64,000 nt of DNA, taken from Thermoanaerobaculia bacterium. GTDB lineage: Bacteria; Acidobacteriota; Thermoanaerobaculia; UBA5066. A model generated the notes under the pieces. It saw nothing but the letters and a program-made list of their open reading frames with translations. It was not told where the DNA came from and ran no database searches. Numbering within the stretch: position 1 is the stretch's first letter; each line of letters begins with the position of its first letter. This document shows positions 1 through 64,000 of this stretch, piece after piece. The DNA lies in contig JAJVIN010000005.1 of the NCBI GenBank assembly GCA_022071945.1, forward strand, positions 152,879 through 216,878, given 5' to 3'. Position numbers and translations under genes: made by a program.

Positions 1-1902
1 TTCCTCCGAGGAAACGGACAGAGATGTCACCGTCACATCATATCCCGGAGCCGCAATGAAAAAGCACCCTGTACCAACAGTCGGGGACGTGTTGAAGGAA
101 ACCCGTCCGTCGGCACCTGTATGCCGCTGATCGCTATTCCTTCCAGGCACGCCGGTGAACATGCGCACGGGAATGCCTGCCAGTCCGCCTCCGGCCGACC
201 CGACGAGCTTCAGCCTGATCTGGCCTTTTGGCTTCAGGACGAGCTTCACCGGCTCGGCGTCCCCGTCTTTCGGAAGATTCACAGTCACATCGTCGCTCGC
301 CACTCTCCCGGCGGCGGCCGCAAGGGTGTAACTTCCAGGCTCGAGACCGCCTACCTGAAACCTGCCGCCGGCCTCCAACTGTTGACTGCTCTTCTCACCT
401 GTACTCCTGTTCGTCACGTACAGCACTCCTCTTTCCGCGGGAGAGCCGTCTTCGTTGACCACCTCACCGTCGATCAGCCTTCCGCTCAGGAAGATGCTGA
501 ATTCGCCTTGTCCATTCGGGTTCCTTCGAATCTCGATGTCCAGCTTTCTTCGCACGGGGGGAACATCCGCGACAATATCCACGGGCCACGTCCCCAATCG
601 CGGCAGGAACCCCTCGACCTTGCCATCTTCATCCGACAACAAGGAAACGGAAGGCACGCCATGTTCCCGACCGAACACGACCTTCCCCTTCAGCGGCTGC
701 CCGCTCTGTTTGACGGTCCCATGGACGCGCTCGGCATCGAGCGTAATCACCTGGTCGGCCTGGCCGCCGGGCAGCACCCTGGACTCAGAGTCTCCCCACC
801 ACACATCCCCAGCACTCGTGTGAACCCTCACACGGTATTGAGCCTGTGCCTTGAGCCCCTCGCGCTCCCATCTACCTCCAGCCGAAGCCGGGGAGTTGGC
901 GACGACATCGGCCTTGCCGCTTCCGAGTAACTCGAGCAAGGAGACACGCCAGGGCTTTCCAGTGGGATCCTGTGGAGGGATCAACTGGAGCGAAAGCCGC
1001 ACGGGCTTCGAGAGAACAAGCGGAGACTTGAGGCGCGCCTCCGAGTTCTCCAACACCATCACAGCTTGCTTTGCCGGGACGAACCCGTCTTGTTCGGCAA
1101 CCACCTCCCACTGTCCTGGTGGAATGACATCCAACTGAAAGAAACCGCGGCCGTCGACGCTCGTGCTCGGCAGCGCGGGAGCAGTGGCGGGCAGTTTCGG
1201 ACTCGACGGGAGAGGCTGAAGTCGAACGCGACAACTGCCCGGCTTCGGCGCGCCCGCGATGGTGGACGACACGGTACCGACCAGGGATGCTCCTCTCTTG
1301 AACTCGAAGGAGCCGATCTTCAGAGGTGACTGGTTACTGGCGACCTGTCGCCAAAGATAGACGGCCACGAAGCCCTTCGACCGAAAGCTCAGATCCAGCG
1401 TTCCAGCGGGCACCACGCATCTGAACTCTCCGGTCTCGCCTATCGGGCAGTGCGCCTCTCCTTCGACGGATTCCCTCTCCCGAAGAGAGGACTCGGCGTG
1501 GTACCTGGCGGTCAGTTCCGGTGGAGCCGTGTTCAGCCCCTGAAACGAGGCACGGCCATCGATCCGTGCGGCCTGCCAGACATCGAGGAACCCCCTCTCC
1601 ACCGGCATCCAGCTGTCTCCGCCCCACCCCGCGGCCTCTACCCTCGCTTCCCATGCCCGGTCCGAGGGCAGATCCAGCTCGACCCAGCATTCGGCGTCTT
1701 TCGGGCACGAGAAATCCTTACGGAGCAGATCGCCCAGTCGATTCGCGGGCTGGGCTATTACAGTTCCCTCAACCGGCAGTTGAGAGAGCTTCCTTACGAT
1801 CTCGAGGCGCCGCGGTTCCGCCGCCAAGGGGGAGCCAACGAAGGTCACGAGAATCTGGAAGGCTAAAACACGATTCGGCCAGGTCCCATTGGCGGCTGCC
1901 AT
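1..1902 (-). CDS. Secreted/surface protein with carboxypeptidase-regulatory-like (CarboxypepD_reg/SpaA-type) beta-sandwich repeats, 3' end truncated by window edge
   Basis: Manual reverse-strand translation: ATG at 1902, open for 634 codons to position 1 (MAAANGTWPNRVLAFQILVTFVGSPLAAEPRRLEIV...GRLIDGEVVNEDGSPAERGVLYVTNRSTGEKSSQQLEAGGRFQVGGLEPGSYTLAAAAGRVASDDVTVNL...). Signal-like N-terminus and typical G.V.D..G.P..G..V...F.V.GL.PG.Y.L motifs. Absent from ORF track because it has no stop in the window. Confidence 0.85.
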   Translation of the reverse strand, partial: MAAANGTWPNRVLAFQILVTFVGSPLAAEPRRLEIVRKLSQLPVEGTVIAQPANRLGDLLRKDFSCPKDAECWVELDLPSDRAWEARVEAAGWGGDSWMPVERGFLDVWQAARIDGRASFQGLNTAPPELTARYHAESSLRERESVEGEAHCPIGETGEFRCVVPAGTLDLSFRSKGFVAVYLWRQVASNQSPLKIGSFEFKRGASLVGTVSSTIAGAPKPGSCRVRLQPLPSSPKLPATAPALPSTSVDGRGFFQLDVIPPGQWEVVAEQDGFVPAKQAVMVLENSEARLKSPLVLSKPVRLSLQLIPPQDPTGKPWRVSLLELLGSGKADVVANSPASAGGRWEREGLKAQAQYRVRVHTSAGDVWWGDSESRVLPGGQADQVITLDAERVHGTVKQSGQPLKGKVVFGREHGVPSVSLLSDEDGKVEGFLPRLGTWPVDIVADVPPVRRKLDIEIRRNPNGQGEFSIFLSGRLIDGEVVNEDGSPAERGVLYVTNRSTGEKSSQQLEAGGRFQVGGLEPGSYTLAAAAGRVASDDVTVNLPKDGDAEPVKLVLKPKGQIRLKLVGSAGGGLAGIPVRMFTGVPGRNSDQRHTGADGRVSFNTSPTVGTGCFFIAAPGYDVTVTSLSVSSEE

Positions 1903-1917
1903 TGTGCCTGCAGACTC

Positions 1918-2271
1918 TCAATTGTACGTGCAGGTACCGGCGTCAACGCAAGTCTGACCATAGTCTTCGTAGTCGCACCCGCAGCCTCCGTCCCAATCTG
2001 AGTAGGGACAAGTGGGGTAGCAGAAACCGTTGTCGTTGCAGGACTCGCTGCAAATCGTACAGTTCGTGACGCACGTCACGCCACCACCCCCTCCTCCAGG
2101 CGGATCCGGAATCTGGTGGCGAACCTCGTTTGTGGTGTGAGAGGGAGGCTGAACCCGCTTCCCGGGGCCGGAAACCCGATCACCGCCAAGGGCAAGATTC
2201 GCCGCGACTAGACTGAACGCTATCAACAGCGTTTGTGTGATTGACAGAGTAGATTGGGCCCGTTTCGTCAC
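1918..2271 (-). CDS. Small secreted Cys-rich protein (117 aa) with hydrophobic N-terminus, poly-Gly linker and 10 Cys in the C-terminal half
   Basis: GTG start at 2271 with GGAGG at 2278-2282. Sequence VTCVTNCTICSESCNDNGFCYPTCPYSDWDGGCGCDYEDYGQTCVDAGTCTYN. 15 bp upstream of the next gene, same strand. Confidence 0.75.
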   Translation of the reverse strand: MTKRAQSTLSITQTLLIAFSLVAANLALGGDRVSGPGKRVQPPSHTTNEVRHQIPDPPGGGGGGVTCVTNCTICSESCNDNGFCYPTCPYSDWDGGCGCDYEDYGQTCVDAGTCTYN

Positions 2272-2291
2272 TGAGCACCTCCGAATGGCGA

Positions 2292-2320
2292 ACGCTAGCA
2301 GGGGGGGGGGGCTTTGTCAA
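2292..2320 (-). promoter_or_regulatory. Putative sigma70-type promoter with C11 homopolymer in the spacer
   Basis: Minus strand reads TTGACA (2320-2315) - AAGCCCCCCCCCCCTGC (17 nt) - TAGCGT (2297-2292), with TGC giving an extended -10. SD and GTG start follow directly. Confidence 0.6.
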
Positions 2321-2390
2321 TGCAGGCACACTGCGGCCGCCAGATCCAAGTCCATCCCATGGGCTCTCGGAGGGTCGTGCTGAGGACCGC

Positions 2391-3944
2391 TCAGTGTCGC
2401 AACTCGAAGACCCGGGCCGTGCGAGCCTCGACCGGAATCGTTAGCCGGCCCTTCGCCCGCTCGATGGGAGACTGAGACTGGGTGGGCTCCAGAATCTCTT
2501 CCTCGAGCTGGAACGTCTTGCCTTCCAGGCCGAGGTCGGCGAACTCGAGTGGCACGAGGTGCCGCGAGCGGCTCCGGTTGAGCACGACGAGAACCGTCTC
2601 CTGGTCGAATGTCCGGGCGTAGACGATGGTTCCCGCCTTGGCGCCGAGGAACGTGAAGGAGCCGCGGCGCAGCGCGACGCTCTTTCTTCGGAGCGCGATG
2701 GCGGCCTTGAAGAAGTCGCGCATCGAGAGGTCCCAGCGAGATTGGTCCCAGGGGAAGGCGCCCCGGCACCAGGGGTCGCGGCGGCCCACCATTCCGATTT
2801 CGTCGCCGTAGTAGATGCTGGGCACGCCAGGGGACGTCATCTGCAAGAGCACGCCCAGCTGGAGGGCCGACCGGTCGCCTCCCGAGCACGTCAGGAACCT
2901 CGGCGTGTCGTGGCTGCCGAGGAGGTTGAGCTGCGAGTGGACGATCTCTGGCGGGTAGAGAGTCTGGAGCCGCTTGAAGGCCTTCACGAACTCGGGGGCC
3001 GAGAGAGTCCGCACGGTCCTCAGGCCGTTGGCCTCATGAACGACGTCGATGGCGGCGGGATCCGGGATGAAGCCGATGGCGGCCTTGGCGAACAGGTAAT
3101 TCGTGACGGCGTCGAACTGGTCGCCCGCAAGCCACCGCCGGCCGTCCTCCCAGATCTCGCCGATGATGAAGGCGTCTGGCCTCACGCGCTTGACCCTCTG
3201 CCTGAACTCGCGCCAGAACGAGTCGTCGTCGATCTCGTGTGGAACGTCGAGCCGCCACCCGTCGCTGCCGAACTTGATCCAGTTCTCGGCGATTCGCATG
3301 ATGTACTCGCGAACCTCGGGCGCCGACGTATTGAGTTTCGGGAGCGCCGGGAGACTCCACCAGCCCCGGTAGCCGATCGTCTCGAACGGCCCCGCCGCGT
3401 AGATGTCGCCCGCGGGGTAGGCATCGAGCGAGTGCCCCTCGGCCAGCCGCTCCCGGTCGACGTGGAACCAGTTGATGTAGGGAGAGTCGAGGCCGTTCTC
3501 GAGGATGTGGTGGAAGGCGAAGAACCCGCGGCCGGTGTGGTTGAAGACCCCGTCGAGAACGACCCGGATGCCGCGCCGGTGAGCCTCGTCGATGAGCTCA
3601 CGGAGGGCCTGGTTTCCACCGAGGAGGGGGTCGATGGTCTCGTAGTCGTAGGTGTGATACCTGTGGTTGGCGGGCGACGAGAACACGGGAGTCATGTAGA
3701 TCGCCGTCGCGCCGAGGTCCTGGATGTAATCGAGGTGCTCGGCGATCCCGAAGAGGTCCCCGCCCTTGAATCCGAAGGCCGTGACCGGAGAGTCCCAGCT
3801 CTCGAAGGGCCCCGGGGCGAAAAGCCTCCGGCTCCGGCAGAAGCGGTCGGGAAAGATCTGGTAGAAGACGGCGTCCTTCACCCACGAGGGCGTCATCGTG
3901 TCCGAATCGAGTTGAGGGAGCCAGGTTTCGGCGTTGACCTTCAT
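2391..3944 (-). CDS. Alpha-amylase family (GH13) glycoside hydrolase, neopullulanase/cyclomaltodextrinase-like
   Basis: Motifs AIYMTPVFSSPANHRYHTYDY, GIRVVLDGVFNHTG, DGWRLDVPHEID, IIGEIWED, LLGSHDTPRF: the GH13 conserved regions. Confidence 0.93.
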   Translation of the reverse strand: MKVNAETWLPQLDSDTMTPSWVKDAVFYQIFPDRFCRSRRLFAPGPFESWDSPVTAFGFKGGDLFGIAEHLDYIQDLGATAIYMTPVFSSPANHRYHTYDYETIDPLLGGNQALRELIDEAHRRGIRVVLDGVFNHTGRGFFAFHHILENGLDSPYINWFHVDRERLAEGHSLDAYPAGDIYAAGPFETIGYRGWWSLPALPKLNTSAPEVREYIMRIAENWIKFGSDGWRLDVPHEIDDDSFWREFRQRVKRVRPDAFIIGEIWEDGRRWLAGDQFDAVTNYLFAKAAIGFIPDPAAIDVVHEANGLRTVRTLSAPEFVKAFKRLQTLYPPEIVHSQLNLLGSHDTPRFLTCSGGDRSALQLGVLLQMTSPGVPSIYYGDEIGMVGRRDPWCRGAFPWDQSRWDLSMRDFFKAAIALRRKSVALRRGSFTFLGAKAGTIVYARTFDQETVLVVLNRSRSRHLVPLEFADLGLEGKTFQLEEEILEPTQSQSPIERAKGRLTIPVEARTARVFELRH

Positions 3945-4281
3945 CGGTGAAGGGATTCTAGACGGCGTTCACTCCGGCTCGATGACGGGAAAACGCACTC
4001 CGGGCTTCCGGCTCCGGCCCGAGACCGTTTGGATTTCCGGCAGGAGATCCCCGCTCGGCAAAAGCCACGGCGGAGCCGCGAGCCCTCGGAAAACTGCGCA
4101 GCGCACGATCGAGCCGCGGAACCTGCCCGCGGCGATTCTGGAAGAACTGCCCTGAAGGGTTACCATTCACGGGATCCGATCGGTCCGAAATCCGGACTTC
4201 ACGAGTCGGATCCCCGTTTCGTGTTTCCTTGTCGCCCACTGCCGCGAATGAGAGAGGGGACGCGATATCGAAAGGAGCCCC

Positions 4282-7200
4282 ATGTCGACAGGAAACAGAA
4301 GCCTCGTGAGTTCCATCGCGCTCGCCGTCCTTGTGTGCTTGACTGGCCCTGCCGGGGCGCTGGAGCCCCCGTCCGGCGGATCCCCGGGTGTGGCCACCGC
4401 CGCGAACGATCTGCGGCAAGTCGACCGCGATCTCGTCCGGCTCGGAGATTGGATTTCGGAGGTGGAGCGGTCGGGTTCCGCCGCACCGCCGGGACTCGAG
4501 TCGGATATCGCGAGCGTCCGGCCTCGCATCCGGCACGCCGTTTCCTTGCTGAAGGGGCTCCACTGGAGCGAGATCAGGACTGTTCTCGAGCAGGTCACGG
4601 ACCTGCATGGAAGAATGGCTCTCCTCGAGGACCGCCTGAAGAAGGCCGGGAGCCCGAGACCTTTCAGGCCTCCGGTCCGGCAGCCTTCCGCGAGAGCAGA
4701 AGGCTCGGGGGCGATCGCCGGCAGAATCACCGACTCAGTGACGGGCGCTCCCGTCGCGGGTGTCGTCGTCTTTGCGGGGTGGTGGGACTCCGCCGCCACG
4801 ACAAACGCGACGGGCGACTACCTGATCGAGGGCTTGCAGGCCGGGAGCTACGCGGTCTTCACCGACAATGAACTCGGCTATGTGGACGAGCTTTTCGACG
4901 ACCTCCCCTGCCAGAACGGCTGCTACCCGTCTGGAGGCTCTCTCGTCGCCGTCACCGATGGATTCGTGACGACCGGCGTCAACTTCGGGCTCGAAAGGTT
5001 CGGCTCGCTCTCGGGAAGCGTGACCGACAGTGCCACGAGCCAGCCGATCTCCGGCGTCAGCCTCCAACTCTACAACCAGTCCGGGAGCTACTGGGCATCT
5101 GCCTCGAGCGGCTCAGCGGGCACCTATGCATTCTCGGCGCTGCCCCCCGGGACCTACTACCTCAAGACCTACAGCTCGCGCTATTTCGACCAGCTCTACG
5201 ACGGCATTCCCTGCGAGGGAAGCAATGCCTGCCAGGTGACGAGCGGCATCCCGATCGCCGTCAGTCCCGGAGAGGCCCGGACGGGTGTCAACTTCTCACT
5301 CCAGCTCGGAGCGACCATCAAGGGAAGAGTGACCGCGGCGGCGACCGGGCAGCCTGTGGCGGGAACCAACGTCACCTTGACGAGGGGCGACGGAAGCCAT
5401 GCAGGCAGCACCAGCACAGGCCCCACGGGCTCCTACGCCTTCGACGGGCTTTCGGCAGGCACTTACTTCGCCGTCGCCTCAGGCTACTCGAACTACGCGG
5501 ATGTGCTTTACAGCGGGATCCTCTGCGAGCCCTCCTGTAACGTCACATCCGGCACTCCCATCCCGGCGGCCCTCGGACAGGTGACCAGCGGCATCGACTT
5601 CGCCCTGCCCCGGTTCGGAGCCTTCCAGGGAAGGGTGACGGACGTCGCGACAGGTTTTCCCGTGTCGAACGCGACCATCTACACGTACAGATCCAGTGGA
5701 ACCCTTGTGGACTACTCGGACTACGTGGACTCGGACGGCGGCTACACGTCGGGCGGTCTCCTGTCCGGGAACTACTTTGCCGTCGCCATGAGTCCAACGC
5801 ACCTGGACGAGTCTTTCGACGATCATCCCTGTCAACCGGCCTGCGATCCCGTCACGGGAACGAGCATCCCCGTCACCCTCGACTCCACCAGTTACGGAAT
5901 CGACTTCGCCCTCGATCTCGGAGGTGGCGTCGTCGGAAGGGTGACCGCCGCATCCAGCGGTCTCCCTCTCGCCAATCTGACGGTCGATCTGTTCGATGCG
6001 GGAGGAGCCTGGCTGAAGGGGGACACCAGCAACACCCAGGGCGACTTCACCTTCACGGACCTCGTCCCTGGAACCTACTTTGCCCGCGCAAGCCGTGATT
6101 CCTCCAGCATCTACATGAGGCAGCTCTTCAACGGAATCCCCTGCGAACCCTCCTGCACGGTCACGACGGGTACCCCGATCCCGGTCACCAAGGGATCGGC
6201 GACACGGGGCGTCAACTTCGCCCTTGCGAGATTCGGAAGCCTCTCTGGAGTCGTGACGGATGCCCGCACGGGGCTTCCGCTCACAAACCGTCTCGTGAAT
6301 GTCCACGACGCCCTCGGCAGTTACGTCCGCTCCGCGTTCACGGCGGAAGACGGGACGTTTACCGTGTATGGCCTCCTTCCCGGCACCTACTTCGCCTCCG
6401 CGGCTGCCTCCGGTTACATCTCGCAGCTCTTCAACACCCTCTCGTGCGCGACGCCGTGCACCGTGACCGCCGGCACGCCGATCCCCGTCCAGATCGGAAT
6501 GGACACTCCGGGAATCAACTTCGCCCTCGTGCCCTACGGGCTGATCACGGGCACGCTCACGGATGCCACGACCGGAGCAGATCTCGGATACGCGAGTCTG
6601 ACGCTCCACGACGCCGGCGGCAACGTCGTCGCCCGGAGCTACAGCGGCGCGGACGGCGTCTACATCTTCGGCGGGCTGGCGACCGGGACTTACTACCTCT
6701 CGACGCAGGTCTCCTCCGGCTACGTCAACTCCCTTTATCACGATCTCGATTGCCAGCCCTCTTGCGACGTCCTCTTCGGCACGCCGATCGCCGCGACGAT
6801 CGGCTCCCTCACCTCAGGTATCGACATCAAGCTCCGGAAGCCCTTCTTCGCCGACGTGAGTCTCGACCACTGGGCGCGGAAGCACATCGAGAGCGCCTAC
6901 ATCGCTGGCGTGACCGCGGGCTGCGCCACGAGCCCGCTTTCGTTCTGCCCGAACGTGAAGGTCTCGCGCTGGCAGATGGCCGTCCTCCTCGCTCGTGCCA
7001 TCGCGGGCTCGGACGCCGCGGTCCCCTCATCGGGCTTCGTCCCGGCCGGCGGCCCGTACAACTGCGCGCCAGGGGGCGCCAGCTTGTTCCCCTACGACGT
7101 GCCTCCCACGGACAGCGGCTGCCGGCACATCCACTACATCTATAGCATGGGCATTACGTCAGGCTGTGGAGACTTCTCGTTCTGTCCCGCGAACGAGATC

Positions 7201-7500
7201 ACACGCTCGGAAACGGCCGTCTTCTTCGCGCGGATGCTGGCTGGATCCGATTCCGCCGTTCCCGTCTCGGGAACCGTTCCGTCTGCCGGGACGTACAGCT
7301 GCACTCCTGGCGGAGCATCGCTCTTCCCCGCCGACGTGCCGCCCACCGACAGTGCCTGCCGGCACATCCACTACATCTATGGCGAAGGCGTGACACTCGG
7401 GTGCGCACCCGGCGCCTTCTGCCCCCTCTCCACTCTTCCGAGGGAACAGATGGCGGCGTTCCTCGCCCGCGTTTTCAACCTGACGCGCTACAACTTCTAG
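4282..7500 (+). CDS. Large surface protein: seven ~105-aa CarboxypepD_reg-like repeats plus C-terminal SLH domains
   Basis: Signal peptide-like N-terminus. Repeats of the form G.(V/I)TD..TG.P(V/I)....L....G....GTY.F..L..GTYF......Y...L(Y/F)..(I/L)PC...C.VT.GTPI.V. C-terminus FADVSLDHWARKHIESAYIAGVTAGC...ITRSETAVFFARML...LPREQMAAFLARVF (SLH). Confidence 0.9.
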   Translation: MSTGNRSLVSSIALAVLVCLTGPAGALEPPSGGSPGVATAANDLRQVDRDLVRLGDWISEVERSGSAAPPGLESDIASVRPRIRHAVSLLKGLHWSEIRTVLEQVTDLHGRMALLEDRLKKAGSPRPFRPPVRQPSARAEGSGAIAGRITDSVTGAPVAGVVVFAGWWDSAATTNATGDYLIEGLQAGSYAVFTDNELGYVDELFDDLPCQNGCYPSGGSLVAVTDGFVTTGVNFGLERFGSLSGSVTDSATSQPISGVSLQLYNQSGSYWASASSGSAGTYAFSALPPGTYYLKTYSSRYFDQLYDGIPCEGSNACQVTSGIPIAVSPGEARTGVNFSLQLGATIKGRVTAAATGQPVAGTNVTLTRGDGSHAGSTSTGPTGSYAFDGLSAGTYFAVASGYSNYADVLYSGILCEPSCNVTSGTPIPAALGQVTSGIDFALPRFGAFQGRVTDVATGFPVSNATIYTYRSSGTLVDYSDYVDSDGGYTSGGLLSGNYFAVAMSPTHLDESFDDHPCQPACDPVTGTSIPVTLDSTSYGIDFALDLGGGVVGRVTAASSGLPLANLTVDLFDAGGAWLKGDTSNTQGDFTFTDLVPGTYFARASRDSSSIYMRQLFNGIPCEPSCTVTTGTPIPVTKGSATRGVNFALARFGSLSGVVTDARTGLPLTNRLVNVHDALGSYVRSAFTAEDGTFTVYGLLPGTYFASAAASGYISQLFNTLSCATPCTVTAGTPIPVQIGMDTPGINFALVPYGLITGTLTDATTGADLGYASLTLHDAGGNVVARSYSGADGVYIFGGLATGTYYLSTQVSSGYVNSLYHDLDCQPSCDVLFGTPIAATIGSLTSGIDIKLRKPFFADVSLDHWARKHIESAYIAGVTAGCATSPLSFCPNVKVSRWQMAVLLARAIAGSDAAVPSSGFVPAGGPYNCAPGGASLFPYDVPPTDSGCRHIHYIYSMGITSGCGDFSFCPANEITRSETAVFFARMLAGSDSAVPVSGTVPSAGTYSCTPGGASLFPADVPPTDSACRHIHYIYGEGVTLGCAPGAFCPLSTLPREQMAAFLARVFNLTRYNF
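4708..6840 (+). repeat. Seven degenerate ~105-aa (about 315-bp) tandem beta-sandwich repeats within the SLH protein
   Basis: Repeat starts GAIAGRITDSVTG, GSLSGSVTDSATS, ATIKGRVTAAATG, GAFQGRVTDVATG, GGVVGRVTAASSG, GSLSGVVTDARTG, GLITGTLTDATTG, each ending with a paired-Cys (PC-x3-4-C) segment. Confidence 0.85.
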
Positions 7501-7517
7501 CTTCCGGCCAGATCTAC

Positions 7518-7544
7518 GGCCCGGCCCCATTCGGAGGCCGGGCC
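7518..7544. terminator. Hairpin between convergent genes (possible bidirectional terminator)
   Basis: Perfect 9-bp inverted repeat GGCCCGGCC-ccattcgga-GGCCGGGCC between stop 7500 (+) and stop 7555 (-). No strong U tract. Confidence 0.5.
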
Positions 7545-7554
7545 TCTCTCACCC

Positions 7555-8058
7555 TCAGGCGCTCGCCTGCCGGCCCACCTCGCGGGCGAGCCCCCTCACG
7601 AGAGCCGCGGCCTCGGGCAGCACTCGCAGGACTCTGGGAGAGAGTTCCGTCGACAGAGGCACCCCCTCTCCCGAAATCTCCGCGACCGAGACGGTCACCA
7701 GCACGACTTCCGGCTTCGCCCCGAGAAGGGCCGCCGACTCGAGCAGGTCACGCAGCCCGATGTCGTGGGCGCTGAGCGTCCGGGGCATGTCGGTGAGCGA
7801 CCTCGGCCTCAGGACCCTGATCGTCCCAGGCGGTTCGCCGTCCATCGTCGCGTCCACCATCACGATCCGCTCGTGCTCACAGAGGTAGGAGAGCAGGTGG
7901 AATCCGCCCGTTCCGCCATCGAGAACCGTGACCCTCTCCGGCCACTCCTCTCGCTCCAGTTCCCGTACGACATGAATGCCGATCCCCTCGTCCCGCATCA
8001 ATAGATTCCCGACCCCGAGGACCAGGACCCGCGGGGATGCCACGGCTGCAGCCGTCAC
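7555..8058 (-). CDS. hyaD: HyaD/HybD-family [NiFe]-hydrogenase maturation endopeptidase
   Basis: VLVLGVGNLLMRDEGIGIHVVREL...VTVLDGGTGGFHLL...MVDATMDGEPPGTI. GTG start at 8058 overlaps the TGA of the cytochrome b gene (GTGA); the longer ORF-track start is antisense padding. Confidence 0.92.
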   Translation of the reverse strand: MTAAAVASPRVLVLGVGNLLMRDEGIGIHVVRELEREEWPERVTVLDGGTGGFHLLSYLCEHERIVMVDATMDGEPPGTIRVLRPRSLTDMPRTLSAHDIGLRDLLESAALLGAKPEVVLVTVSVAEISGEGVPLSTELSPRVLRVLPEAAALVRGLAREVGRQASA

Positions 8059-8735
8059 CGGACCTCGCCGCGCTTCTCGATGAATTTCCAGCCGCCCGCC
8101 ATGGACGAGATGACGCCTCGCCCCTCCACGTAGTCGTGGTAGAAGACGAGGTAGACGTGCACCATCGAGAACAGGATGAAGAACCACATCATCGCGTGGT
8201 GCCACTGCCTCACCGCGAAGTCCCCACCCATCAAGGGAACAATCCACTTGAAGAGCTTCGGCAGCGCCGCGTGGCTCATGGCCGCGTACATCCCGAATCC
8301 CGTCAGGCACTGGAAGACGAACGCGAGGAAGCTCAGGAAGTAGGTGAACCCCGCCAGTGCGTTGTGGCCGATCGATTCCAGGGGCTCCGCGCGGGCCTGC
8401 AGGATGTCGACCTTGAGGACGTCAACGATCTCCTTCCACTGCGACTTCTTCGTGGGAATGAACTGGTGCCATCTCGCATAGCGGTTTCCGGCGAAACCCC
8501 AGTAGACGCGGAAGACGAAGTTGAAGAAGAAGGCAAACGCCGCGATGAAGTGGATGAAGCGAACCGTCCCGAACCAGTAGGAGAACGAGGCCTCGCGCGC
8601 CGTCTGGATCGCCACGGGCCGGCCGATGAGATAGCCCGTCACCACCAGGACGAGGATGCACAACGCGTTGACCCAGTGATAGACGCGGACGGGAAGCTCC
8701 CAGACGTAGACACGGCGGATCTGAGCCTTGCTCAT
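8055..8735 (-). CDS. hyaC: [NiFe]-hydrogenase b-type cytochrome subunit
   Basis: VYVWELPVRVYHWVNALCILVLVVTGYLIG... with conserved His and transmembrane helices; between hydrogenase large subunit and protease genes. Confidence 0.93.
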   Translation of the reverse strand: MSKAQIRRVYVWELPVRVYHWVNALCILVLVVTGYLIGRPVAIQTAREASFSYWFGTVRFIHFIAAFAFFFNFVFRVYWGFAGNRYARWHQFIPTKKSQWKEIVDVLKVDILQARAEPLESIGHNALAGFTYFLSFLAFVFQCLTGFGMYAAMSHAALPKLFKWIVPLMGGDFAVRQWHHAMMWFFILFSMVHVYLVFYHDYVEGRGVISSMAGGWKFIEKRGEVR

Positions 8736-8745
8736 CGGCTGTTCC

Positions 8746-10464
8746 TCAGAGCACCTGGACCTGATTCAGATAGCGCCCCTTCTCGTCGTAGAGATGGACG
8801 GCACAGGCCAGACAGGGGTCGAAGGAGTGGATCGTCCGGAGCAGTTCGAGGGGCACCTCCGGGTTCGCCACCGGGGTCCCGATGAGGGCGGATTCGTAGG
8901 CCGACATCTGACCCTTTGGGTCTCTCGGGGAGGCGTTCCAGGTACTCGGGACGACGAGCTGGTAGTTCTCGATCTTCCGGTCCTTGATGACGATCCAGTG
9001 AGCGAGTGCTCCGCGAGGCGCCTCTGTCATCCCGACTCCCTTGGCCTCGGCCGGCCAGGTCTCAGGCGCCCACTTCTCCCCCGCCCAGAGCCGGGTGTCG
9101 CCATTCTTGATGTTGGCAAGGAGTTGCGAGTAGAACTCCTTGGACCACCCCGCGACGAGCTTCGTCTCGAGCCCTCGGGCCGCCGTCCGGCCCAGGGTCG
9201 AGAAGAGAGCCGTGACGGGGACGTCGAGCTGCTTGAGGGCCGCGCCCACCACTTCCTTGACCTCCTCGCGGCCGGAGGCATAGGCGACGAGCATCCGCGA
9301 GAGCGGACCGACCTCCATCGCGTTGCCCTTCCACCTGGGCGTCTTCAGCCAGCTGTATTTCTTGTCGACGTCGAGGTGGTCGTACGGGGGCTTCGGCCCG
9401 GTGTACTTCAACTTCGTCTCACCCTTCCAGGGGTGTTTGCCATCTCCGTCGCCGCTGCCGTACTCGTACCACGACCGTGAGATGAACTCCTGGATCTCGG
9501 CGTCGTTCTTGCCATCGACGGGGTGGACCTTCGAGAGGTCGCGTCCGAGGATCACTCCGCGAGGGAACTTGAAGTGCTCGGGATCCCCGTATCCGTGCGT
9601 GGGCAGGTCGCCATAGGCCAGGTAGTTCGAGAGCCCGCCGCCGATGGCGCCCCAGTCCTTGTAGAACGACGCGACGGCCATCAGGTCGGGGATGTAGACC
9701 TTCTCGATGAACTCGGCGGCGATCTCGAGAAGGCTCCCGACCTTCGCGAGCCGCTCGGCGTTGAGCGCGTTGGCGTCGTCGATGTTGATCGAGCAGGCGG
9801 CCCCGCCCACCAGGTAGTTCGGGTGCGGGTTCTTCCCGCCGAAGATCGTGTGGATCTTGACGACTTCCTTTTGCCACTCCAGGGCCTCGAGGTAGTGCGC
9901 CACTCCGATGAGGTTCACCTCGGCGGGCAGCTTGTAGGCCGAGTGGCCCCAGTAGCCGTTCGCGAAGATCCCGAGCTGGCCGCTCTCGACGAACGCCGTG
10001 AGGCGCTTCTGCAGGTCGGAGAAGTACCCGGGAGAACTCTTCGGCCAGTTCGAGATGCTCTGGGCGATCTCGGAGGTCTTCTTCGGATCGGCCTTCAGGG
10101 CACTGACGACGTCGACCCAGTCGAGCGCGTGCAGGTGGTAGAAGTGGACGACGTGGTCCTGCATGTACTGCGCGCAGAACATGAGATTCCGCACGAGTTC
10201 GGCATTCGGCGGGACCGTGATGCCGAGCGCGTCCTCGACGGTGCGCACGGAAGCCAGCGCGTGGACCGTCGTGCAGACCCCACAGGCCCTCTCGGTGAAG
10301 GCCCAGGCGTCTCTGGGATCGCGGCCCTTCAGAATCAGCTCGAATCCGCGGACCATGGTCCCCGAGCTGTAGGCATCGACGATCTTCCCGTCCTTGACCT
10401 CGACTTCGAGCCGCAGGTGACCTTCGATTCGGGTGATGGGATCGACAACGATGCGATTCGCCAT
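8746..10464 (-). CDS. hyaB: [NiFe]-hydrogenase large subunit
   Basis: RIVVDPITRIEGHLRLEVEV; L1 motif ERACGVCTTVHALASVR; L2 motif SFDPCLACAVH near C-terminus. Confidence 0.97.
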   Translation of the reverse strand: MANRIVVDPITRIEGHLRLEVEVKDGKIVDAYSSGTMVRGFELILKGRDPRDAWAFTERACGVCTTVHALASVRTVEDALGITVPPNAELVRNLMFCAQYMQDHVVHFYHLHALDWVDVVSALKADPKKTSEIAQSISNWPKSSPGYFSDLQKRLTAFVESGQLGIFANGYWGHSAYKLPAEVNLIGVAHYLEALEWQKEVVKIHTIFGGKNPHPNYLVGGAACSINIDDANALNAERLAKVGSLLEIAAEFIEKVYIPDLMAVASFYKDWGAIGGGLSNYLAYGDLPTHGYGDPEHFKFPRGVILGRDLSKVHPVDGKNDAEIQEFISRSWYEYGSGDGDGKHPWKGETKLKYTGPKPPYDHLDVDKKYSWLKTPRWKGNAMEVGPLSRMLVAYASGREEVKEVVGAALKQLDVPVTALFSTLGRTAARGLETKLVAGWSKEFYSQLLANIKNGDTRLWAGEKWAPETWPAEAKGVGMTEAPRGALAHWIVIKDRKIENYQLVVPSTWNASPRDPKGQMSAYESALIGTPVANPEVPLELLRTIHSFDPCLACAVHLYDEKGRYLNQVQVL

Positions 10465-10470
10465 GGCGCG

Positions 10471-11586
10471 CTACTCCTTCCCTTCCCCGGGGGCCTTCTC
10501 GCTGTCGCGGATCCCCTCCTTGATCTGCTTTCGCTTGCGGAAGTTTGTCGTCACGGCGTGAGCCGCTATCCCCACCGCCGTGACGGCGCCCATGGCGACA
10601 CCGATGTCGTCCGCGGTCTTCTCGATTCCGAATCCCGGGAAGGCGGCGAGGTGCTGGTAGAAGGGTCCGTTGTCCCAGAACTTGGCCTCGCTGCAGCCGA
10701 TGCAACCGTGCCCGGACTGGATCGGATAGCTGACACCATCGTTCCAGCGAATGATGCCGCAGGAGTTATAGGTGACCGGCCCGCGGCAGCCGACCTTGTA
10801 GAGGCAGTAGCCTCGCTTGGCGTTCTCGTCGTCGAAGGAGTCGACGAAGAGGCCAGCGTCGTAGTTCGGCCTCCGGTAGCAGGTGTCGTGGACGCGCCTG
10901 GAGTAGAAGGCCTTCGGCCGTCCGAGGCCGTCGAGGTGGGGAATCCGGTCGAACGTCAGGAGATGAACGACCGTGCCGGCCATGACCTCGGCGATCGGGG
11001 GGCAGCCCGGGACGTTGATGACGGGCTTGCCCTCGACGAGCTTGTGGATCGGCGTCGCGCCGGTCGGATTCGGATTCGCCGCCTGGATGCAGCCGTTAGA
11101 CGCACAGCTCCCCCAGGCGACGATCGCCTTTGCGTCCTTGGCCGCTTCCTGGAGGATGTCCATCGCGCTCCTGCCCGCGATGCAGCAGTAGATCCCGCCC
11201 TCACCCGTCGGGACCGACCCCTCGACGAGCATCAGGTACTGCCCCTTGTACTTCGTCATCGTGGCGTGGAGAGCTTCCTCGGCTTGCTTGCCCGCCGCCG
11301 CCTGAAGCGTCTCGGTGTAGTCGAGGGAGATCTTGTCGAGAACGATGTCCGAGACGATCGGGTGAGAGGACCGGATGAAGCTCTCGCTGCAGCACGTGCA
11401 CTCCTGGAAGTGGAACCAGACGACGGGGAGGCGCGGCTTGGTGTCGAGCGCCTTCACGACGGCGCCGAGCGCGCTCGTCTCGATCCCCGCCGCCGCCGCC
11501 ATCCAGCCGCAGAAACGCAGGAAGTCGCGGCGGGAAACACCGCGAACCTGTGCCTGTTCCCAGATCGTGAGGGCCTTCTCGCTCAT
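10471..11586 (-). CDS. hyaA: [NiFe]-hydrogenase small subunit, Tat-exported, six-Cys proximal cluster type
   Basis: Tat motif SRRDFLRFCGWM; ECTCCSESFIRSSHP; AWGSCASNGCIQAANPNPTGATPI; CYRRPNYDAGLFV...GYCLYKVGCRGPVTYNSC; C-terminal TM anchor. Confidence 0.97.
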   Translation of the reverse strand: MSEKALTIWEQAQVRGVSRRDFLRFCGWMAAAAGIETSALGAVVKALDTKPRLPVVWFHFQECTCCSESFIRSSHPIVSDIVLDKISLDYTETLQAAAGKQAEEALHATMTKYKGQYLMLVEGSVPTGEGGIYCCIAGRSAMDILQEAAKDAKAIVAWGSCASNGCIQAANPNPTGATPIHKLVEGKPVINVPGCPPIAEVMAGTVVHLLTFDRIPHLDGLGRPKAFYSRRVHDTCYRRPNYDAGLFVDSFDDENAKRGYCLYKVGCRGPVTYNSCGIIRWNDGVSYPIQSGHGCIGCSEAKFWDNGPFYQHLAAFPGFGIEKTADDIGVAMGAVTAVGIAAHAVTTNFRKRKQIKEGIRDSEKAPGEGKE

Positions 11587-11664
11587 GGATCCTCCTCGTC
11601 ACTCTCTCGGCGTGCACCACGCCAGAAGTTCCTGCGCCAGGTCACGGACCTGACAGCGCGAGGG

Positions 11665-11680
11665 TGCAAGTGAGCTGCCA
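11665..11680 (-). promoter_or_regulatory. Sigma54 (-24/-12) promoter for the hydrogenase structural operon
   Basis: Minus strand TGGCAGCTCACTTGCA: GG-N10-GC spacing exactly as TGGCAC-N5-TTGCA, about 80 bp upstream of hyaA start; a sigma54 activator gene lies immediately upstream. Confidence 0.8.
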
Positions 11681-11732
11681 CTTGCCAGGGGCCGAGGGGC
11701 GGCAATCAAACGCAGAGCTGTCTCGAAATCCT

Positions 11733-11766
11733 GCGGATTCCCGTCAGCAGCCCCGCGGGAATCCGC
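11733..11766. promoter_or_regulatory. Inverted repeat between activator gene and sigma54 promoter (candidate upstream activating site, or terminator of the activator gene)
   Basis: Perfect 11-bp arms GCGGATTCCCG (11733-11743) / CGGGAATCCGC (11756-11766); no downstream T-run. Confidence 0.45.
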
Positions 11767-11793
11767 GAGGAAGCTCTCCGGAATCCCCGCGCC

Positions 11794-12762
11794 TCAACTC
11801 TCCAGGCCGTACTTCTTCAGCTTGTCCCGAAAGGTGGAGAGCGAGAGCCCGAGGACCCGCGCCGCCTGACTCCTGTTGCCGGCTGCATCTCTGAGGGCCT
11901 CTTTCAGGAGCGTCTCCTCGAGGCAGTCGATCGCCTGGTTGAACGAGAGGTTCTTCTCCGCGATGCAGCGGACACACGCCCTCGCCAGGACCTCGGCGGG
12001 CTGCCCTTCCAGGATCTCGGGCGGAAGGTCCTCGAGACGAACTTCCTTTCCGGCAAAGAGCGTGAGGCGGTGCGCGACATTGCGGAGTTCGCGCACGTTC
12101 CCCGGCCAGGAGTATCGCGAGAGCGCCGCCGCGGCCTGAGAGTTGACCCGAAGCTCCCGCCCGGGCGCGTATCTCAGCAGGAAGTGCTCGAGCAAGACCG
12201 AAACGTCCTCGGGCCTCTCCCGCAGGGGAGGGATGCGAACCGGAACGACGTGCAACCGGTAATAGAGGTCCGCGCGGAAGAGCCCGCGCTCGACGAGCTG
12301 CTTGAGATCCACCTTCGCCGCGCTCACGAGCCGGGTGTTGAACGGGATCGTGACGGTCCCGCCAACCCTCATGACCTCCTGGGCTTCGAGCGCGCGCAGA
12401 AGTTTGGGCTGCACTGCCGGCGGGACGTCGTCGACGTCGTCGAGGAAGATCGTTCCCCCGCTTGCCAGCTCGAAGAGGCCCTTCTTCGCCTGCACCGCCG
12501 TCGTGAAGGCTCCGCGCTCGTGCCCGAAGAGTTCGCTCTCGAGAAGGTCGTGCGGCATCGCCGACAGCGAGATCTTCACGAACGGGCCATCGCGCCGCGG
12601 GCTCAGGCGGTGGATGTGATCCGCAAAGAGTTCCTTGCCGACTCCCGTCTCGCCCAGGAGCAGGATCGACCCTTCCGAGGCCGCCAGGACTGGAAGCTGA
12701 TCGAGAAGCGAACGCATCCGCTCGCTCCTCGTGACGATGACCGGGAGCGTCCCTGGCTTCAT
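11794..12762 (-). CDS. Sigma54-dependent AAA+ activator with Fis-type HTH, no receiver domain; probable hydrogenase regulator
   Basis: LLLGETGVGKELFADHIH (Walker A), GTIFLDDVDDV, WPGNVRELRN, Fis HTH NRSQAARVLGLSLSTFRDKLKKYGL; divergent GAFTTA loop. Confidence 0.92.
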   Translation of the reverse strand: MKPGTLPVIVTRSERMRSLLDQLPVLAASEGSILLLGETGVGKELFADHIHRLSPRRDGPFVKISLSAMPHDLLESELFGHERGAFTTAVQAKKGLFELASGGTIFLDDVDDVPPAVQPKLLRALEAQEVMRVGGTVTIPFNTRLVSAAKVDLKQLVERGLFRADLYYRLHVVPVRIPPLRERPEDVSVLLEHFLLRYAPGRELRVNSQAAAALSRYSWPGNVRELRNVAHRLTLFAGKEVRLEDLPPEILEGQPAEVLARACVRCIAEKNLSFNQAIDCLEETLLKEALRDAAGNRSQAARVLGLSLSTFRDKLKKYGLES

Positions 12763-12837
12763 GGAGCTTCCTCGTTGAGACTGCGCCGCCCGCGAGAGTC
12801 AGGCGAGCCCGGCTCTCTCCCCGGTCCTCCCATCGAG

Positions 12838-13911
12838 CTAGCAGATCCTCGGCAGTTGCTCGCCGGTCAGAAGATCGACCACGCGCAGTCCGCCGACCCG
12901 GCTTCTGAGCACCACGTCGCCAGGGTGCTCCGCCACGACCTCGCCGATCACGGCCGCAAAACGGCCGAGGGCGTTCGTCCGCAGGACCGCGAGAGCCCGG
13001 TCGGCTTCCTCTTTCGCGACGATGGCGATCATCTTCCCCTCGTTGGCGACGTAAAGCGGGTCGAGCCCGAGAATCTCGCACGCTCCGCGGACCTCCTCCG
13101 CCACAGGAATCGCCTCCTCGGAGATGCGGATCCCCACTCGGGCCTGCCCCGCGATCTCGTGAAGGACGCTCGCGACCCCGCCCCGGGTCGGATCCCTCAG
13201 CACGTGAACGGCGTCCCCAGCCTCGGCCAGGAGCGCCGAGACCATCTCGTGGAGAGGCGCGGTGTCGCTCTCGAGTGTCGTCTCGAACTCGAGCCCCTCT
13301 CGCAGGGAGAGGATGGCGATCCCGTGGACGGCGATCTCCCCGCTGACGATGATCACGTCCCCCGGCACCGCCTTGCGAGGCGAGATGTCGATGCCGGCGG
13401 GGACCACTCCGATCCCGCTGACGTTGACGTAGACGCCGTCTCCCTTGCCGTGTTCGACCACTTTGGTGTCCCCGGTGACGATCGGGACTCCCACCGCGCG
13501 CGCCGCCGCCTCCATCGACCGCACCACCCGCCAGAGGTCCTCCATCGGGAGCCCCTCCTCCAGAATCAGTGCCGACGAGAGGGCCAGGGGCCGGGCCCCG
13601 CACATGGCGAGGTCGTTGACGGTCCCGTGGACGGCCAGGGAGCCGATGTCCCCGCCAGGAAAGAAGATGGGGCGGATGACGAAGGAGTCGGTGCTGAAAG
13701 CCAGTCTCGCCCCCGCGACGTCGAGCCGCGCCCCGTCGTGGAGTTCCCGCAGCGGCGCGTTGTCAAACGACGGGACGAAGATCCGCTCGATCAGCATCTG
13801 CGTGAGACGTCCGCCGCCGCCGTGGGCCATCAGGACGGACGGGTGCTCCGAGATCGGAATGGGACACGCCATCGCGGTGAGCTTCTCGCCCAAAGACTTC
13901 TTCTCGCTCAT
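12838..13911 (-). CDS. hypE: Hydrogenase expression/formation protein HypE
   Basis: [17 protein letters not shown]..., [40 protein letters not shown]-terminal PRIC. Confidence 0.96.
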
Positions 13912-15023
13912 CGGGAGACCTCAGCCTTCAGATGCGCGAGGCCACGGCCGTACCGGTGGTAGGCCGAGCAGGCTCCCTCGGAGGACACCATCGGCGCGCC
14001 GAGAGGCTTCTCCGGGGTGCACGCCGTTCCGAACGCCGGGCAGGCATCGGGTTTGTCGAGCCCCTGCAGGATCCTTCCAGCGATGCAGACCTCGGGTTCG
14101 TCCGCCGTCACGGCCGTGACACGGAATCGCGAGGCCGCATCGAAGGCCGCATAGGCAGGAGCCAGCCGGTACCCGCTCTTCGGAATGACGCCGATCCCTC
14201 TCCACGGCCGGTCGCAGACCTCGAAGACCTGCGCGAGGAGTTCCTGGGCACGCGTGTTCCCGGTCCGGGTCACGGACCGGACGTACTGGTTCTCGACTCC
14301 GAATCGGTCCTCCTCGAGCGCGGAGACCGTCATCAGGATCCCCTGCAAGAGATCCAGGGGTTCGAACCCCGTGACGACGATCGGGATCCGGTACTGCGCG
14401 GCGATCGGTTCGTACTGCCAGAACCCCATGACCGTGCAGACGTGACCGGCGGCCAGAAAGCCCTGGACCCGATTCGACGGCGAAGAGAGGATCGCCTCCA
14501 TCGCGGGCGGCACGAGGACGTGCGAGGAGAGCACCGAGAAGTTGGACAGCCCGGTCCGGCTCGCCTCGAAGACCGCCATCGCGATCGCGGGGGCCGTGGT
14601 CTCGAAACCGACTCCGAAGAAGACGACCTGCCGATCCGGGTTCTTCCGGGCGAGATTGACCGCGTCCAGCGGCGAGTAGACCATCCGGACGTCCCCGCCG
14701 GCTGCCTTGACGTGCAGGAGGTCGGTCGTCGACCCGGGAACGCGCAGCATGTCTCCGAACGAGGTGAAGATCACCTCCGGACGCTGGGCGATGGCAAGGG
14801 CCCGGTCGATCTCCACGAGCGGCGTGACACAGACGGGGCACCCGGGACCGTGAACCAGGGTGATCTCCGCAGGCAGCATCCGGTCGATGCCGAACTTGAT
14901 GAGCGTGTGGGTCTGCCCGCCGCAGATCTCCATGAGGGTCCACGGGCGGCGGACCTTCCTTCCGATGGCGCCCAGCATCTTCTGGGCGTCGTCGAGATTG
15001 CGGTACTCGTCGACGAACTTCAT
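13908..15023 (-). CDS. hypD: Hydrogenase formation protein HypD
   Basis: [81 protein letters not shown] overlap with hypE. Confidence 0.97.
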
Positions 15024-15027
15024 CTCG

Positions 15028-15297
15028 TCAGGTGGAAGCGGGAGAGGCCGTCGGGTCGTCCAGGTCGGTCAGTTCACCCATCTGCTTGAGTGCCTCGAAG
15101 ACTTCCCGGGCGTGCTCCTCGTCGATCCGGCTGAGGGCGAACCCGACGTGGACGAGGACGTAGTCACCGGCCTTCGCCTCGGGCGTGTAGGCGAGGCAGA
15201 TCTCCTTGGCGATTCCGCCGAAGGAAACGAGGCCCATGTTGATTCCGAGAGGACTCTCGTCCACCCGCAGGACCTTACCCGGGATACCCAAGCACAT
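15028..15297 (-). CDS. hypC: Hydrogenase assembly chaperone HypC
   Basis: [14 protein letters not shown]...[42 protein letters not shown]. Confidence 0.97.
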
Positions 15298-15394
15298 GTG
15301 CCACCTCGAGTGTGGGAAGTATAGATGTGGTCCTGGTTCACATCAGGGCTCGTGGCGGGCCAAGCTCTGGGCTCCGGCATGGCCGGAGTCATTC

Positions 15395-16090
15395 CTAAGC
15401 CCGGCTCGCGGCAAACGAGCGAAAGACCTCGGCGCCATCCTCGCTCCCCAGGAGCGCCTCGACCGCCCTCTCCGGGTGCGGCATCAGGCCGAGGACGTTG
15501 CCCGCCTCGTTGCAGATCCCGGCCACGTCGTCCAGCGACCCGTTCGGGTTGGCCTCAGGGGTGCGGCTCCCGCTCTCGTCCACGTACCGGAAGACGATCT
15601 GGCCGGAGGCCTCGAGCCGCGCCAGGGTTTCCGGGTCCGCGACCCAGTTCCCGTCCCCGTGAGCGATCGGCATCCGGAGGCGAGTTCCGGCCGGGATCCG
15701 CCTGGTGAAGGGCGTCCGCTCGCTCTCGACCCTGAGGTGGACGTCCCCGCAAACGAACCTCAGCCCACCGTTCTGGACCAGTGCTCCCGGCAAGAGTCCC
15801 GCCTCGCAGAGAACCTGGAAGCCGTTGCAGATCCCGAGGACGGCGCCTCCCCGCTCCGCAAATGCCCGAACGCTCTGCATCACGGGCGAGAAGCGGGCCA
15901 TCGCCCCGCACCTGAGGTAATCGCCGTACGAGAACCCACCCGGGAGAACGACCAAGTCCGGGTCGCCGAGACTGGTCTCGCCGTGCCACAGAAGCCGCGT
16001 CTCGGCTCCCATCACCAGCTCCGCGGCGTGGGCGGCGTCGCGGTCGCAGTTGGAACCGGGAAAGACCACCACCACGACCCGAGGCTTCAC
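15395..16090 (-). CDS. purQ: Phosphoribosylformylglycinamidine synthase subunit PurQ
   Basis: [16 protein letters not shown]...[22 protein letters not shown]...[21 protein letters not shown]...HPERAVE. Confidence 0.97.
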
Positions 16091-16335
16091 GAAAGGACCT
16101 CCACCTCGAAGTCCTCGATCACGGGGTTCGAAAGAAGCGTCTCCGCCATCTTCGCGGCCGCCACCTTCGCCGCTTCCGGCGTTTCCGCGTCCACGTCGAT
16201 CCGGAAGATCTTCCCGGCCCTCACGTCATGGACGGCCGCGTGGCCGAGACGGTGCAAGGCCCCGGCGATCGCCTTTCCCTGAGGATCGAGAACCCCCGCC
16301 TTGGGGAGAACACAGACCTGGACTTTCATCGTCAT
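16087..16335 (-). CDS. purS: Phosphoribosylformylglycinamidine synthase subunit PurS
   Basis: 82 aa, [45 protein letters not shown]; overlaps purQ. Confidence 0.95.
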
Positions 16336-16345
16336 CCCTCGCTTG

Positions 16346-17131
16346 TCAATCTCCGGCCGAGAGCCACTCCGAGGGCTCGTCTGGGCTCGCCACGACGAGC
16401 TCCGGCTGAGCTCCGATCTCGTTCAGGCTACACCGGGCCGCCAGAAGGGCGAGCGCCGGAGTGTTGTTCTGCTTGGAGAGGTGAAGGAGCGCAACCTTCT
16501 TCGTCCGCGGGCCCAGGACTCTCGCCAGGCCCTTCGCCCCCGCCTCGTTTGAGAGATGGCCCCTGTCCGAGAGGATCCGCGCCTTCAGCCGGGCCGAGTA
16601 TGGGCCCGTCCTGAGGAGATCGAGATCGTGGTTCATCTCCAGCCCGAGGACATCACAGTCGAGGAGCGCCCTGGCCACGGAGTCCGGCAAGAAACCGAGA
16701 TCGGTCGCGATCCCGGCCCTTTCGCCCGAGCGGGACGTGAAGACGAAGCAGAGCGGCTCCACGCCGTCGTGGGGCGTCGTCACCGCCCGAACCTCGAGCT
16801 CGTCACCGATCGTGAAGACCGTCTCGCCGGAAACGAGATGAACGTTCCCGAAGAGAGGGCCGGGGAGGCCGCACGACCGGGCCGTTCCCGCGGTCGTGAA
16901 GACCGAGAACCCGCGCTTCTCGACGAGGGTATTGGCTGCGCCGGAATGATCAGAGTGCTCGTGCGTCAGAAGGAGTGTGTGGATGTCCGCGAGCGTCATC
17001 CCGCGCCTCTTCAGCCGGCGGTCGATCTGACGAGGAGACAGCCCGGCATCCAGAAGGACGGCGGTCTTGCCGGAGCGGATCACCGCGCAGTTGCCGGAGG
17101 AGCCAGACGCCAGAAACGAGACCTCGATCAC
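16346..17131 (-). CDS. Metallo-beta-lactamase-fold hydrolase (YycJ/WalJ-like)
   Basis: SFLASGSSGNCAVIRSGKTAVLLDAGLSPRQIDRRL...LLLTHEHSDHSGAA. GTG start at 17131 overlaps dut stop (GTGA); the 449-aa ORF-track version has a spurious N-terminus. Confidence 0.88.
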   Translation of the reverse strand: MIEVSFLASGSSGNCAVIRSGKTAVLLDAGLSPRQIDRRLKRRGMTLADIHTLLLTHEHSDHSGAANTLVEKRGFSVFTTAGTARSCGLPGPLFGNVHLVSGETVFTIGDELEVRAVTTPHDGVEPLCFVFTSRSGERAGIATDLGFLPDSVARALLDCDVLGLEMNHDLDLLRTGPYSARLKARILSDRGHLSNEAGAKGLARVLGPRTKKVALLHLSKQNNTPALALLAARCSLNEIGAQPELVVASPDEPSEWLSAGD

Positions 17132-17601
17132 TTCGACCCCGTGCTCCCGAAGCCGCCAGCGTTCCTCTCCGAGGGGGCCAGGTCCGCGCCCGTTTCGAAG
17201 ACGGCCCTTTCGACGCGCGCGAAGACGAGCTGGGCAATCCGGTCGCCCCGCATGAGCGTCACGGGCGCGGTGCCCAGATTGACCATGACCACGCCGACCT
17301 CTCCGCGGTAGTCGCTGTCGATCGTCCCGACACCATTGGCGAGAGCGAGGCCGTGCCGTGCCGCCAGGCCCGATCGCGCCCGCACCTGCCCCTCGAAGCC
17401 CTCCGGAATCTCGAGAAAGAGGCCGGTCGGGACGACGGCCCGCTCGAGGGGTCCGAGAGTGAGCGAGTCCTCCACCGCGGCACGGAGGTCTGCCCCCGCC
17501 GCCCCGGCCGTCGCATACGAGGGAGGGGCGAGATCCTCGCATCCTCCCCGCCACCGGTACCGGACGACGAATTCGGAAGCTCCCGGGCCGTGTTCCGTCA
17601 T
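17128..17601 (-). CDS. dut: Deoxyuridine 5'-triphosphate nucleotidohydrolase
   Basis: AGAAGADLRAAVE, VRARSGLAARHGL, GVGTIDSDYRGEVGVVMVNLG, RIAQLVFARV, GGFGSTGS: dUTPase motifs I-V. Start ATG 17601. Confidence 0.96.
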   Translation of the reverse strand: MTEHGPGASEFVVRYRWRGGCEDLAPPSYATAGAAGADLRAAVEDSLTLGPLERAVVPTGLFLEIPEGFEGQVRARSGLAARHGLALANGVGTIDSDYRGEVGVVMVNLGTAPVTLMRGDRIAQLVFARVERAVFETGADLAPSERNAGGFGSTGSK

Positions 17602-18881
17602 GCCGAGAGCTCTCCCGCCAGGACCTCGACGGGCGGGCCGGGGAGCTGCGGTCCGGTGATCCCCAGGGAGAAGGCGCCCCCGAAGAGCTTTGCAATCGAG
17701 CTCTCGATCGCCGCCATGTCGACGGCGTCGATATCGGACAGGAGCTCGTCCACCTCGTAGGGACGGCCGCGGTAGAGCCAATCCCGGGCCGCCGCCTCGC
17801 GCCTGGATACCGTCGACTCCAAGGAGAGCTCGACCTCGGCTCGGACCTGGTCCTTCGCGTGCTTCAGCTCGTGTTTCGTCACGCCTGACTCGCGGACGTG
17901 ACGGAGCACTGTCCCGAGCGTCTTGATCAGCTTCCGGAGCTTCTCCGGGGCGGTGGCCGCCTCGATCTGGATGAGGCCCGTCTGACGAAAGAGGGCCAGG
18001 GTGGAGCCGACGTGGTAGGCCAGCCCCCTCTTGTCCCTCACGTTCCGCCAGAGCCGAGAGGACACTCCGCCGCCGAGAATGGTGGAGAGGAGCCAGGCGG
18101 CCGGAACCGCGCGATGGGTGTGGGGAAATGCCTCCGCCCCGGCCAGGACGTGCGTCTGAGAGAGCTCCGGCTTTTCGATGAAGAAGGAGGCGGTGCGCAC
18201 CTTCGGTTTCGGGAGGTCCTTTTGCGGCTCTCCGTTCGGCTCCTGGTTCCCGCCTCGGGGCCTGCGAAACCGGAGCTTTCCCAGGTGACGGAGGAGTTTC
18301 GGCGGATCGATGGCGCCGGAGGCGACGAAGGCCATGCGCGCGGGGACGAAGAGCTTCTCGAATCTGGAGACGAGAGCGGGTGAATCGAGGGCCTTGACGC
18401 TCTCTTCCGTGCCCAGGATCGGCTCGGAGAGGGGGTGTCCATTCCACACGTTCTTGGCGAAGGCCTCGTTGAGGAGGTCCTCGGGGATGTCTCGCGCCTC
18501 GGCCATCTCCTCGAGGATGACGCCGCGCTCCATCTCGATGTCCTCTTGCGAGAAGACCGGAGCCTTCACGAGGTCGAAGAGGAGGTCGACGGCCGCGTCG
18601 AAGCTCTCGACCGTCGACCGGGCGTGGAAGGCCACCGTCTCCTTGGCCGTGTAGGCATCGCAATCACCGCCGAGCCTGTCGATGGCTCGGGCGATCTCCA
18701 GACCCGTTCGCCTGGCCGAGCGCCGGAACAGGAGGTGTTCGAGAAAGTGAGTGGAGCCGCGCTCGGTGGCTGCCTCGGAGACCGACCCCGCGCTGACGTA
18801 AAAGCCCAGGGCCACGCTCCTGACGTCTCGCATCGGGTCGAGCCAGGCCGTCAGCCCGTTGTCGAGGCGCTCCGTGATCAC
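17598..18881 (-). CDS. M16-family zinc peptidase (processing peptidase/insulinase-like)
   Basis: SVALGFYVSAGSVSEAATERGSTHFLEHLLFR (HxxEH) with downstream E; full M16 architecture. Confidence 0.95.
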   Translation of the reverse strand: MITERLDNGLTAWLDPMRDVRSVALGFYVSAGSVSEAATERGSTHFLEHLLFRRSARRTGLEIARAIDRLGGDCDAYTAKETVAFHARSTVESFDAAVDLLFDLVKAPVFSQEDIEMERGVILEEMAEARDIPEDLLNEAFAKNVWNGHPLSEPILGTEESVKALDSPALVSRFEKLFVPARMAFVASGAIDPPKLLRHLGKLRFRRPRGGNQEPNGEPQKDLPKPKVRTASFFIEKPELSQTHVLAGAEAFPHTHRAVPAAWLLSTILGGGVSSRLWRNVRDKRGLAYHVGSTLALFRQTGLIQIEAATAPEKLRKLIKTLGTVLRHVRESGVTKHELKHAKDQVRAEVELSLESTVSRREAAARDWLYRGRPYEVDELLSDIDAVDMAAIESSIAKLFGGAFSLGITGPQLPGPPVEVLAGELSA

Positions 18882-18898
18882 CGCGAGATCTTACTTCG

Positions 18899-19624
18899 TC
18901 ACTTCCCGGGACCCATCCCGGGGATCTCGGAGCCGCCGGGGCCGCCGCCTCTGGGGCCCCCGCCTCCTCCAGGCGCCCCACCCGGACCGGTTCCTCCCCC
19001 CGGCACGACCGCCTGGCCCGTGCGGCGATCCACGAAGAGGGATTGCTCGGTGAAGACCCACTCGCTGTAGGTGTCGCGGCCCTGAAACTGCCTGAACGAC
19101 TTCTTCGAGGACTTCGAGTGGATCCCGGCGACCGGCAGGACGTCCTGGGGATTCCCCCTGGCTCCCCCGCCGAAGGGCGACGGGGTCGGGGTGGGAAGCG
19201 GTTTCGGCCCTGGGTCGTTCCCCGGGGGCTTGGTCTTGTCACCGGGCCCGCGTCCCGGGAGAGTGATCTGGACGGTGCCTCCAGGACCCACGATCCCCCA
19301 GTCCATCGAGTTGGTGATCGGGTCCTTCCAGAGCTTGCGGATGGTCCGGGGGCGGGTTTCGAACATCTCCTTGAGGGAATTCGGGTAGCGTCCGTAGCGC
19401 TTCCTGTAGAGCCGGATTCCTTCGGCGTACTGCAAGCCGCGGAAGATGAGCTCTTCTTCCCGCTCACGCTGAACCTGCGTCGAGGCGATGGGGAGAGCGG
19501 CCGCCATGAGGATGGCCATGACCGTCATCCCGACCAGGAGGGCCACGAGCGTGTAGCCCCGGACGGCGCGGGAAGCCCGCTTCCACCGCCCCCTGGCTCG
19601 CCGATAGAGAGACATGGGCGTCAC
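18899..19624 (-). CDS. Pseudopilin-like protein with Gly/Pro-rich C-terminal tail
   Basis: RGYTLVALLVGMTVMAILMAAALPIASTQVQREREEELIFRGLQYAEGIRLYRKRYGRYPNSLKEM; tail GGGTGPGGAPGGGGGPRGGGPGGSEIPGMGPGK. Confidence 0.85.
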   Translation of the reverse strand: MTPMSLYRRARGRWKRASRAVRGYTLVALLVGMTVMAILMAAALPIASTQVQREREEELIFRGLQYAEGIRLYRKRYGRYPNSLKEMFETRPRTIRKLWKDPITNSMDWGIVGPGGTVQITLPGRGPGDKTKPPGNDPGPKPLPTPTPSPFGGGARGNPQDVLPVAGIHSKSSKKSFRQFQGRDTYSEWVFTEQSLFVDRRTGQAVVPGGGTGPGGAPGGGGGPRGGGPGGSEIPGMGPGK

Positions 19625-20211
19625 CAGGTGTCGTAGGTCGTTCCGTCCAGGGCGGTGTCCTTCGAGCCCGAACGAACGTCGATGATGCCGGGGGGCTGGT
19701 CCGAAGACGTCTCGCTCGCGTCGGCTTCCTCGAAGACGAGCTCCCAGGTTTCCGCCGAGCCCGTGATCGGGTCGATCGGAATCTTCCTGATGTATTTCTC
19801 GGTCACGAGGGTCTCGAGGCTTTCGGGGTAGCGCCCCTTGTCCGCGAAGTACTGGTCGATCATCGAGCGGAAGGTGAAGAGGTTCTCCTTGAGGGCGGCC
19901 TCCTTGGCCTTCATCGGAGTCCTCAGGAGCTGGGGAATTGCAATCCCGGCCAGGATCCCGATGACGGCCATGACCACGAGGAGCTCGAGCAGCGTGTAGC
20001 CGCGGCGGGCAAGGGAGCGGGGCGCCCGTGGTGCCGCGGTCCCCTCCGCGAGGGCTCCCTCGGCGAGGGCTCCCTCGGCGAGGGCTCCCTCGGCGAGGGC
20101 TTTCGCGGGGACGTCTTGGCCCCAGGGCGGCGAAAGGACCTCGTCTCGTCTCCCGGAGCGGCCGGGGATCGGCAAGACGGAGAAGCGGGAATCGGATCGT
20201 TTCCAGTTCAT
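19621..20211 (-). CDS. Type II secretion/pseudopilin protein (GspG-like) with long repeat-containing leader
   Basis: RRGYTLLELLVVMAVIGILAGIAIPQLLRTPMKAKEAALKENLFTFRSMIDQYFADKGRYPESLETLV; likely start ATG 20211 next to the stop of the upstream gene. Confidence 0.87.
   Translation of the reverse strand: MNWKRSDSRFSVLPIPGRSGRRDEVLSPPWGQDVPAKALAEGALAEGALAEGALAEGTAAPRAPRSLARRGYTLLELLVVMAVIGILAGIAIPQLLRTPMKAKEAALKENLFTFRSMIDQYFADKGRYPESLETLVTEKYIRKIPIDPITGSAETWELVFEEADASETSSDQPPGIIDVRSGSKDTALDGTTYDTW
20042..20101 (-). repeat. 15-bp tandem repeat (4 units, ALAEG) in prepilin leader
   Basis: Plus strand (ggctccctcggcgag)n; encodes ALAEGALAEGALAEGALAEG. Confidence 0.85.
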
Positions 20212-20212
20212 C

Positions 20213-20764
20213 TCACCAGTCCCTGTATTTGGATTTGTCCAGAGCGGTTCCGTCCGAGAGCGAGTAGACGTCATAGACATTCTGCCGGCCCCAGCTCGTC
20301 GAGTCCGGCTCGTCCTGATAGCTTCTGAGGCCCCATTCCGCTTCCCCCGTCATCGGGTCTTTCGGGATGCGGCGCAAGAACCGCTTCTTCTTCTTGACCT
20401 GCCCGACCAGCTCGACGCCCTCCACAAGGACATCGAGCTCCTTCGGATACCCCTCGGTTCCGAGGTCGATCGGGATGAGCCCCTGATCCGACAGCCTCTT
20501 GTAGTCGTCGATGGCGTTGCGGAGCGTCCGGAGGGCCTCCTTCAGCTCGGCTTCCTGCTGCCGTCTGATCGAGAACTTGGCGATCGGGACGATCATGGCG
20601 GAAAGCACCAGGATGACGACCATCACGACGACGAGCTCGACCATGGAGTACCCGCGCGACCCTGCGGGAGACTTCCTCCCCCCGGGGCGCGCGCTTCGGG
20701 CTTCGTTCCCGCTCCTGGCCATCGTCAGTCTCATGGTCGTCGTCTTCCTGGGCCAATCCGTCAA
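20213..20764 (-). CDS. Type II secretion/pseudopilin protein
   Basis: RGYSMVELVVVMVVILVLSAMIVPIAKFSIRRQQEAELKEALRTLRNAIDDYKRLSDQG. Confidence 0.87.
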   Translation of the reverse strand: MTDWPRKTTTMRLTMARSGNEARSARPGGRKSPAGSRGYSMVELVVVMVVILVLSAMIVPIAKFSIRRQQEAELKEALRTLRNAIDDYKRLSDQGLIPIDLGTEGYPKELDVLVEGVELVGQVKKKKRFLRRIPKDPMTGEAEWGLRSYQDEPDSTSWGRQNVYDVYSLSDGTALDKSKYRDW

Positions 20765-23268
20765 CTCGGGCCGAGGACCTTCACGAGAATCGCCTCGGTC
20801 TGGGGCCTGATCCCGCTGCTCTTACCGGTCGCCACGCCCGCCGACACGCGGAAGAGCGAGACACCTGGCGAGCGTCCGCGCAGGGCGAGGCGGGCGAGCG
20901 CTCCCTCGGGAAGCCCCACGACTCCCTCGGAACGGATGAACTGGAGGGTGGCCCGTCCCTCGACCCTCTCCGCGGACATGCGGAGCGTCGATGCGAGTTC
21001 ACCCGATGACCAGTCTCCGGGCGCGATGCCCGTCACCTCGACGGTGGCGGGATCCCACTCGAGTGTGATTTCCATGGAGTGGACGCCGGCGAGTCCGCCT
21101 GTGCCGAGCAGGGTCAGCTCACCCAGAGCGCCAGAAACGATCTCGGGTGTCGCGGTTTCGAAGCCCAGGCGGGGACCGGCGGGTGCGACCGGAGCCGGGA
21201 CAGCCGGGGCAGGCGCCGCCGCCGCGGACTCGGCCACAGGTCCCGAATCGGCGGGAACGGCCTCGCCTTCGACCGCGGCGTCGCTTTTCTGCATCTGCGG
21301 CGAGGACGGGTTCCCGGCCGTTCCGCCCGGATTCGTGGGCGAGGTCGAGGGGGTCGGCCGCTTGAAGGGGTCATTCGGGGCCCCACCCGGGATGGCACCC
21401 GGGAACGTCGAGGAGGGCGTCCGGCCCATGGGGCGTGGAGCGCCGCCGCCCGCGGCTCCGCCAGACGGATCGATCCCCTTGACGGGCGCGTCCTGAGGAT
21501 CGAATGGCGAGCCCGGGGCACTGGGCGACTCGAGCCGCGTCGAGCTGCCGGCGAAGCTGACGTTGTTCTCGGTCCCGACCCAGATCGGGACGAGGTCCTC
21601 TTCCGTGATCTGCGGCGAACGCGCGATCCGGGGCGTGAGGGTCAGCATCAGGTCGGTCCTCTTGCTGTCGTCCTTGAAGCCGGTGAAGAGCGCCCCGATG
21701 ATCGGGAGGTCTCCCAGGAAGGGGATCGTCTTCTTCGTCTTGGCGACGTCGGACCGGATGAGGCCGGCCAGGATGTTGGTTTCGCCATCCTTGAGGCGGA
21801 TCGTGGAGGTGATCGTCCGGGTGCCGATGATGGGTTGCGACTGTCCGTTCGGCCCCAGAACTTCTCCGTTGAGGTTCGACACCTCGACGGTGAGCTTGAG
21901 TGTGACTTCCTTGTTGTGGTGGACGCGGGGCTCCATGTCGATCTTGATGCCGACATCCTGGTACTGGTAGGAGGTGATGGGCACGACGCCGGTCTGTCCG
22001 ATCGCGGTCTGCGTGTTCATGGTCGTGACCGGGATCGGCACCCGGTCACCGATGACGAGCTGGGCCTTTTCCCCCTCGGCGATCCGCAGGGAGGGCTTGG
22101 CCAGCACCTCGGCGTCGGTGTTGTCCTTCACGAAGTTGAAGGTGATCGTCGGAATAGAGAACGAGAGGTCCGAGATGCTGAGCTTCGAGAGCTGGTCCCA
22201 CGGCAGCGAGGTCACCGGCTTGCCGTCCGAGCCGACGACGCCGGCCGACACCGAGTAGGCGCTCAGCGTCGTCCCGAGCTGGACGACCTTCGAGGTGTTC
22301 AGCTGGACGAGCTCGACGTCGATGATGACCTCCGCCTTGGCCTTGTCGTTGACCTCGATGATCTTCTCGGCAACGGCGACCTTGTCGGCGGTGTCCCGGA
22401 TGACGATGGCGTTGAGCTGCGGGATGACGCCGAGGCGGCGGAGATCCAGGATCGACCGGATCATGTTCGAGACGTCCTTGACGTCCCCGTTGGAGAGGAA
22501 GAAGGTGCGGATCACGAGATCCTCGTACTCGCGCCGGTTCTGGTTGTTGTCCTGCGCGAGAAGGATGGTTTTCTCGTCGATGACCTTGTAGAAGTGGCCC
22601 GCCTGGCGCATCAGGACTTCCAGCCCCTTCTGGAACGTCACGCCGCGCAGGTCGATTGCGTACTTGTCGTCCTTCAGCTGCGGGTCGTAGATGATGTTGA
22701 TCCCGGCCGCCGAGGCCAGGACCCCGTAGATCCGCTTGATGTTCGTATCCTGCGGGAAGACGAGGTCGATCGGCTTGTCCGACGCCGGGTTGAGCATCGG
22801 CGGAGTCGCCTTGGCCCCCTTCGCCTTGGCCTTTGCCTTCTCGATCGGAGTCCCCTTCTCGAGCTCGGCCCTGCGGGCGGCGAGGGCCTGCTTTGTCAGG
22901 TCGAGCTCTTGACGGGTCGCGTCGATCGAGCCGTCCAGGGCCACCGACTGTTCGAACTCGATGAGAGCCAGGTCCAGCTGCCCCGACAGGCGGTAGAGCT
23001 TGCCCTTCTCGAAGTGGGCGAGGGCGGCCGACTGCCGGGCCCGCGTCAGGGACAGCTTGTACCGCGTGTTGTCCGGATCCTCCTGAACGGCCTTCTCGTA
23101 CGAGAGCACGGCGAGGTCCCAGTGCTTCCGGCCTTCGGATTGCTGGCCCTCCCGATAGGAGCGGCTGGCGGCGCATCCCGTCGCGGCGAGAGCCACGAGG
23201 ACGAGGGAGAGGAGCCTCTCCGCCAGATGCCGTTGCCGTTTCGAGAGACGTGTCGGGTTCTTCGTCAT
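20761..23268 (-). CDS. Secretin (GspD/PilQ family) with N-terminal lipoprotein/TPR region and C-terminal cohesin-like domain
   Basis: Lipobox-like LVALAATGC; TPR-like EKGKLYRLSGQLDLALIEFEQSV; STN/N0 and secretin core VPITSYQYQDVGIKIDMEPRVHHNKEVTLKLTVEVS, LAGLIRSDVAKTKKTIPFLGDLPIIGALF; C-terminus LGELTLLGTGGLAGVHSMEITLEWDPATVEVTGI (cohesin-like). Confidence 0.9.
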   Translation of the reverse strand: MTKNPTRLSKRQRHLAERLLSLVLVALAATGCAASRSYREGQQSEGRKHWDLAVLSYEKAVQEDPDNTRYKLSLTRARQSAALAHFEKGKLYRLSGQLDLALIEFEQSVALDGSIDATRQELDLTKQALAARRAELEKGTPIEKAKAKAKGAKATPPMLNPASDKPIDLVFPQDTNIKRIYGVLASAAGINIIYDPQLKDDKYAIDLRGVTFQKGLEVLMRQAGHFYKVIDEKTILLAQDNNQNRREYEDLVIRTFFLSNGDVKDVSNMIRSILDLRRLGVIPQLNAIVIRDTADKVAVAEKIIEVNDKAKAEVIIDVELVQLNTSKVVQLGTTLSAYSVSAGVVGSDGKPVTSLPWDQLSKLSISDLSFSIPTITFNFVKDNTDAEVLAKPSLRIAEGEKAQLVIGDRVPIPVTTMNTQTAIGQTGVVPITSYQYQDVGIKIDMEPRVHHNKEVTLKLTVEVSNLNGEVLGPNGQSQPIIGTRTITSTIRLKDGETNILAGLIRSDVAKTKKTIPFLGDLPIIGALFTGFKDDSKRTDLMLTLTPRIARSPQITEEDLVPIWVGTENNVSFAGSSTRLESPSAPGSPFDPQDAPVKGIDPSGGAAGGGAPRPMGRTPSSTFPGAIPGGAPNDPFKRPTPSTSPTNPGGTAGNPSSPQMQKSDAAVEGEAVPADSGPVAESAAAAPAPAVPAPVAPAGPRLGFETATPEIVSGALGELTLLGTGGLAGVHSMEITLEWDPATVEVTGIAPGDWSSGELASTLRMSAERVEGRATLQFIRSEGVVGLPEGALARLALRGRSPGVSLFRVSAGVATGKSSGIRPQTEAILVKVLGPS

Positions 23269-23279
23269 GGGTGGGCCCT

Positions 23280-23876
23280 TCAGCGGCGGGAGTCCGGCCC
23301 CGGAATGGGGAGCCGGCGTGTGATGTCCGGGGGAAGGTCCTTGAAAGCGATGTCCACCGATTCGCGGTTGACCTTCTTCACGATGAAGCGGCCTCCGACC
23401 GTGTCCCCCTCGCGGGCCGCGAATGTCTTGCCGGCCTCCTCGAAGGCCACGATGGGCTTGTCTTTCGGACCGAACAGGCCGATCACGGTGTAGGGGATCG
23501 AGGGAGGAACGATAGGAGTCGGAGCCGGCGTCGGCGGCAGGGGCATGGGGTACCGGTGGTAGGACTCGAGGGGGATCGGGGTCGGAGGCGGCTTGGGCGT
23601 CGGCGGCACGGGAGTCGGCTTGTAATAGAAACGAAAGACGTCGCGGCCGACCTTCTCCTCGAAATCACCCCGCGTGATCCTGAGGTCGAATTCCGGGGGC
23701 TCGTCCGGCAGGGCGGGCCCCGCCACCCGTTCGGGACGCTTCTTCTTCTCGCCCACGGCGGCTTCTCGCTGGACGGCCGGACCACTCGACGCGGGCTCGG
23801 AAACCCAGCGCCTGAGAACGAAGACGGCCAGGACGAGCACGGCCGCGAGAGTCACGAGACGGCGGCCCTGCATCAT
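23280..23876 (-). CDS. Inner-membrane pilus/T2SS protein, PilP/GspC-like, Pro-rich linker
   Basis: N-terminal TM; PTPVPPTPKPPPTPIP...PLPPTPAPTPIVPP linker; C-terminal YTVIGLFGPKDKPIVAFEEAGKTFAAREGDTVGGRFIVKKVNRESVDI resembles a PilP/GspC HR fold; position between pilO-like and secretin genes. Confidence 0.6.
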   Translation of the reverse strand: MMQGRRLVTLAAVLVLAVFVLRRWVSEPASSGPAVQREAAVGEKKKRPERVAGPALPDEPPEFDLRITRGDFEEKVGRDVFRFYYKPTPVPPTPKPPPTPIPLESYHRYPMPLPPTPAPTPIVPPSIPYTVIGLFGPKDKPIVAFEEAGKTFAAREGDTVGGRFIVKKVNRESVDIAFKDLPPDITRRLPIPGPDSRR

Positions 23877-24535
23877 CGCGCGCCTCCCGGGCCAGGGGGG
23901 GCAGTGGCCGGACTCTTCGCCGCTGCCTGCCTGAGGGCCGGCGGCTTGGCTGCCGGACGGACTCGTCTCGGACCTCTGGCCTCCTCGCCCCTGAAGAAGT
24001 GCGTCACGGCGAAGGCAACGCTCAGGATGTCCGGCTGATCCGCGTTGAGGGAGACGCCGATGTTCTCGACGACCAGGAAGCGGGGGCTCGTCTCGAGGAT
24101 GTAGAGGAGCTTCTTCACGTCCTGGTACCGCCCCTGGACGTTGAAGCTCATCAGGATTTGCTCCGCCCCGGGGACGCTGGCCTCGCTGTAGCTGATGGTT
24201 CCCGGCTTCAAGCCCGCCTGGGACGTCATCTTGTAGAGGTCCTCGATGAGAGGGGCCAGCCGCTCACGTCGCGTGCCGAGCGTCTCGTTGAAAAAGAGGT
24301 CCAGCTCCGACGAGAGATTGCTGAGCTTCTTCTCGCGGACCCGGATCCTCTCGAGAGCCCGCGCCGTCTCGTCCCGCTTCATCTCGAGCTCGGACTTCGA
24401 CCTCTGCAACGCCGCGAGCCGGTCGTCGTAGAAGACGCGGTAGACGAGCAGGATGGCTCCGTTCACGACGATGAGGAGGACGAGTGTCAAGAGGAGACCG
24501 AGGCGGTTGCGCCAGGGTGAGGAGAAGTTCGTCAT
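23873..24535 (-). CDS. PilO-like inner-membrane protein
   Basis: Single N-terminal TM, coiled coil, APLIEDLYKMTSQAGLKPGTISYSEASVPGAEQILMSFNVQGRYQDVKKLLYILETSPRFLVVENIGV. Confidence 0.78.
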   Translation of the reverse strand: MTNFSSPWRNRLGLLLTLVLLIVVNGAILLVYRVFYDDRLAALQRSKSELEMKRDETARALERIRVREKKLSNLSSELDLFFNETLGTRRERLAPLIEDLYKMTSQAGLKPGTISYSEASVPGAEQILMSFNVQGRYQDVKKLLYILETSPRFLVVENIGVSLNADQPDILSVAFAVTHFFRGEEARGPRRVRPAAKPPALRQAAAKSPATAPPGPGGAR

Positions 24536-25140
24536 GGAGCCTTCCCCGCGTCGCGGTACGTGACCGAGAGATTCATCTCCGTCCCTTCGGGCTTGCCATC
24601 CCGGGCCGAGACCTCGGTGAAAGGCACGGGACGGTCGAAGTAGGGGGAGTCGTAGAAAGCCCGGATCACTTTCGGCAGGAGCTCGGGTTGCTTTCCGATC
24701 AGGACGAGCGTGACGCGCATGTCCGAGAGGGAGTCCTCGCCCCCTTTTCGCTCGCCCGCCTGTTCACGGGCCAGGGCAATGGCGCTCACCCTCACGTCCT
24801 CGGGCAGCGTGGTCTCCAGACGCGACAGGAAGCGGGTCCAGGAGAATGTCCGGCGCCGGGCAATCGAGCGGGCTTCCTCGGAGCTCGCGACGATCTCGGC
24901 GAAGTCGTGTTTTTGAAGCGCCCGGTCAGCGGCATCGCGCTGGGCCTCCAGGGTCGCGATCTCGCGCCTCACCTGGGCGATGGCCTCGCGGGTCTTCTGT
25001 GAACCGGACAGGTACTCCTCGACGGTCTGGAAGCTGATCACCGTCAGTCCGATCGTCGCGATCCCCAGGATCGCGGCGATGATGTTGACGGGACGGGTGT
25101 TGACGAAGGGCCTTCGAGCGAGGTTCAGCCTGTGCGACAC
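24532..25140 (-). CDS. PilN-like inner-membrane protein
   Basis: RLNLARRPFVNTRPVNIIAAILGIATIGLTVISF...; context between PilM-like and PilO-like genes. Confidence 0.75.
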   Translation of the reverse strand: MSHRLNLARRPFVNTRPVNIIAAILGIATIGLTVISFQTVEEYLSGSQKTREAIAQVRREIATLEAQRDAADRALQKHDFAEIVASSEEARSIARRRTFSWTRFLSRLETTLPEDVRVSAIALAREQAGERKGGEDSLSDMRVTLVLIGKQPELLPKVIRAFYDSPYFDRPVPFTEVSARDGKPEGTEMNLSVTYRDAGKAP

Positions 25141-25152
25141 GGGCGTCCTCCC

Positions 25153-26164
25153 TCAGGCCTCGGAGGCCATCGCCCCGAGCGCGACCAGAAGTGCCGGGTC
25201 CTCGACCCCGGCGACTCCGGCGAGCGTGGCATCGGTCACGGCAGCCCCCGAGACGACGGGCGTCGCCGGAAAGAGGGCCGCCTTGGTGATGGGCTGCGGA
25301 TCCCGGCCCCCTTGCTCCGCCCGGAAAGCCCTGAATCTCGAGATGATGGGAGACCCGAGCGGGCCGGCGGCGCACGGCTCGGCGACGTCGAGCGGCTGTT
25401 CCAGGACCTCCTCCTTGTCCCCCTGCGCGACGAACGAGGCCGCGAGCCGGATCTCTTGCAGCGCTTCGTCCGGGTCGGAGGTGGCCTTCGTCCTCAAGAA
25501 GCGGAGGCGGCCCTCACGGAAGAAGACCGTCGTCGCGGCGTCTCCGTCGGCCCAGAGGACGAACCCCCGGCCCTGCGGGAGGGCGCGCTTGCCGAGATAC
25601 GACACCGCGACGGCGGCCGACTCCAGCGCCCCGACGCGAATTCCGGCTTTCTGGAAGGAGTCCTCGAGCGAGGCCGCCGTTTCCTCCAGGGTCGCCATTG
25701 CCAGAACGCGGGTTCCGCCTTCGCTGCCGGGTCCCGCCGTCTGCCACGCGATCCGGAGCGGCGGCGGCGTGTCCCCGAACATCTTCGCGAACTTCCACCT
25801 CAGGATCTCGTTGACCTCTTTCGGGTTCTTTTCCGGCGCATCCACATCGACGCTGATGACCCTCACGAAGTCATCCGGAATGCAGAGCGAGGTCGCGGTG
25901 ATCTTCGCCCCGATATCCTGGGCCAGGCGCGACACCACGCCATCCATCTCCTTGCCGGCGACCGGAATCCCCCGCGGCCCCGGCTTGAGGGCCCCCTCGG
26001 GCAGGGGGCGCGACACCATGAAGACCGGAGCCTTGTCCGTCTCTTTCGCTCCCTTCTTCCCCGGACGCTGCCCCACGTAGACGAGCCGGTTCCGGGTCAA
26101 GACGAAGGCGTGGGACGGGCGCACCATCCGGAAGAGCCGGGACGGCAAGAACCGTCTGAGGAGG

Positions 26165-26175
<11 letters not shown>
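25153..26175 (-). CDS. PilM/GspL-like actin-fold pilus assembly protein
   Basis: RVISVDVDAPEKNPKEVNEILRWKFAKMFGD...AGIRVGALESAAVAVSYL...; context. Confidence 0.72.
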
Positions 26176-27829
<1,654 letters not shown>

Positions 27830-27839
27830 CCTGGCTTCT

Positions 27840-29072
27840 TCAGGCTTTGATCTGGTTGAGGATGGTGAACATCGGCAGGTATACGGAAAGCAGGATGGTG
27901 GCGATGACGCCGCCCATGATGATCAGGATCAGGGGTTCTATCAGATTGACCAGCCGCTGCAGAGCCGTTTCGATCGCCTCGTCATAGAACTCGGAGACGT
28001 TCAGCAGCATCTCTTCCAGGGCTCCGGTCGCCTCGCCCACCTTCACCATCTCGACCGTCAGAGACGAGAAGAGCTTCGTCTCTTCCAGGCTCTTCCACAT
28101 CTCCGCGCCCTCTCTAACCTTCGGCGCCACGGTGTCGACCGCCCCGGCGATCTTCCTGTTGGAAATCGAGCCCGAGCAGATTTCCAGGGCCGTCACCAGG
28201 GGTGTCCCGGCTCCCACGAGCGTCCCGAGAGACCGGCTGAACTGAGAGAGGGCGAACTGGTGCAGGATGTTGCCAACGAGCGGGATCTTCAGGAGCAGAC
28301 CATCCCAAGTCTTGCTCCCCTCGTCGGTGTCGAGCCACTGCCGAAAGAGGTAGATCCCCACGGTCAGCGCCAGGACACCCTCGAGAAAGAAGGTCTTCGT
28401 GTAGTGCGAGGCCCCGACGACGACGCGCGTCAGGGCGGGCAGCTCGCCCCCGAAGCCGGCGTAGAACTCGATGAACTTCGGGATGACGAACGTCATCAAG
28501 ACGGTGATCAGCCCGATCGAGAGCGCGATCAGAACCGACGGGTAGACGAGAGCGCTGATCACCTTCCGCTGAACGGTTCCGAGGATCTTCTGGTAGGAGA
28601 GATAACGCCGGATGACCTTCTCGATCTCCCCCGATCTCTCGCCCGCCTTCAGCGAGGTGGCGTAGAGCTTCGGGAACGCGTCGCCGTGGGCCAGAAACGC
28701 GTCCGAAAGGGCCACTCCCGAGGTGATCTGGTCGCGGATCGCGAGGAGGATCGCCTTGAATCTCGGGTTCTTCTGCCTCTCGAGCAGCGTCTCGAAGCTG
28801 GCGACGATGGGGAGGCCGGCCTTCAGGAGCGCGACCAGCTCCTGATTGAAGACGAGAAACTCGTCGAGCTTGACCGGCTTTCCCGAGCTCTTCTTGGCGA
28901 GAGCGGCTCCGAGGGAAAGCCCGACAACCCCCGCCTTCGCCGGCTTGATCGAGAAGATCATGCCGCCTTGCCTGGCCAGTTCCTGCCGTGCCGCCTCGAT
29001 GTCAGAGGCCTCCAGCGTCCTGACGGCGACACTGCCGTCCGGCGCTCCCACACGACAAACGAAGCTGGGCAT
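27840..29072 (-). CDS. GspF/PilC-family inner-membrane platform protein
   Basis: Two T2SSF repeats (LVALLKAGLPIVASFETLLERQKNPRFKAIL; FSRSLGTLVGAGTPLVTALEICSGSISNRKI); C-terminal VIATILLSVYLPMFTILNQIKA. Confidence 0.95.
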   Translation of the reverse strand: MPSFVCRVGAPDGSVAVRTLEASDIEAARQELARQGGMIFSIKPAKAGVVGLSLGAALAKKSSGKPVKLDEFLVFNQELVALLKAGLPIVASFETLLERQKNPRFKAILLAIRDQITSGVALSDAFLAHGDAFPKLYATSLKAGERSGEIEKVIRRYLSYQKILGTVQRKVISALVYPSVLIALSIGLITVLMTFVIPKFIEFYAGFGGELPALTRVVVGASHYTKTFFLEGVLALTVGIYLFRQWLDTDEGSKTWDGLLLKIPLVGNILHQFALSQFSRSLGTLVGAGTPLVTALEICSGSISNRKIAGAVDTVAPKVREGAEMWKSLEETKLFSSLTVEMVKVGEATGALEEMLLNVSEFYDEAIETALQRLVNLIEPLILIIMGGVIATILLSVYLPMFTILNQIKA

Positions 29073-29845
29073 TACCGCTCCCCCCCGAATCCCGGCCCTG
29101 GTCCCGCCCCGGGCGCAGGTGTAGAGAATACGAGGAAAAGGGCCGCCTGGGCGGCCTCATCCTTTCCGACCCCCAGAACATAGGGCTGCCCGGAAGGCAT
29201 GTTGATCGAGCTCTTCAGGATCTGTTCCCGCTTCTCGGTCCCGTCTTTCTTCCGGACGGCCGAGAGCGAGAGATCCCGGAGCTTGACGAGGTTGTCCCCC
29301 GCGGTGGTCTCGAGGGTGAAATCGAGCTGATAGCCGCCCTGGAGCACGCAGGAGACTCCGCTCCCCTCCAGGCCCCGGACGACCACCGAGTCGACCGGGC
29401 TGAACTCCTGGAAGTTGAAGAGCTTCCGGAGCCTGTCGGCCACGGTCTTCACATCGTCGGGGAGAGGTTTCTTCTCCCCTGCCCGGACAGGCGTCGCCGT
29501 CGCTCTGAGGAGCGTGATGGCGAGGATCCGGCCCCGGGGAGGGATGTCCCAGCGCGTGAGAAGCCGGCTGATCCTGTCGATGGCCTCCGGCTGGTCTTGG
29601 ACGGTGACCGAGTTCGTCTTCGGCTGGATCAAGACCGTCCCTTCCCCGGTCAGAAGCGGACGCACGGCCGTGGCGGCGTCCTCGGCCTTCCGGAATTTCA
29701 ACGAGTAGACCCGAACCACGGACGGAGTTCCCGGGCCTGGCTGGGCGGCGAGCGCGAGGGGAACCAAGAGTTCGAGACCAGCGATGGCGAAGAGCACCAT
29801 CCTGGCCAGCCTCCTCCTGCAACGCCCGAAGTCAGAGATCCACAT
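29072..29845 (-). CDS. Exported protein with secretin N-domain-like fold
   Basis: VVRVYSLKFRKAEDAATAVRPLLTGEGTVLIQPKTNSVTVQDQPEAIDRISRLLTRWDIPPRGRI, typical of secretin_N domains; no secretin pore domain. Confidence 0.65.
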   Translation of the reverse strand: MWISDFGRCRRRLARMVLFAIAGLELLVPLALAAQPGPGTPSVVRVYSLKFRKAEDAATAVRPLLTGEGTVLIQPKTNSVTVQDQPEAIDRISRLLTRWDIPPRGRILAITLLRATATPVRAGEKKPLPDDVKTVADRLRKLFNFQEFSPVDSVVVRGLEGSGVSCVLQGGYQLDFTLETTAGDNLVKLRDLSLSAVRKKDGTEKREQILKSSINMPSGQPYVLGVGKDEAAQAALFLVFSTPAPGAGPGPGFGGER

Positions 29846-30440
29846 TCCGGTTCACCACGAAAACCACGACTGGCTCGCCCGGAGAGGCGGGAGAGAACTG
29901 GTAGACCTGCGCTGAAGGATCCGAGATGTTCTCGATCCACGGAGCCGCCGTCTCCACCGCCCCGGCCCGCAAGGTCTCGCCGGCCGGTGCCGGCGCGGCC
30001 GCCGCCGGCGTTCCCGGGCCCGCGCTCGCCGAAGTGGCCGGGCCTCCAGGAACCCCCACCTTCCCATCCCGGGTGAGAAACCACGTCCCCACGGCGGCCA
30101 CCATCATCACGGAGGCGGCCAGCTTCATCCACGGGTGCCCCGCGGGCGGCTCGATCCGGCGCCGGAACGACTCGACGCTGACGACGGAGGCCACCGCGTT
30201 TCTGATCGAGGCGATGTCTTCGGCATCCTGACCGCTCGAGTAGGCGCTCGCGGACGGGTCGTTGGCGGCGGAGAGAGGAGCGAGAAGGAGGAGCGGGTCG
30301 GCCTCGAGGGCCTTTCGGCCGCAGGGTCCGCAGGCGTCGAGATGCCTCTTGAGCCAGCGGTTTTCCAGGGCCGAGATCTCGTCGGATTCCCGTTTCCGGA
30401 GAAGCCCGGTCACCTTTCCGCTTTCCGTGCAATCGATCAT
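29832..30440 (-). CDS. Putative zinc-finger anti-sigma factor (zf-HC2 type, single TM)
   Basis: HLDACGPCG (HxxxCxxC), TM LAASVMMVAAVGTWFL; overlaps the ECF sigma gene. Confidence 0.78.
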   Translation of the reverse strand: MIDCTESGKVTGLLRKRESDEISALENRWLKRHLDACGPCGRKALEADPLLLLAPLSAANDPSASAYSSGQDAEDIASIRNAVASVVSVESFRRRIEPPAGHPWMKLAASVMMVAAVGTWFLTRDGKVGVPGGPATSASAGPGTPAAAAPAPAGETLRAGAVETAAPWIENISDPSAQVYQFSPASPGEPVVVFVVNRNVDL

Positions 30441-31051
30441 GACTTGTCACTCCCGCACGCCGGCGCGTACTCGGGGAAGCGCCGCCGGATCTCCTCCCGG
30501 AGGGCCTGGCGGGCCTGAAAGAGGTGGTTTCGAACCGTGGACTCCCGGCAGTCGAGAATCGCGGCGATCTCGCTCGTCTCCTTTTCCTCGAACTCCCGCA
30601 GAACGAAGACGAGACGTTGTTTCTCCGAGAGCGCGGCCGAGCAGGTATCAAAGATCCGCCGCGCCTCCGCGCTGGCTAGGGCGGAGGGCCCCTCGGGCTC
30701 GGTCCTTCCGGCGGCCCCGCCCGCGAGACGGAGGTTCTCCTGGCCGGTTCGCTCCCGGCTCTGGCGTGCCCGGATCGCGTCGATCGCGAGATTCGAGGCG
30801 ATCCGGTAGAGCCAGGTCGAAAACGCCCAGGCCGGATCGTACTTGTGGAGGTTCTCCCAGACCCTCACGAAGGTGAGCTGCGCCACGTCGCGCGCATCTT
30901 CCGGATCGCCCAGCATCCGTCTGAGAAAGGCCAGGACACCCGGCGAGCGGGAATCGACGAGGTCCGCGAAGGCGTCGCGGTCCCCCGAGCGAGCCCGCCT
31001 GATCAAGACCTGCTCGTCGGCAAAAGACCGGACGGGGGCGGACCGGTTCAT
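30437..31051 (-). CDS. ECF RNA polymerase sigma factor
   Basis: DEQVLIRRARSGDRDAFADLVDSRS...EDARDVAQLTFVRVWENLHKYDPAWAFSTWLYRIASNLAIDAIRARQ...LSEKQRLVFVLREFEEKETSEIAAILDCRESTVRNHLFQARQALRE. Start ATG 31051; longer ORF is spurious. Confidence 0.94.
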   Translation of the reverse strand: MNRSAPVRSFADEQVLIRRARSGDRDAFADLVDSRSPGVLAFLRRMLGDPEDARDVAQLTFVRVWENLHKYDPAWAFSTWLYRIASNLAIDAIRARQSRERTGQENLRLAGGAAGRTEPEGPSALASAEARRIFDTCSAALSEKQRLVFVLREFEEKETSEIAAILDCRESTVRNHLFQARQALREEIRRRFPEYAPACGSDKS

Positions 31052-31177
31052 CCCCGCCCCTCCGCGGGTCCCTCGAGAAAGGCCAGGCCGCAGGGTGGAA
31101 AGCTGCACGACACCCTTTTTACGGGGCCGGGGCCGCGGGCGTCTAGCGCCGGGGCGGGCTCCCGCCTCGTTTCTATA

Positions 31178-32548
31178 ATGCCGCCTCGTGTCCGGTCCCC
31201 TTGGCCCGGACAGGAACGCGCCGTGCCGCCAAAAACCCCTCCGGACTCCGGTCCCGAAAACGTGCGGATCCCCGCTCTTTTGGCAGAACGCCTCTGGCCC
31301 CGCGCCGAGAGGCTCGCGCCAGGCATCTGGATCCATGGGGTCTCGGTCGGAGAGGCGGAACTGGCGTCCACGTTCGGGAGAATACTGAAACAAAAGCGCC
31401 CGGAAGTGAGCATCACCCTCACCGCCTCCACCCCGGCCGGTGTCTCGCTCTTGAGGCGGAAGTTCCCCCCCGCCCCGGAGAATCCGGGGGTCAGGGCCTT
31501 CCCGCTCGACTTGCCGTTCTCTGTCAGACGCGCGTTTGACGCCCTCTCGCCGCGGCTCCTCGTCCTGATGGAAACGGAGCTGTGGCCGGGTGCTCTGAAC
31601 GAGGCCCGGCGCCGGAAGGTCCCGGTCGAGATCGTCAACGCCCGTCTCTCGGAACGCTCTCTCAACCGGCTCTTGAAGGCCCGCATTCTCTTCGGCGGTC
31701 CTCTTCGCGCCCTCTCCCACGTCGCGGCCCGAACCCCCCTCGACGCCGAGCGCTTCCTCGGGCTCGGACTGCCCAGCTCACGCGTCACCGTCTGCGGGGA
31801 TCTGAAATACGACCGGGTCCTGCCGGACTCCTCGGCCCTCGCCATCGACCTTCGAGAGCTGGCCCAGGACCGTCCGATCCTCTCGGCAGGCTCCCTGGCC
31901 CCCGAGGAGATTCCGGCCGTTCTGGATCTCTTCCAGAGACTGCGGAGCCGCCCCTCGACATCCAGTCTTCTCCTCCTGCTCGCTCCTCGCAGGCCGGAGT
32001 CCTTCGAGGAAGCCGCGCGCGAGCTCGGCCGCAGGGGGCTCGGCTTCTTGAAACGAAGCGAGTGGCGAGGCGGAGCCGCATCTGGCGCCCCCGGGCGCGG
32101 GGCCCCCGACTCCGGGGCCCCCGCGTTCGGGGCTCCCGCGTTCGGGGCCCCCGCGTTCGGGGCTCCCGCGTTCGGGGCTCCCGCCGCCGTCCTCCTCGAC
32201 ACGATCGGCGAGCTCGCGGCGTCGTACGCGGCGGCCTCTGTCGCGATCCTCGGGGGAACCTTCGCGCCGAAGGGCGGACACAACATCCTCGAACCCCTCC
32301 ACTACGGCCTGCCCGTCGTGGTCGGCCCCTCGATCACGAACATCCGGCAGACGGTGAAGGACGCCGAGGGCGCCGTCTATCCCGCCGCCGATTTCATCGA
32401 AGCCACATCCGTCGTGGAATCCCTTCTCCTCGATGCCGCCGAGCGAGAGCGCGCGAGAGAGAAAGCGCGAGACCTATTCAGGAGAAACCGCGGCGCCGGC
32501 GAGAGGGCCGCGACGATCGCTCTCGAACTTCTGGATCGCCCGGCATGA
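31178..32548 (+). CDS. waaA: 3-deoxy-D-manno-octulosonic acid transferase (start may be GTG 31223)
   Basis: IWIHGVSVGEAELAS, ITLTASTPAGVSLLRR, LVLMETELWPGALNEARRRKVPVEIVNARLSERS, LGGTFAPKGGHNILEPLHYGLPVVVGPSITNIRQ. Confidence 0.92.
   Translation: MPPRVRSPWPGQERAVPPKTPPDSGPENVRIPALLAERLWPRAERLAPGIWIHGVSVGEAELASTFGRILKQKRPEVSITLTASTPAGVSLLRRKFPPAPENPGVRAFPLDLPFSVRRAFDALSPRLLVLMETELWPGALNEARRRKVPVEIVNARLSERSLNRLLKARILFGGPLRALSHVAARTPLDAERFLGLGLPSSRVTVCGDLKYDRVLPDSSALAIDLRELAQDRPILSAGSLAPEEIPAVLDLFQRLRSRPSTSSLLLLLAPRRPESFEEAARELGRRGLGFLKRSEWRGGAASGAPGRGAPDSGAPAFGAPAFGAPAFGAPAFGAPAAVLLDTIGELAASYAAASVAILGGTFAPKGGHNILEPLHYGLPVVVGPSITNIRQTVKDAEGAVYPAADFIEATSVVESLLLDAAERERAREKARDLFRRNRGAGERAATIALELLDRPA
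32084..32188 (+). repeat. 15-bp tandem repeat (7 units) in waaA encoding GAPxx pentapeptides
   Basis: ggcgcccccgggcgc/ggggcccccgactcc/ggggcccccgcgttc/ggggctcccgcgttc/... encodes GAPGR-GAPDS-(GAPAF)x4-GAPAA. Confidence 0.92.
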
Positions 32549-33588
32549 AGAGAGATGCGATCGGATCCCTTCTGCTCGAGCCCCCCGCGGCTCTGTTCGG
32601 CGCCTTGAGCCGCCTCCGTCTCGCCCTCTACCAGAAGGGCCTCTTGAAAGTGGAGAAGGCTCCGCTCCCCACGATATCGGTCGGGAATCTCGCGGCGGGA
32701 GGAACCGGAAAGACGCCCTTCGTCAGATGGCTCGCATCCGAGCTCCTGCGGAAGGGCCGGCGTCCCTGCATCCTCACCCGCGGCTACGGGCGCGAGAGCA
32801 CCGGCACGGTCGTCGTTTCCGACGGCAAGGGCGAGAGGGCGGCGGTCCGGGACTCTGGCGACGAGGCCCAACTGCTGGCACGGGCCCTGCCCAAGGTCCC
32901 GATCGTCGCGGATGCCAACCGGATTCGGGGCGCGGCCAAGGCCGCGGAGCTCTCGCTCCCGGCCGACCTGTTCCTGCTCGACGACGGGTTTTCGCACGTC
33001 CGGATCTCCCGCGAGGTCGACATCGTGCTCGTCGACGCGACGTTTCCGGACGCGGGCGGAGCCTTCCTGCCCGCCGGTCTCCTCCGGGAGCCTCTCGCGT
33101 CTCTCTCGCGCGCGGACCTGATCGTGATCACCCGGACCGACCAGGCCAACCCCGATAGAGCCCGGGCCCTTTGCGAGGAGCACGCGAGAGGGATCCCCAT
33201 CTTCCACGCGACGACCGAGGTTCTCGGAATCAGCGATCGCTCGGGCCTCGACGTGGATCCCGTGAACCTCCATCCCGGGACCCTCGTCGCGGTCTCGGGA
33301 GTCGCACGCCCCGAGGCGTTCCAGAAGACTCTGCGCGATCTCGGGATCCAGCCGGCGGAGTGGCTCGAGTTCCCCGACCACGCGAAGTACACCCCCTTCC
33401 GGATCGGCCGGATCCAGAAGGCCCTCGAGGACTCCGGAGCCACGGCCCTCGTGACGACCGAGAAGGACGCGGTGAAGCTCGAGGTCGCGCTCTCGGTCCC
33501 GATCTTCTCCATCGGAATCCAGATGCCCGTCGTCGAACAGAACTTCACCGCCGAGGTTCTCGCAAGGCTCTCGCGGCAGGTCTCCTGA
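32545..33588 (+). CDS. lpxK: Tetraacyldisaccharide 4'-kinase
   Basis: TISVGNLAAGGTGKTPFVRWLA, ILTRGYGRES, GDEAQLLARALP, DLFLLDDGFSHVRISREVDIVLVDA; ATGA overlap with waaA. Confidence 0.96.
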   Translation: MKRDAIGSLLLEPPAALFGALSRLRLALYQKGLLKVEKAPLPTISVGNLAAGGTGKTPFVRWLASELLRKGRRPCILTRGYGRESTGTVVVSDGKGERAAVRDSGDEAQLLARALPKVPIVADANRIRGAAKAAELSLPADLFLLDDGFSHVRISREVDIVLVDATFPDAGGAFLPAGLLREPLASLSRADLIVITRTDQANPDRARALCEEHARGIPIFHATTEVLGISDRSGLDVDPVNLHPGTLVAVSGVARPEAFQKTLRDLGIQPAEWLEFPDHAKYTPFRIGRIQKALEDSGATALVTTEKDAVKLEVALSVPIFSIGIQMPVVEQNFTAEVLARLSRQVS

Positions 33589-33590
33589 AG

Positions 33591-34472
33591 ATGTCGAAGA
33601 ACCGTTCGCACGCCCGCAACCTCGCCGAATACGGAATCGTGGCGCTTTTTCTGTCCCTGTTCCGCTTCATCCCGCGGGCCGTGGCCGTGGGATTGGGAGA
33701 ACGTCTCGGCCTTCTCTTCCGGCTTCTTTCGCGAAGGAGACGAACGCTCGCCGAAACGAACATCGCTCGAGCGATGCCGGGCCTCGCCCAAAACGAGGTG
33801 GCGGCCCTGGCGAGAAAGACGTTCCGGCACTTCGGGGGCCTGGCGGCCGAGCTTCTGTGGTCGGCGAAGAGGGAGACGAGGGCCATAAGCGAGATCGTCG
33901 CCATCGAGGGCTTCGAGCACGCCGAGGCGGCGAGGGACGCGGGGCGGGGATTCTTCTTCATGACCGCCCACATCGGGAACTGGGAGTTCGGGGCGATCGC
34001 CACCGGCGCCCGCGGGCTGCCCCTGTCGGTGATCACGAGACCTCTGGACAACCCGCTCCTCGAAGACAGGTTCAAGAGATTCCGCGAGCAGTCCGGGAAC
34101 CGGGTCGTCTCCAAGCGCGAGGCGGCCCGGGAGATCCTGCGGACGTTGAAGACCGGCGGCGCCATCGGAATCCTGCCGGACCAGCACGCCAAGCCGCCCG
34201 ATGCGGTGACCGTCCCCTTTTTCGGCCGGCCCGCCGCGACCCTGACCGCGATCGTCCGTTTCGCGGAGCGGACCGGAGCCCTCATCGTCCCCGCGGCGGC
34301 CTACAGGACCCCCGAGGGAACCTACCGTCTCGTTTTCGGTCCCCCGGTGTCGATGGAAGGACCGGGGACCGTGGAAGACAAGACGGCCCGGATGAACTCC
34401 ATTCTCGAGGGCCTCATCAAGCGGGCGCCCGAGCAGTGGATGTGGCTCCACAACCGGTGGCGCGAGGACTGA
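33591..34472 (+). CDS. Lysophospholipid acyltransferase, LpxL/HtrB-like
   Basis: FFFMTAHIGNWEFGAIA (HxxxxxE), GGAIGILPDQHAKPPDAVTVPFFGRPAATLTAIVRFAERTGALIVPA, PEQWMWLHNRWRED. Confidence 0.94.
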   Translation: MSKNRSHARNLAEYGIVALFLSLFRFIPRAVAVGLGERLGLLFRLLSRRRRTLAETNIARAMPGLAQNEVAALARKTFRHFGGLAAELLWSAKRETRAISEIVAIEGFEHAEAARDAGRGFFFMTAHIGNWEFGAIATGARGLPLSVITRPLDNPLLEDRFKRFREQSGNRVVSKREAAREILRTLKTGGAIGILPDQHAKPPDAVTVPFFGRPAATLTAIVRFAERTGALIVPAAAYRTPEGTYRLVFGPPVSMEGPGTVEDKTARMNSILEGLIKRAPEQWMWLHNRWRED

Positions 34473-34474
34473 CG

Positions 34475-35062
34475 CTACGGCCCCAGTTCGACGTTCCAGT
34501 AGGCGACGTCGAGGAAATTCCGCCATTCCGGATGGATCCGGTGCGGAGACAGGAGCCCGAGGGGGCTCGGCTTGGGCTTCGCGGGAACCCTCCTCATCCG
34601 CATCCCGGCCTCCTCGGGGGTCCGGCATCCCTTCTTGACGTTGCAGGTCAGGCAAGCACAGACGATGTTCTCCCAGCTCGAGACACCGCCGCGAGCCAGG
34701 GGGATCACGTGGTCGAGCGAGAGCTCGGACGTCGGGAAGCGCTTGCCACAGTACTGGCACCGGTTGCCGTCGCGAACGTAGATGTTGTGCCGGGAGAACT
34801 TGACTTCGTTTCGAGGAAGCCTCTCGCAGGAGAGCAGCTGGATCACCCTCGGGACCTTCAGCACCATCGAGGGGGTGTGGATGAGGTCATCGTCGGGCTG
34901 CACGGGAATGTCGCACCACTCCTCGAATGCGTACGTGGTGTAATCCGGCAGGACCGCGCGCACGTGTCCCTTGCAGAAGAGGGTGAAACACCTCTTCACA
35001 TCGGTCAGCGCCAGGGCCACAAACCCCTTGTTCAGAACCAGAACCGGAGATTCCAGCATCAC
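34475..35062 (-). CDS. HNH endonuclease family protein
   Basis: CQYCGKRFPTSELSLDHVIPLARGGVSSWENIVCACLTCNVKKGCRTPEEAGM. Confidence 0.93.
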   Translation of the reverse strand: MMLESPVLVLNKGFVALALTDVKRCFTLFCKGHVRAVLPDYTTYAFEEWCDIPVQPDDDLIHTPSMVLKVPRVIQLLSCERLPRNEVKFSRHNIYVRDGNRCQYCGKRFPTSELSLDHVIPLARGGVSSWENIVCACLTCNVKKGCRTPEEAGMRMRRVPAKPKPSPLGLLSPHRIHPEWRNFLDVAYWNVELGP

Positions 35063-35085
35063 GCCTCAAGGATAGCGGAACGGAG

Positions 35086-36099
35086 ATGAGAATTCTGTTG
35101 ATCCGGCTTTCATCCTTCGGGGACATGGTGTTCACGCTTCCCCTTGCGCGGGCTCTTTTCGCCTGGCAGGGGAGCGCCGAGATCGGCTGGGTGACGGAAA
35201 GGCCCTTCGCCGGCCTTCTGGAAGGGGCGCCCTTCATTCAGCGGATCTTCTTCGCCTCGACCCGGGCCTGGCGGAAAGCTCCGCTTTCAGCCGCGACCCG
35301 CCGGGAGATTGGAGCTCTCGGACGCGAGGTCAAGGCTTTCGATCCAGACTTGGTCGTCGACGCCCACGGGCTCCTGAAGGCCTCCTGGATCTCTCTCCTC
35401 GCCCCCCGGGCCCGGAAGGTGGGGTTTGGTCCGGGATCGGCTGGCGAACGTCTGGCGTCCTTCTTTTCCAGGGAGAGAGTCGAGACGCCCGGCAAGCCGC
35501 ACCTGATCGACCGGGCCCTCGCCCTGGCCGAGTACCTCAGCGGGAGGACCGGCTGGGACCGCACGCCCGACATCCGCCATCTCGCCGGGCGCGAGGACGC
35601 CCGGGTGGACTCCTGGCTTGCCGAGAGAGCGGGGCGTCCCTTCGCTCTCTTCATCCCGTTCTCGTCGGTGCGGGAGAAGGAGTGGAGTCAAGAAAGCCAG
35701 GCCGAGGTGGCGGCCTCGCTCCTGACCCGCGACGGGATCGAGAGCTTCGTGAAGTGGGGACCCGCGGAGCGAGAGAGGGCGGAGGCTATCGTCCGGGCCT
35801 CCCGGGGAAGAATCGGGCTTGCTCCGGAGGCGGGAGCGGCAGCGACGGCTCGGCTTTCGGCAAGAGCGTCGCTCGTTTTCGGCGTGGACACGGGCCCCAC
35901 CCACCTGGCAGCGGCGGCCGGGGCGCCGGTCGTTGCCCTCTTCGGCCCGACCGATCCCCTCAGGTTCGCGCCGGCGGGACCAAGAACCCGCGTCCTGTTG
36001 CCGCATGGAGGGCGGAGGGGAGCCGTTCCGGAGGACCCTGCCGCGATTCTGGCGGCGGCCCGCGAGCTCGTGGCCGGGAGGTCCCCGGGCGCTCTCTGA
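35086..36099 (+). CDS. Glycosyltransferase family 9 (heptosyltransferase-like)
   Basis: ILLIRLSSFGDMVFTLPLARAL...GVDTGPTHLAAAAGAPVVALFGPTDPLRFAPAGP. Confidence 0.94.
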   Translation: MRILLIRLSSFGDMVFTLPLARALFAWQGSAEIGWVTERPFAGLLEGAPFIQRIFFASTRAWRKAPLSAATRREIGALGREVKAFDPDLVVDAHGLLKASWISLLAPRARKVGFGPGSAGERLASFFSRERVETPGKPHLIDRALALAEYLSGRTGWDRTPDIRHLAGREDARVDSWLAERAGRPFALFIPFSSVREKEWSQESQAEVAASLLTRDGIESFVKWGPAERERAEAIVRASRGRIGLAPEAGAAATARLSARASLVFGVDTGPTHLAAAAGAPVVALFGPTDPLRFAPAGPRTRVLLPHGGRRGAVPEDPAAILAAARELVAGRSPGAL

Positions 36100-36162
36100 G
36101 GGGACCGCTTTTCCCCCGCATCTACAATCACCCGGCGCGCGCCTTGCGTCCGCCACTCGAGA

Positions 36163-37020
36163 ATGGCCCCGATGTCACGATTTCGTCCTCTTCACCGGAT
36201 CGCCGCCGCCGCCTTGCTCCTCCTGGCGGGAGCGGCCGGGTCTGGCAACGTCTCCGCCCCGCAAGACGCGGCGAAAAATCAAGCCCTGTCCCCCGCCTCC
36301 CGCGAGAACTTGAGCAAGGAGAAACTCTTTCCCGTCCCGTTCGAGCCGGGTGAAACGCTCGTCTACAACATCGCGTGGCTGAAGATCGAGGGGGGCGAGA
36401 TGACGCTCGCCACCTCTCGCGAGTTCACGCCGGACGGGGTGCCCGTGCACCGGATCATCCTGACGGCCGAGTCCAACGACTACGTCTCGAAGTTCTACCC
36501 GGTGAGGACCCGGTACGAGACCTGGGTGGATGCCCGGGACTTTCAGCCCCTGAGGTTCGAGAAGCACGCCCGCGAGGGGCGCTACGTCTCCGACGAGGTC
36601 GAGGAGTTCGACCTGTCCCGGCGGGTCGCGAGCTGGCGTGAGAAACGGACGGTCCTCCCCGAGCGCGTCCAGGACATCATTTCCTCGTTCTACTTCCTCA
36701 GGACCGCGAGTCTCGTTCCCGGCCAGTCTGTGAACGTCGACATGTTCTCGAGGGGGCAGATCTACAAGCTGAAGGCCGAAATCCTGGGCAAGGAAGAGGT
36801 GGAGACGGAAGCCGGGACCTTCAGCGCGTTCAAGGTCCAGCCGCAGCTGCGGGAGAACGAGACGAGCGAGGACCGCAACCGGGGCAAGCTCTTCCTCTGG
36901 TTTTCGGACGACGCCAGGAGGATCCCGGTGATGGCGAAGACGATCCTTCCGATCGGATCCGTGACGGCGAGGCTGAAGCAGGTCGGGGGCCGCGCCGCGG
37001 CGAGCCCGCCCTCGCACTAG
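36163..37020 (+). CDS. DUF3108 domain-containing exported protein
   Basis: FEPGETLVYNIAWLKIEGGEMTLATSRE...VQDIISSFYFLRT...DARRIPVMAKTILPIGSVTARL. Confidence 0.85.
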   Translation: MAPMSRFRPLHRIAAAALLLLAGAAGSGNVSAPQDAAKNQALSPASRENLSKEKLFPVPFEPGETLVYNIAWLKIEGGEMTLATSREFTPDGVPVHRIILTAESNDYVSKFYPVRTRYETWVDARDFQPLRFEKHAREGRYVSDEVEEFDLSRRVASWREKRTVLPERVQDIISSFYFLRTASLVPGQSVNVDMFSRGQIYKLKAEILGKEEVETEAGTFSAFKVQPQLRENETSEDRNRGKLFLWFSDDARRIPVMAKTILPIGSVTARLKQVGGRAAASPPSH

Positions 37021-37088
37021 GACCTCCTTCTAACGGTCCGCGGGGCCGTCTCGCTTTCCTTCTCGTCTCGGGACGCTACAATTCGGGC

Positions 37089-38816
37089 ATGGCCGTCAGA
37101 CTAGGGGATCTGCTCCTCAAGGCGAAGCTCATCACGCCCGATCAGCTCAACGAAGCCCTCAAGCAGCAAAAGGACTCGGGAATCAAGCTGGGAGAGGCGC
37201 TCATCCGGCTCGGTTTTGTCTCGGAAGACGACATCACGGAGACGCTCTCGGCCCAGTTCGGCGTTCCGACGATCAATCTCTCGCACTTCGAGATCGACCC
37301 GAACGTCCTCAAGCTGGTCCCGGCCGACGTCTCGCGCAAGTACAACATCATCCCTGTCAACAAGACCGGCGCGACCTTGACGATCGCCATGGCGGACCCG
37401 ACGAACGTCTTCGCCATGGACGACCTCAAGTTCATGACGGGCTACAACGTCGAGCCGGTCGTCGCCTCCGAGATGGGCATCATGCGGGCGATCGACCGGC
37501 ACTATGGGGCCTCGCACGCCATCGAGCTCAAGAAGGTCATGGAGGAGATGTCGCAGGTCGACACCACCGACACGAACCTCGAGGTGATGGAGGAGCAGGA
37601 AGAAGAGGCCATCGACGTCGACAAGCTCGTCGAGGAGGGCGAGGAGGCGCCGGTCGTCAGGCTCGTGAACATCATCCTGACGGACGCCATCAAACGGGGG
37701 GCTTCCGACATCCACGTCGAGCCCTACGAGAAGGAGTACCGGGTCCGCTACCGGATCGACGGAATCCTCTACGAGGTCATGAATCCGCCTCCGAAGCTGA
37801 AGGAGGCCATCTCCTCGCGCATCAAGATCCTCGCGCGCCTGGACATCGCCGAAAAGCGGCTGCCCCAGGACGGACGCATCAAGATCAAGATGAAGCTCTC
37901 GGGGAAGACCAAGGAGCTCGACTACCGCGTCTCGATCCTGCCGACGCTCTTCGGCGAGAAGATCGTCATGCGGCTCCTCGACAAGGACAACCTGATGCTG
38001 GACATGACCAAGCTCGGGTTCGAGAAGGAGAGCCTGCAGCGCTTCGAGAAGGCCGTCCTGCGTCCGTGGGGAATGGTCCTCGTCACCGGCCCCACGGGTT
38101 CCGGAAAGACGAACACCCTCTACTCCGCCCTCTCCCGCGTCAACACGCCCGAGACGAACATCATGACGGCGGAGGACCCGGTCGAGTTCAACCTCCCCGG
38201 GATCAACCAGGTCCAGATTCGCGAGGCGATCGGCCTCAACTTCGCCGCGGCGCTCCGGTCGTTCCTCAGGCAGGACCCGAACGTCATCCTCGTCGGCGAG
38301 ATTCGCGACTTCGAGACCGCGGAGATCTCCGTCAAGGCGGCCTTGACCGGCCACCTCGTCCTCTCGACGCTCCACACGAACGATGCCCCGTCGACGATCA
38401 ACCGTCTCATGAACATGGGTATCGAGCCCTACCTCGTGGCGACCTCTGTGTGTCTCATCCAGGCCCAGCGCCTCATCCGCAGGGTCTGCACGAACTGCAA
38501 GGTGCCGACCGAGGTCTCCCCCCAGACCCTCGTCTCGATCGGCTTCTCGCCCGAAGAGGCCAAGACGGTGCAGGTGATGAAGGGCAAGGGATGCGAGCGG
38601 TGCAACGGGACCGGCTACAAGGGCCGCGTGGCGTGCATCGAGGTCATGGAGATCACAGACGACATCCGGGAGCTCATCCTCTCGGGCGCCACGTCGGTCG
38701 AGATCAAGAGGAAGGCGCAGGAAGAAGGAATGCTCACGCTGAGGCGGTCGGGCCTGCAGAAGATCAAGGACGGCCTGACTTCGATCGAGGAGGTCCTCCG
38801 CGAGACCGTCCTCTGA
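37089..38816 (+). CDS. pilB: Type IV pilus assembly ATPase PilB
   Basis: N1 domain RLGDLLLKAKLITPDQLNEALKQQ; VTGPTGSGKTNTLYSALSRVNTPETNIMTAEDPVEFNLPGINQVQI; CTNC...CERC zinc motif. Confidence 0.96.
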   Translation: MAVRLGDLLLKAKLITPDQLNEALKQQKDSGIKLGEALIRLGFVSEDDITETLSAQFGVPTINLSHFEIDPNVLKLVPADVSRKYNIIPVNKTGATLTIAMADPTNVFAMDDLKFMTGYNVEPVVASEMGIMRAIDRHYGASHAIELKKVMEEMSQVDTTDTNLEVMEEQEEEAIDVDKLVEEGEEAPVVRLVNIILTDAIKRGASDIHVEPYEKEYRVRYRIDGILYEVMNPPPKLKEAISSRIKILARLDIAEKRLPQDGRIKIKMKLSGKTKELDYRVSILPTLFGEKIVMRLLDKDNLMLDMTKLGFEKESLQRFEKAVLRPWGMVLVTGPTGSGKTNTLYSALSRVNTPETNIMTAEDPVEFNLPGINQVQIREAIGLNFAAALRSFLRQDPNVILVGEIRDFETAEISVKAALTGHLVLSTLHTNDAPSTINRLMNMGIEPYLVATSVCLIQAQRLIRRVCTNCKVPTEVSPQTLVSIGFSPEEAKTVQVMKGKGCERCNGTGYKGRVACIEVMEITDDIRELILSGATSVEIKRKAQEEGMLTLRRSGLQKIKDGLTSIEEVLRETVL

Positions 38817-38845
38817 GACCCCGCGGCTCTCGCCGGTTCGATTTT

Positions 38846-38881
38846 GCGCCCGGATCCCGCGCCAAGAGGCGCTCCGGGCGC
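38846..38881. other. GC-rich inverted repeat in the pilB-pilT intergenic region
   Basis: GCGCCCGGA ... TCCGGGCGC 9-bp arms; no U tract. Confidence 0.5.
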
Positions 38882-38921
38882 TGAGGTATGATCACTTGCA
38901 AACAACGTCAGGGAGATTCTG

Positions 38922-40070
38922 ATGGCGGCCTCGCTACATCAGCTGTTGAAGCTACTCGTCGAGAACAAGGGATCGGACCTCCATCTGACGACGAACTCGC
39001 CGCCGATGATCCGGGTCCACGGTGATCTGAAGCCTCTGGACTTTCCGCCGCTGACGGTCGCCGAGACCAAGCAGCTCTGCTACTCGATCTTGACGGACGT
39101 CCAGAAGCACCGGTTCGAGGAAAACCTCGAGCTCGACCTTTCCTTTGGCGTGAAGGGTCTGGCGCGCTTCCGCGGCAACGTCTTCATGCAGCGGGGCGCG
39201 GTCTCCGCGGTCTTCCGGCAGATTCCCTACGAGATCCTCGACTTCAAGACGCTGGGCATCCCGCCGGTCGTCGAGGGGCTCTGCGCCAAGCCGCGGGGAT
39301 TGGTCCTCGTGACGGGTCCGACCGGGTCGGGCAAGTCGACGACGCTCGCGACGATGATCGACAAGATCAACCGCGAACACCCCAAGCACATCGTCACGAT
39401 CGAGGACCCGATCGAGTTCCTGCACACCCACAAGAGGTGCATCGTCAACCAGCGGGAGCTCCACGCGGACACCCATTCCTTCCCGAATGCGCTGCGGGCC
39501 GTCCTTCGGGAGGACCCCGACATCGTTCTCGTCGGCGAGATGCGTGACCTCGAGACGATGGAATGCGCTCTCAGAATCGCGGAAACGGGCCACCTCACCT
39601 TCGCGACGCTCCACACCAACAGCGCCGTGCAGACGATGAACCGCATCATCGACGCCTTCCCATCCGGCCAGCAGGCACAGGTCCGGGCCCAGCTCTCGTT
39701 CGTTCTCGAGGGCATCCTCTGTCAGACCTTGCTTCCGAAGGCGAACGGACAGGGGAGGTGCATGGCCATGGAGATCCTGATCCCGACGGCCGCCATCCGG
39801 AACCTGATCCGCGAGGACAAGCTCCACCAGATCTATTCGATGATGCAGACGGGCCAGAACAAGTACGGGATGCAGACGTTCAACCAGGCCTTGGCCTCGC
39901 TGATCATGCGGCGAGTGATCTCCAGGGATCTGGGGATGTCGACCTCCTCGATGCCGGACGAGCTCTCGGAGATGCTCGACCGGGGAGTCGGACTTCCGCA
40001 AACCGCTGCCCCGGGCGCCCAGGGCGGGGTCCAGCCGGCGGCAGCCGGCCAGGCGGCTCGCCGCCAGTAG
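38922..40070 (+). CDS. pilT: Type IV pilus twitching motility ATPase PilT
   Basis: LVTGPTGSGKSTTLATMIDKINREHPKHIVTIEDPIEFLH, AIRNLIREDKLHQIYSMMQTGQNKYGMQTFNQAL (AIRNLIRE hallmark). Confidence 0.98.
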   Translation: MAASLHQLLKLLVENKGSDLHLTTNSPPMIRVHGDLKPLDFPPLTVAETKQLCYSILTDVQKHRFEENLELDLSFGVKGLARFRGNVFMQRGAVSAVFRQIPYEILDFKTLGIPPVVEGLCAKPRGLVLVTGPTGSGKSTTLATMIDKINREHPKHIVTIEDPIEFLHTHKRCIVNQRELHADTHSFPNALRAVLREDPDIVLVGEMRDLETMECALRIAETGHLTFATLHTNSAVQTMNRIIDAFPSGQQAQVRAQLSFVLEGILCQTLLPKANGQGRCMAMEILIPTAAIRNLIREDKLHQIYSMMQTGQNKYGMQTFNQALASLIMRRVISRDLGMSTSSMPDELSEMLDRGVGLPQTAAPGAQGGVQPAAAGQAARRQ

Positions 40071-40103
40071 CCTTTTCGAAGAAACGAGACGGAGGTTTTC
40101 GTC

Positions 40104-41309
40104 ATGGCTCAGTTCGTCTGGAAAGGGAAGACTCGTCAGGGCGCGATGACCGGCGGCGTGCTCACGGCCGAAACGAAGGAGCTGGCGATCCAGGACCTCA
40201 GACGCCGGCAGATCGAGGTCGCATCCGTCAAGGAGAAGGGGAAGGAATTCGCCATCCCGAAGTTCGGCTTCGGCGGCGTCTCCCCGAAGTCCCTGGCGAT
40301 CTTCACCCGGCAGTTCTCGGTCATGATCGATGCCGGCCTGCCTCTCGTTCAGTGCCTGGAGATCCTCGGCACCCAGCAGGAAGACAAGGGGTTCCAGAAG
40401 ATGATCCTGGCGGTGAGGCAAGACGTCGAGTCGGGCTCGTCTCTGGCCGATTCCCTCGGCAAGCACCCGAAGGCGTTCGACAACCTCTACGTCAACATGG
40501 TGGCCGCGGGCGAGGCGGGCGGTATTCTCGACACGATCCTCCGCCGTCTCTCGACCTACATCGAGAAGTCGGTCAAGCTGAAGGCCCAAGTCAAGACGGC
40601 CATGATCTATCCCGTCGCGGTCTTGACGGTCGCGGGCATCGTCGTGGCGATCATCCTGTGGAAGGTCATTCCGACGTTCGCGTCCCTCTTCGCCGCCCTC
40701 GGCGCGCAGCTGCCGCTCCCCACCCGGATCGTCATCGCGCTGTCGAACTTCCTGGCGAACTACATCTTCTTCATCGTCGCCTTCTTCGTGGCGCTCTCGA
40801 TCGCGATCCAGCGGTACTACCAGACCTACCGCGGCCGCCGCGTGATCGACGCCCTCCTCTTGAAGGCGCCGGTTCTCGGAGACATCCTTCGCAAGATCGC
40901 GGTGGCCCGCTTCTGTCAGACCCTGGCGACCTTGACCTCATCGGGCGTTCCGATCCTCGACGGTCTCGAGATCACGGCGAAGACGGCCGGCAACGCCATC
41001 ATCGAAGACGCCATCATGATGGTGCGCAAGTCTGTTGAGTCGGGCCGAACGATCGCCGAGCCCCTGGCGGAAGCGAAGGTCTTCCCGCCGATGGTCGTGC
41101 AGATGATCGGCGTCGGCGAACAGACGGGTGCCATCGACGCGATGCTCAACAAGATCGCGGAGTTCTACGAGGAAGAGGTCGACAACGCGGTCAACGGCCT
41201 CATGAAGCTGATGGAGCCGATCATGATCGCCATCCTCGGCACGATCATCGGCTCCATCGTCGTCGCGATGTACATGCCGATGTTCTCGCTCCTCTCCAAG
41301 ATCGGCTGA
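40104..41309 (+). CDS. pilC: Type IV pilus inner-membrane platform protein PilC
   Basis: FTRQFSVMIDAGLPLVQCLEILGTQQ...FCQTLATLTSSGVPILDGLEITAKTAGN...MYMPMFSLLSKIG. Confidence 0.97.
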   Translation: MAQFVWKGKTRQGAMTGGVLTAETKELAIQDLRRRQIEVASVKEKGKEFAIPKFGFGGVSPKSLAIFTRQFSVMIDAGLPLVQCLEILGTQQEDKGFQKMILAVRQDVESGSSLADSLGKHPKAFDNLYVNMVAAGEAGGILDTILRRLSTYIEKSVKLKAQVKTAMIYPVAVLTVAGIVVAIILWKVIPTFASLFAALGAQLPLPTRIVIALSNFLANYIFFIVAFFVALSIAIQRYYQTYRGRRVIDALLLKAPVLGDILRKIAVARFCQTLATLTSSGVPILDGLEITAKTAGNAIIEDAIMMVRKSVESGRTIAEPLAEAKVFPPMVVQMIGVGEQTGAIDAMLNKIAEFYEEEVDNAVNGLMKLMEPIMIAILGTIIGSIVVAMYMPMFSLLSKIG

Positions 41310-41326
41310 TTCCTTGGTCCGTTCGC

Positions 41327-41360
41327 GAAAGGCCGTGCCCGGGCACGGCCTTTCGTTTTC
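41327..41360 (+). terminator. Rho-independent terminator downstream of pilC
   Basis: Perfect 14-bp-arm palindrome GAAAGGCCGTGCCC/GGGCACGGCCTTTC followed by GTTTTC. Confidence 0.8.
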
Positions 41361-41375
41361 GAGGCTCCTGATCCG

Positions 41376-43088
41376 ATGACGAACGCGAAGCGGGCCGAGC
41401 GCTACCAGCCCCCGATGGCGGTCCTTCGTGCCCTCGTCGGCCTGAGGGTCGTGATCATCTCGACCCTCATCATCTCGGCTCTCCTCATCCAGCTCACGTT
41501 TTCGATCGAGCTTCCCCTCAAGCCGATCTACCATCTCGCGGCGCTGGCGTACGGGCTGTCCCTGCTGGCCCTGTTCGCGCTCCATCACCTCCCGCCCGAG
41601 GCGAACGCCGCCGCCCAGATCCTCTGCGACATCGTCATCATCACGGGCCTCGTCTACATCTCGGGCGGGCCCGATTCGGGGTTCACGTTTCTCTATCTTG
41701 GCGCGGTCTCATCGGGGGCGATCCTCCTGGGACGCTACGGCGGCCTCGTCGCGGCGGGTCTCGCCGCCGTCTTCTATGCCGTCCTCGTCGACTTGATGTA
41801 CTTCGGGGTCGTACCGGTACTCGACCCGGGCGACCTTCCGGCCCGAGTCTGGACGGTTCCGGGTCTCGTCGCGAACGTGACCCTTAACATCGTGGCGTTT
41901 CTCGCGACGGGCTTGCTCGTGGCCGCCGCATCCGAGCAGCTCCGCCAGACCCGCGCCGACCTCGACCGCCGCAAGGAGGAGATGGAGAAGCTGCAAGCGC
42001 TCCATGCCTCGGTTCTCAACTCCATGTCGTCAGGCGTTCTCACGACCGATCTGAAGGGAGTCGTCACCTACTCGAACCCTTCCGCCAGCGAGCTCCTCAG
42101 GGTGCCGCAGGGAGGCCTCACGGGCCGGAACGTCCTCTCTCTCGGCCTTCTCGACCCCGACGTCTGGCCCCGCATTCTCAAGGCCGAAAACGAGCTCTTG
42201 CGATTCGAGGGGAACAGGACCGTCCTCGGACCAGAGTACTATTTCGGAGTGTCCGTGACGGCCCTCAGAGACGGCCACGGAAAGACGTCGGGCCGCATTC
42301 TCATCTTCCAGAATCTCACGGCGATGAAGAAGCTCGAGAGCGAGGTGCGGCTGAACGAGAAGATGGCGGCGGTGGGCGAGCTCGCCGCCGCCATCGCACA
42401 CGAGATCCGCAATCCTCTCGCTTCCATCTCCGGCTCCGTGCAGGTCCTGAAGGGCTCCGCGCCGGCGGGTTCGGCCAATCACCGCCTGATGGAGATCGTC
42501 GTTCGCGAGAGCAAGCGGCTCTCCGAAATCCTCGAGGACTTCCTCAAGTACACCAAGCCGCGAGAGCGGGCGGCCGAGGCCGTGGACGCGCCCTCCGCGC
42601 TCCGCGACGTCATGACGCTTCTGCGTCACAGCGACGAGCTTTCCGGCAAACACAAGCTGGAGGTCCGTGTCGATCCAGAAGCCCTCGTCATCCAGGCCGA
42701 CGCCGGTCAGATCCGGCAGGTCTTCTGGAACCTCGCCCGCAACGCGATCGCCGCCATGCCCGAGGGCGGCACGCTGAAGGTCGAGAGCCGGGTCGATGGC
42801 GACATCTGGACCGTCGTCATCTCCGACACCGGGAAGGGGATGACGCCCGAGGAACGGGACCGGCTCTTCACGCCCTTCGCCCACAGCTTCCCGGGCGGGA
42901 CCGGACTCGGCCTGGCCATCGTCCACAGGATCGTGACGGAGCACGGCGGCGGCATTCGCGTCGAGACCGCGCCGGAGAAGGGCACCGCCATCAGCCTGAC
43001 CTTCCCGATCACGGGAGCCAGGGCGGCCGGCGTCGCGCGGCCAGGGCTCCCTGACCTGGACAAGGCCTTCCAGCGCGAGGTGGCGTGA
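41376..43088 (+). CDS. pilS: PilS-like sensor histidine kinase (multi-TM, PAS, HisKA, HATPase)
   Basis: AAAIAHEIRNPLASISGSVQVLKG (H box), NLARNAIAAMPEGG, DTGKGMTPEERDRLFTPFAHSFPGGTGLGLAIVHRIV; adjacent to pilR. Confidence 0.92.
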   Translation: MTNAKRAERYQPPMAVLRALVGLRVVIISTLIISALLIQLTFSIELPLKPIYHLAALAYGLSLLALFALHHLPPEANAAAQILCDIVIITGLVYISGGPDSGFTFLYLGAVSSGAILLGRYGGLVAAGLAAVFYAVLVDLMYFGVVPVLDPGDLPARVWTVPGLVANVTLNIVAFLATGLLVAAASEQLRQTRADLDRRKEEMEKLQALHASVLNSMSSGVLTTDLKGVVTYSNPSASELLRVPQGGLTGRNVLSLGLLDPDVWPRILKAENELLRFEGNRTVLGPEYYFGVSVTALRDGHGKTSGRILIFQNLTAMKKLESEVRLNEKMAAVGELAAAIAHEIRNPLASISGSVQVLKGSAPAGSANHRLMEIVVRESKRLSEILEDFLKYTKPRERAAEAVDAPSALRDVMTLLRHSDELSGKHKLEVRVDPEALVIQADAGQIRQVFWNLARNAIAAMPEGGTLKVESRVDGDIWTVVISDTGKGMTPEERDRLFTPFAHSFPGGTGLGLAIVHRIVTEHGGGIRVETAPEKGTAISLTFPITGARAAGVARPGLPDLDKAFQREVA

Positions 43089-44551
43089 TGCCCCAGACCG
43101 CGGATGGCTCCTCGAGACCCATTCCGAAGGGACCTCTCATCCTCGTCATCGATGACGAACCGGGGATCGTCGACATGCTCTCCATCGTTTTCGAGAAGGA
43201 GGGTTACCGGATCGCGAGAGGACGGTCCTGCACGGAAGGCTTACAGCTCGTCGAGCGGCTCTCTCCGGATCTCATCCTGACCGACCTGAGAATGCCGGAC
43301 GGAAGCGGCTTCGATGTCCTCCACGCTTCACGCCAGAAGTCTCCCGGGGTGCCGGTCGTGATGATCACCGCCTACACCTCGACGAAGACGGCGATCGACG
43401 CGCTGAAGGCTGGCGCCTACGACTACATCTCCAAGCCCTTTGACGTGGACGAGCTTCTCCACGTAGTGGGCAAGGCCCTCGAGAAGAAGCGCCTCGCGGA
43501 AGAGAACGTCGTCTTGCGCCAGAAGGTCGAGACCGCCCCCGGAGCCCTCGTAGGCGTCTCGCGCAAGATGCGCACGGTCTTCGACCTGATCAGCCGGATC
43601 GGCCGCACGACCTCGACCGTCCTCATCACAGGAGAGTCCGGGACCGGAAAGGAACTCGTCGCGCGCGCCATCCACAAGAACTCCCCGCGGACGGCGAAGC
43701 CCTTCATCTCGATCAACTGCGGCGCCATGCCGGAGACCCTTCTAGAATCGGAGCTCTTCGGCTACGAGAGAGGCGCCTTTACCGGTGCCGTGAAAGACAA
43801 GAAGGGCCTCTTCCAGGAGGCGGAAGGCGGCACCGTCTTTCTGGACGAGATCGGCGAGATGTCGGTCACCATGCAGGTGAAGCTCTTGCGCGCGCTCCAG
43901 GAGCGGGTCGTGAGGCGCGTGGGAGGCTCGCAGGAACTTCCGATCGACGTCAGGATCATCTGCGCCACCAACAAGGACCTCGCCAAGAAAGTCGCGGAGA
44001 ACACCTTCCGCGAGGACCTCTACTACCGCATCAACGTCATCCCCCTTCCGATCCCGCCCCTGCGGGAGAGGCGCGAGGACATCCCGTACCTCGTGAGCCA
44101 CTTCCTGAAGAAGGTCTCGACGGAACAGGGAATCCCGTCCCGCCGCATCACGACGGAGGCAATGCGGCTCCTCGAGAACCACCCCTGGCCCGGGAACGTC
44201 CGCGAGCTGGAAAACCTGATCGAGAGGACGGTCGCGCTCGAGCCGTCCGAGATCATCACGAGCGCCTCTCTCCCCGAGGGCTTTCTCCACCCCGCCGGCG
44301 TCTCCTTGCAGGCCTCCACCGAGTTCGACCTCCCGCCCGAGGGGATCGACCTCGAGGCCTACCTCGAGTGGATCGGCAAGCGTCTCATGCAGCAGGCCCT
44401 CGAAAGGACGGGGGGCGTCCAGACGAGAGCCGCGGAACTCCTGCGGATGACCGAGCGTTCCTTCCGCTACTACGCCAAGAAGTACGGTCTGCGCAAGGAG
44501 GAAGAGGAGATCTATGACGAACTCGCCGGAATGCCTCTCGACGAGCACTGA
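43085..44551 (+). CDS. pilR: PilR-like sigma54-dependent response regulator
   Basis: REC domain ILVIDDEPGIVDMLSIVFEKEGY...LILTDLRMPDGSG; canonical YERGAFTGAVKDKKGLF; WPGNVRELENLIERTV; Fis HTH. Confidence 0.95.
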   Translation: MMPQTADGSSRPIPKGPLILVIDDEPGIVDMLSIVFEKEGYRIARGRSCTEGLQLVERLSPDLILTDLRMPDGSGFDVLHASRQKSPGVPVVMITAYTSTKTAIDALKAGAYDYISKPFDVDELLHVVGKALEKKRLAEENVVLRQKVETAPGALVGVSRKMRTVFDLISRIGRTTSTVLITGESGTGKELVARAIHKNSPRTAKPFISINCGAMPETLLESELFGYERGAFTGAVKDKKGLFQEAEGGTVFLDEIGEMSVTMQVKLLRALQERVVRRVGGSQELPIDVRIICATNKDLAKKVAENTFREDLYYRINVIPLPIPPLRERREDIPYLVSHFLKKVSTEQGIPSRRITTEAMRLLENHPWPGNVRELENLIERTVALEPSEIITSASLPEGFLHPAGVSLQASTEFDLPPEGIDLEAYLEWIGKRLMQQALERTGGVQTRAAELLRMTERSFRYYAKKYGLRKEEEEIYDELAGMPLDEH

Positions 44552-46088
44552 TCGAGAGCGCTCCTGGCACCGTCCCCTGGCGATCCTCCTCCTCGTGGCC
44601 GCCTCGGCGGCGGCCTTCATCGGACGCGGAGTGATCTCGGCCGACGGTATCGAGGTCGTCGCCGTGACTCTCGGTTTCTTCGTGGACGGCAAGTTCGAGG
44701 CCGCCATGCCCCCGACCGCGGATCTTCTGCCCGTGCCGCCCTTTTCTTCTCACTACGGGATCTTCCCGTCGTTTCTTCCGGTCCCGTTCCTTGCACCCGC
44801 ATGGCCCTTCCGAACCCAGCTCGGCGCCCGCGGTCTCGACGCCTTCATCGCATCGACATGGGCCGCCGGAGCCATCGCCGCGGCGTGGTCGTTCTACCGC
44901 TTTTCCCGGAGGCTCTGCCCCGGCCTCTCTCCGCTGTGGGCCCCCGCCTTTCTCACCGGAACGTTCCTCTGGCCCTACTCAGCGGACTCCTTTTTCGATC
45001 CGTGGGCCGCCACCGCGCTGACGCTCGGCGCCGAGGGACTCCTCTCCCACACCGGCCTCCGGCCCCACCCGGCAAGACTCCTCTTCACGGCCATCCTTTT
45101 TTGCACCGCCGCGTGGCTTCGTCCGATCCTCTGGATCACCGCTCCCGCCTACTTCCTCGCGGCGGTCTTGATGTGGAAGGACCGGGAAGATGGTTCCAGG
45201 AACATCCTCTTCTCCGGTCTGGGATTGGCCTCGTCCTTCGTCGTCGCGCTCGTGGCCAACACCGTTCAGAACGGTTCCCCCCTCCACTTCGGCTACCAGC
45301 TGACCTCTTCGCTCCCCTTCTCGACTCCCCTCCTGACCGGCGTCTGGGGCTCCCTGTTCTCGCGCGGGCGCGGACTCGTCTTCTATGCCCCGCTGACCGT
45401 GCTTTCCTTCTTCGTGCTGCGAAAGCTCCGGCCAGAGATCCGGGCGCTCTCGTTCGCCACTTCGGCCCTCGTCCTCCTCGTGAGCGCGCAGTGGTTCATC
45501 TGGCACGGAGGTTCTTGCTGGGGTCCCCGGTACCTCTTGCCTGTGCTGCCGCTCCTGGCCGCTCCCGCCGTCCTGGGGCCTCGGATCGTCTCAGGACTGC
45601 TTCTGGCCGCGGGCTTCTGCCTGAATGCTCCCGGTGTCGTGGTCGCGACGGGAGCCTGGATGAGCCACGTGGAAATGCTCGTTCCGCCCCCCTCGGCCTC
45701 GTGGCCCAAGCCGGGACCGGCCCGAGTCTCCGAGATCGCGTCGCTGAGCCCGCTCCTCGGTCATCCCTGGCTTCTCGTCGAATCGATACGGCCCGGACTC
45801 CTCGCTCCGCCGTGGACGCACCTCGGGGCCGTCAGCCAGATCCCCGCCCCACAGCCGGACGAGTTCCTCTCACCCCTTTTCCTCAGAACCGCCCTGGGCC
45901 TTGCGCCGGTCTCTCCCTTCTCTGTCCGGATCCTCGAGCGGACGGCCGCCGCCTACATCATCCGCGGACGCCCTGAGAGCGCCATCCCGTTCGCGGAAGA
46001 AGCGGTCCGGATTGAACCCCGTTCCGGAGCCGCCCGGCTGCTCCTGGGCGAGGCTCGCCGGCTCGCGGGAAAGGAGAATGCCCGATGA
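44514..46088 (+). CDS. Polytopic membrane protein (glycosyltransferase/PMT-like topology), function unknown
   Basis: ~10 hydrophobic segments; GRGLVFYAPLTVLSFFVLRKL, HGGSCWGPRYLLPVLPLLAAP; C-terminal TPR-like segment. Start uncertain (overlaps pilR). Confidence 0.75.
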   Translation: MTNSPECLSTSTDRERSWHRPLAILLLVAASAAAFIGRGVISADGIEVVAVTLGFFVDGKFEAAMPPTADLLPVPPFSSHYGIFPSFLPVPFLAPAWPFRTQLGARGLDAFIASTWAAGAIAAAWSFYRFSRRLCPGLSPLWAPAFLTGTFLWPYSADSFFDPWAATALTLGAEGLLSHTGLRPHPARLLFTAILFCTAAWLRPILWITAPAYFLAAVLMWKDREDGSRNILFSGLGLASSFVVALVANTVQNGSPLHFGYQLTSSLPFSTPLLTGVWGSLFSRGRGLVFYAPLTVLSFFVLRKLRPEIRALSFATSALVLLVSAQWFIWHGGSCWGPRYLLPVLPLLAAPAVLGPRIVSGLLLAAGFCLNAPGVVVATGAWMSHVEMLVPPPSASWPKPGPARVSEIASLSPLLGHPWLLVESIRPGLLAPPWTHLGAVSQIPAPQPDEFLSPLFLRTALGLAPVSPFSVRILERTAAAYIIRGRPESAIPFAEEAVRIEPRSGAARLLLGEARRLAGKENAR

Positions 46089-46579
46089 AACCAGGCGCCA
46101 GGGTGGCCGCCCTTGCTGTCCTGACCGTTTTCGCCTTCGGCTCCTGCCGGCCGAGTTCGCCCCTCGCCAGCAAGGCGGCGACCGCCCCCGAGCCCGCGCG
46201 GCAGCCCTCGGTGACGCTCCCCGACGGAACCGTCATCACGGTCGAGGTCGCGCTCACACCCGAGGATCAGGCACAAGGACTGATGTTCAGGTCGTCCCTG
46301 CCGGTGAATGCGGGAATGGTCTTCGTCTTCGACGAGGTCAGGCCCCAGAGCTTCTGGATGAAGAACTGCCACTTCCCGCTCGACATGATCTACACCAGAA
46401 GCGACGGGACCGTCGTCGATGTCATCGAGAACGTGCCGCCCTGCCGGGCTGACCCTTGCCCCTCCTACCCTTCCCGGGCACCCGCCGACACCGTGTTCGA
46501 GGTCAATGCCGGGGTGGCTCGCGCCCACAAGGTCGAGGTCGGATCGAAGCTCCGCTACACCGGGATCCCGGGTCGTTGA
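46085..46579 (+). CDS. DUF192 domain-containing exported protein
   Basis: VALTPEDQAQGLMFRSSLPVNAGMVFVFDEVRPQSFWMKNCHFPLDMIYTRSDGTVVDVIENVPPC. Confidence 0.92.
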   Translation: MKPGARVAALAVLTVFAFGSCRPSSPLASKAATAPEPARQPSVTLPDGTVITVEVALTPEDQAQGLMFRSSLPVNAGMVFVFDEVRPQSFWMKNCHFPLDMIYTRSDGTVVDVIENVPPCRADPCPSYPSRAPADTVFEVNAGVARAHKVEVGSKLRYTGIPGR

Positions 46580-47775
46580 TCTCGAACCAGGCCGAGAGGA
46601 TCCGGGCTCTTCAGCTCGAGGCAAAGGCCCGGCGCTCCGATCCGAAGTTCGGAAGCCTCAGCAGGGCCGCCGCCCGCGCGCTTCAGGAGAGCTCCCTCTC
46701 TCCCCTGATCCAGCAAAGCCTGGACTCAAAGGCCAGTCCTGACGACATCGTCTTCGCCGCCCGGGCTCACGGCATCTCGGGGCTCCTTTCGAGGCTCGCC
46801 GCCGACTCCATCCCGAAGCTCGCCCCCGAGGTCTCGGAGGCCCTCCATCAGGACCGTGAAGCCACTCGTCAGAGAGCCCGGCGTCTCGCCGAGGACCTCG
46901 GGGCGCTCGCGCGCCGCGCCGAAGAGTCGGGCCTCCCCCTCATCCCTCTTAAGGGAGCCATCCTCGGTCCGCTGAAGTACCACGACCCTTCCCTGCGGCC
47001 CTCCTCCGACATCGACCTCCTGGCCACGGGGAAGGACTTCGACGCATGGTGCCGGGTTCTTCTCGAGGAAGGCTATGTCGGGACCGGAGAGACCTTCAAG
47101 CACCGCATCTTCGAGAAACCGGCGGAGCGAATGATCGACGGGTTCGGAGAGCACCCGGAGAACCCGCGGCCCGTCGAGCTCCACCCGGCTCTGAGGGAGA
47201 GGATTCTGGGCCGCGAGCTCGACGTCACGGAGCCGTACGTCCTCTCGCTTCGCGCGGAGTCCGCCCAGGGCATCGAGATGCTCGTCCCGTCGGATGACGC
47301 CCTCCTCCTCCACCTCCTGCTCCACCTTTCCCCGGCGGCCCTCGGACGCGGGGCCCGGCTGATCCAGCTCTACGACTTCGCCCTCCTCGAACCCTCGGCC
47401 CAGGCCGCGGGTCTCGTCACCCAGCACCTCGACGAGATCGGCTGGGCCTCGTGGCATCTCGCTCACCGCGAGTTCCCGCCCGCGCTCCCGGAGCACCTCA
47501 TCGGCGGACTTTCGCGCTCGGCGCCCTCCGGCTCGCGAAGGAACCGGTTTCTGGCTCGGCCCGGGCTCTTGACGGGGGAGCACGACCTCGACGTCCTCTT
47601 CAGAGTCGACCTCGGGCTTTGCCGCTCGCCTTCGGACGCCTTCCGGCGCTGCCTCGAGACCTTGCCCGAGAAGGTCACCCTGGAATCTCGATTCGGAAAA
47701 GTGGATTCTGTCCCTCGCCACGCGTGGGCCCTCGTTCGGTACGCAATCGACAGGCTCTCGAAAAGGTCAGCCTAG
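46576..47775 (+). CDS. Nucleotidyltransferase family protein (NTP_transf_5-like)
   Basis: GLPLIPLKGAILGPLKYHDPSLRPSSDIDLLATGKDFDAWCRVLLEEGY (G-x-D-x-D signature), PVELHPAL. Likely TTG start at 46576 overlapping upstream TGA. Confidence 0.82.
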   Translation: MISNQAERIRALQLEAKARRSDPKFGSLSRAAARALQESSLSPLIQQSLDSKASPDDIVFAARAHGISGLLSRLAADSIPKLAPEVSEALHQDREATRQRARRLAEDLGALARRAEESGLPLIPLKGAILGPLKYHDPSLRPSSDIDLLATGKDFDAWCRVLLEEGYVGTGETFKHRIFEKPAERMIDGFGEHPENPRPVELHPALRERILGRELDVTEPYVLSLRAESAQGIEMLVPSDDALLLHLLLHLSPAALGRGARLIQLYDFALLEPSAQAAGLVTQHLDEIGWASWHLAHREFPPALPEHLIGGLSRSAPSGSRRNRFLARPGLLTGEHDLDVLFRVDLGLCRSPSDAFRRCLETLPEKVTLESRFGKVDSVPRHAWALVRYAIDRLSKRSA

Positions 47776-47785
47776 TCTTCCAAAT

Positions 47786-48029
47786 CCTCTCCCTCACACG
47801 ACTCAGGGAGAGGGAAGAAGACGAGGGGCTCTCCCCGCTGAACGCGCCGAGGCGCCGCGAGGGGGAAATGGACGCGTCTCGCGCTCCTGTTCCCCTCTCC
47901 CGCACATCGCGGGAGAGGGTGCCGGCAGGCGGGTGAGGGCCTCCCGTCGCGACGCCTCGGATCCCGCGACCGGCGATGGAAGCCACCGGAAGGCCCTCAT
48001 CCCCAGCCCTTCTCCCTGAGGGAGAAGGG
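47786..48029. repeat. Cluster of three REP-like palindromes (CCCTCTCCC family)
   Basis: CCTCTCCCT..AGGGAGAGG (47786-47813); CCCTCTCCCGC-acatc-GCGGGAGAGGG (47893-47919); CCCTTCTCCCT-g-AGGGAGAAGGG (48007-48029). Confidence 0.8.
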
Positions 48030-49103
48030 AGGTTGTATTTCGATTCCCGGTTCCAGCGCGAGGACATCCCGCCGGAAGACCCGGGCATCCCCCACCTTCT
48101 CCGCCCCATCCACGCGGAAGCGCAGAACTGGAATCGAGGCCCGCCTCAGGAGCTGCTCGAGCCCGGCATCCGCCAGAACGGGGCGGCCCCGGCGGACCAC
48201 CAGGGCGAGGTCCTTGCGAGAGATATCGAGAAGCGTCTCGAAGGGATCGCGGCCCCGCGTTCTGAGGACAATCCTGTCATCGGTCTCCGGGAATCTCGAA
48301 ATCCTCGCGGCAGCGGCCGTGACCGTCTCGAAGAGCTCCCTGGCCGAGAGTCCTGATTCGTCGCGAGCCACGCGGAGCTCTCCCAGGAGATCCCGGGAAC
48401 CCGACAGGCGCGAGTCACAACCGAGAGCCATGCGGCCCGCCTCGAAAAACTGCCGGTGAAAGACCGTCGTGCCGAAGAGAGTGCGGTTGCTCGCGGGGCA
48501 CCAGACGAGGGACGCCCCGGCTTTCACCGCGTCCTCCGCCTGCTCCGCCGTGAGGCCCGTTCCGTGAACGAGGACGGTCCACCGGTCGAGCCCGCCTTCG
48601 GCTCTCAGCGTGTCGAGCTCGACCGCGGCGGCCTTGTCGACACCCTCGGCGAGGTGGATGAACCACGGCCTCTCGCTCCCGCGCTCCGGCAGAGCCGGAC
48701 CGTAGCGCCCCGCCAGTTCCAGGGAGTGGCACCAGTCGTAGTCGTGAAGGACCGTGACGGGGAAGTGCCGGTGGGAAAAGACCCTTCTCCACGGGTCGTG
48801 ATGAACGACCCGCGTCACCCCCGAAAGGAGGTTCTTGATCCCGCCGTGCCAGGCCCTCACTCTTTCGGGAATCCGCTGGACTTCCCGCACGTGCGGGCTT
48901 TCGCGGTAGGGAGTCAGGGCATCGAACCACTGCGAAGCGTTCGAAAAGAGGGGCAAACCCTCAGGCCTGGGGAGCGCATTCAGGGTCAGGTGGTCGTGGG
49001 CGTTGACGAGCGCGGGGAGAACCGAGAACTCCGCCGGATCCAGCCCGGAAAGCGGATCGGGGGCCCGGCCCAGGAGACTGTGGAGCCTGGAAAGGAAATC
49101 CAC
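47997..49103 (-). CDS. Amidohydrolase-family metal-dependent hydrolase
   Basis: VLPALVNAHDHLTLNALP (HxH), WFIHLAEG, VLVHGTGLT, ASLVWCPASNRTLFGTT, GCDSRLSGSRDLLGELRVA. Confidence 0.88.
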   Translation of the reverse strand: MDFLSRLHSLLGRAPDPLSGLDPAEFSVLPALVNAHDHLTLNALPRPEGLPLFSNASQWFDALTPYRESPHVREVQRIPERVRAWHGGIKNLLSGVTRVVHHDPWRRVFSHRHFPVTVLHDYDWCHSLELAGRYGPALPERGSERPWFIHLAEGVDKAAAVELDTLRAEGGLDRWTVLVHGTGLTAEQAEDAVKAGASLVWCPASNRTLFGTTVFHRQFFEAGRMALGCDSRLSGSRDLLGELRVARDESGLSARELFETVTAAAARISRFPETDDRIVLRTRGRDPFETLLDISRKDLALVVRRGRPVLADAGLEQLLRRASIPVLRFRVDGAEKVGDARVFRRDVLALEPGIEIQPPFSLREKGWG

Positions 49104-49105
49104 GG

Positions 49106-50146
49106 TCAGCGCGGACGTCCACCGGCCGGGGTCCGTGCCCCCTCAAGGTTGAGCCTGCACACACAGCGCCGGCAGACCGGGTCCGAGCGCACGTCGAGAG
49201 TCCGGCGAAACTCGATCGCCCGCGGAGAGTTGAGGACATCAACGAGGCTCCCCGCCTCCCGCAGGTTTCCGATGGGCTCGTGAAAGAAGCACGGTCTCAC
49301 CGTGCCATCCGTCTCGACCACGGCCGAAACCCACGGAGCATTGCAGGGGGCCGCCTCGAACTCCCCCGCTCCCGCCACGGCTGTGAAGTACCGCAAGAGA
49401 GTTCTCCGGAGCTTCTCGGGAGACTCGACGATGAAGCCGGAGCGGAAGTCCTCGGCCCTGTCCGAAATGAGCGCCTCCAGGCTGGCGGCGAATTCCGGAA
49501 GGTCTTCACGGGCCAGCTCGAGGGACGCGGCGGGATCCCGCGGCTTCCCTCCCTCGGGGCGGTTGAAGGCCGTGGTGGAAACGTCCACGGCCAGAAAGCT
49601 GATCGCGTCGAGGCCGATCTCGCGAGCGGCCTCGACCGTCTCATCGAGGTGGAAGGCATTCGCGCGCTGGACCGTGGACCGCGCGGTGATTCGAAAGCCG
49701 GGCCCGGCCGCTCGCCTCGCGGCCGAGACACCCTCCGCGAGCCGGTCGAAGGCGCCGCGGACACGCCGGATCGCGTCGTGAACCGTTCGCGGGCCATCGA
49801 GGCTGACGATGAGGTCGTCCGCGATTTGGGTCAGGCGGCCCGCCGCGGCCTCCAGCGCGAGCCCCGAGGAAAGCAGGGTGATCCGGATCCCGGCGCGCCT
49901 CAGGGGTGCCGCGAAAGCGGCGAGATCCGAGTGCATGAGGGGCTCTCCCCCGCTCAGGACCACCTGCTCGACACCGAGCCGCACGAACTCGTCGAGCCGC
50001 ATCTCGATCTCGTCTGGCGAGATCTCTTGCTCTTCGCGGATTCTCCAGATGTCACACATGACGCAGCGGCAGTTGCAGCGGTTGTGCGGGAAGAGAACCA
50101 GCACGGGGAGCGTCTGGATTTCGTGGGCCCTTGCCCCTTCGTTCAC
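49106..50146 (-). CDS. Radical SAM protein with SPASM-like C-terminal Cys cluster
   Basis: FPHNRCNCRCVMCDIWR (CxxxCxxC), VVLSGGEPLMH; C-terminal C...VETDGTVRPCFF...CRRCVC. GTG start 50146 overlaps methyltransferase TGA. Confidence 0.93.
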   Translation of the reverse strand: MNEGARAHEIQTLPVLVLFPHNRCNCRCVMCDIWRIREEQEISPDEIEMRLDEFVRLGVEQVVLSGGEPLMHSDLAAFAAPLRRAGIRITLLSSGLALEAAAGRLTQIADDLIVSLDGPRTVHDAIRRVRGAFDRLAEGVSAARRAAGPGFRITARSTVQRANAFHLDETVEAAREIGLDAISFLAVDVSTTAFNRPEGGKPRDPAASLELAREDLPEFAASLEALISDRAEDFRSGFIVESPEKLRRTLLRYFTAVAGAGEFEAAPCNAPWVSAVVETDGTVRPCFFHEPIGNLREAGSLVDVLNSPRAIEFRRTLDVRSDPVCRRCVCRLNLEGARTPAGGRPR

Positions 50147-51015
50147 TGGCGCGTCATCCAGACGAGGTAGTGATCGGCGAAGAGGGAGAGCGACGGGAGG
50201 GACTCCAGCCGCCTTTCGGTCCGATCGAGCCAGTCGAGGAGCGAGGGACGTTTCTCGATCCACTCCCGAGCATACGAGGGTGGCAGGAGGGCTCCGATCG
50301 CGACCGCGCTCTTGATCGAGAACCGCCCCGCGAGGGCCTCGACGAACTCTCCCACCGAAGGGTAAGAGACCGCCAGACCCCGCCACTCGACTGGGTCTCC
50401 CGAGAGACGTCTGAAAGCCCGCCTCGCATCTCCTCTCGCCAGAAACCAGCCCCACTCCCACGGAACCGCCGGTCCCATGACGCAGGCCAGGAAGGGAGCG
50501 TCCCGCGGAAGAAGGCGTGCGATCTGGCTCGCTGTGGCGTTCAAGTCCGGGACGCAGTTGAGGGCCCCGAAGTTCGAGTAGGCGCCGTCAAAGAAGTCAG
50601 GCGAGCCCCGGCGAACGTCGTCTGCCAGGAGAGGCGAGGACAGATCCGCCTCGCGGGTCTCGAGTTGGGCCAGGCCTCCGAACGCGCGGGTCTTTCTCTC
50701 GGTTTCCGAGAGCATGGCCGGTTCCCGGTCGACGGCGACGACGCGAACGCCGCGAGAGGCCAGGTGGAGGGCATCCTCGCCCGTGCCGCAGCCGAGATCG
50801 AGAACGCGGCTGCCCGGCGCGAAGGCGCGATCCAGGTGCGCCCAGACCGCCCGGCGCAACCGCTCGCCGAGCGAGGTCCTCGAGAAGAGGGCGTCGTAGT
50901 CCCTGGCCAATGCCGCAAAGGGCCGGCGGGTTGCCTCCGTACCCGGGAGTCTCCCCGCCGTTGCTCCAGGGGATTCGCCGCCCGCGACCCCTCCCGCCGG
51001 AGAGGCTTCCGTCAT
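50143..51015 (-). CDS. Class I SAM-dependent methyltransferase
   Basis: PFAALARDYDALFSRTSLGERLRRAVWAHLDRAFAPGSRVLDLGCGTGEDALHLASRGVRVVAVDREPAML. Start ATG 51015 (ATGA overlap). Confidence 0.92.
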   Translation of the reverse strand: MTEASPAGGVAGGESPGATAGRLPGTEATRRPFAALARDYDALFSRTSLGERLRRAVWAHLDRAFAPGSRVLDLGCGTGEDALHLASRGVRVVAVDREPAMLSETERKTRAFGGLAQLETREADLSSPLLADDVRRGSPDFFDGAYSNFGALNCVPDLNATASQIARLLPRDAPFLACVMGPAVPWEWGWFLARGDARRAFRRLSGDPVEWRGLAVSYPSVGEFVEALAGRFSIKSAVAIGALLPPSYAREWIEKRPSLLDWLDRTERRLESLPSLSLFADHYLVWMTRQ

Positions 51016-52400
51016 GCTTCGACTTCGTGTGCCAGGGCGAGCAGGGCCATCCGTGCTGCCTGCGCGAGGGCCAGCTTTTCGCGGGCCGCGGCCGGATCCG
51101 ACTCGGAAAGGCGGTGTGCCGCGACCGAGTTCTTCAGCCACTGGTCGGCCTCTCTGTAGTAGGCACGTGAGCGACGCCCCTGGACCTTGTAGTCCCTGTC
51201 CGACGACGAGAGCCAGTCCCGTTCGAGGACGACCCTGCCGGCCACCTCATCAAAGTAGGCCGTGTTCTTGATCGGGTAGGCGACGGTGGTGAAGAAGATG
51301 TCGGGGTTCGTCCGCTTGACGTGCTCGATCGTCGCCTCGATGTCCTCGACGGTCTCGCCCTCGTAGCCCCACATCAGGAACATGCCGGTCTGGATGCCGT
51401 GGCGCCGGGCGGCCTTGACCGCGTAGTCGACCTCGTCCGTCGTGACGCCGCGCTTCATCGCGTCGAGGATTCTCTGGCTCCCGCTCTCCGAACCGATCCA
51501 GATCCGGTAGCACCCCATTTCGGCCAGAGCGCCGAGGACCTCGTCCTTCATCATCCGGTCCGCGCGCGAGATGGTCTCGAACGGAATCTTCAGATTCCGC
51601 CGCTTCAGCTCCTCGTTGAAGGCGAAGAGCCACGAGTGGCTCATCGTGAAGACGTCATCGGCGTACCAGAGCTGTTCGGGGTTGTAGCGGCTGCGAATCG
51701 CCTCGACCTCGTCAGCCGCGTTTCTGGGCGAACGCCTCCGGTGGGTGAACCCGAAGACGGCGTGAGAGCACCAGGTGCACTTGTAGGGGCACCCCCGCGC
51801 CGTGATGAGGTTGATGCTGCCGGCTCCGTGGTGCTTGCGCCAGGCATCGAGATAGAGCGTGTGATCGATCGCCTCCCGATCCGGGAACGGAAGGGAGTCG
51901 AGATCCGGCAGGCGAGAACGTTCCGGCGTCGTCACGACCCGGCCCGACTCGCCCCGGAACGCGACGCCACAGACGGCGTGGAGCCTGTTGGGGCCCGACT
52001 TCGCCAGGGCCGGCAGCAACTCACGCAGCGTCTCTTCGCCTTCGCCGATCACGATGACGTCGGCCCCTTCCGCCAGGTATTCGGCTGGATAGTTGGCGCT
52101 CTCGGGTCCACCCAAGATGACGGTCCAGCCTAGCTCCTTGGCTTTCTTGGTCAGGGCGATGACCGGACCGCGCGTCATCAAGTTGGTGTAGATCCCGAGG
52201 ACTCCCCGTTCGCTCCCGAGCCTTTCGAAGAGGGCCTCGCGAGTCGAGAACGTGGAATCGAAAACCTCGACGGAGAACCCGGCCTGCCCGAGGTAGGCCG
52301 AGAGGTAGAGAAGCCCCAGCGGCGGGTAGGGCTTCATGATCTGCTGCTCTTTTTCGTCCTCCGCGAGAAAGTACCCGTGTGTCAGAAGGATGTCAGCCAC
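51012..52400 (-). CDS. B12-binding-domain radical SAM protein
   Basis: N-terminal cobalamin-binding-like domain (KPYPPLGLLYLSAYLGQAGFSVEVFDS...VILGGPESANYPAEYLAEGADVIVIGEGEETLREL); radical SAM motif TARGCPYKCTWCSH. Confidence 0.95.
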   Translation of the reverse strand: MADILLTHGYFLAEDEKEQQIMKPYPPLGLLYLSAYLGQAGFSVEVFDSTFSTREALFERLGSERGVLGIYTNLMTRGPVIALTKKAKELGWTVILGGPESANYPAEYLAEGADVIVIGEGEETLRELLPALAKSGPNRLHAVCGVAFRGESGRVVTTPERSRLPDLDSLPFPDREAIDHTLYLDAWRKHHGAGSINLITARGCPYKCTWCSHAVFGFTHRRRSPRNAADEVEAIRSRYNPEQLWYADDVFTMSHSWLFAFNEELKRRNLKIPFETISRADRMMKDEVLGALAEMGCYRIWIGSESGSQRILDAMKRGVTTDEVDYAVKAARRHGIQTGMFLMWGYEGETVEDIEATIEHVKRTNPDIFFTTVAYPIKNTAYFDEVAGRVVLERDWLSSSDRDYKVQGRRSRAYYREADQWLKNSVAAHRLSESDPAAAREKLALAQAARMALLALAHEVEA

Positions 52401-53049
52401 GCGGCGCCTCCTTTTCGAAGGCGAGCCCGAGGACGAGGGGCACGGACCCGGCCGCGCGAGCCTTCTCCTCTGTCAGTCCCCCTTCCCGGGCGGTCTTCTG
52501 ATCGAGCGAGAGGTGGACCTCCGCGTGCAAGCGGAGTCCGGCTTCGCGGGCCGCGCGGGCATGGTCAGGCCGGCCGTGAGTGAAGTGTTCGACCGCGAAG
52601 GTGGCGCCTCGTACCTTGAAAGTCCTTGAGAGGCCCGCGCGGGCGGCTTCGGGGTGGAAGTCCGTCACGACGACCCGGGCGCCTGGCGCGGCCACGCGCG
52701 CGAGCTCGCGATAGGCGGGGGCGAGGCCGGGCAGGTGCCCGGCGGCCAGCCGGAACCAGACGGCGTCGAAGGTGCCCGAGAGGAACGGGGTCCTTCGAAC
52801 GTCGGCATTCGCCAGGGCGCCGCGCCGCCCTGACAGCCTCAGCATGGCGAGGCTCAGATCGATACCCGCGGCGCCCGCGGGGAGGCGCCGGCCCGTTCCG
52901 CAACCGGCATCGAGAAGTCTCCCGGGGTCGTGCCGGGAGAGGATCCTGACGGCCCTCATCTCCAGAAGAGTGACGGGGTTCTCCTCGGCGTAGGTGGGAG
53001 CCCAGAGCTCGTACGCCGCGACGACCGGGAGGATCTCGGGCGTGCTCAT
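52393..53049 (-). CDS. Class I SAM-dependent methyltransferase
   Basis: AAYELWAPTYAEENPVTLLEMRAVRILSRHDPGRLLDAGCGTGRRLPAGAAGIDLSLAML...RVAAPGARVVVTDFHPEA. Confidence 0.92.
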   Translation of the reverse strand: MSTPEILPVVAAYELWAPTYAEENPVTLLEMRAVRILSRHDPGRLLDAGCGTGRRLPAGAAGIDLSLAMLRLSGRRGALANADVRRTPFLSGTFDAVWFRLAAGHLPGLAPAYRELARVAAPGARVVVTDFHPEAARAGLSRTFKVRGATFAVEHFTHGRPDHARAAREAGLRLHAEVHLSLDQKTAREGGLTEEKARAAGSVPLVLGLAFEKEAPRG

Positions 53050-54569
53050 GCTCCCGGCAGGCTTCGGAGGGCGCTCGCGCCCGGTGGCAAGGCGGGCGGG
53101 AAGGAAACCGGCCGCTCGGCCCGGAAGAGCTCCCGCCGGCGCGCCAGCTCGAGCCAGCGGTGATCGAGGTCCGCGGACTGGGACCCGCGCGTCTCGGCCT
53201 CCAGGTGCAGAAGGTCCCGCACGAGACGGTAGAACGGGCCCTGGAAGGCCCCGGCGAACATCATCGCGAGGTCGTCGCTGTCTTCCCAGTTCTGCTGCTC
53301 GCCGAGCTGTTGCTGCACGCGCTCGAAAAAGAGCGTACCGGGCAGCGGGTAGGCGACCGAGACGCCGACATCATCGGGCTGTTCCCGCCTGACGAGCTCG
53401 CGGGTCAGGAGGATCTCCTCCCAGTCCTCACCGGGGTAGCCGAGCTGGAGGAACCAGGCGGCGCGGATCCCGTGCCTTTTCAGACGCCTGGTGGCCAGCC
53501 TGATCTGGTCGATCGTGATCCCCTTGTCCATGGCGTCCAGCACCTTCTGAGACCCCGACTCGACACCCATCCAGACCTCCTCGGCGCCGGCGTGCGCCAG
53601 GGCCTCGACGGCCGACTCGGTCATCAGATCGACGCGAGACTGGATGGTGAAGGGAGTCCGGCACCCCTCCCGCTCGACGGCCTGGGCAAACCGCTCGATC
53701 CAGTTCGGTGAGAGTCCGAAGATGTCGTCGGCGAACCAGACGTGCTCGACCGGCACCTGTTTTTTCAGCTCACGCATCTCCGCCGCGACGTTCTCGGGGC
53801 TGCGTTGCTTGTAACGCGTTCCGTACAGCGGCTTTGCACACCAGTTGCACCTGAAGGGGCACCCCCTCGTCGTCACCATGTTCCACGAGAGGCGGTCGTG
53901 GGCTCTCTTCCAGGAGCCCTCGTAGCGTCCGACGTCGACCAGATCCCATGCGGGAAACGGCAAGGAATCCAGGTCCTCGACGAAGAGACGGGGAGCGCTT
54001 TGCGACACATCGGAACCGTTCGAGAGAACGAGCCCCGGGATCTCCGAGAGCCCGCTCGCGGGCTCACCCCTCTTCCAGTGCTCGAAGAGCTCGACGGCCG
54101 TCTCCTCGATCTCGCCGACCACGATGACGTCGGCGCCGGCCGCGAGGTAGAGCTCGGGATGATCCGCCGCGTCGGGCCCGTTGACGGCCACGCGGGCACC
54201 ACTCTCCTTGGCCATCCCGATCATGGCGAGAGCGTCCTCCCGCATCCTGAGCGTGCACATCTTCGTCAGGAAGTTGAAGCCGTCCTCGAAGATCCCGACG
54301 ATTCCGGGCCGGTACCTGGCGAGATGAAGCCGGAACTCCTCCAGTCCGTGCGCGAGCATCGCGTCGAAGAGCTCGACCTCGTGTCCTCTCTTTCGCAAGA
54401 GAGCGGCGCCGATGAGGGTTCCGAGCGGCGGATACGGACGCATCTTCCTGACCTGTTTCGGGTCATGAAACAGGAAGTAGGAATGGGCCAGGAGAATCCT
54501 CTGTCGTACGCCTTCCATGGGGGAAATCGGCCGGATCTTACTCGCAACGCCTCCGGCGTTTTGTGACAT
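53046..54569 (-). CDS. B12-binding-domain radical SAM protein
   Basis: MRPYPPLGTLIGAALLRKRGHEVELFDAML...VNGPDAADHPELYLAAGADVIVVGEIEETAVEL; TTRGCPFRCNWCAKPLYG. Confidence 0.95.
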   Translation of the reverse strand: MSQNAGGVASKIRPISPMEGVRQRILLAHSYFLFHDPKQVRKMRPYPPLGTLIGAALLRKRGHEVELFDAMLAHGLEEFRLHLARYRPGIVGIFEDGFNFLTKMCTLRMREDALAMIGMAKESGARVAVNGPDAADHPELYLAAGADVIVVGEIEETAVELFEHWKRGEPASGLSEIPGLVLSNGSDVSQSAPRLFVEDLDSLPFPAWDLVDVGRYEGSWKRAHDRLSWNMVTTRGCPFRCNWCAKPLYGTRYKQRSPENVAAEMRELKKQVPVEHVWFADDIFGLSPNWIERFAQAVEREGCRTPFTIQSRVDLMTESAVEALAHAGAEEVWMGVESGSQKVLDAMDKGITIDQIRLATRRLKRHGIRAAWFLQLGYPGEDWEEILLTRELVRREQPDDVGVSVAYPLPGTLFFERVQQQLGEQQNWEDSDDLAMMFAGAFQGPFYRLVRDLLHLEAETRGSQSADLDHRWLELARRRELFRAERPVSFPPALPPGASALRSLPGA

Positions 54570-54587
54570 CCATCAGAAGATGACCGA

Positions 54588-55514
54588 TCAAGCGTTCTGG
54601 AGAATCTGGAGAACTCCGCGGACGGCCCCTGCGAGGTCCCGGGCTCCCTCGAGCCGGAAGACCGGGCGTTTCAGCCAGTCCTCGAGAATCCCGCCCAGAG
54701 ACGCCGGATCCGCTTCCTCCTTCACGGCTCCCTGGCGGAAGTCCTTCAGGAACTCCGCGGGCACGAGTGACGTCAGTCTCGCGGGTCCCGGATCTCGCGG
54801 CCCGATGAGGACGGTCGCCGCATGAGTGGCAAACCGGTCTTCTGGCCGCGCTCGCGCTGAAAGGTCGATCCTGAACTTCCACTCCCCTCCCGACCAGGTG
54901 GGTGTCGAGCAGTCCCTCAGTCCGAGGAGGTCCCGGGTATCCGGGAGGATCGTCAGTTCCCGCACCGAGGCCGCGAGCTCGGAGGGTTCCTGGCGATCGA
55001 CCAAGATGCTCTCGTCGCCCAGAATCCGGAGCCCCTCCTTCCACAGTGCCGCCACCAGGGTCGACTTCCCGGCTCCGGACGCCCCCCGAATCACGACCGC
55101 CTTGCGGCCGAGGCACGCCGCGCCCGCATGGAGGGCGGCATGGCGGTCTCGCGAGAGGAGGATCGCGACGGGAGTCTCCAGGCAGAGGCGCGAAGCAAGG
55201 CCGGGGCGTTCGTGAAGGAGCGGGCTCGACAGGCTCCCCCTGGCATCGCGGGAACGGACATCCGTGATCACCTCGAGATGCCCGGGTGCCTCGAGGCGGA
55301 AGCGCTCGGGCTCGACGGTCCAGGCCAGGCGCTTCTCGATGCCGTCCGGGAGAGGATTGCTGTCCCCGGCGTCGAGTGTGAGGTGAAACGACGGCTGTGA
55401 CACTGGTTCCGCCTCGACCCAGAGAGAGCCGGCGAGCTCGTGGAGGGCGAGAGGCGCCCGGAGCCGGACGGTGGCCCCGGGCGAGGCGAGATAGTCCCTC
55501 TCTGCCTGGCTCAA
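54588..55514 (-). CDS. HPr kinase/phosphorylase-like P-loop protein (RiPP-cassette ScmC-like)
   Basis: [51 protein letters not shown], HprK-like Walker A and downstream D-E-x-x-x-x-D. Confidence 0.82.
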
Positions 55515-57190
55515 CCGGTGAGTTTCCGGTAGGTGATCCGGTGGGGGCGGTCGGCCTCCGCCCCGAGGCGCTTGTGGCGGGCGGACTCGTACTCCTGGTA
55601 GTTCCCCTCGAACCAGACGACGTCGGAGTTCCCCTCGAAGGCGAGGATGTGTGTGGCGATGCGATCGAGGAACCAGCGGTCGTGGCTGATGACGACGGCA
55701 CAGCCGCCGAACTCGAGGAGGGCCTCCTCCAGCGCCCGGAGGGTATCGACGTCGAGGTCGTTTGTCGGCTCGTCGAGCAAGAGGAGGTTCCCGCCCTTCT
55801 TGAGGGTACGGGCGAGGTGGAGGCGATTCATCTCGCCTCCCGAGAGGTCGCCGATCCGCTTCTGCTGATCGGCCCCCTTGAAGTTGAACATCGCGCAGTA
55901 GGCCCGGGAGTTGAACTCGCGTTTCCCGACCATGATGCGGTCCTCGCCCCCGGAGATCTCTTCCCAGACTGTCCGCGAGGGCTCGGCGCGCTCGCGCATC
56001 TGATCAACGTAGGAGAGCTGGACCGTCTCGCCGACGGTAAGCGCGCCCGCGTCCGGCTTTTCCAGGCCGGCGATCATCTTGAAGAGGGTCGTCTTGCCCG
56101 CTCCGTTGGGACCGATGACGCCGACGATCCCGCCCCGGGGCAGGTCGAAGCTCATGTTGTCGAAGAGCAAGTTGTCGCCGTAAGCCTTGCGCACGCCCTC
56201 GGCGCGTACGACGACGTCGCCGAGCCGAACGCCGGGCGGGATGAAGATTTCGTTGGTCTCGGCCCGCCCGTCGGGACCGGCCTGGTTGAGCAGTTCCTCG
56301 TAGGCCTTCAAGCGAGCCTTGCTCTTGGCCTGCCGGGCGCGGGGGGCCATGCGGACCCACTCCAGTTCTCTCTGGAGAGTCCGCTGGCGGGCCGACTCGG
56401 ACTTTTCTTCCTTGGCGAGCCGCTCCTGTTTCTGTTCCAGCCAGGACGAATAGTTGCCCTTCCAGGGGATGCCGAAACCGCGATCGAGCTCGAGGATCCA
56501 GCCCGCGACGTTGTCGAGGAAGTAGCGGTCGTGGGTGACGGCGACGACGGTGCCCGGATACTCCGCGAGGTGCTTCTCGAGCCACGCGACGGACTCGGCG
56601 TCGAGGTGGTTCGTCGGCTCATCGAGCAGCAGGAGATCGGGTCTCTCGAGAAGAACGCGGCAGAGGGCGACCCTTCGTCTCTCGCCTCCGGAGATCTTCG
56701 TGACCTCGGCGTCGGGCGGAGGGCAGCGCAAGGCGTCCATCGCCACCTCGAGCGTGCGGTCGATCTCCCAGCCATTCACGGCGTCGATGGCGTCCTGGAC
56801 CCTTCCGTACTCGGCCATGACCCGGTCCATTTCGTCATCCGAGAGGCTCTCGCCCATCTTCTCCGAGAGCTCGTCGAAGCGCTGCATCAGCTGCTTGACG
56901 GGCGCCACGGCCTCCTCGACGTTGCCGAGCACGGTCTTTTTCGGATCGAGGTAGGGGTCCTGAGGCAGGAAGCCGACGCGCGTGCCCTCGGCGGGAAAAG
57001 CCTCACCAGAAAAGTCCTTGTCGACGCCGGCCATGATTCTGAGGACGGAGGACTTACCGGCTCCGTTGAGTCCGAGGACTCCGATCTTGGCTCCGGGAAA
57101 GAAGGAAAGGGAGATCCCCTTGAGGATCTCTCGCTGAGGAGGGACGACCTTCCTCAGACGGACCATCGTGTAGATGAACTGCTGTCCCAT
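55511..57190 (-). CDS. ettA: ABC-F ATPase, EttA-like translational throttle protein
   Basis: [86 protein letters not shown]; second [32 protein letters not shown]. Confidence 0.95.
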
Positions 57191-57228
57191 GACCGGCGGA
57201 GACTACGCGAAAACGAGCGGTCGCGGGG

Positions 57229-59946
57229 TCAGGGGAACTCGACCATCCAGATGTTGCCCGTGGTCTCGGCGTACTCGTAGACGATCCGGTCGTTCTTTGG
57301 CGACAGGGCCGGGTAGCGGACGTAGCCATTGAGGTGCCGGTAGGTCGTCCAGGCTTCTTCCTTGCCGGTCTCGATGTCCGCGGTGTAGAGGTTCCAGTAG
57401 CCCTCCCGGTAGCCGGCGAAGACGAGTTTCTTTCCGTCGGGCGAGAAGGTATAGGGCCAGGCGATGCCGGGCCTGTTCGTGACCTGCTTGATGGGTCCGC
57501 CCTCTCGCGGGATGACGGCGGCGTGGAAGTCGTCGCCGCGCCGGATCTCGAGGCCGATCCTCGAGCCGTCGGGAGACCAGCACGGGAAGCCTGCGAGCTC
57601 CTGGTCGAAGGTGAGCTGACGGGCATCGGTCCCATCCGAGCGTGCGACCCACAGATTCGTGATACCGCCGGCCTGTCTCGAGTTGTAAACGAGCCACGCC
57701 CCGTCGGGCGAAAGCCGCGCTGCGTCGATCTGGGTCCCGAGGTCGGCGATCAACTTCTGCTGGAACCCTTGAATCCCGCCGGCCCAGACCGTCACGTGAC
57801 CGGTTCGGGTGGTCAAAAAAGCGATCTTCTCGCCGTCGGGGAACCAGCTCGGGTAGTCGTCGTTCCCCGGATCGGTCGTCAGCTGGACGGGGTCACCACC
57901 GTCGGACTTCAGAACCCAGATGTCGTTGTTCACGCCGCTTCGCCAGTAGGAGTAGGCGAGCTGTTTGCCGTCAGGCGAGAAGGCGGGGCGCGAGCACATG
58001 CCGGTACCGACGGTGACCTGCATCGGAGGAGCTCCCGGTCGCGTGACCGAGAAGAGGTTGCTCGAGGTCGTCAGGGCGCTGAAGAAGATCCTCTTTCCAT
58101 CCCGGGCGATGGCGATGTGCCGGACGGTGGCGAGTCCCAGATTCAGAAGCTCGACCGGAGGTCCCGCTGGCTGGAGCTGGGGCTTCTTCAGGGGCTGGCG
58201 CCACAGGCCGACCCCGACGCCGGTGGGCGAGTTGGGCTGGGCCGAAGCGAAGTACACGTAGGTGGAATCAGGCGCGAAGACTGGATCGAAGTAGAACGGC
58301 TGCTCTCGCGCGAAGACGACGGGCTCGCCGCCCGCCGCGGGAACGAGCCAGAGCTCGGAGCGCGGCCGGACGTAGGTGACAAAAAGAACCCACTTGCCAT
58401 CCGGGGAGAAGACGGGCGAACCGTGTCCGCCCGGGGGCGCGCCGGGGCGAGTCAGCTGAGTCGTTCTCGATCCGTTGAAGTCCACCTTCCAGATCGAAGA
58501 CGGCGGGCCGGCCGGAAAGGCCCCCGCACTGAGGTCGGTGATCCCCTCGGACTGGAAGACGAGGTCCTGCCCGTCGGGAGACCACGCGGGCCGGGATCCG
58601 AACTCGGTGATCCTTCGGGGTTTCCCGCCGAGGGAGGGGACGATCCAGATTCCGCCCGCGTCGCGAGACACGTAGGCGATCCAGTTTCCATCGGGCGACC
58701 AGGACGCCTGCAGGCACTGACCTCCACCCGAGGTGATCGGGATCTCCCGTCCCCCAGAGGCGATCGACCTCACGAAGACCTCGAACCCGTTTCCCCGATC
58801 CGAGGCATAGGCGACGGACGAGGCATCGGGAGAGAGCGCCGGGAAGATGTCGAGCCTTGGAGAGCTCGTCAGCTGGACGGGCCGCAGAGGCGTGAACGTC
58901 TGGGCCGGTTTCTCCGCCGGACGCCAGACGAAGATGGCGATGGCGGCCATCAGGACGAGCCCGGCGCCGATGCCGGGAAGAGCCGGCTTCACCCTGTCTA
59001 TGAAACGGGGCAGCGTCCACCGGGGGCGGCTCTGGCCGAGCGGTGGTGGCTGCGGGGGAAGGATGGGATCGCTGCCGGACGAAAGGAAGGCCCGGGCGTG
59101 CTCGAGCTCGCGCAGGACCTCGCGAGCCGACTGGAATCGCTTTTCGACGTCCTTCTCGAGACACCGGTCGACGATGTGGCGCAGAACCTCGGGAACGTCC
59201 GGATGGTCGTCCCACGAGCGCGCGGGCTGGGTCAGGATCCGGGCCAGCATCCCGGTCGAGCTCGGGGCCTCGAACGGGTGCAGGCCCGTCAGCATCTCGT
59301 AGAAGACGATGCCGAACGAGAAGATGTCCGACCTTCCGTCGACCGAGTCCCCCAGGGCCTGATCCGGACTGAGGTAGTCGATCGTTCCGGGGATCGTGCT
59401 CTCCTCGGTGAGGGCGCCCTGCCGCGAGGTTGCCCGGTCCTCGGAGAGCAGCTTGGAGAGGCCGAAGTCGAGGATCTTGACCCGCCCCTCCGCCGTCACC
59501 ACGAGGTTCGAGGGCTTCACGTCGCGGTGGATGACGCTGTTCTGGTGCGCGGTCGCAAGGCCTTCCAGGGCCTGCACGGCGATGTCCAGGCAGCGATCGA
59601 GAGGGAGAGACGTGCGCTGCAGGATCGACTGCAAAGGCTCGCCGGAGACGAGCTCCATGACGAGATAGGGAACCCCGGCCGGGAAGCCCGCTTCCCCTTC
59701 CTGGGTGAAGCTGACCTCGTGGATCGTCACGATGTTCGGGTGATTGAGGCTCGCGATCGCCCGCGCTTCGCGCACGAACCGCGCCTTGAGCGATTCGTCC
59801 CGTGTTCTGGCCCGGGGGAGAATCTTGATCGCGACCTTCCGCCCCAGAGCCGTATCCCGCGCGATGTAGACCTCGCCCATCCCTCCCTTTCCGAGAAGGC
59901 TGTACAGCTCGTACCGTCCGAGTGTCGTCACCGGAGCTCCGGACAT
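57229..59946 (-). CDS. Serine/threonine protein kinase with TM and C-terminal PD40/TolB-like beta-propeller
   Basis: GRYELYSLLGKGGMGEVYIARDTALGRKVAIKIL, VIHRDVKPSNLVVT, ILDFGLSKL; TM GIGAGLVLMAAIAIFVW; many SPDGK..Y repeats. Start ATG 59946; the 1637-aa ORF is an antisense extension. Confidence 0.95.
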   Translation of the reverse strand: MSGAPVTTLGRYELYSLLGKGGMGEVYIARDTALGRKVAIKILPRARTRDESLKARFVREARAIASLNHPNIVTIHEVSFTQEGEAGFPAGVPYLVMELVSGEPLQSILQRTSLPLDRCLDIAVQALEGLATAHQNSVIHRDVKPSNLVVTAEGRVKILDFGLSKLLSEDRATSRQGALTEESTIPGTIDYLSPDQALGDSVDGRSDIFSFGIVFYEMLTGLHPFEAPSSTGMLARILTQPARSWDDHPDVPEVLRHIVDRCLEKDVEKRFQSAREVLRELEHARAFLSSGSDPILPPQPPPLGQSRPRWTLPRFIDRVKPALPGIGAGLVLMAAIAIFVWRPAEKPAQTFTPLRPVQLTSSPRLDIFPALSPDASSVAYASDRGNGFEVFVRSIASGGREIPITSGGGQCLQASWSPDGNWIAYVSRDAGGIWIVPSLGGKPRRITEFGSRPAWSPDGQDLVFQSEGITDLSAGAFPAGPPSSIWKVDFNGSRTTQLTRPGAPPGGHGSPVFSPDGKWVLFVTYVRPRSELWLVPAAGGEPVVFAREQPFYFDPVFAPDSTYVYFASAQPNSPTGVGVGLWRQPLKKPQLQPAGPPVELLNLGLATVRHIAIARDGKRIFFSALTTSSNLFSVTRPGAPPMQVTVGTGMCSRPAFSPDGKQLAYSYWRSGVNNDIWVLKSDGGDPVQLTTDPGNDDYPSWFPDGEKIAFLTTRTGHVTVWAGGIQGFQQKLIADLGTQIDAARLSPDGAWLVYNSRQAGGITNLWVARSDGTDARQLTFDQELAGFPCWSPDGSRIGLEIRRGDDFHAAVIPREGGPIKQVTNRPGIAWPYTFSPDGKKLVFAGYREGYWNLYTADIETGKEEAWTTYRHLNGYVRYPALSPKNDRIVYEYAETTGNIWMVEFP

Positions 59947-60090
59947 CGCGCTCGCCGAGAGTATAGGGAGTCGCCTTCCGCAAAGCAGAGAGATCGACCC
60001 ATAATGCTCCTCCTCCGGTTCCCGGAGCTCCATCCGGTACCCGGAGCCTCCGGTCCCCGGAGCCTCATCCCGCCCCATCGAGGAGCATTC

Positions 60091-62244
60091 ATGCAGATCC
60101 CACGCGCCCTGAGAGCCGCTCTCCTTTCGGCAGCGATGCTGTCGTTTCCCGAAGCTCTTGCGAGCGAGCCCGCGAAGAAACCCTTCGTCATCGAGGACCT
60201 CTACCGGCTGGCCTCCGTCGGCGCTCCCGTCCTTTCCCCGGACGGCAAGACCGCCGTCTTCCCGGTCACGACGACGGTCCTCTCGGAAGGGAAGAAGGTC
60301 ACGAATCTCTGGAAGGTGCCGGTCGCCGGTCCGGGCGCCACCCGCCTGACGACCTCCGACGCGCTCGACACGAACCCCGTCTTCTCGCCAGATGGCAAGA
60401 CCCTGGCGTTCGTCTCGACCCGCTCTGGCGAGCCCCAGATCTGGTTCCTGCCCGCCGATGGCGGCGAGGCAACGAAGAAGACGGCCTTTCCGGGCGGCGC
60501 GGGCGGACCCCTCTTCTCGCCGGACGGCAAGAAGCTGGCCTTCGTGGCGGAGGTCTACCCGGAGTGCGGGGCCGACATCGCCTGCAACAAGCGGCTCCTG
60601 GAGGCCCGGGAGAAGAACAAGGTGCGGGCCCAGCTCGCGGACCGCCTCTTCTACCGGCACTGGGACAGCTGGAAAGAGGGACGCCGCTCTCACATCCTCT
60701 TGCTCGACCTGGAGAAGGACCCGAAAGCGCCGGGAGCCCTCATCGACCTGACACCCGGAGACTTCGACAGCCCGGTCTCGCAGGAAAACTCGGGCCAGGG
60801 CTACGCCTTCTCCCCCGACGGCAAGGAGTTCGTCTTCTCGTCGAACCGGGATGCTGACGAGGCCCTTTCCACCAACTCTGACCTCTTCACGGTCTCGCTC
60901 CTGGGCGAAATCGCCAAAAACGCGGCGAGCCCGGCCAACTTGACAGCCGCCAACAAGGCGTGGGACGGCAGCCCCAGCTACTCGCCCGACGGCAGAACGA
61001 TCGCTTACCGGGCGCAGAAGGTGCCAGGCTGGGAGGCCGACACCGTCCGGATCGCCCTCTGGGACAGGGATTCGAAAAAGTCCCGAGTCGCCACGGAGGC
61101 CTTCGACAACACGATCACCGGGATCAAGTGGGCCGCGGATTCCAGGTCCCTCTACTTCACGGCCGAAGTTAGGGCGCGCACACCCATCCACCAGCTCGAG
61201 ACAGCCACCGGGTCCGTCAAGACCCTCACCGCGGTCGGATTCCTGGACGGATTCGAGGTGGCCCGGGACGGCTCGTTCTCGATCGTCAGCCGGCGGCGGA
61301 TCCACCAGCCCTCGGAAATCTGGCGCATCGACTTCGGTTCGAAGGCCAAGGAACCCGAGACACGTCTGACGGCGTTCAATGAGCGAGTCGAGAAAGAGGT
61401 CGACATCCGGCCGGCGGAGGAGGTCTCGGTTCCCGGCGCGGACGGGAAACCGGTCCACATGTGGATCGTCAAGCCGCACGGATTCGATCCCGCGAAGAAG
61501 TACCCCCTCGTCCTGAACATCCACGGCGGCCCGCAGCAGCAGTGGGCGGACTCCTTCCGGGGCGACTGGCAGGTGTACCCGGGCGCCGGATACATCGTGG
61601 CCTTCCCGAACCCGCACGGTTCGTCTGGCTTTGGCGAGGCCTACACGGCGGCCATCTCGGGCGACTGGGATGGAAAGGTGATGGCCGACATCGACAAGGT
61701 CACGGCCTACCTCTCGAACCTGCCCTACGTCGACAAGGACCGGATGGGCGCGATGGGCTGGTCCTGGGGCGGATACGCCGTGATGTGGCTCGCGGGCCAC
61801 ACGGACCGCTTCAAGGCGCTCGCATCCATGATGGGGGTCTACGACCTCCGGACGATGTTCTCGACGACCGAGGAGCTCTGGTTCCCGAAGTGGGACCTGA
61901 AGGGCGCGCCCTGGGAAAACCCCGAGCACTACAAAAAGGCGTCTCCCTCGAACTACGTGACGGGATTCAAGACGCCGACTCTCGTCATCACCGGTCAGCG
62001 CGACTTCCGGGTTCCCTACTCGCAGTCGCTCGCCTTCTTCACGGACCTCCAGGCGAGGAAGGTGCCCTCGCGCCTCCTCGTCTTCGAGAAGGCCGGCCAC
62101 TGGCCCGCGTGGAACGAGATGGCCGTCTACTACGCCGCCCACCTCGAGTGGTGGAAGAAGTACCTCGGCGGCGGGGGATCGACGCTCGATCCCAAGGCCC
62201 TCGTCGAGGGGACCGCCTTTTCGACCCAGGAGGAGAAGAAGTAG
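60091..62244 (+). CDS. S9-family prolyl oligopeptidase (secreted acylaminoacyl peptidase-like)
   Basis: Signal peptide; PD40 repeats; NIHGGPQQQWADSF, GAMGWSWGGYAVMWLAGHTDRFKA (GxSxGG), ITGQRDFRVPYSQS, EKAGHWP. Confidence 0.96.
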   Translation: MQIPRALRAALLSAAMLSFPEALASEPAKKPFVIEDLYRLASVGAPVLSPDGKTAVFPVTTTVLSEGKKVTNLWKVPVAGPGATRLTTSDALDTNPVFSPDGKTLAFVSTRSGEPQIWFLPADGGEATKKTAFPGGAGGPLFSPDGKKLAFVAEVYPECGADIACNKRLLEAREKNKVRAQLADRLFYRHWDSWKEGRRSHILLLDLEKDPKAPGALIDLTPGDFDSPVSQENSGQGYAFSPDGKEFVFSSNRDADEALSTNSDLFTVSLLGEIAKNAASPANLTAANKAWDGSPSYSPDGRTIAYRAQKVPGWEADTVRIALWDRDSKKSRVATEAFDNTITGIKWAADSRSLYFTAEVRARTPIHQLETATGSVKTLTAVGFLDGFEVARDGSFSIVSRRRIHQPSEIWRIDFGSKAKEPETRLTAFNERVEKEVDIRPAEEVSVPGADGKPVHMWIVKPHGFDPAKKYPLVLNIHGGPQQQWADSFRGDWQVYPGAGYIVAFPNPHGSSGFGEAYTAAISGDWDGKVMADIDKVTAYLSNLPYVDKDRMGAMGWSWGGYAVMWLAGHTDRFKALASMMGVYDLRTMFSTTEELWFPKWDLKGAPWENPEHYKKASPSNYVTGFKTPTLVITGQRDFRVPYSQSLAFFTDLQARKVPSRLLVFEKAGHWPAWNEMAVYYAAHLEWWKKYLGGGGSTLDPKALVEGTAFSTQEEKK

Positions 62245-62247
62245 GGC

Positions 62248-63444
62248 GTGTTCTCGTCCCGCCTCCCGGCTTCCCTGTCACCGAATCGACTTACCGAGGC
62301 CGTCTCCAGAAGGAGTCGGCCTTTCATCGACTTGACGCTCTCCAACCCCACGGTTGCCGGGTTCGCCTACCCGGACCGCTATCTCGACGCCCTCGCCAGG
62401 CCCGAGGCAGCCCTCTACGCGCCGGACCCGCGGGGACTTCTCTCCGCTCGCGAAGCAGTGGCGGAGTCCTACAGCCGGAAGGGGATCGAGTGCCCCTCCA
62501 GCCGGATCGTGCTCTCCGCCTCATCGAGCGAGGCCTATTCGTGGCTCTTCAAGCTGCTGGGGAATCCGGGCGATGCGATCCTGGTTCCCGCGCCGAGCTA
62601 TCCCCTGCTCGACGCCCTGGCGGGGCTCGAGGGTCTCACGGTGAACCGCTACCCACTCGACCGGTCGCACCGTTGGGCCGTCTCCGCCCACCTGATCGCC
62701 GAGGAGATTGGAGCTCTGGCGCAACGAGGGAGGCGCGTGGCGGCGGTCGTCCTCGTCAATCCGAACAACCCGACCGGCACATCGATCGACGCGGACGAAT
62801 TCGAGGAGCTACTCGACGCCGTCGTCGACCGGGACATCGCTCTGATCTCGGACGAGGTGTTTCTCGACTACCGGTTCGAAAGCCAGCCACGCGGGGTCCG
62901 TGTCGCGGCGGCGCAGGCCTCTCTGGGCCCGGCAGCTCGAGGCCTGGTCTTCTCGCTCGGAGGACTCTCGAAGGCGGCGGGCATGCCGCAGGTCAAAGCG
63001 GGCTGGATCCTCGCCGGGGGGAGCCCAGCGCTGGTCGAGGAGGCGCTTCCGAGGCTCGAGTGGGTGGCGGACTCGTTCTTGTCGATCGGGACACCCGTTC
63101 AGACCGGGCTTCGCGAGCTTCTCTTGTCGGGAGACACCGTCGCGCGGCAGATCCGGGATCGCGTCATCGCGAATCACGAGATTCTCGAAGGATCTCTTTC
63201 CGGGCTGGCAGGCGTCGGAGTGGCCCCGCTCACCGGGGGCTGGTCGGCCTGCCTGCGGGTTCCGGCGGTCATCCCCGAGGAGGAGCTCGTCTTGTCGCTT
63301 CTCGAGAAGGCGGACGTCCTCGTGCACCCGGGCTTCTTCTTCGACTTCCCCTTCGAGGCGTTTCTTGTCGTGAGCTTGCTGTGTCCGGACGGGGAGTTTC
63401 GCGAGGGGGTGGAGCGGCTCGAGCGGTTTCTCGAGGCCCTGTAG
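62248..63444 (+). CDS. Class I/II PLP-dependent aminotransferase
   Basis: VLSASSSEAYSWLFKLLGNPGDAILVPAPSYPLLD, VLVNPNNPTGTSIDADEFEELL, ISDEVFLDYRF, FSLGGLSKAAGMPQVKAGWI. Confidence 0.95.
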   Translation: MFSSRLPASLSPNRLTEAVSRRSRPFIDLTLSNPTVAGFAYPDRYLDALARPEAALYAPDPRGLLSAREAVAESYSRKGIECPSSRIVLSASSSEAYSWLFKLLGNPGDAILVPAPSYPLLDALAGLEGLTVNRYPLDRSHRWAVSAHLIAEEIGALAQRGRRVAAVVLVNPNNPTGTSIDADEFEELLDAVVDRDIALISDEVFLDYRFESQPRGVRVAAAQASLGPAARGLVFSLGGLSKAAGMPQVKAGWILAGGSPALVEEALPRLEWVADSFLSIGTPVQTGLRELLLSGDTVARQIRDRVIANHEILEGSLSGLAGVGVAPLTGGWSACLRVPAVIPEEELVLSLLEKADVLVHPGFFFDFPFEAFLVVSLLCPDGEFREGVERLERFLEAL

Positions 63445-63475
63445 GGACGGGAAGGCCCTCATCCCGCGCGGATCG

Positions 63476-64000
63476 CACAGGCGTGCCGCGAGCTTCGGGG
63501 CCGCCCCCGGTTCCCGTTGCCTCCCCTTGCGAAGGGGAGGCGGCGCGTCAGCGCCGGTGGGGTCCATCGGGGTGTCTCGAATGCTGCGGCCCCGCCAACG
63601 AGTACCGGCGTTGACCCCTCCCGGGCCTGCGGGCCCGGCCTCCCCTTCGCAAGGGGAGGCAACGGAAGTGGAGAGGCTCCGGGGACCGGAGTCGAGCTCC
63701 TCCCTTCCGTCCCTTCGAGGAGAACGAGGGACAGGCATTCCTTCTTTCGGCATTTCTTCTTTCGGCGTTCATTTCCACAGGCGTGCCGCGAGCTTCGGGG
63801 CCGCTCCCAGTTCCCATTGCCTCCCTCTGCGAAGGGGAGGCGGCGCGCTCAGCGCCGGAGGGGTCCACCGGGGTGTCTCGAATGCTGCGGCCCCACCAAC
63901 GAGTACCGGCGTTGACCCCTCCCGGGCCTGCGGGCCCGGCCTCCCCTTCGCAAGGGGCGGCAACGGAAGTGGAGAGGCTCCGGGGACCGGAGTCGAGCTC
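63476..64000. repeat. Direct repeat, ~224-bp unit at ~300-bp period (two copies, running into window end), each containing REP-like palindromes
   Basis: Copy 1 63476-63699 and copy 2 63776-64000 nearly identical (cacaggcgtgccgcgagcttcggggccg...ggagaggctccggggaccggagtcgagctc), with few substitutions and a 1-bp indel. Confidence 0.92.

What the first reader, a model, noticed from the sequence alone, without database searches (positions are those of the whole stretch)
2271..2320. Putative phase-variable promoter: C11 tract inside the -35/-10 spacer
On the minus strand the sequence reads TTGACA-AAG-C11-TGC-TAGCGT, followed by GGAGG and a GTG start. The -35 is a perfect consensus and the spacer is exactly 17 bp at the present tract length. 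TGC supplies an extended -10 and most of the spacer is a homopolymer prone to slippage. Neisseria porA/opc promoters are known to switch expression this way. Here it would switch a Cys-rich secreted protein and a large surface protein. The weak -10 (TAGCGT) means a 1-bp change could matter strongly.
Basis: partly seen in the sequence, partly recalled or inferred. Interest (0 to 1): 0.82.

Follow-up and report, generated by a model that had tools for sequence, protein, structure and literature searches.

The report
Slippery on/off promoter in Acidobacteriota
A run of eleven Cs sits inside the promoter of a two-gene unit for exported proteins, and because the same arrangement recurs at exported-protein genes in this bacterium and across its phylum, it is very probably a random on/off switch of a kind known mainly from pathogens, here in little-studied environmental bacteria.

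Summary
It is the only TTGACA-N17-TANNNT in 64 kb (0.02 expected) and the only C/G run longer than 7. In this genome TTGACA-N16-18-TANNNT is the housekeeping promoter (44 sites versus 5 reversed). The tract belongs to a pattern: all five non-coding C/G runs of 10 or more in the 6.2-Mb genome lie 5' of exported-protein genes, including a related two-gene unit with G11 instead of C11. Across the class (inferred: Thermoanaerobaculia, Acidobacteriota), TTGAC-(G/C)9+-TANNNT occurs 24 times against 0 reversed-pattern matches, spacers 12-22 (mode 17); 18 of 19 callable first genes look exported, against 6 of 22 at tract-free promoters. Related loci keep a tract but swap G for C and change its length. 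This strongly supports a slippage-driven phase-variable promoter working like Neisseria porA/opc. Length variation within one species and its effect on transcription could not be tested. The mechanism is known; the lineage and the cassette (small Cys-rich exported protein plus large exported partner) appear undescribed.

The parts
2315..2320 (-). -35 hexamer TTGACA
   Evidence: sequence; same -35 in 44 own-genome promoter-like sites versus 5 reversed-pattern matches
2298..2314 (-). 17-bp spacer AAG-C11-TGC
   Evidence: sequence; 17 is the commonest spacer in this genome (24 of 44)
2301..2311 (-). C11 homopolymer, proposed slippage site
   Evidence: comparable tracts at the promoters of exported-protein genes
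2298..2300 (-). TGC, extended -10 (TGn)
   Evidence: sequence; also present at the related own-genome locus on contig C12
2292..2297 (-). -10 hexamer TAGCGT
   Evidence: sequence; TAGNNT is the commonest -10 class of this genome
2284..2286 (-). expected transcription start (about 6-8 nt after the -10)
   Evidence: inference from the promoter position; not measured
2278..2282 (-). Shine-Dalgarno GGAGG, 6 nt before the start codon
   Evidence: sequence
1918..2271 (-). gene 1: 117-aa exported Cys-rich protein (10 Cys, Gly stretch), unnamed family
   Evidence: no Pfam or NCBIfam match
1..1902 (-). gene 2 (continues beyond the window; 737 aa in all): exported CarboxypepD_reg-domain protein
   Evidence: (full length in L343:6571-8781); related pairs on own contigs C35 and C12
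2391..3944 (-). neighbour: alpha-amylase-family gene, same strand, ends 70 nt upstream of the -35; read-through from it is possible

Best explanation
The element is the promoter of a two-gene unit (117-aa Cys-rich exported protein, then a 737-aa exported CarboxypepD_reg protein), recognised by the housekeeping sigma factor. Slipped-strand mispairing in C11 changes the -35/-10 spacing by 1 bp per event. C11 (17 bp) should be strongest, C10 and C12 (16 and 18 bp) weaker, and C8-C9 or C13 and longer close to off, so a clonal population holds a mixture of high, low and silent cells. The locus is one of about five such candidates in this genome, all 5' of exported-protein genes. Shown: the sequence architecture, its agreement with the genome's own promoter consensus, the non-random placement of homopolymers at this kind of promoter, and the change of tract base and length between related loci. 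Inferred: length variation within one species, the graded effect on transcription, co-transcription of the two genes, and the benefit (variable surface or secreted products under phage, predator or competitor pressure).
For: Own genome: TTGACA-N14-20-TANNNT 44 sites versus 5 reversed, spacer mode 17. All five non-coding C/G runs of 10 or more lie 5' of exported-protein genes, three of them with TTGAC and TANNNT at promoter spacing (chance for three of six about 2e-8 or less). Class: 24 tract-in-spacer sites versus 0 reversed in 151 genomes; without the -10, 36 versus 4. Phylum: 32 versus 3 in 396 genomes. First genes exported in 18 of 19 versus 6 of 22 at tract-free promoters. Related loci: C11, G11, G12, G10, G14, C11, G14, G14; three homologous subtilase genes with C11, C12 and C15, spacers 17, 20 and 22. 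A related own pair has the promoter without a tract (L070), so the tract is not needed for the promoter as such.
Against: No reads or second strain of this species could be examined, so length variation here is not shown. Assembled tract lengths can be wrong by a base or more. The comparison is between species. Two of the five own-genome tracts lack a clear -35 (C4:97698 has only a TTGCCC-like one, C19 none). Most relatives of the large protein have no tract upstream.
Confidence: 0.82

Rival explanations
1. A real but static promoter: the homopolymer is a fixed spacer feature (stiff or G-rich DNA, or a protein-binding site) that sets promoter strength without being selected for slippage.
For: The promoter architecture is well supported and length variation within a species is not shown. 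At the current length the spacer is at the optimum of 17.
Against: A structural or binding site should keep its base, position and length, but related loci swap G for C, shift the tract within the spacer and range from 9 to 15 or more, with spacers of 14, 20 and 22. Tract promoters concentrate at exported-protein genes, as expected of contingency loci.
Confidence: 0.12
2. A neutral expansion: homopolymers grow by mutation in spacers because the spacer is free of constraint, with no selected switching.
For: Spacers are weakly constrained in sequence, and C/G runs do occur elsewhere in the genome.
Against: Tracts should then appear at housekeeping promoters too. Of the 44 TTGACA promoter-like sites only two carry a tract (this locus and C36), both before exported proteins; class-wide 18 of 19 first genes look exported versus 6 of 22.
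Confidence: 0.04
3. Chance or assembly artefact: a C run of wrong length, or a chance run next to a chance -35.
For: Homopolymer lengths are error-prone in assemblies, and some tract loci in related genomes lie near contig ends. The C11 alone is not rare by composition (0.25 expected per window).
Against: The combination is not a chance event: 24 versus 0 in the class, 32 versus 3 in the phylum, in independent assemblies. An error of a base would not remove the arrangement.
Confidence: 0.02

Closest known systems
Neisseria meningitidis porA promoter (van der Ende 1995, pmid 7730280; title read in the reference list of PMC5084427)
   Same: A homopolymer between -35 and -10; its length sets the spacing and so the expression of an exported protein (title of the paper; the poly-G detail is from general knowledge).
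   Different: Length variation and its effect were measured there; not here. Different phylum, different product (porin).
Neisseria meningitidis opc promoter (Sarkari 1994, pmid 7984102; title read in PMC5084427)
   Same: Poly-cytidine in the promoter of a surface protein; size variation alters expression.
   Different: Measured there. Product is an outer-membrane adhesin; here a Cys-rich protein and a CarboxypepD_reg protein.
Bordetella fim2/fim3/fimX C-stretch (PMC1891110)
   Same: C tract in the promoter region of exported-protein genes, with length polymorphism (10 to 18) that changes transcription.
   Different: [quoted passage not shown] here a full -35 consensus is present, so no activator need be assumed.
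Neisseria nadA promoter (PMC2791445, title and abstract)
   Same: Repeat-length changes in non-coding DNA alter transcription of an adhesin.
   Different: Acts through a repressor (NadR) with operators flanking the repeat, not through the core spacer.

Membership tests
Homopolymer-spacer phase-variable promoter (porA/opc type) | Homopolymer lies between -35 and -10 | tested here: met
   C11 at 2311-2301 between TTGACA and TAGCGT
Homopolymer-spacer phase-variable promoter (porA/opc type) | The -35 and -10 are those of a promoter used in the organism | tested here: met
   44 versus 5 sites, spacer mode 17, before housekeeping genes; transcription itself not measured
Homopolymer-spacer phase-variable promoter (porA/opc type) | Controls a surface or secreted product | tested here: met
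   Signal-peptide-like N-termini in both genes; a hydropathy rule, not an export assay
Homopolymer-spacer phase-variable promoter (porA/opc type) | Tract length differs between related loci | tested here: met
   9 to 15 and more, G or C, spacers 12 to 22; between species and between related genes only
Homopolymer-spacer phase-variable promoter (porA/opc type) | Tract length varies within one species or clone | not testable with these tools
   No reads and no second genome of this species or genus were available
Homopolymer-spacer phase-variable promoter (porA/opc type) | Transcription depends on tract length | not testable with these tools
   Needs transcription-start mapping and reporter fusions
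Bordetella fim-type C-stretch promoter | Activator-binding region upstream of the tract in place of a -35 | tested here: not met
   A perfect -35 TTGACA directly precedes the tract; an extra activator is not excluded

The most novel reading that the evidence does not exclude
Across Acidobacteriota a set of slippage promoters is devoted to an undescribed exported cassette: a small Cys-rich exported protein followed by a large partner (CarboxypepD_reg-rich, a 6-bladed beta-propeller, or a redoxin-like protein). The population would randomly switch a secreted peptide or surface system. A resemblance to small-peptide plus beta-propeller gene pairs of Bacteroidota is from memory and untested.
Probability: 0.35. 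Interest if true: 0.75.

Novelty: new member of a known kind. Interest (0 to 1): 0.62.

Why it matters
Phase variation by homopolymer slippage has been studied mainly in host-adapted pathogens. A set of such promoters in environmental Acidobacteriota, with many more candidate sites in unrelated uncultured bacteria, suggests that random switching of exported proteins is common outside animal hosts, and it gives a simple sequence signature by which metagenome reads can test this directly. It also points to an unnamed family of small Cys-rich exported proteins with large partners.

Tried and rejected
The generic sigma-70 scan misses the site because the -10 is not TATAAT-like. Pfam and NCBIfam give nothing for the Cys-rich protein. 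Some class hits are probably chance or not promoters of exported genes: L109 (IlvE-like aminotransferase), L082, L117, L118, L119, L123; in the broader pattern L183, L186, L187, L189 and L190 look coding or unrelated. The class scan of the large-protein family shows that a tract is a feature of a minority of its members (8 of 39), so the tract does not define the family. Papers on phase variation in Acidobacteriota: none relevant found. Two paper searches failed on term syntax, one of them rerun in another form. Structure prediction was not run: it would not bear on the promoter.

Full report
Observation. The minus strand at 2320-2269 reads TTGACA-AAG-C11-TGC-TAGCGT-TCGCCATTC-GGAGG-TGCTCA-GTG. 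TTGACA-N17-TANNNT occurs once in the window against 0.02 expected. The C11 alone is a mild outlier (0.25 expected), although no other C/G run in the window exceeds 7.

Is it a promoter in this organism? A search of the whole genome (6.17 Mb, 69 contigs) for TTGACA-N14-20-TANNNT gives 44 sites against 5 for the reversed pattern. Spacers are 15 (1), 16 (10), 17 (24), 18 (7) and 20 (2), and the third base of the -10 is G in 21 of 44. First genes downstream of tract-free sites include recognisable DnaK, Hsp20, Clp, GroES and HU sequences (names from the N-terminal sequences, my reading), and one locus holds a tRNA-Met close to the site. So TTGACA-17-TAGNNT is the ordinary housekeeping promoter, and TAGCGT is not exceptional.

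What does it drive? A 117-aa protein with a signal-peptide-like N-terminus, a glycine stretch and ten cysteines, in no Pfam or NCBIfam family, followed after 15 nt by a 737-aa exported protein with CarboxypepD_reg domains. An alpha-amylase gene on the same strand (2391-3944) ends 70 nt upstream of the -35, so some read-through transcription cannot be excluded. Two further own-genome loci carry related pairs: C35 (L070; large proteins 49% identical), with TTGACA-17-TACGCT and no tract, and C12 (L071; 30% identical), with TTGACT-C-G11-CCGTGC-TAGCGT, spacer 18. The small proteins share C-x2-C, a later G-x-C-x-C and mostly a final G-x-C-x-Y.

Homopolymers in this genome. There are about 15 C/G runs of 9 or more. 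Of the six of 10 or more, one (C20, contig C66) lies in Pro/Ala-rich, apparently coding DNA. The other five are this locus; C12 (G11); C36 (TTGACA-G10-AGGGATC-TAGGCT, spacer 17, 400 nt upstream of a large exported protein); C4:97698 (C15, then TAGCTT, GGAGG and a 365-aa exported Gly/Cys-containing protein, with only a TTGCCC-like -35); and C19 (G11, then TAGCTT and an exported RHS-repeat protein with an SLH domain, without a clear -35). For three of six tracts to have TTGAC and TANNNT at the right places by chance is about 2e-8 to 5e-10 under simple composition models.

Class and phylum. In 151 genomes of the class, TTGAC-N1-7-G9-N0-9-TANNNT has 15 matches and the C version 9, with no match of either reversed pattern. 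Dropping the -10 gives 36 distinct sites against 4. Spacers peak at 17 (8 of 24), with a second group at 20 (6) and some at 14 (3). By a simple hydropathy rule, 18 of 19 callable first genes are exported, against 6 of 22 behind tract-free promoters of the own genome (p = 1.6e-5). Caveats: I picked the first gene by its ribosome-binding site partly by eye; L111 was counted from its sequence although the script's rule missed it; five sites without a callable gene were left out; and the control set comes from one genome. In 396 genomes of the phylum there are 32 distinct sites against 3, again often before small Cys-rich exported proteins. One relative, G009, matches a public Thermoanaerobaculia MAG contig in length and match position (JAGOBQ010000389.1, L248; G009:C320), which places the window in that class of Acidobacteriota; this is an inference.

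Variation between related loci. Among 39 protein-selected relatives of the large protein, 8 have TTGAC followed within a few bases by a C/G tract upstream: C11, G11, G12, G10, G14 (with a second G19 tract), C11, G14, G14 (some upstream stretches are truncated). The base changes between G and C while the arrangement is kept. Three homologous subtilase genes in one genus have C11, C12 and C15, spacers 17, 20 and 22. This is what length-variable tracts would leave, but it is not variation within a species.

Mechanism. Slippage changes the spacer by 1-bp steps around the 17-bp optimum. This is established for Neisseria porA and opc (paper titles in PMC5084427) and, in another form, for Bordetella fim (PMC1891110). 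I give 0.82 to a functional phase-variable promoter. A static promoter with a structural tract is the main rival (0.12).

Novelty. The kind of switch is known. I found no report of it in Acidobacteriota (an open-access library only). The cassette of a small Cys-rich exported protein plus a large partner has partners of several types (CarboxypepD_reg, DUF5128 6-bladed beta-propeller, AhpC/TSA) and deserves its own study.

Noticed in passing
L349, L356, L346, L111-L115, L350-L353: A recurrent cassette behind tract promoters: a small exported Cys-rich protein, then a large exported partner (CarboxypepD_reg-rich, DUF5128 6-bladed beta-propeller, or AhpC/TSA-like). No Pfam family for the small proteins.
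   Followed up: partly
L171 (G009:C203): Two long G tracts (G14 and G19) upstream of one unit, each followed by a CCGG-type hairpin and T run just before the ribosome-binding site; looks like a terminator or attenuator beside the tract.
   Followed up: no
L078:2-5275:- (own genome, contig C19): Exported RHS-repeat protein with an SLH domain behind a G11 tract and TAGCTT, but without a clear -35 at the usual spacing.
   Followed up: no
L345, L364 and G198:C172:330-361: One Acidobacteriota genome holds three near-identical copies of a G9/G10 tract promoter (TTGACAATTGA-G9/10) with similar flanks and no obvious nearby gene; perhaps a repeat family.
   Followed up: no
L226, L251, L274 (one Bacilli MAG, CANRAT01): Three promoters TTGACAYGTAG-Gn-CGTGGTAGAAT with differing G-tract lengths, before ORFs whose N-termini read like type IV pilins (GFTLVEL).
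   Followed up: no
window 4282-7500: 1072-aa exported protein with seven CarboxypepD_reg matches and an SLH domain, divergent from the amylase gene next to the finding.
   Followed up: no
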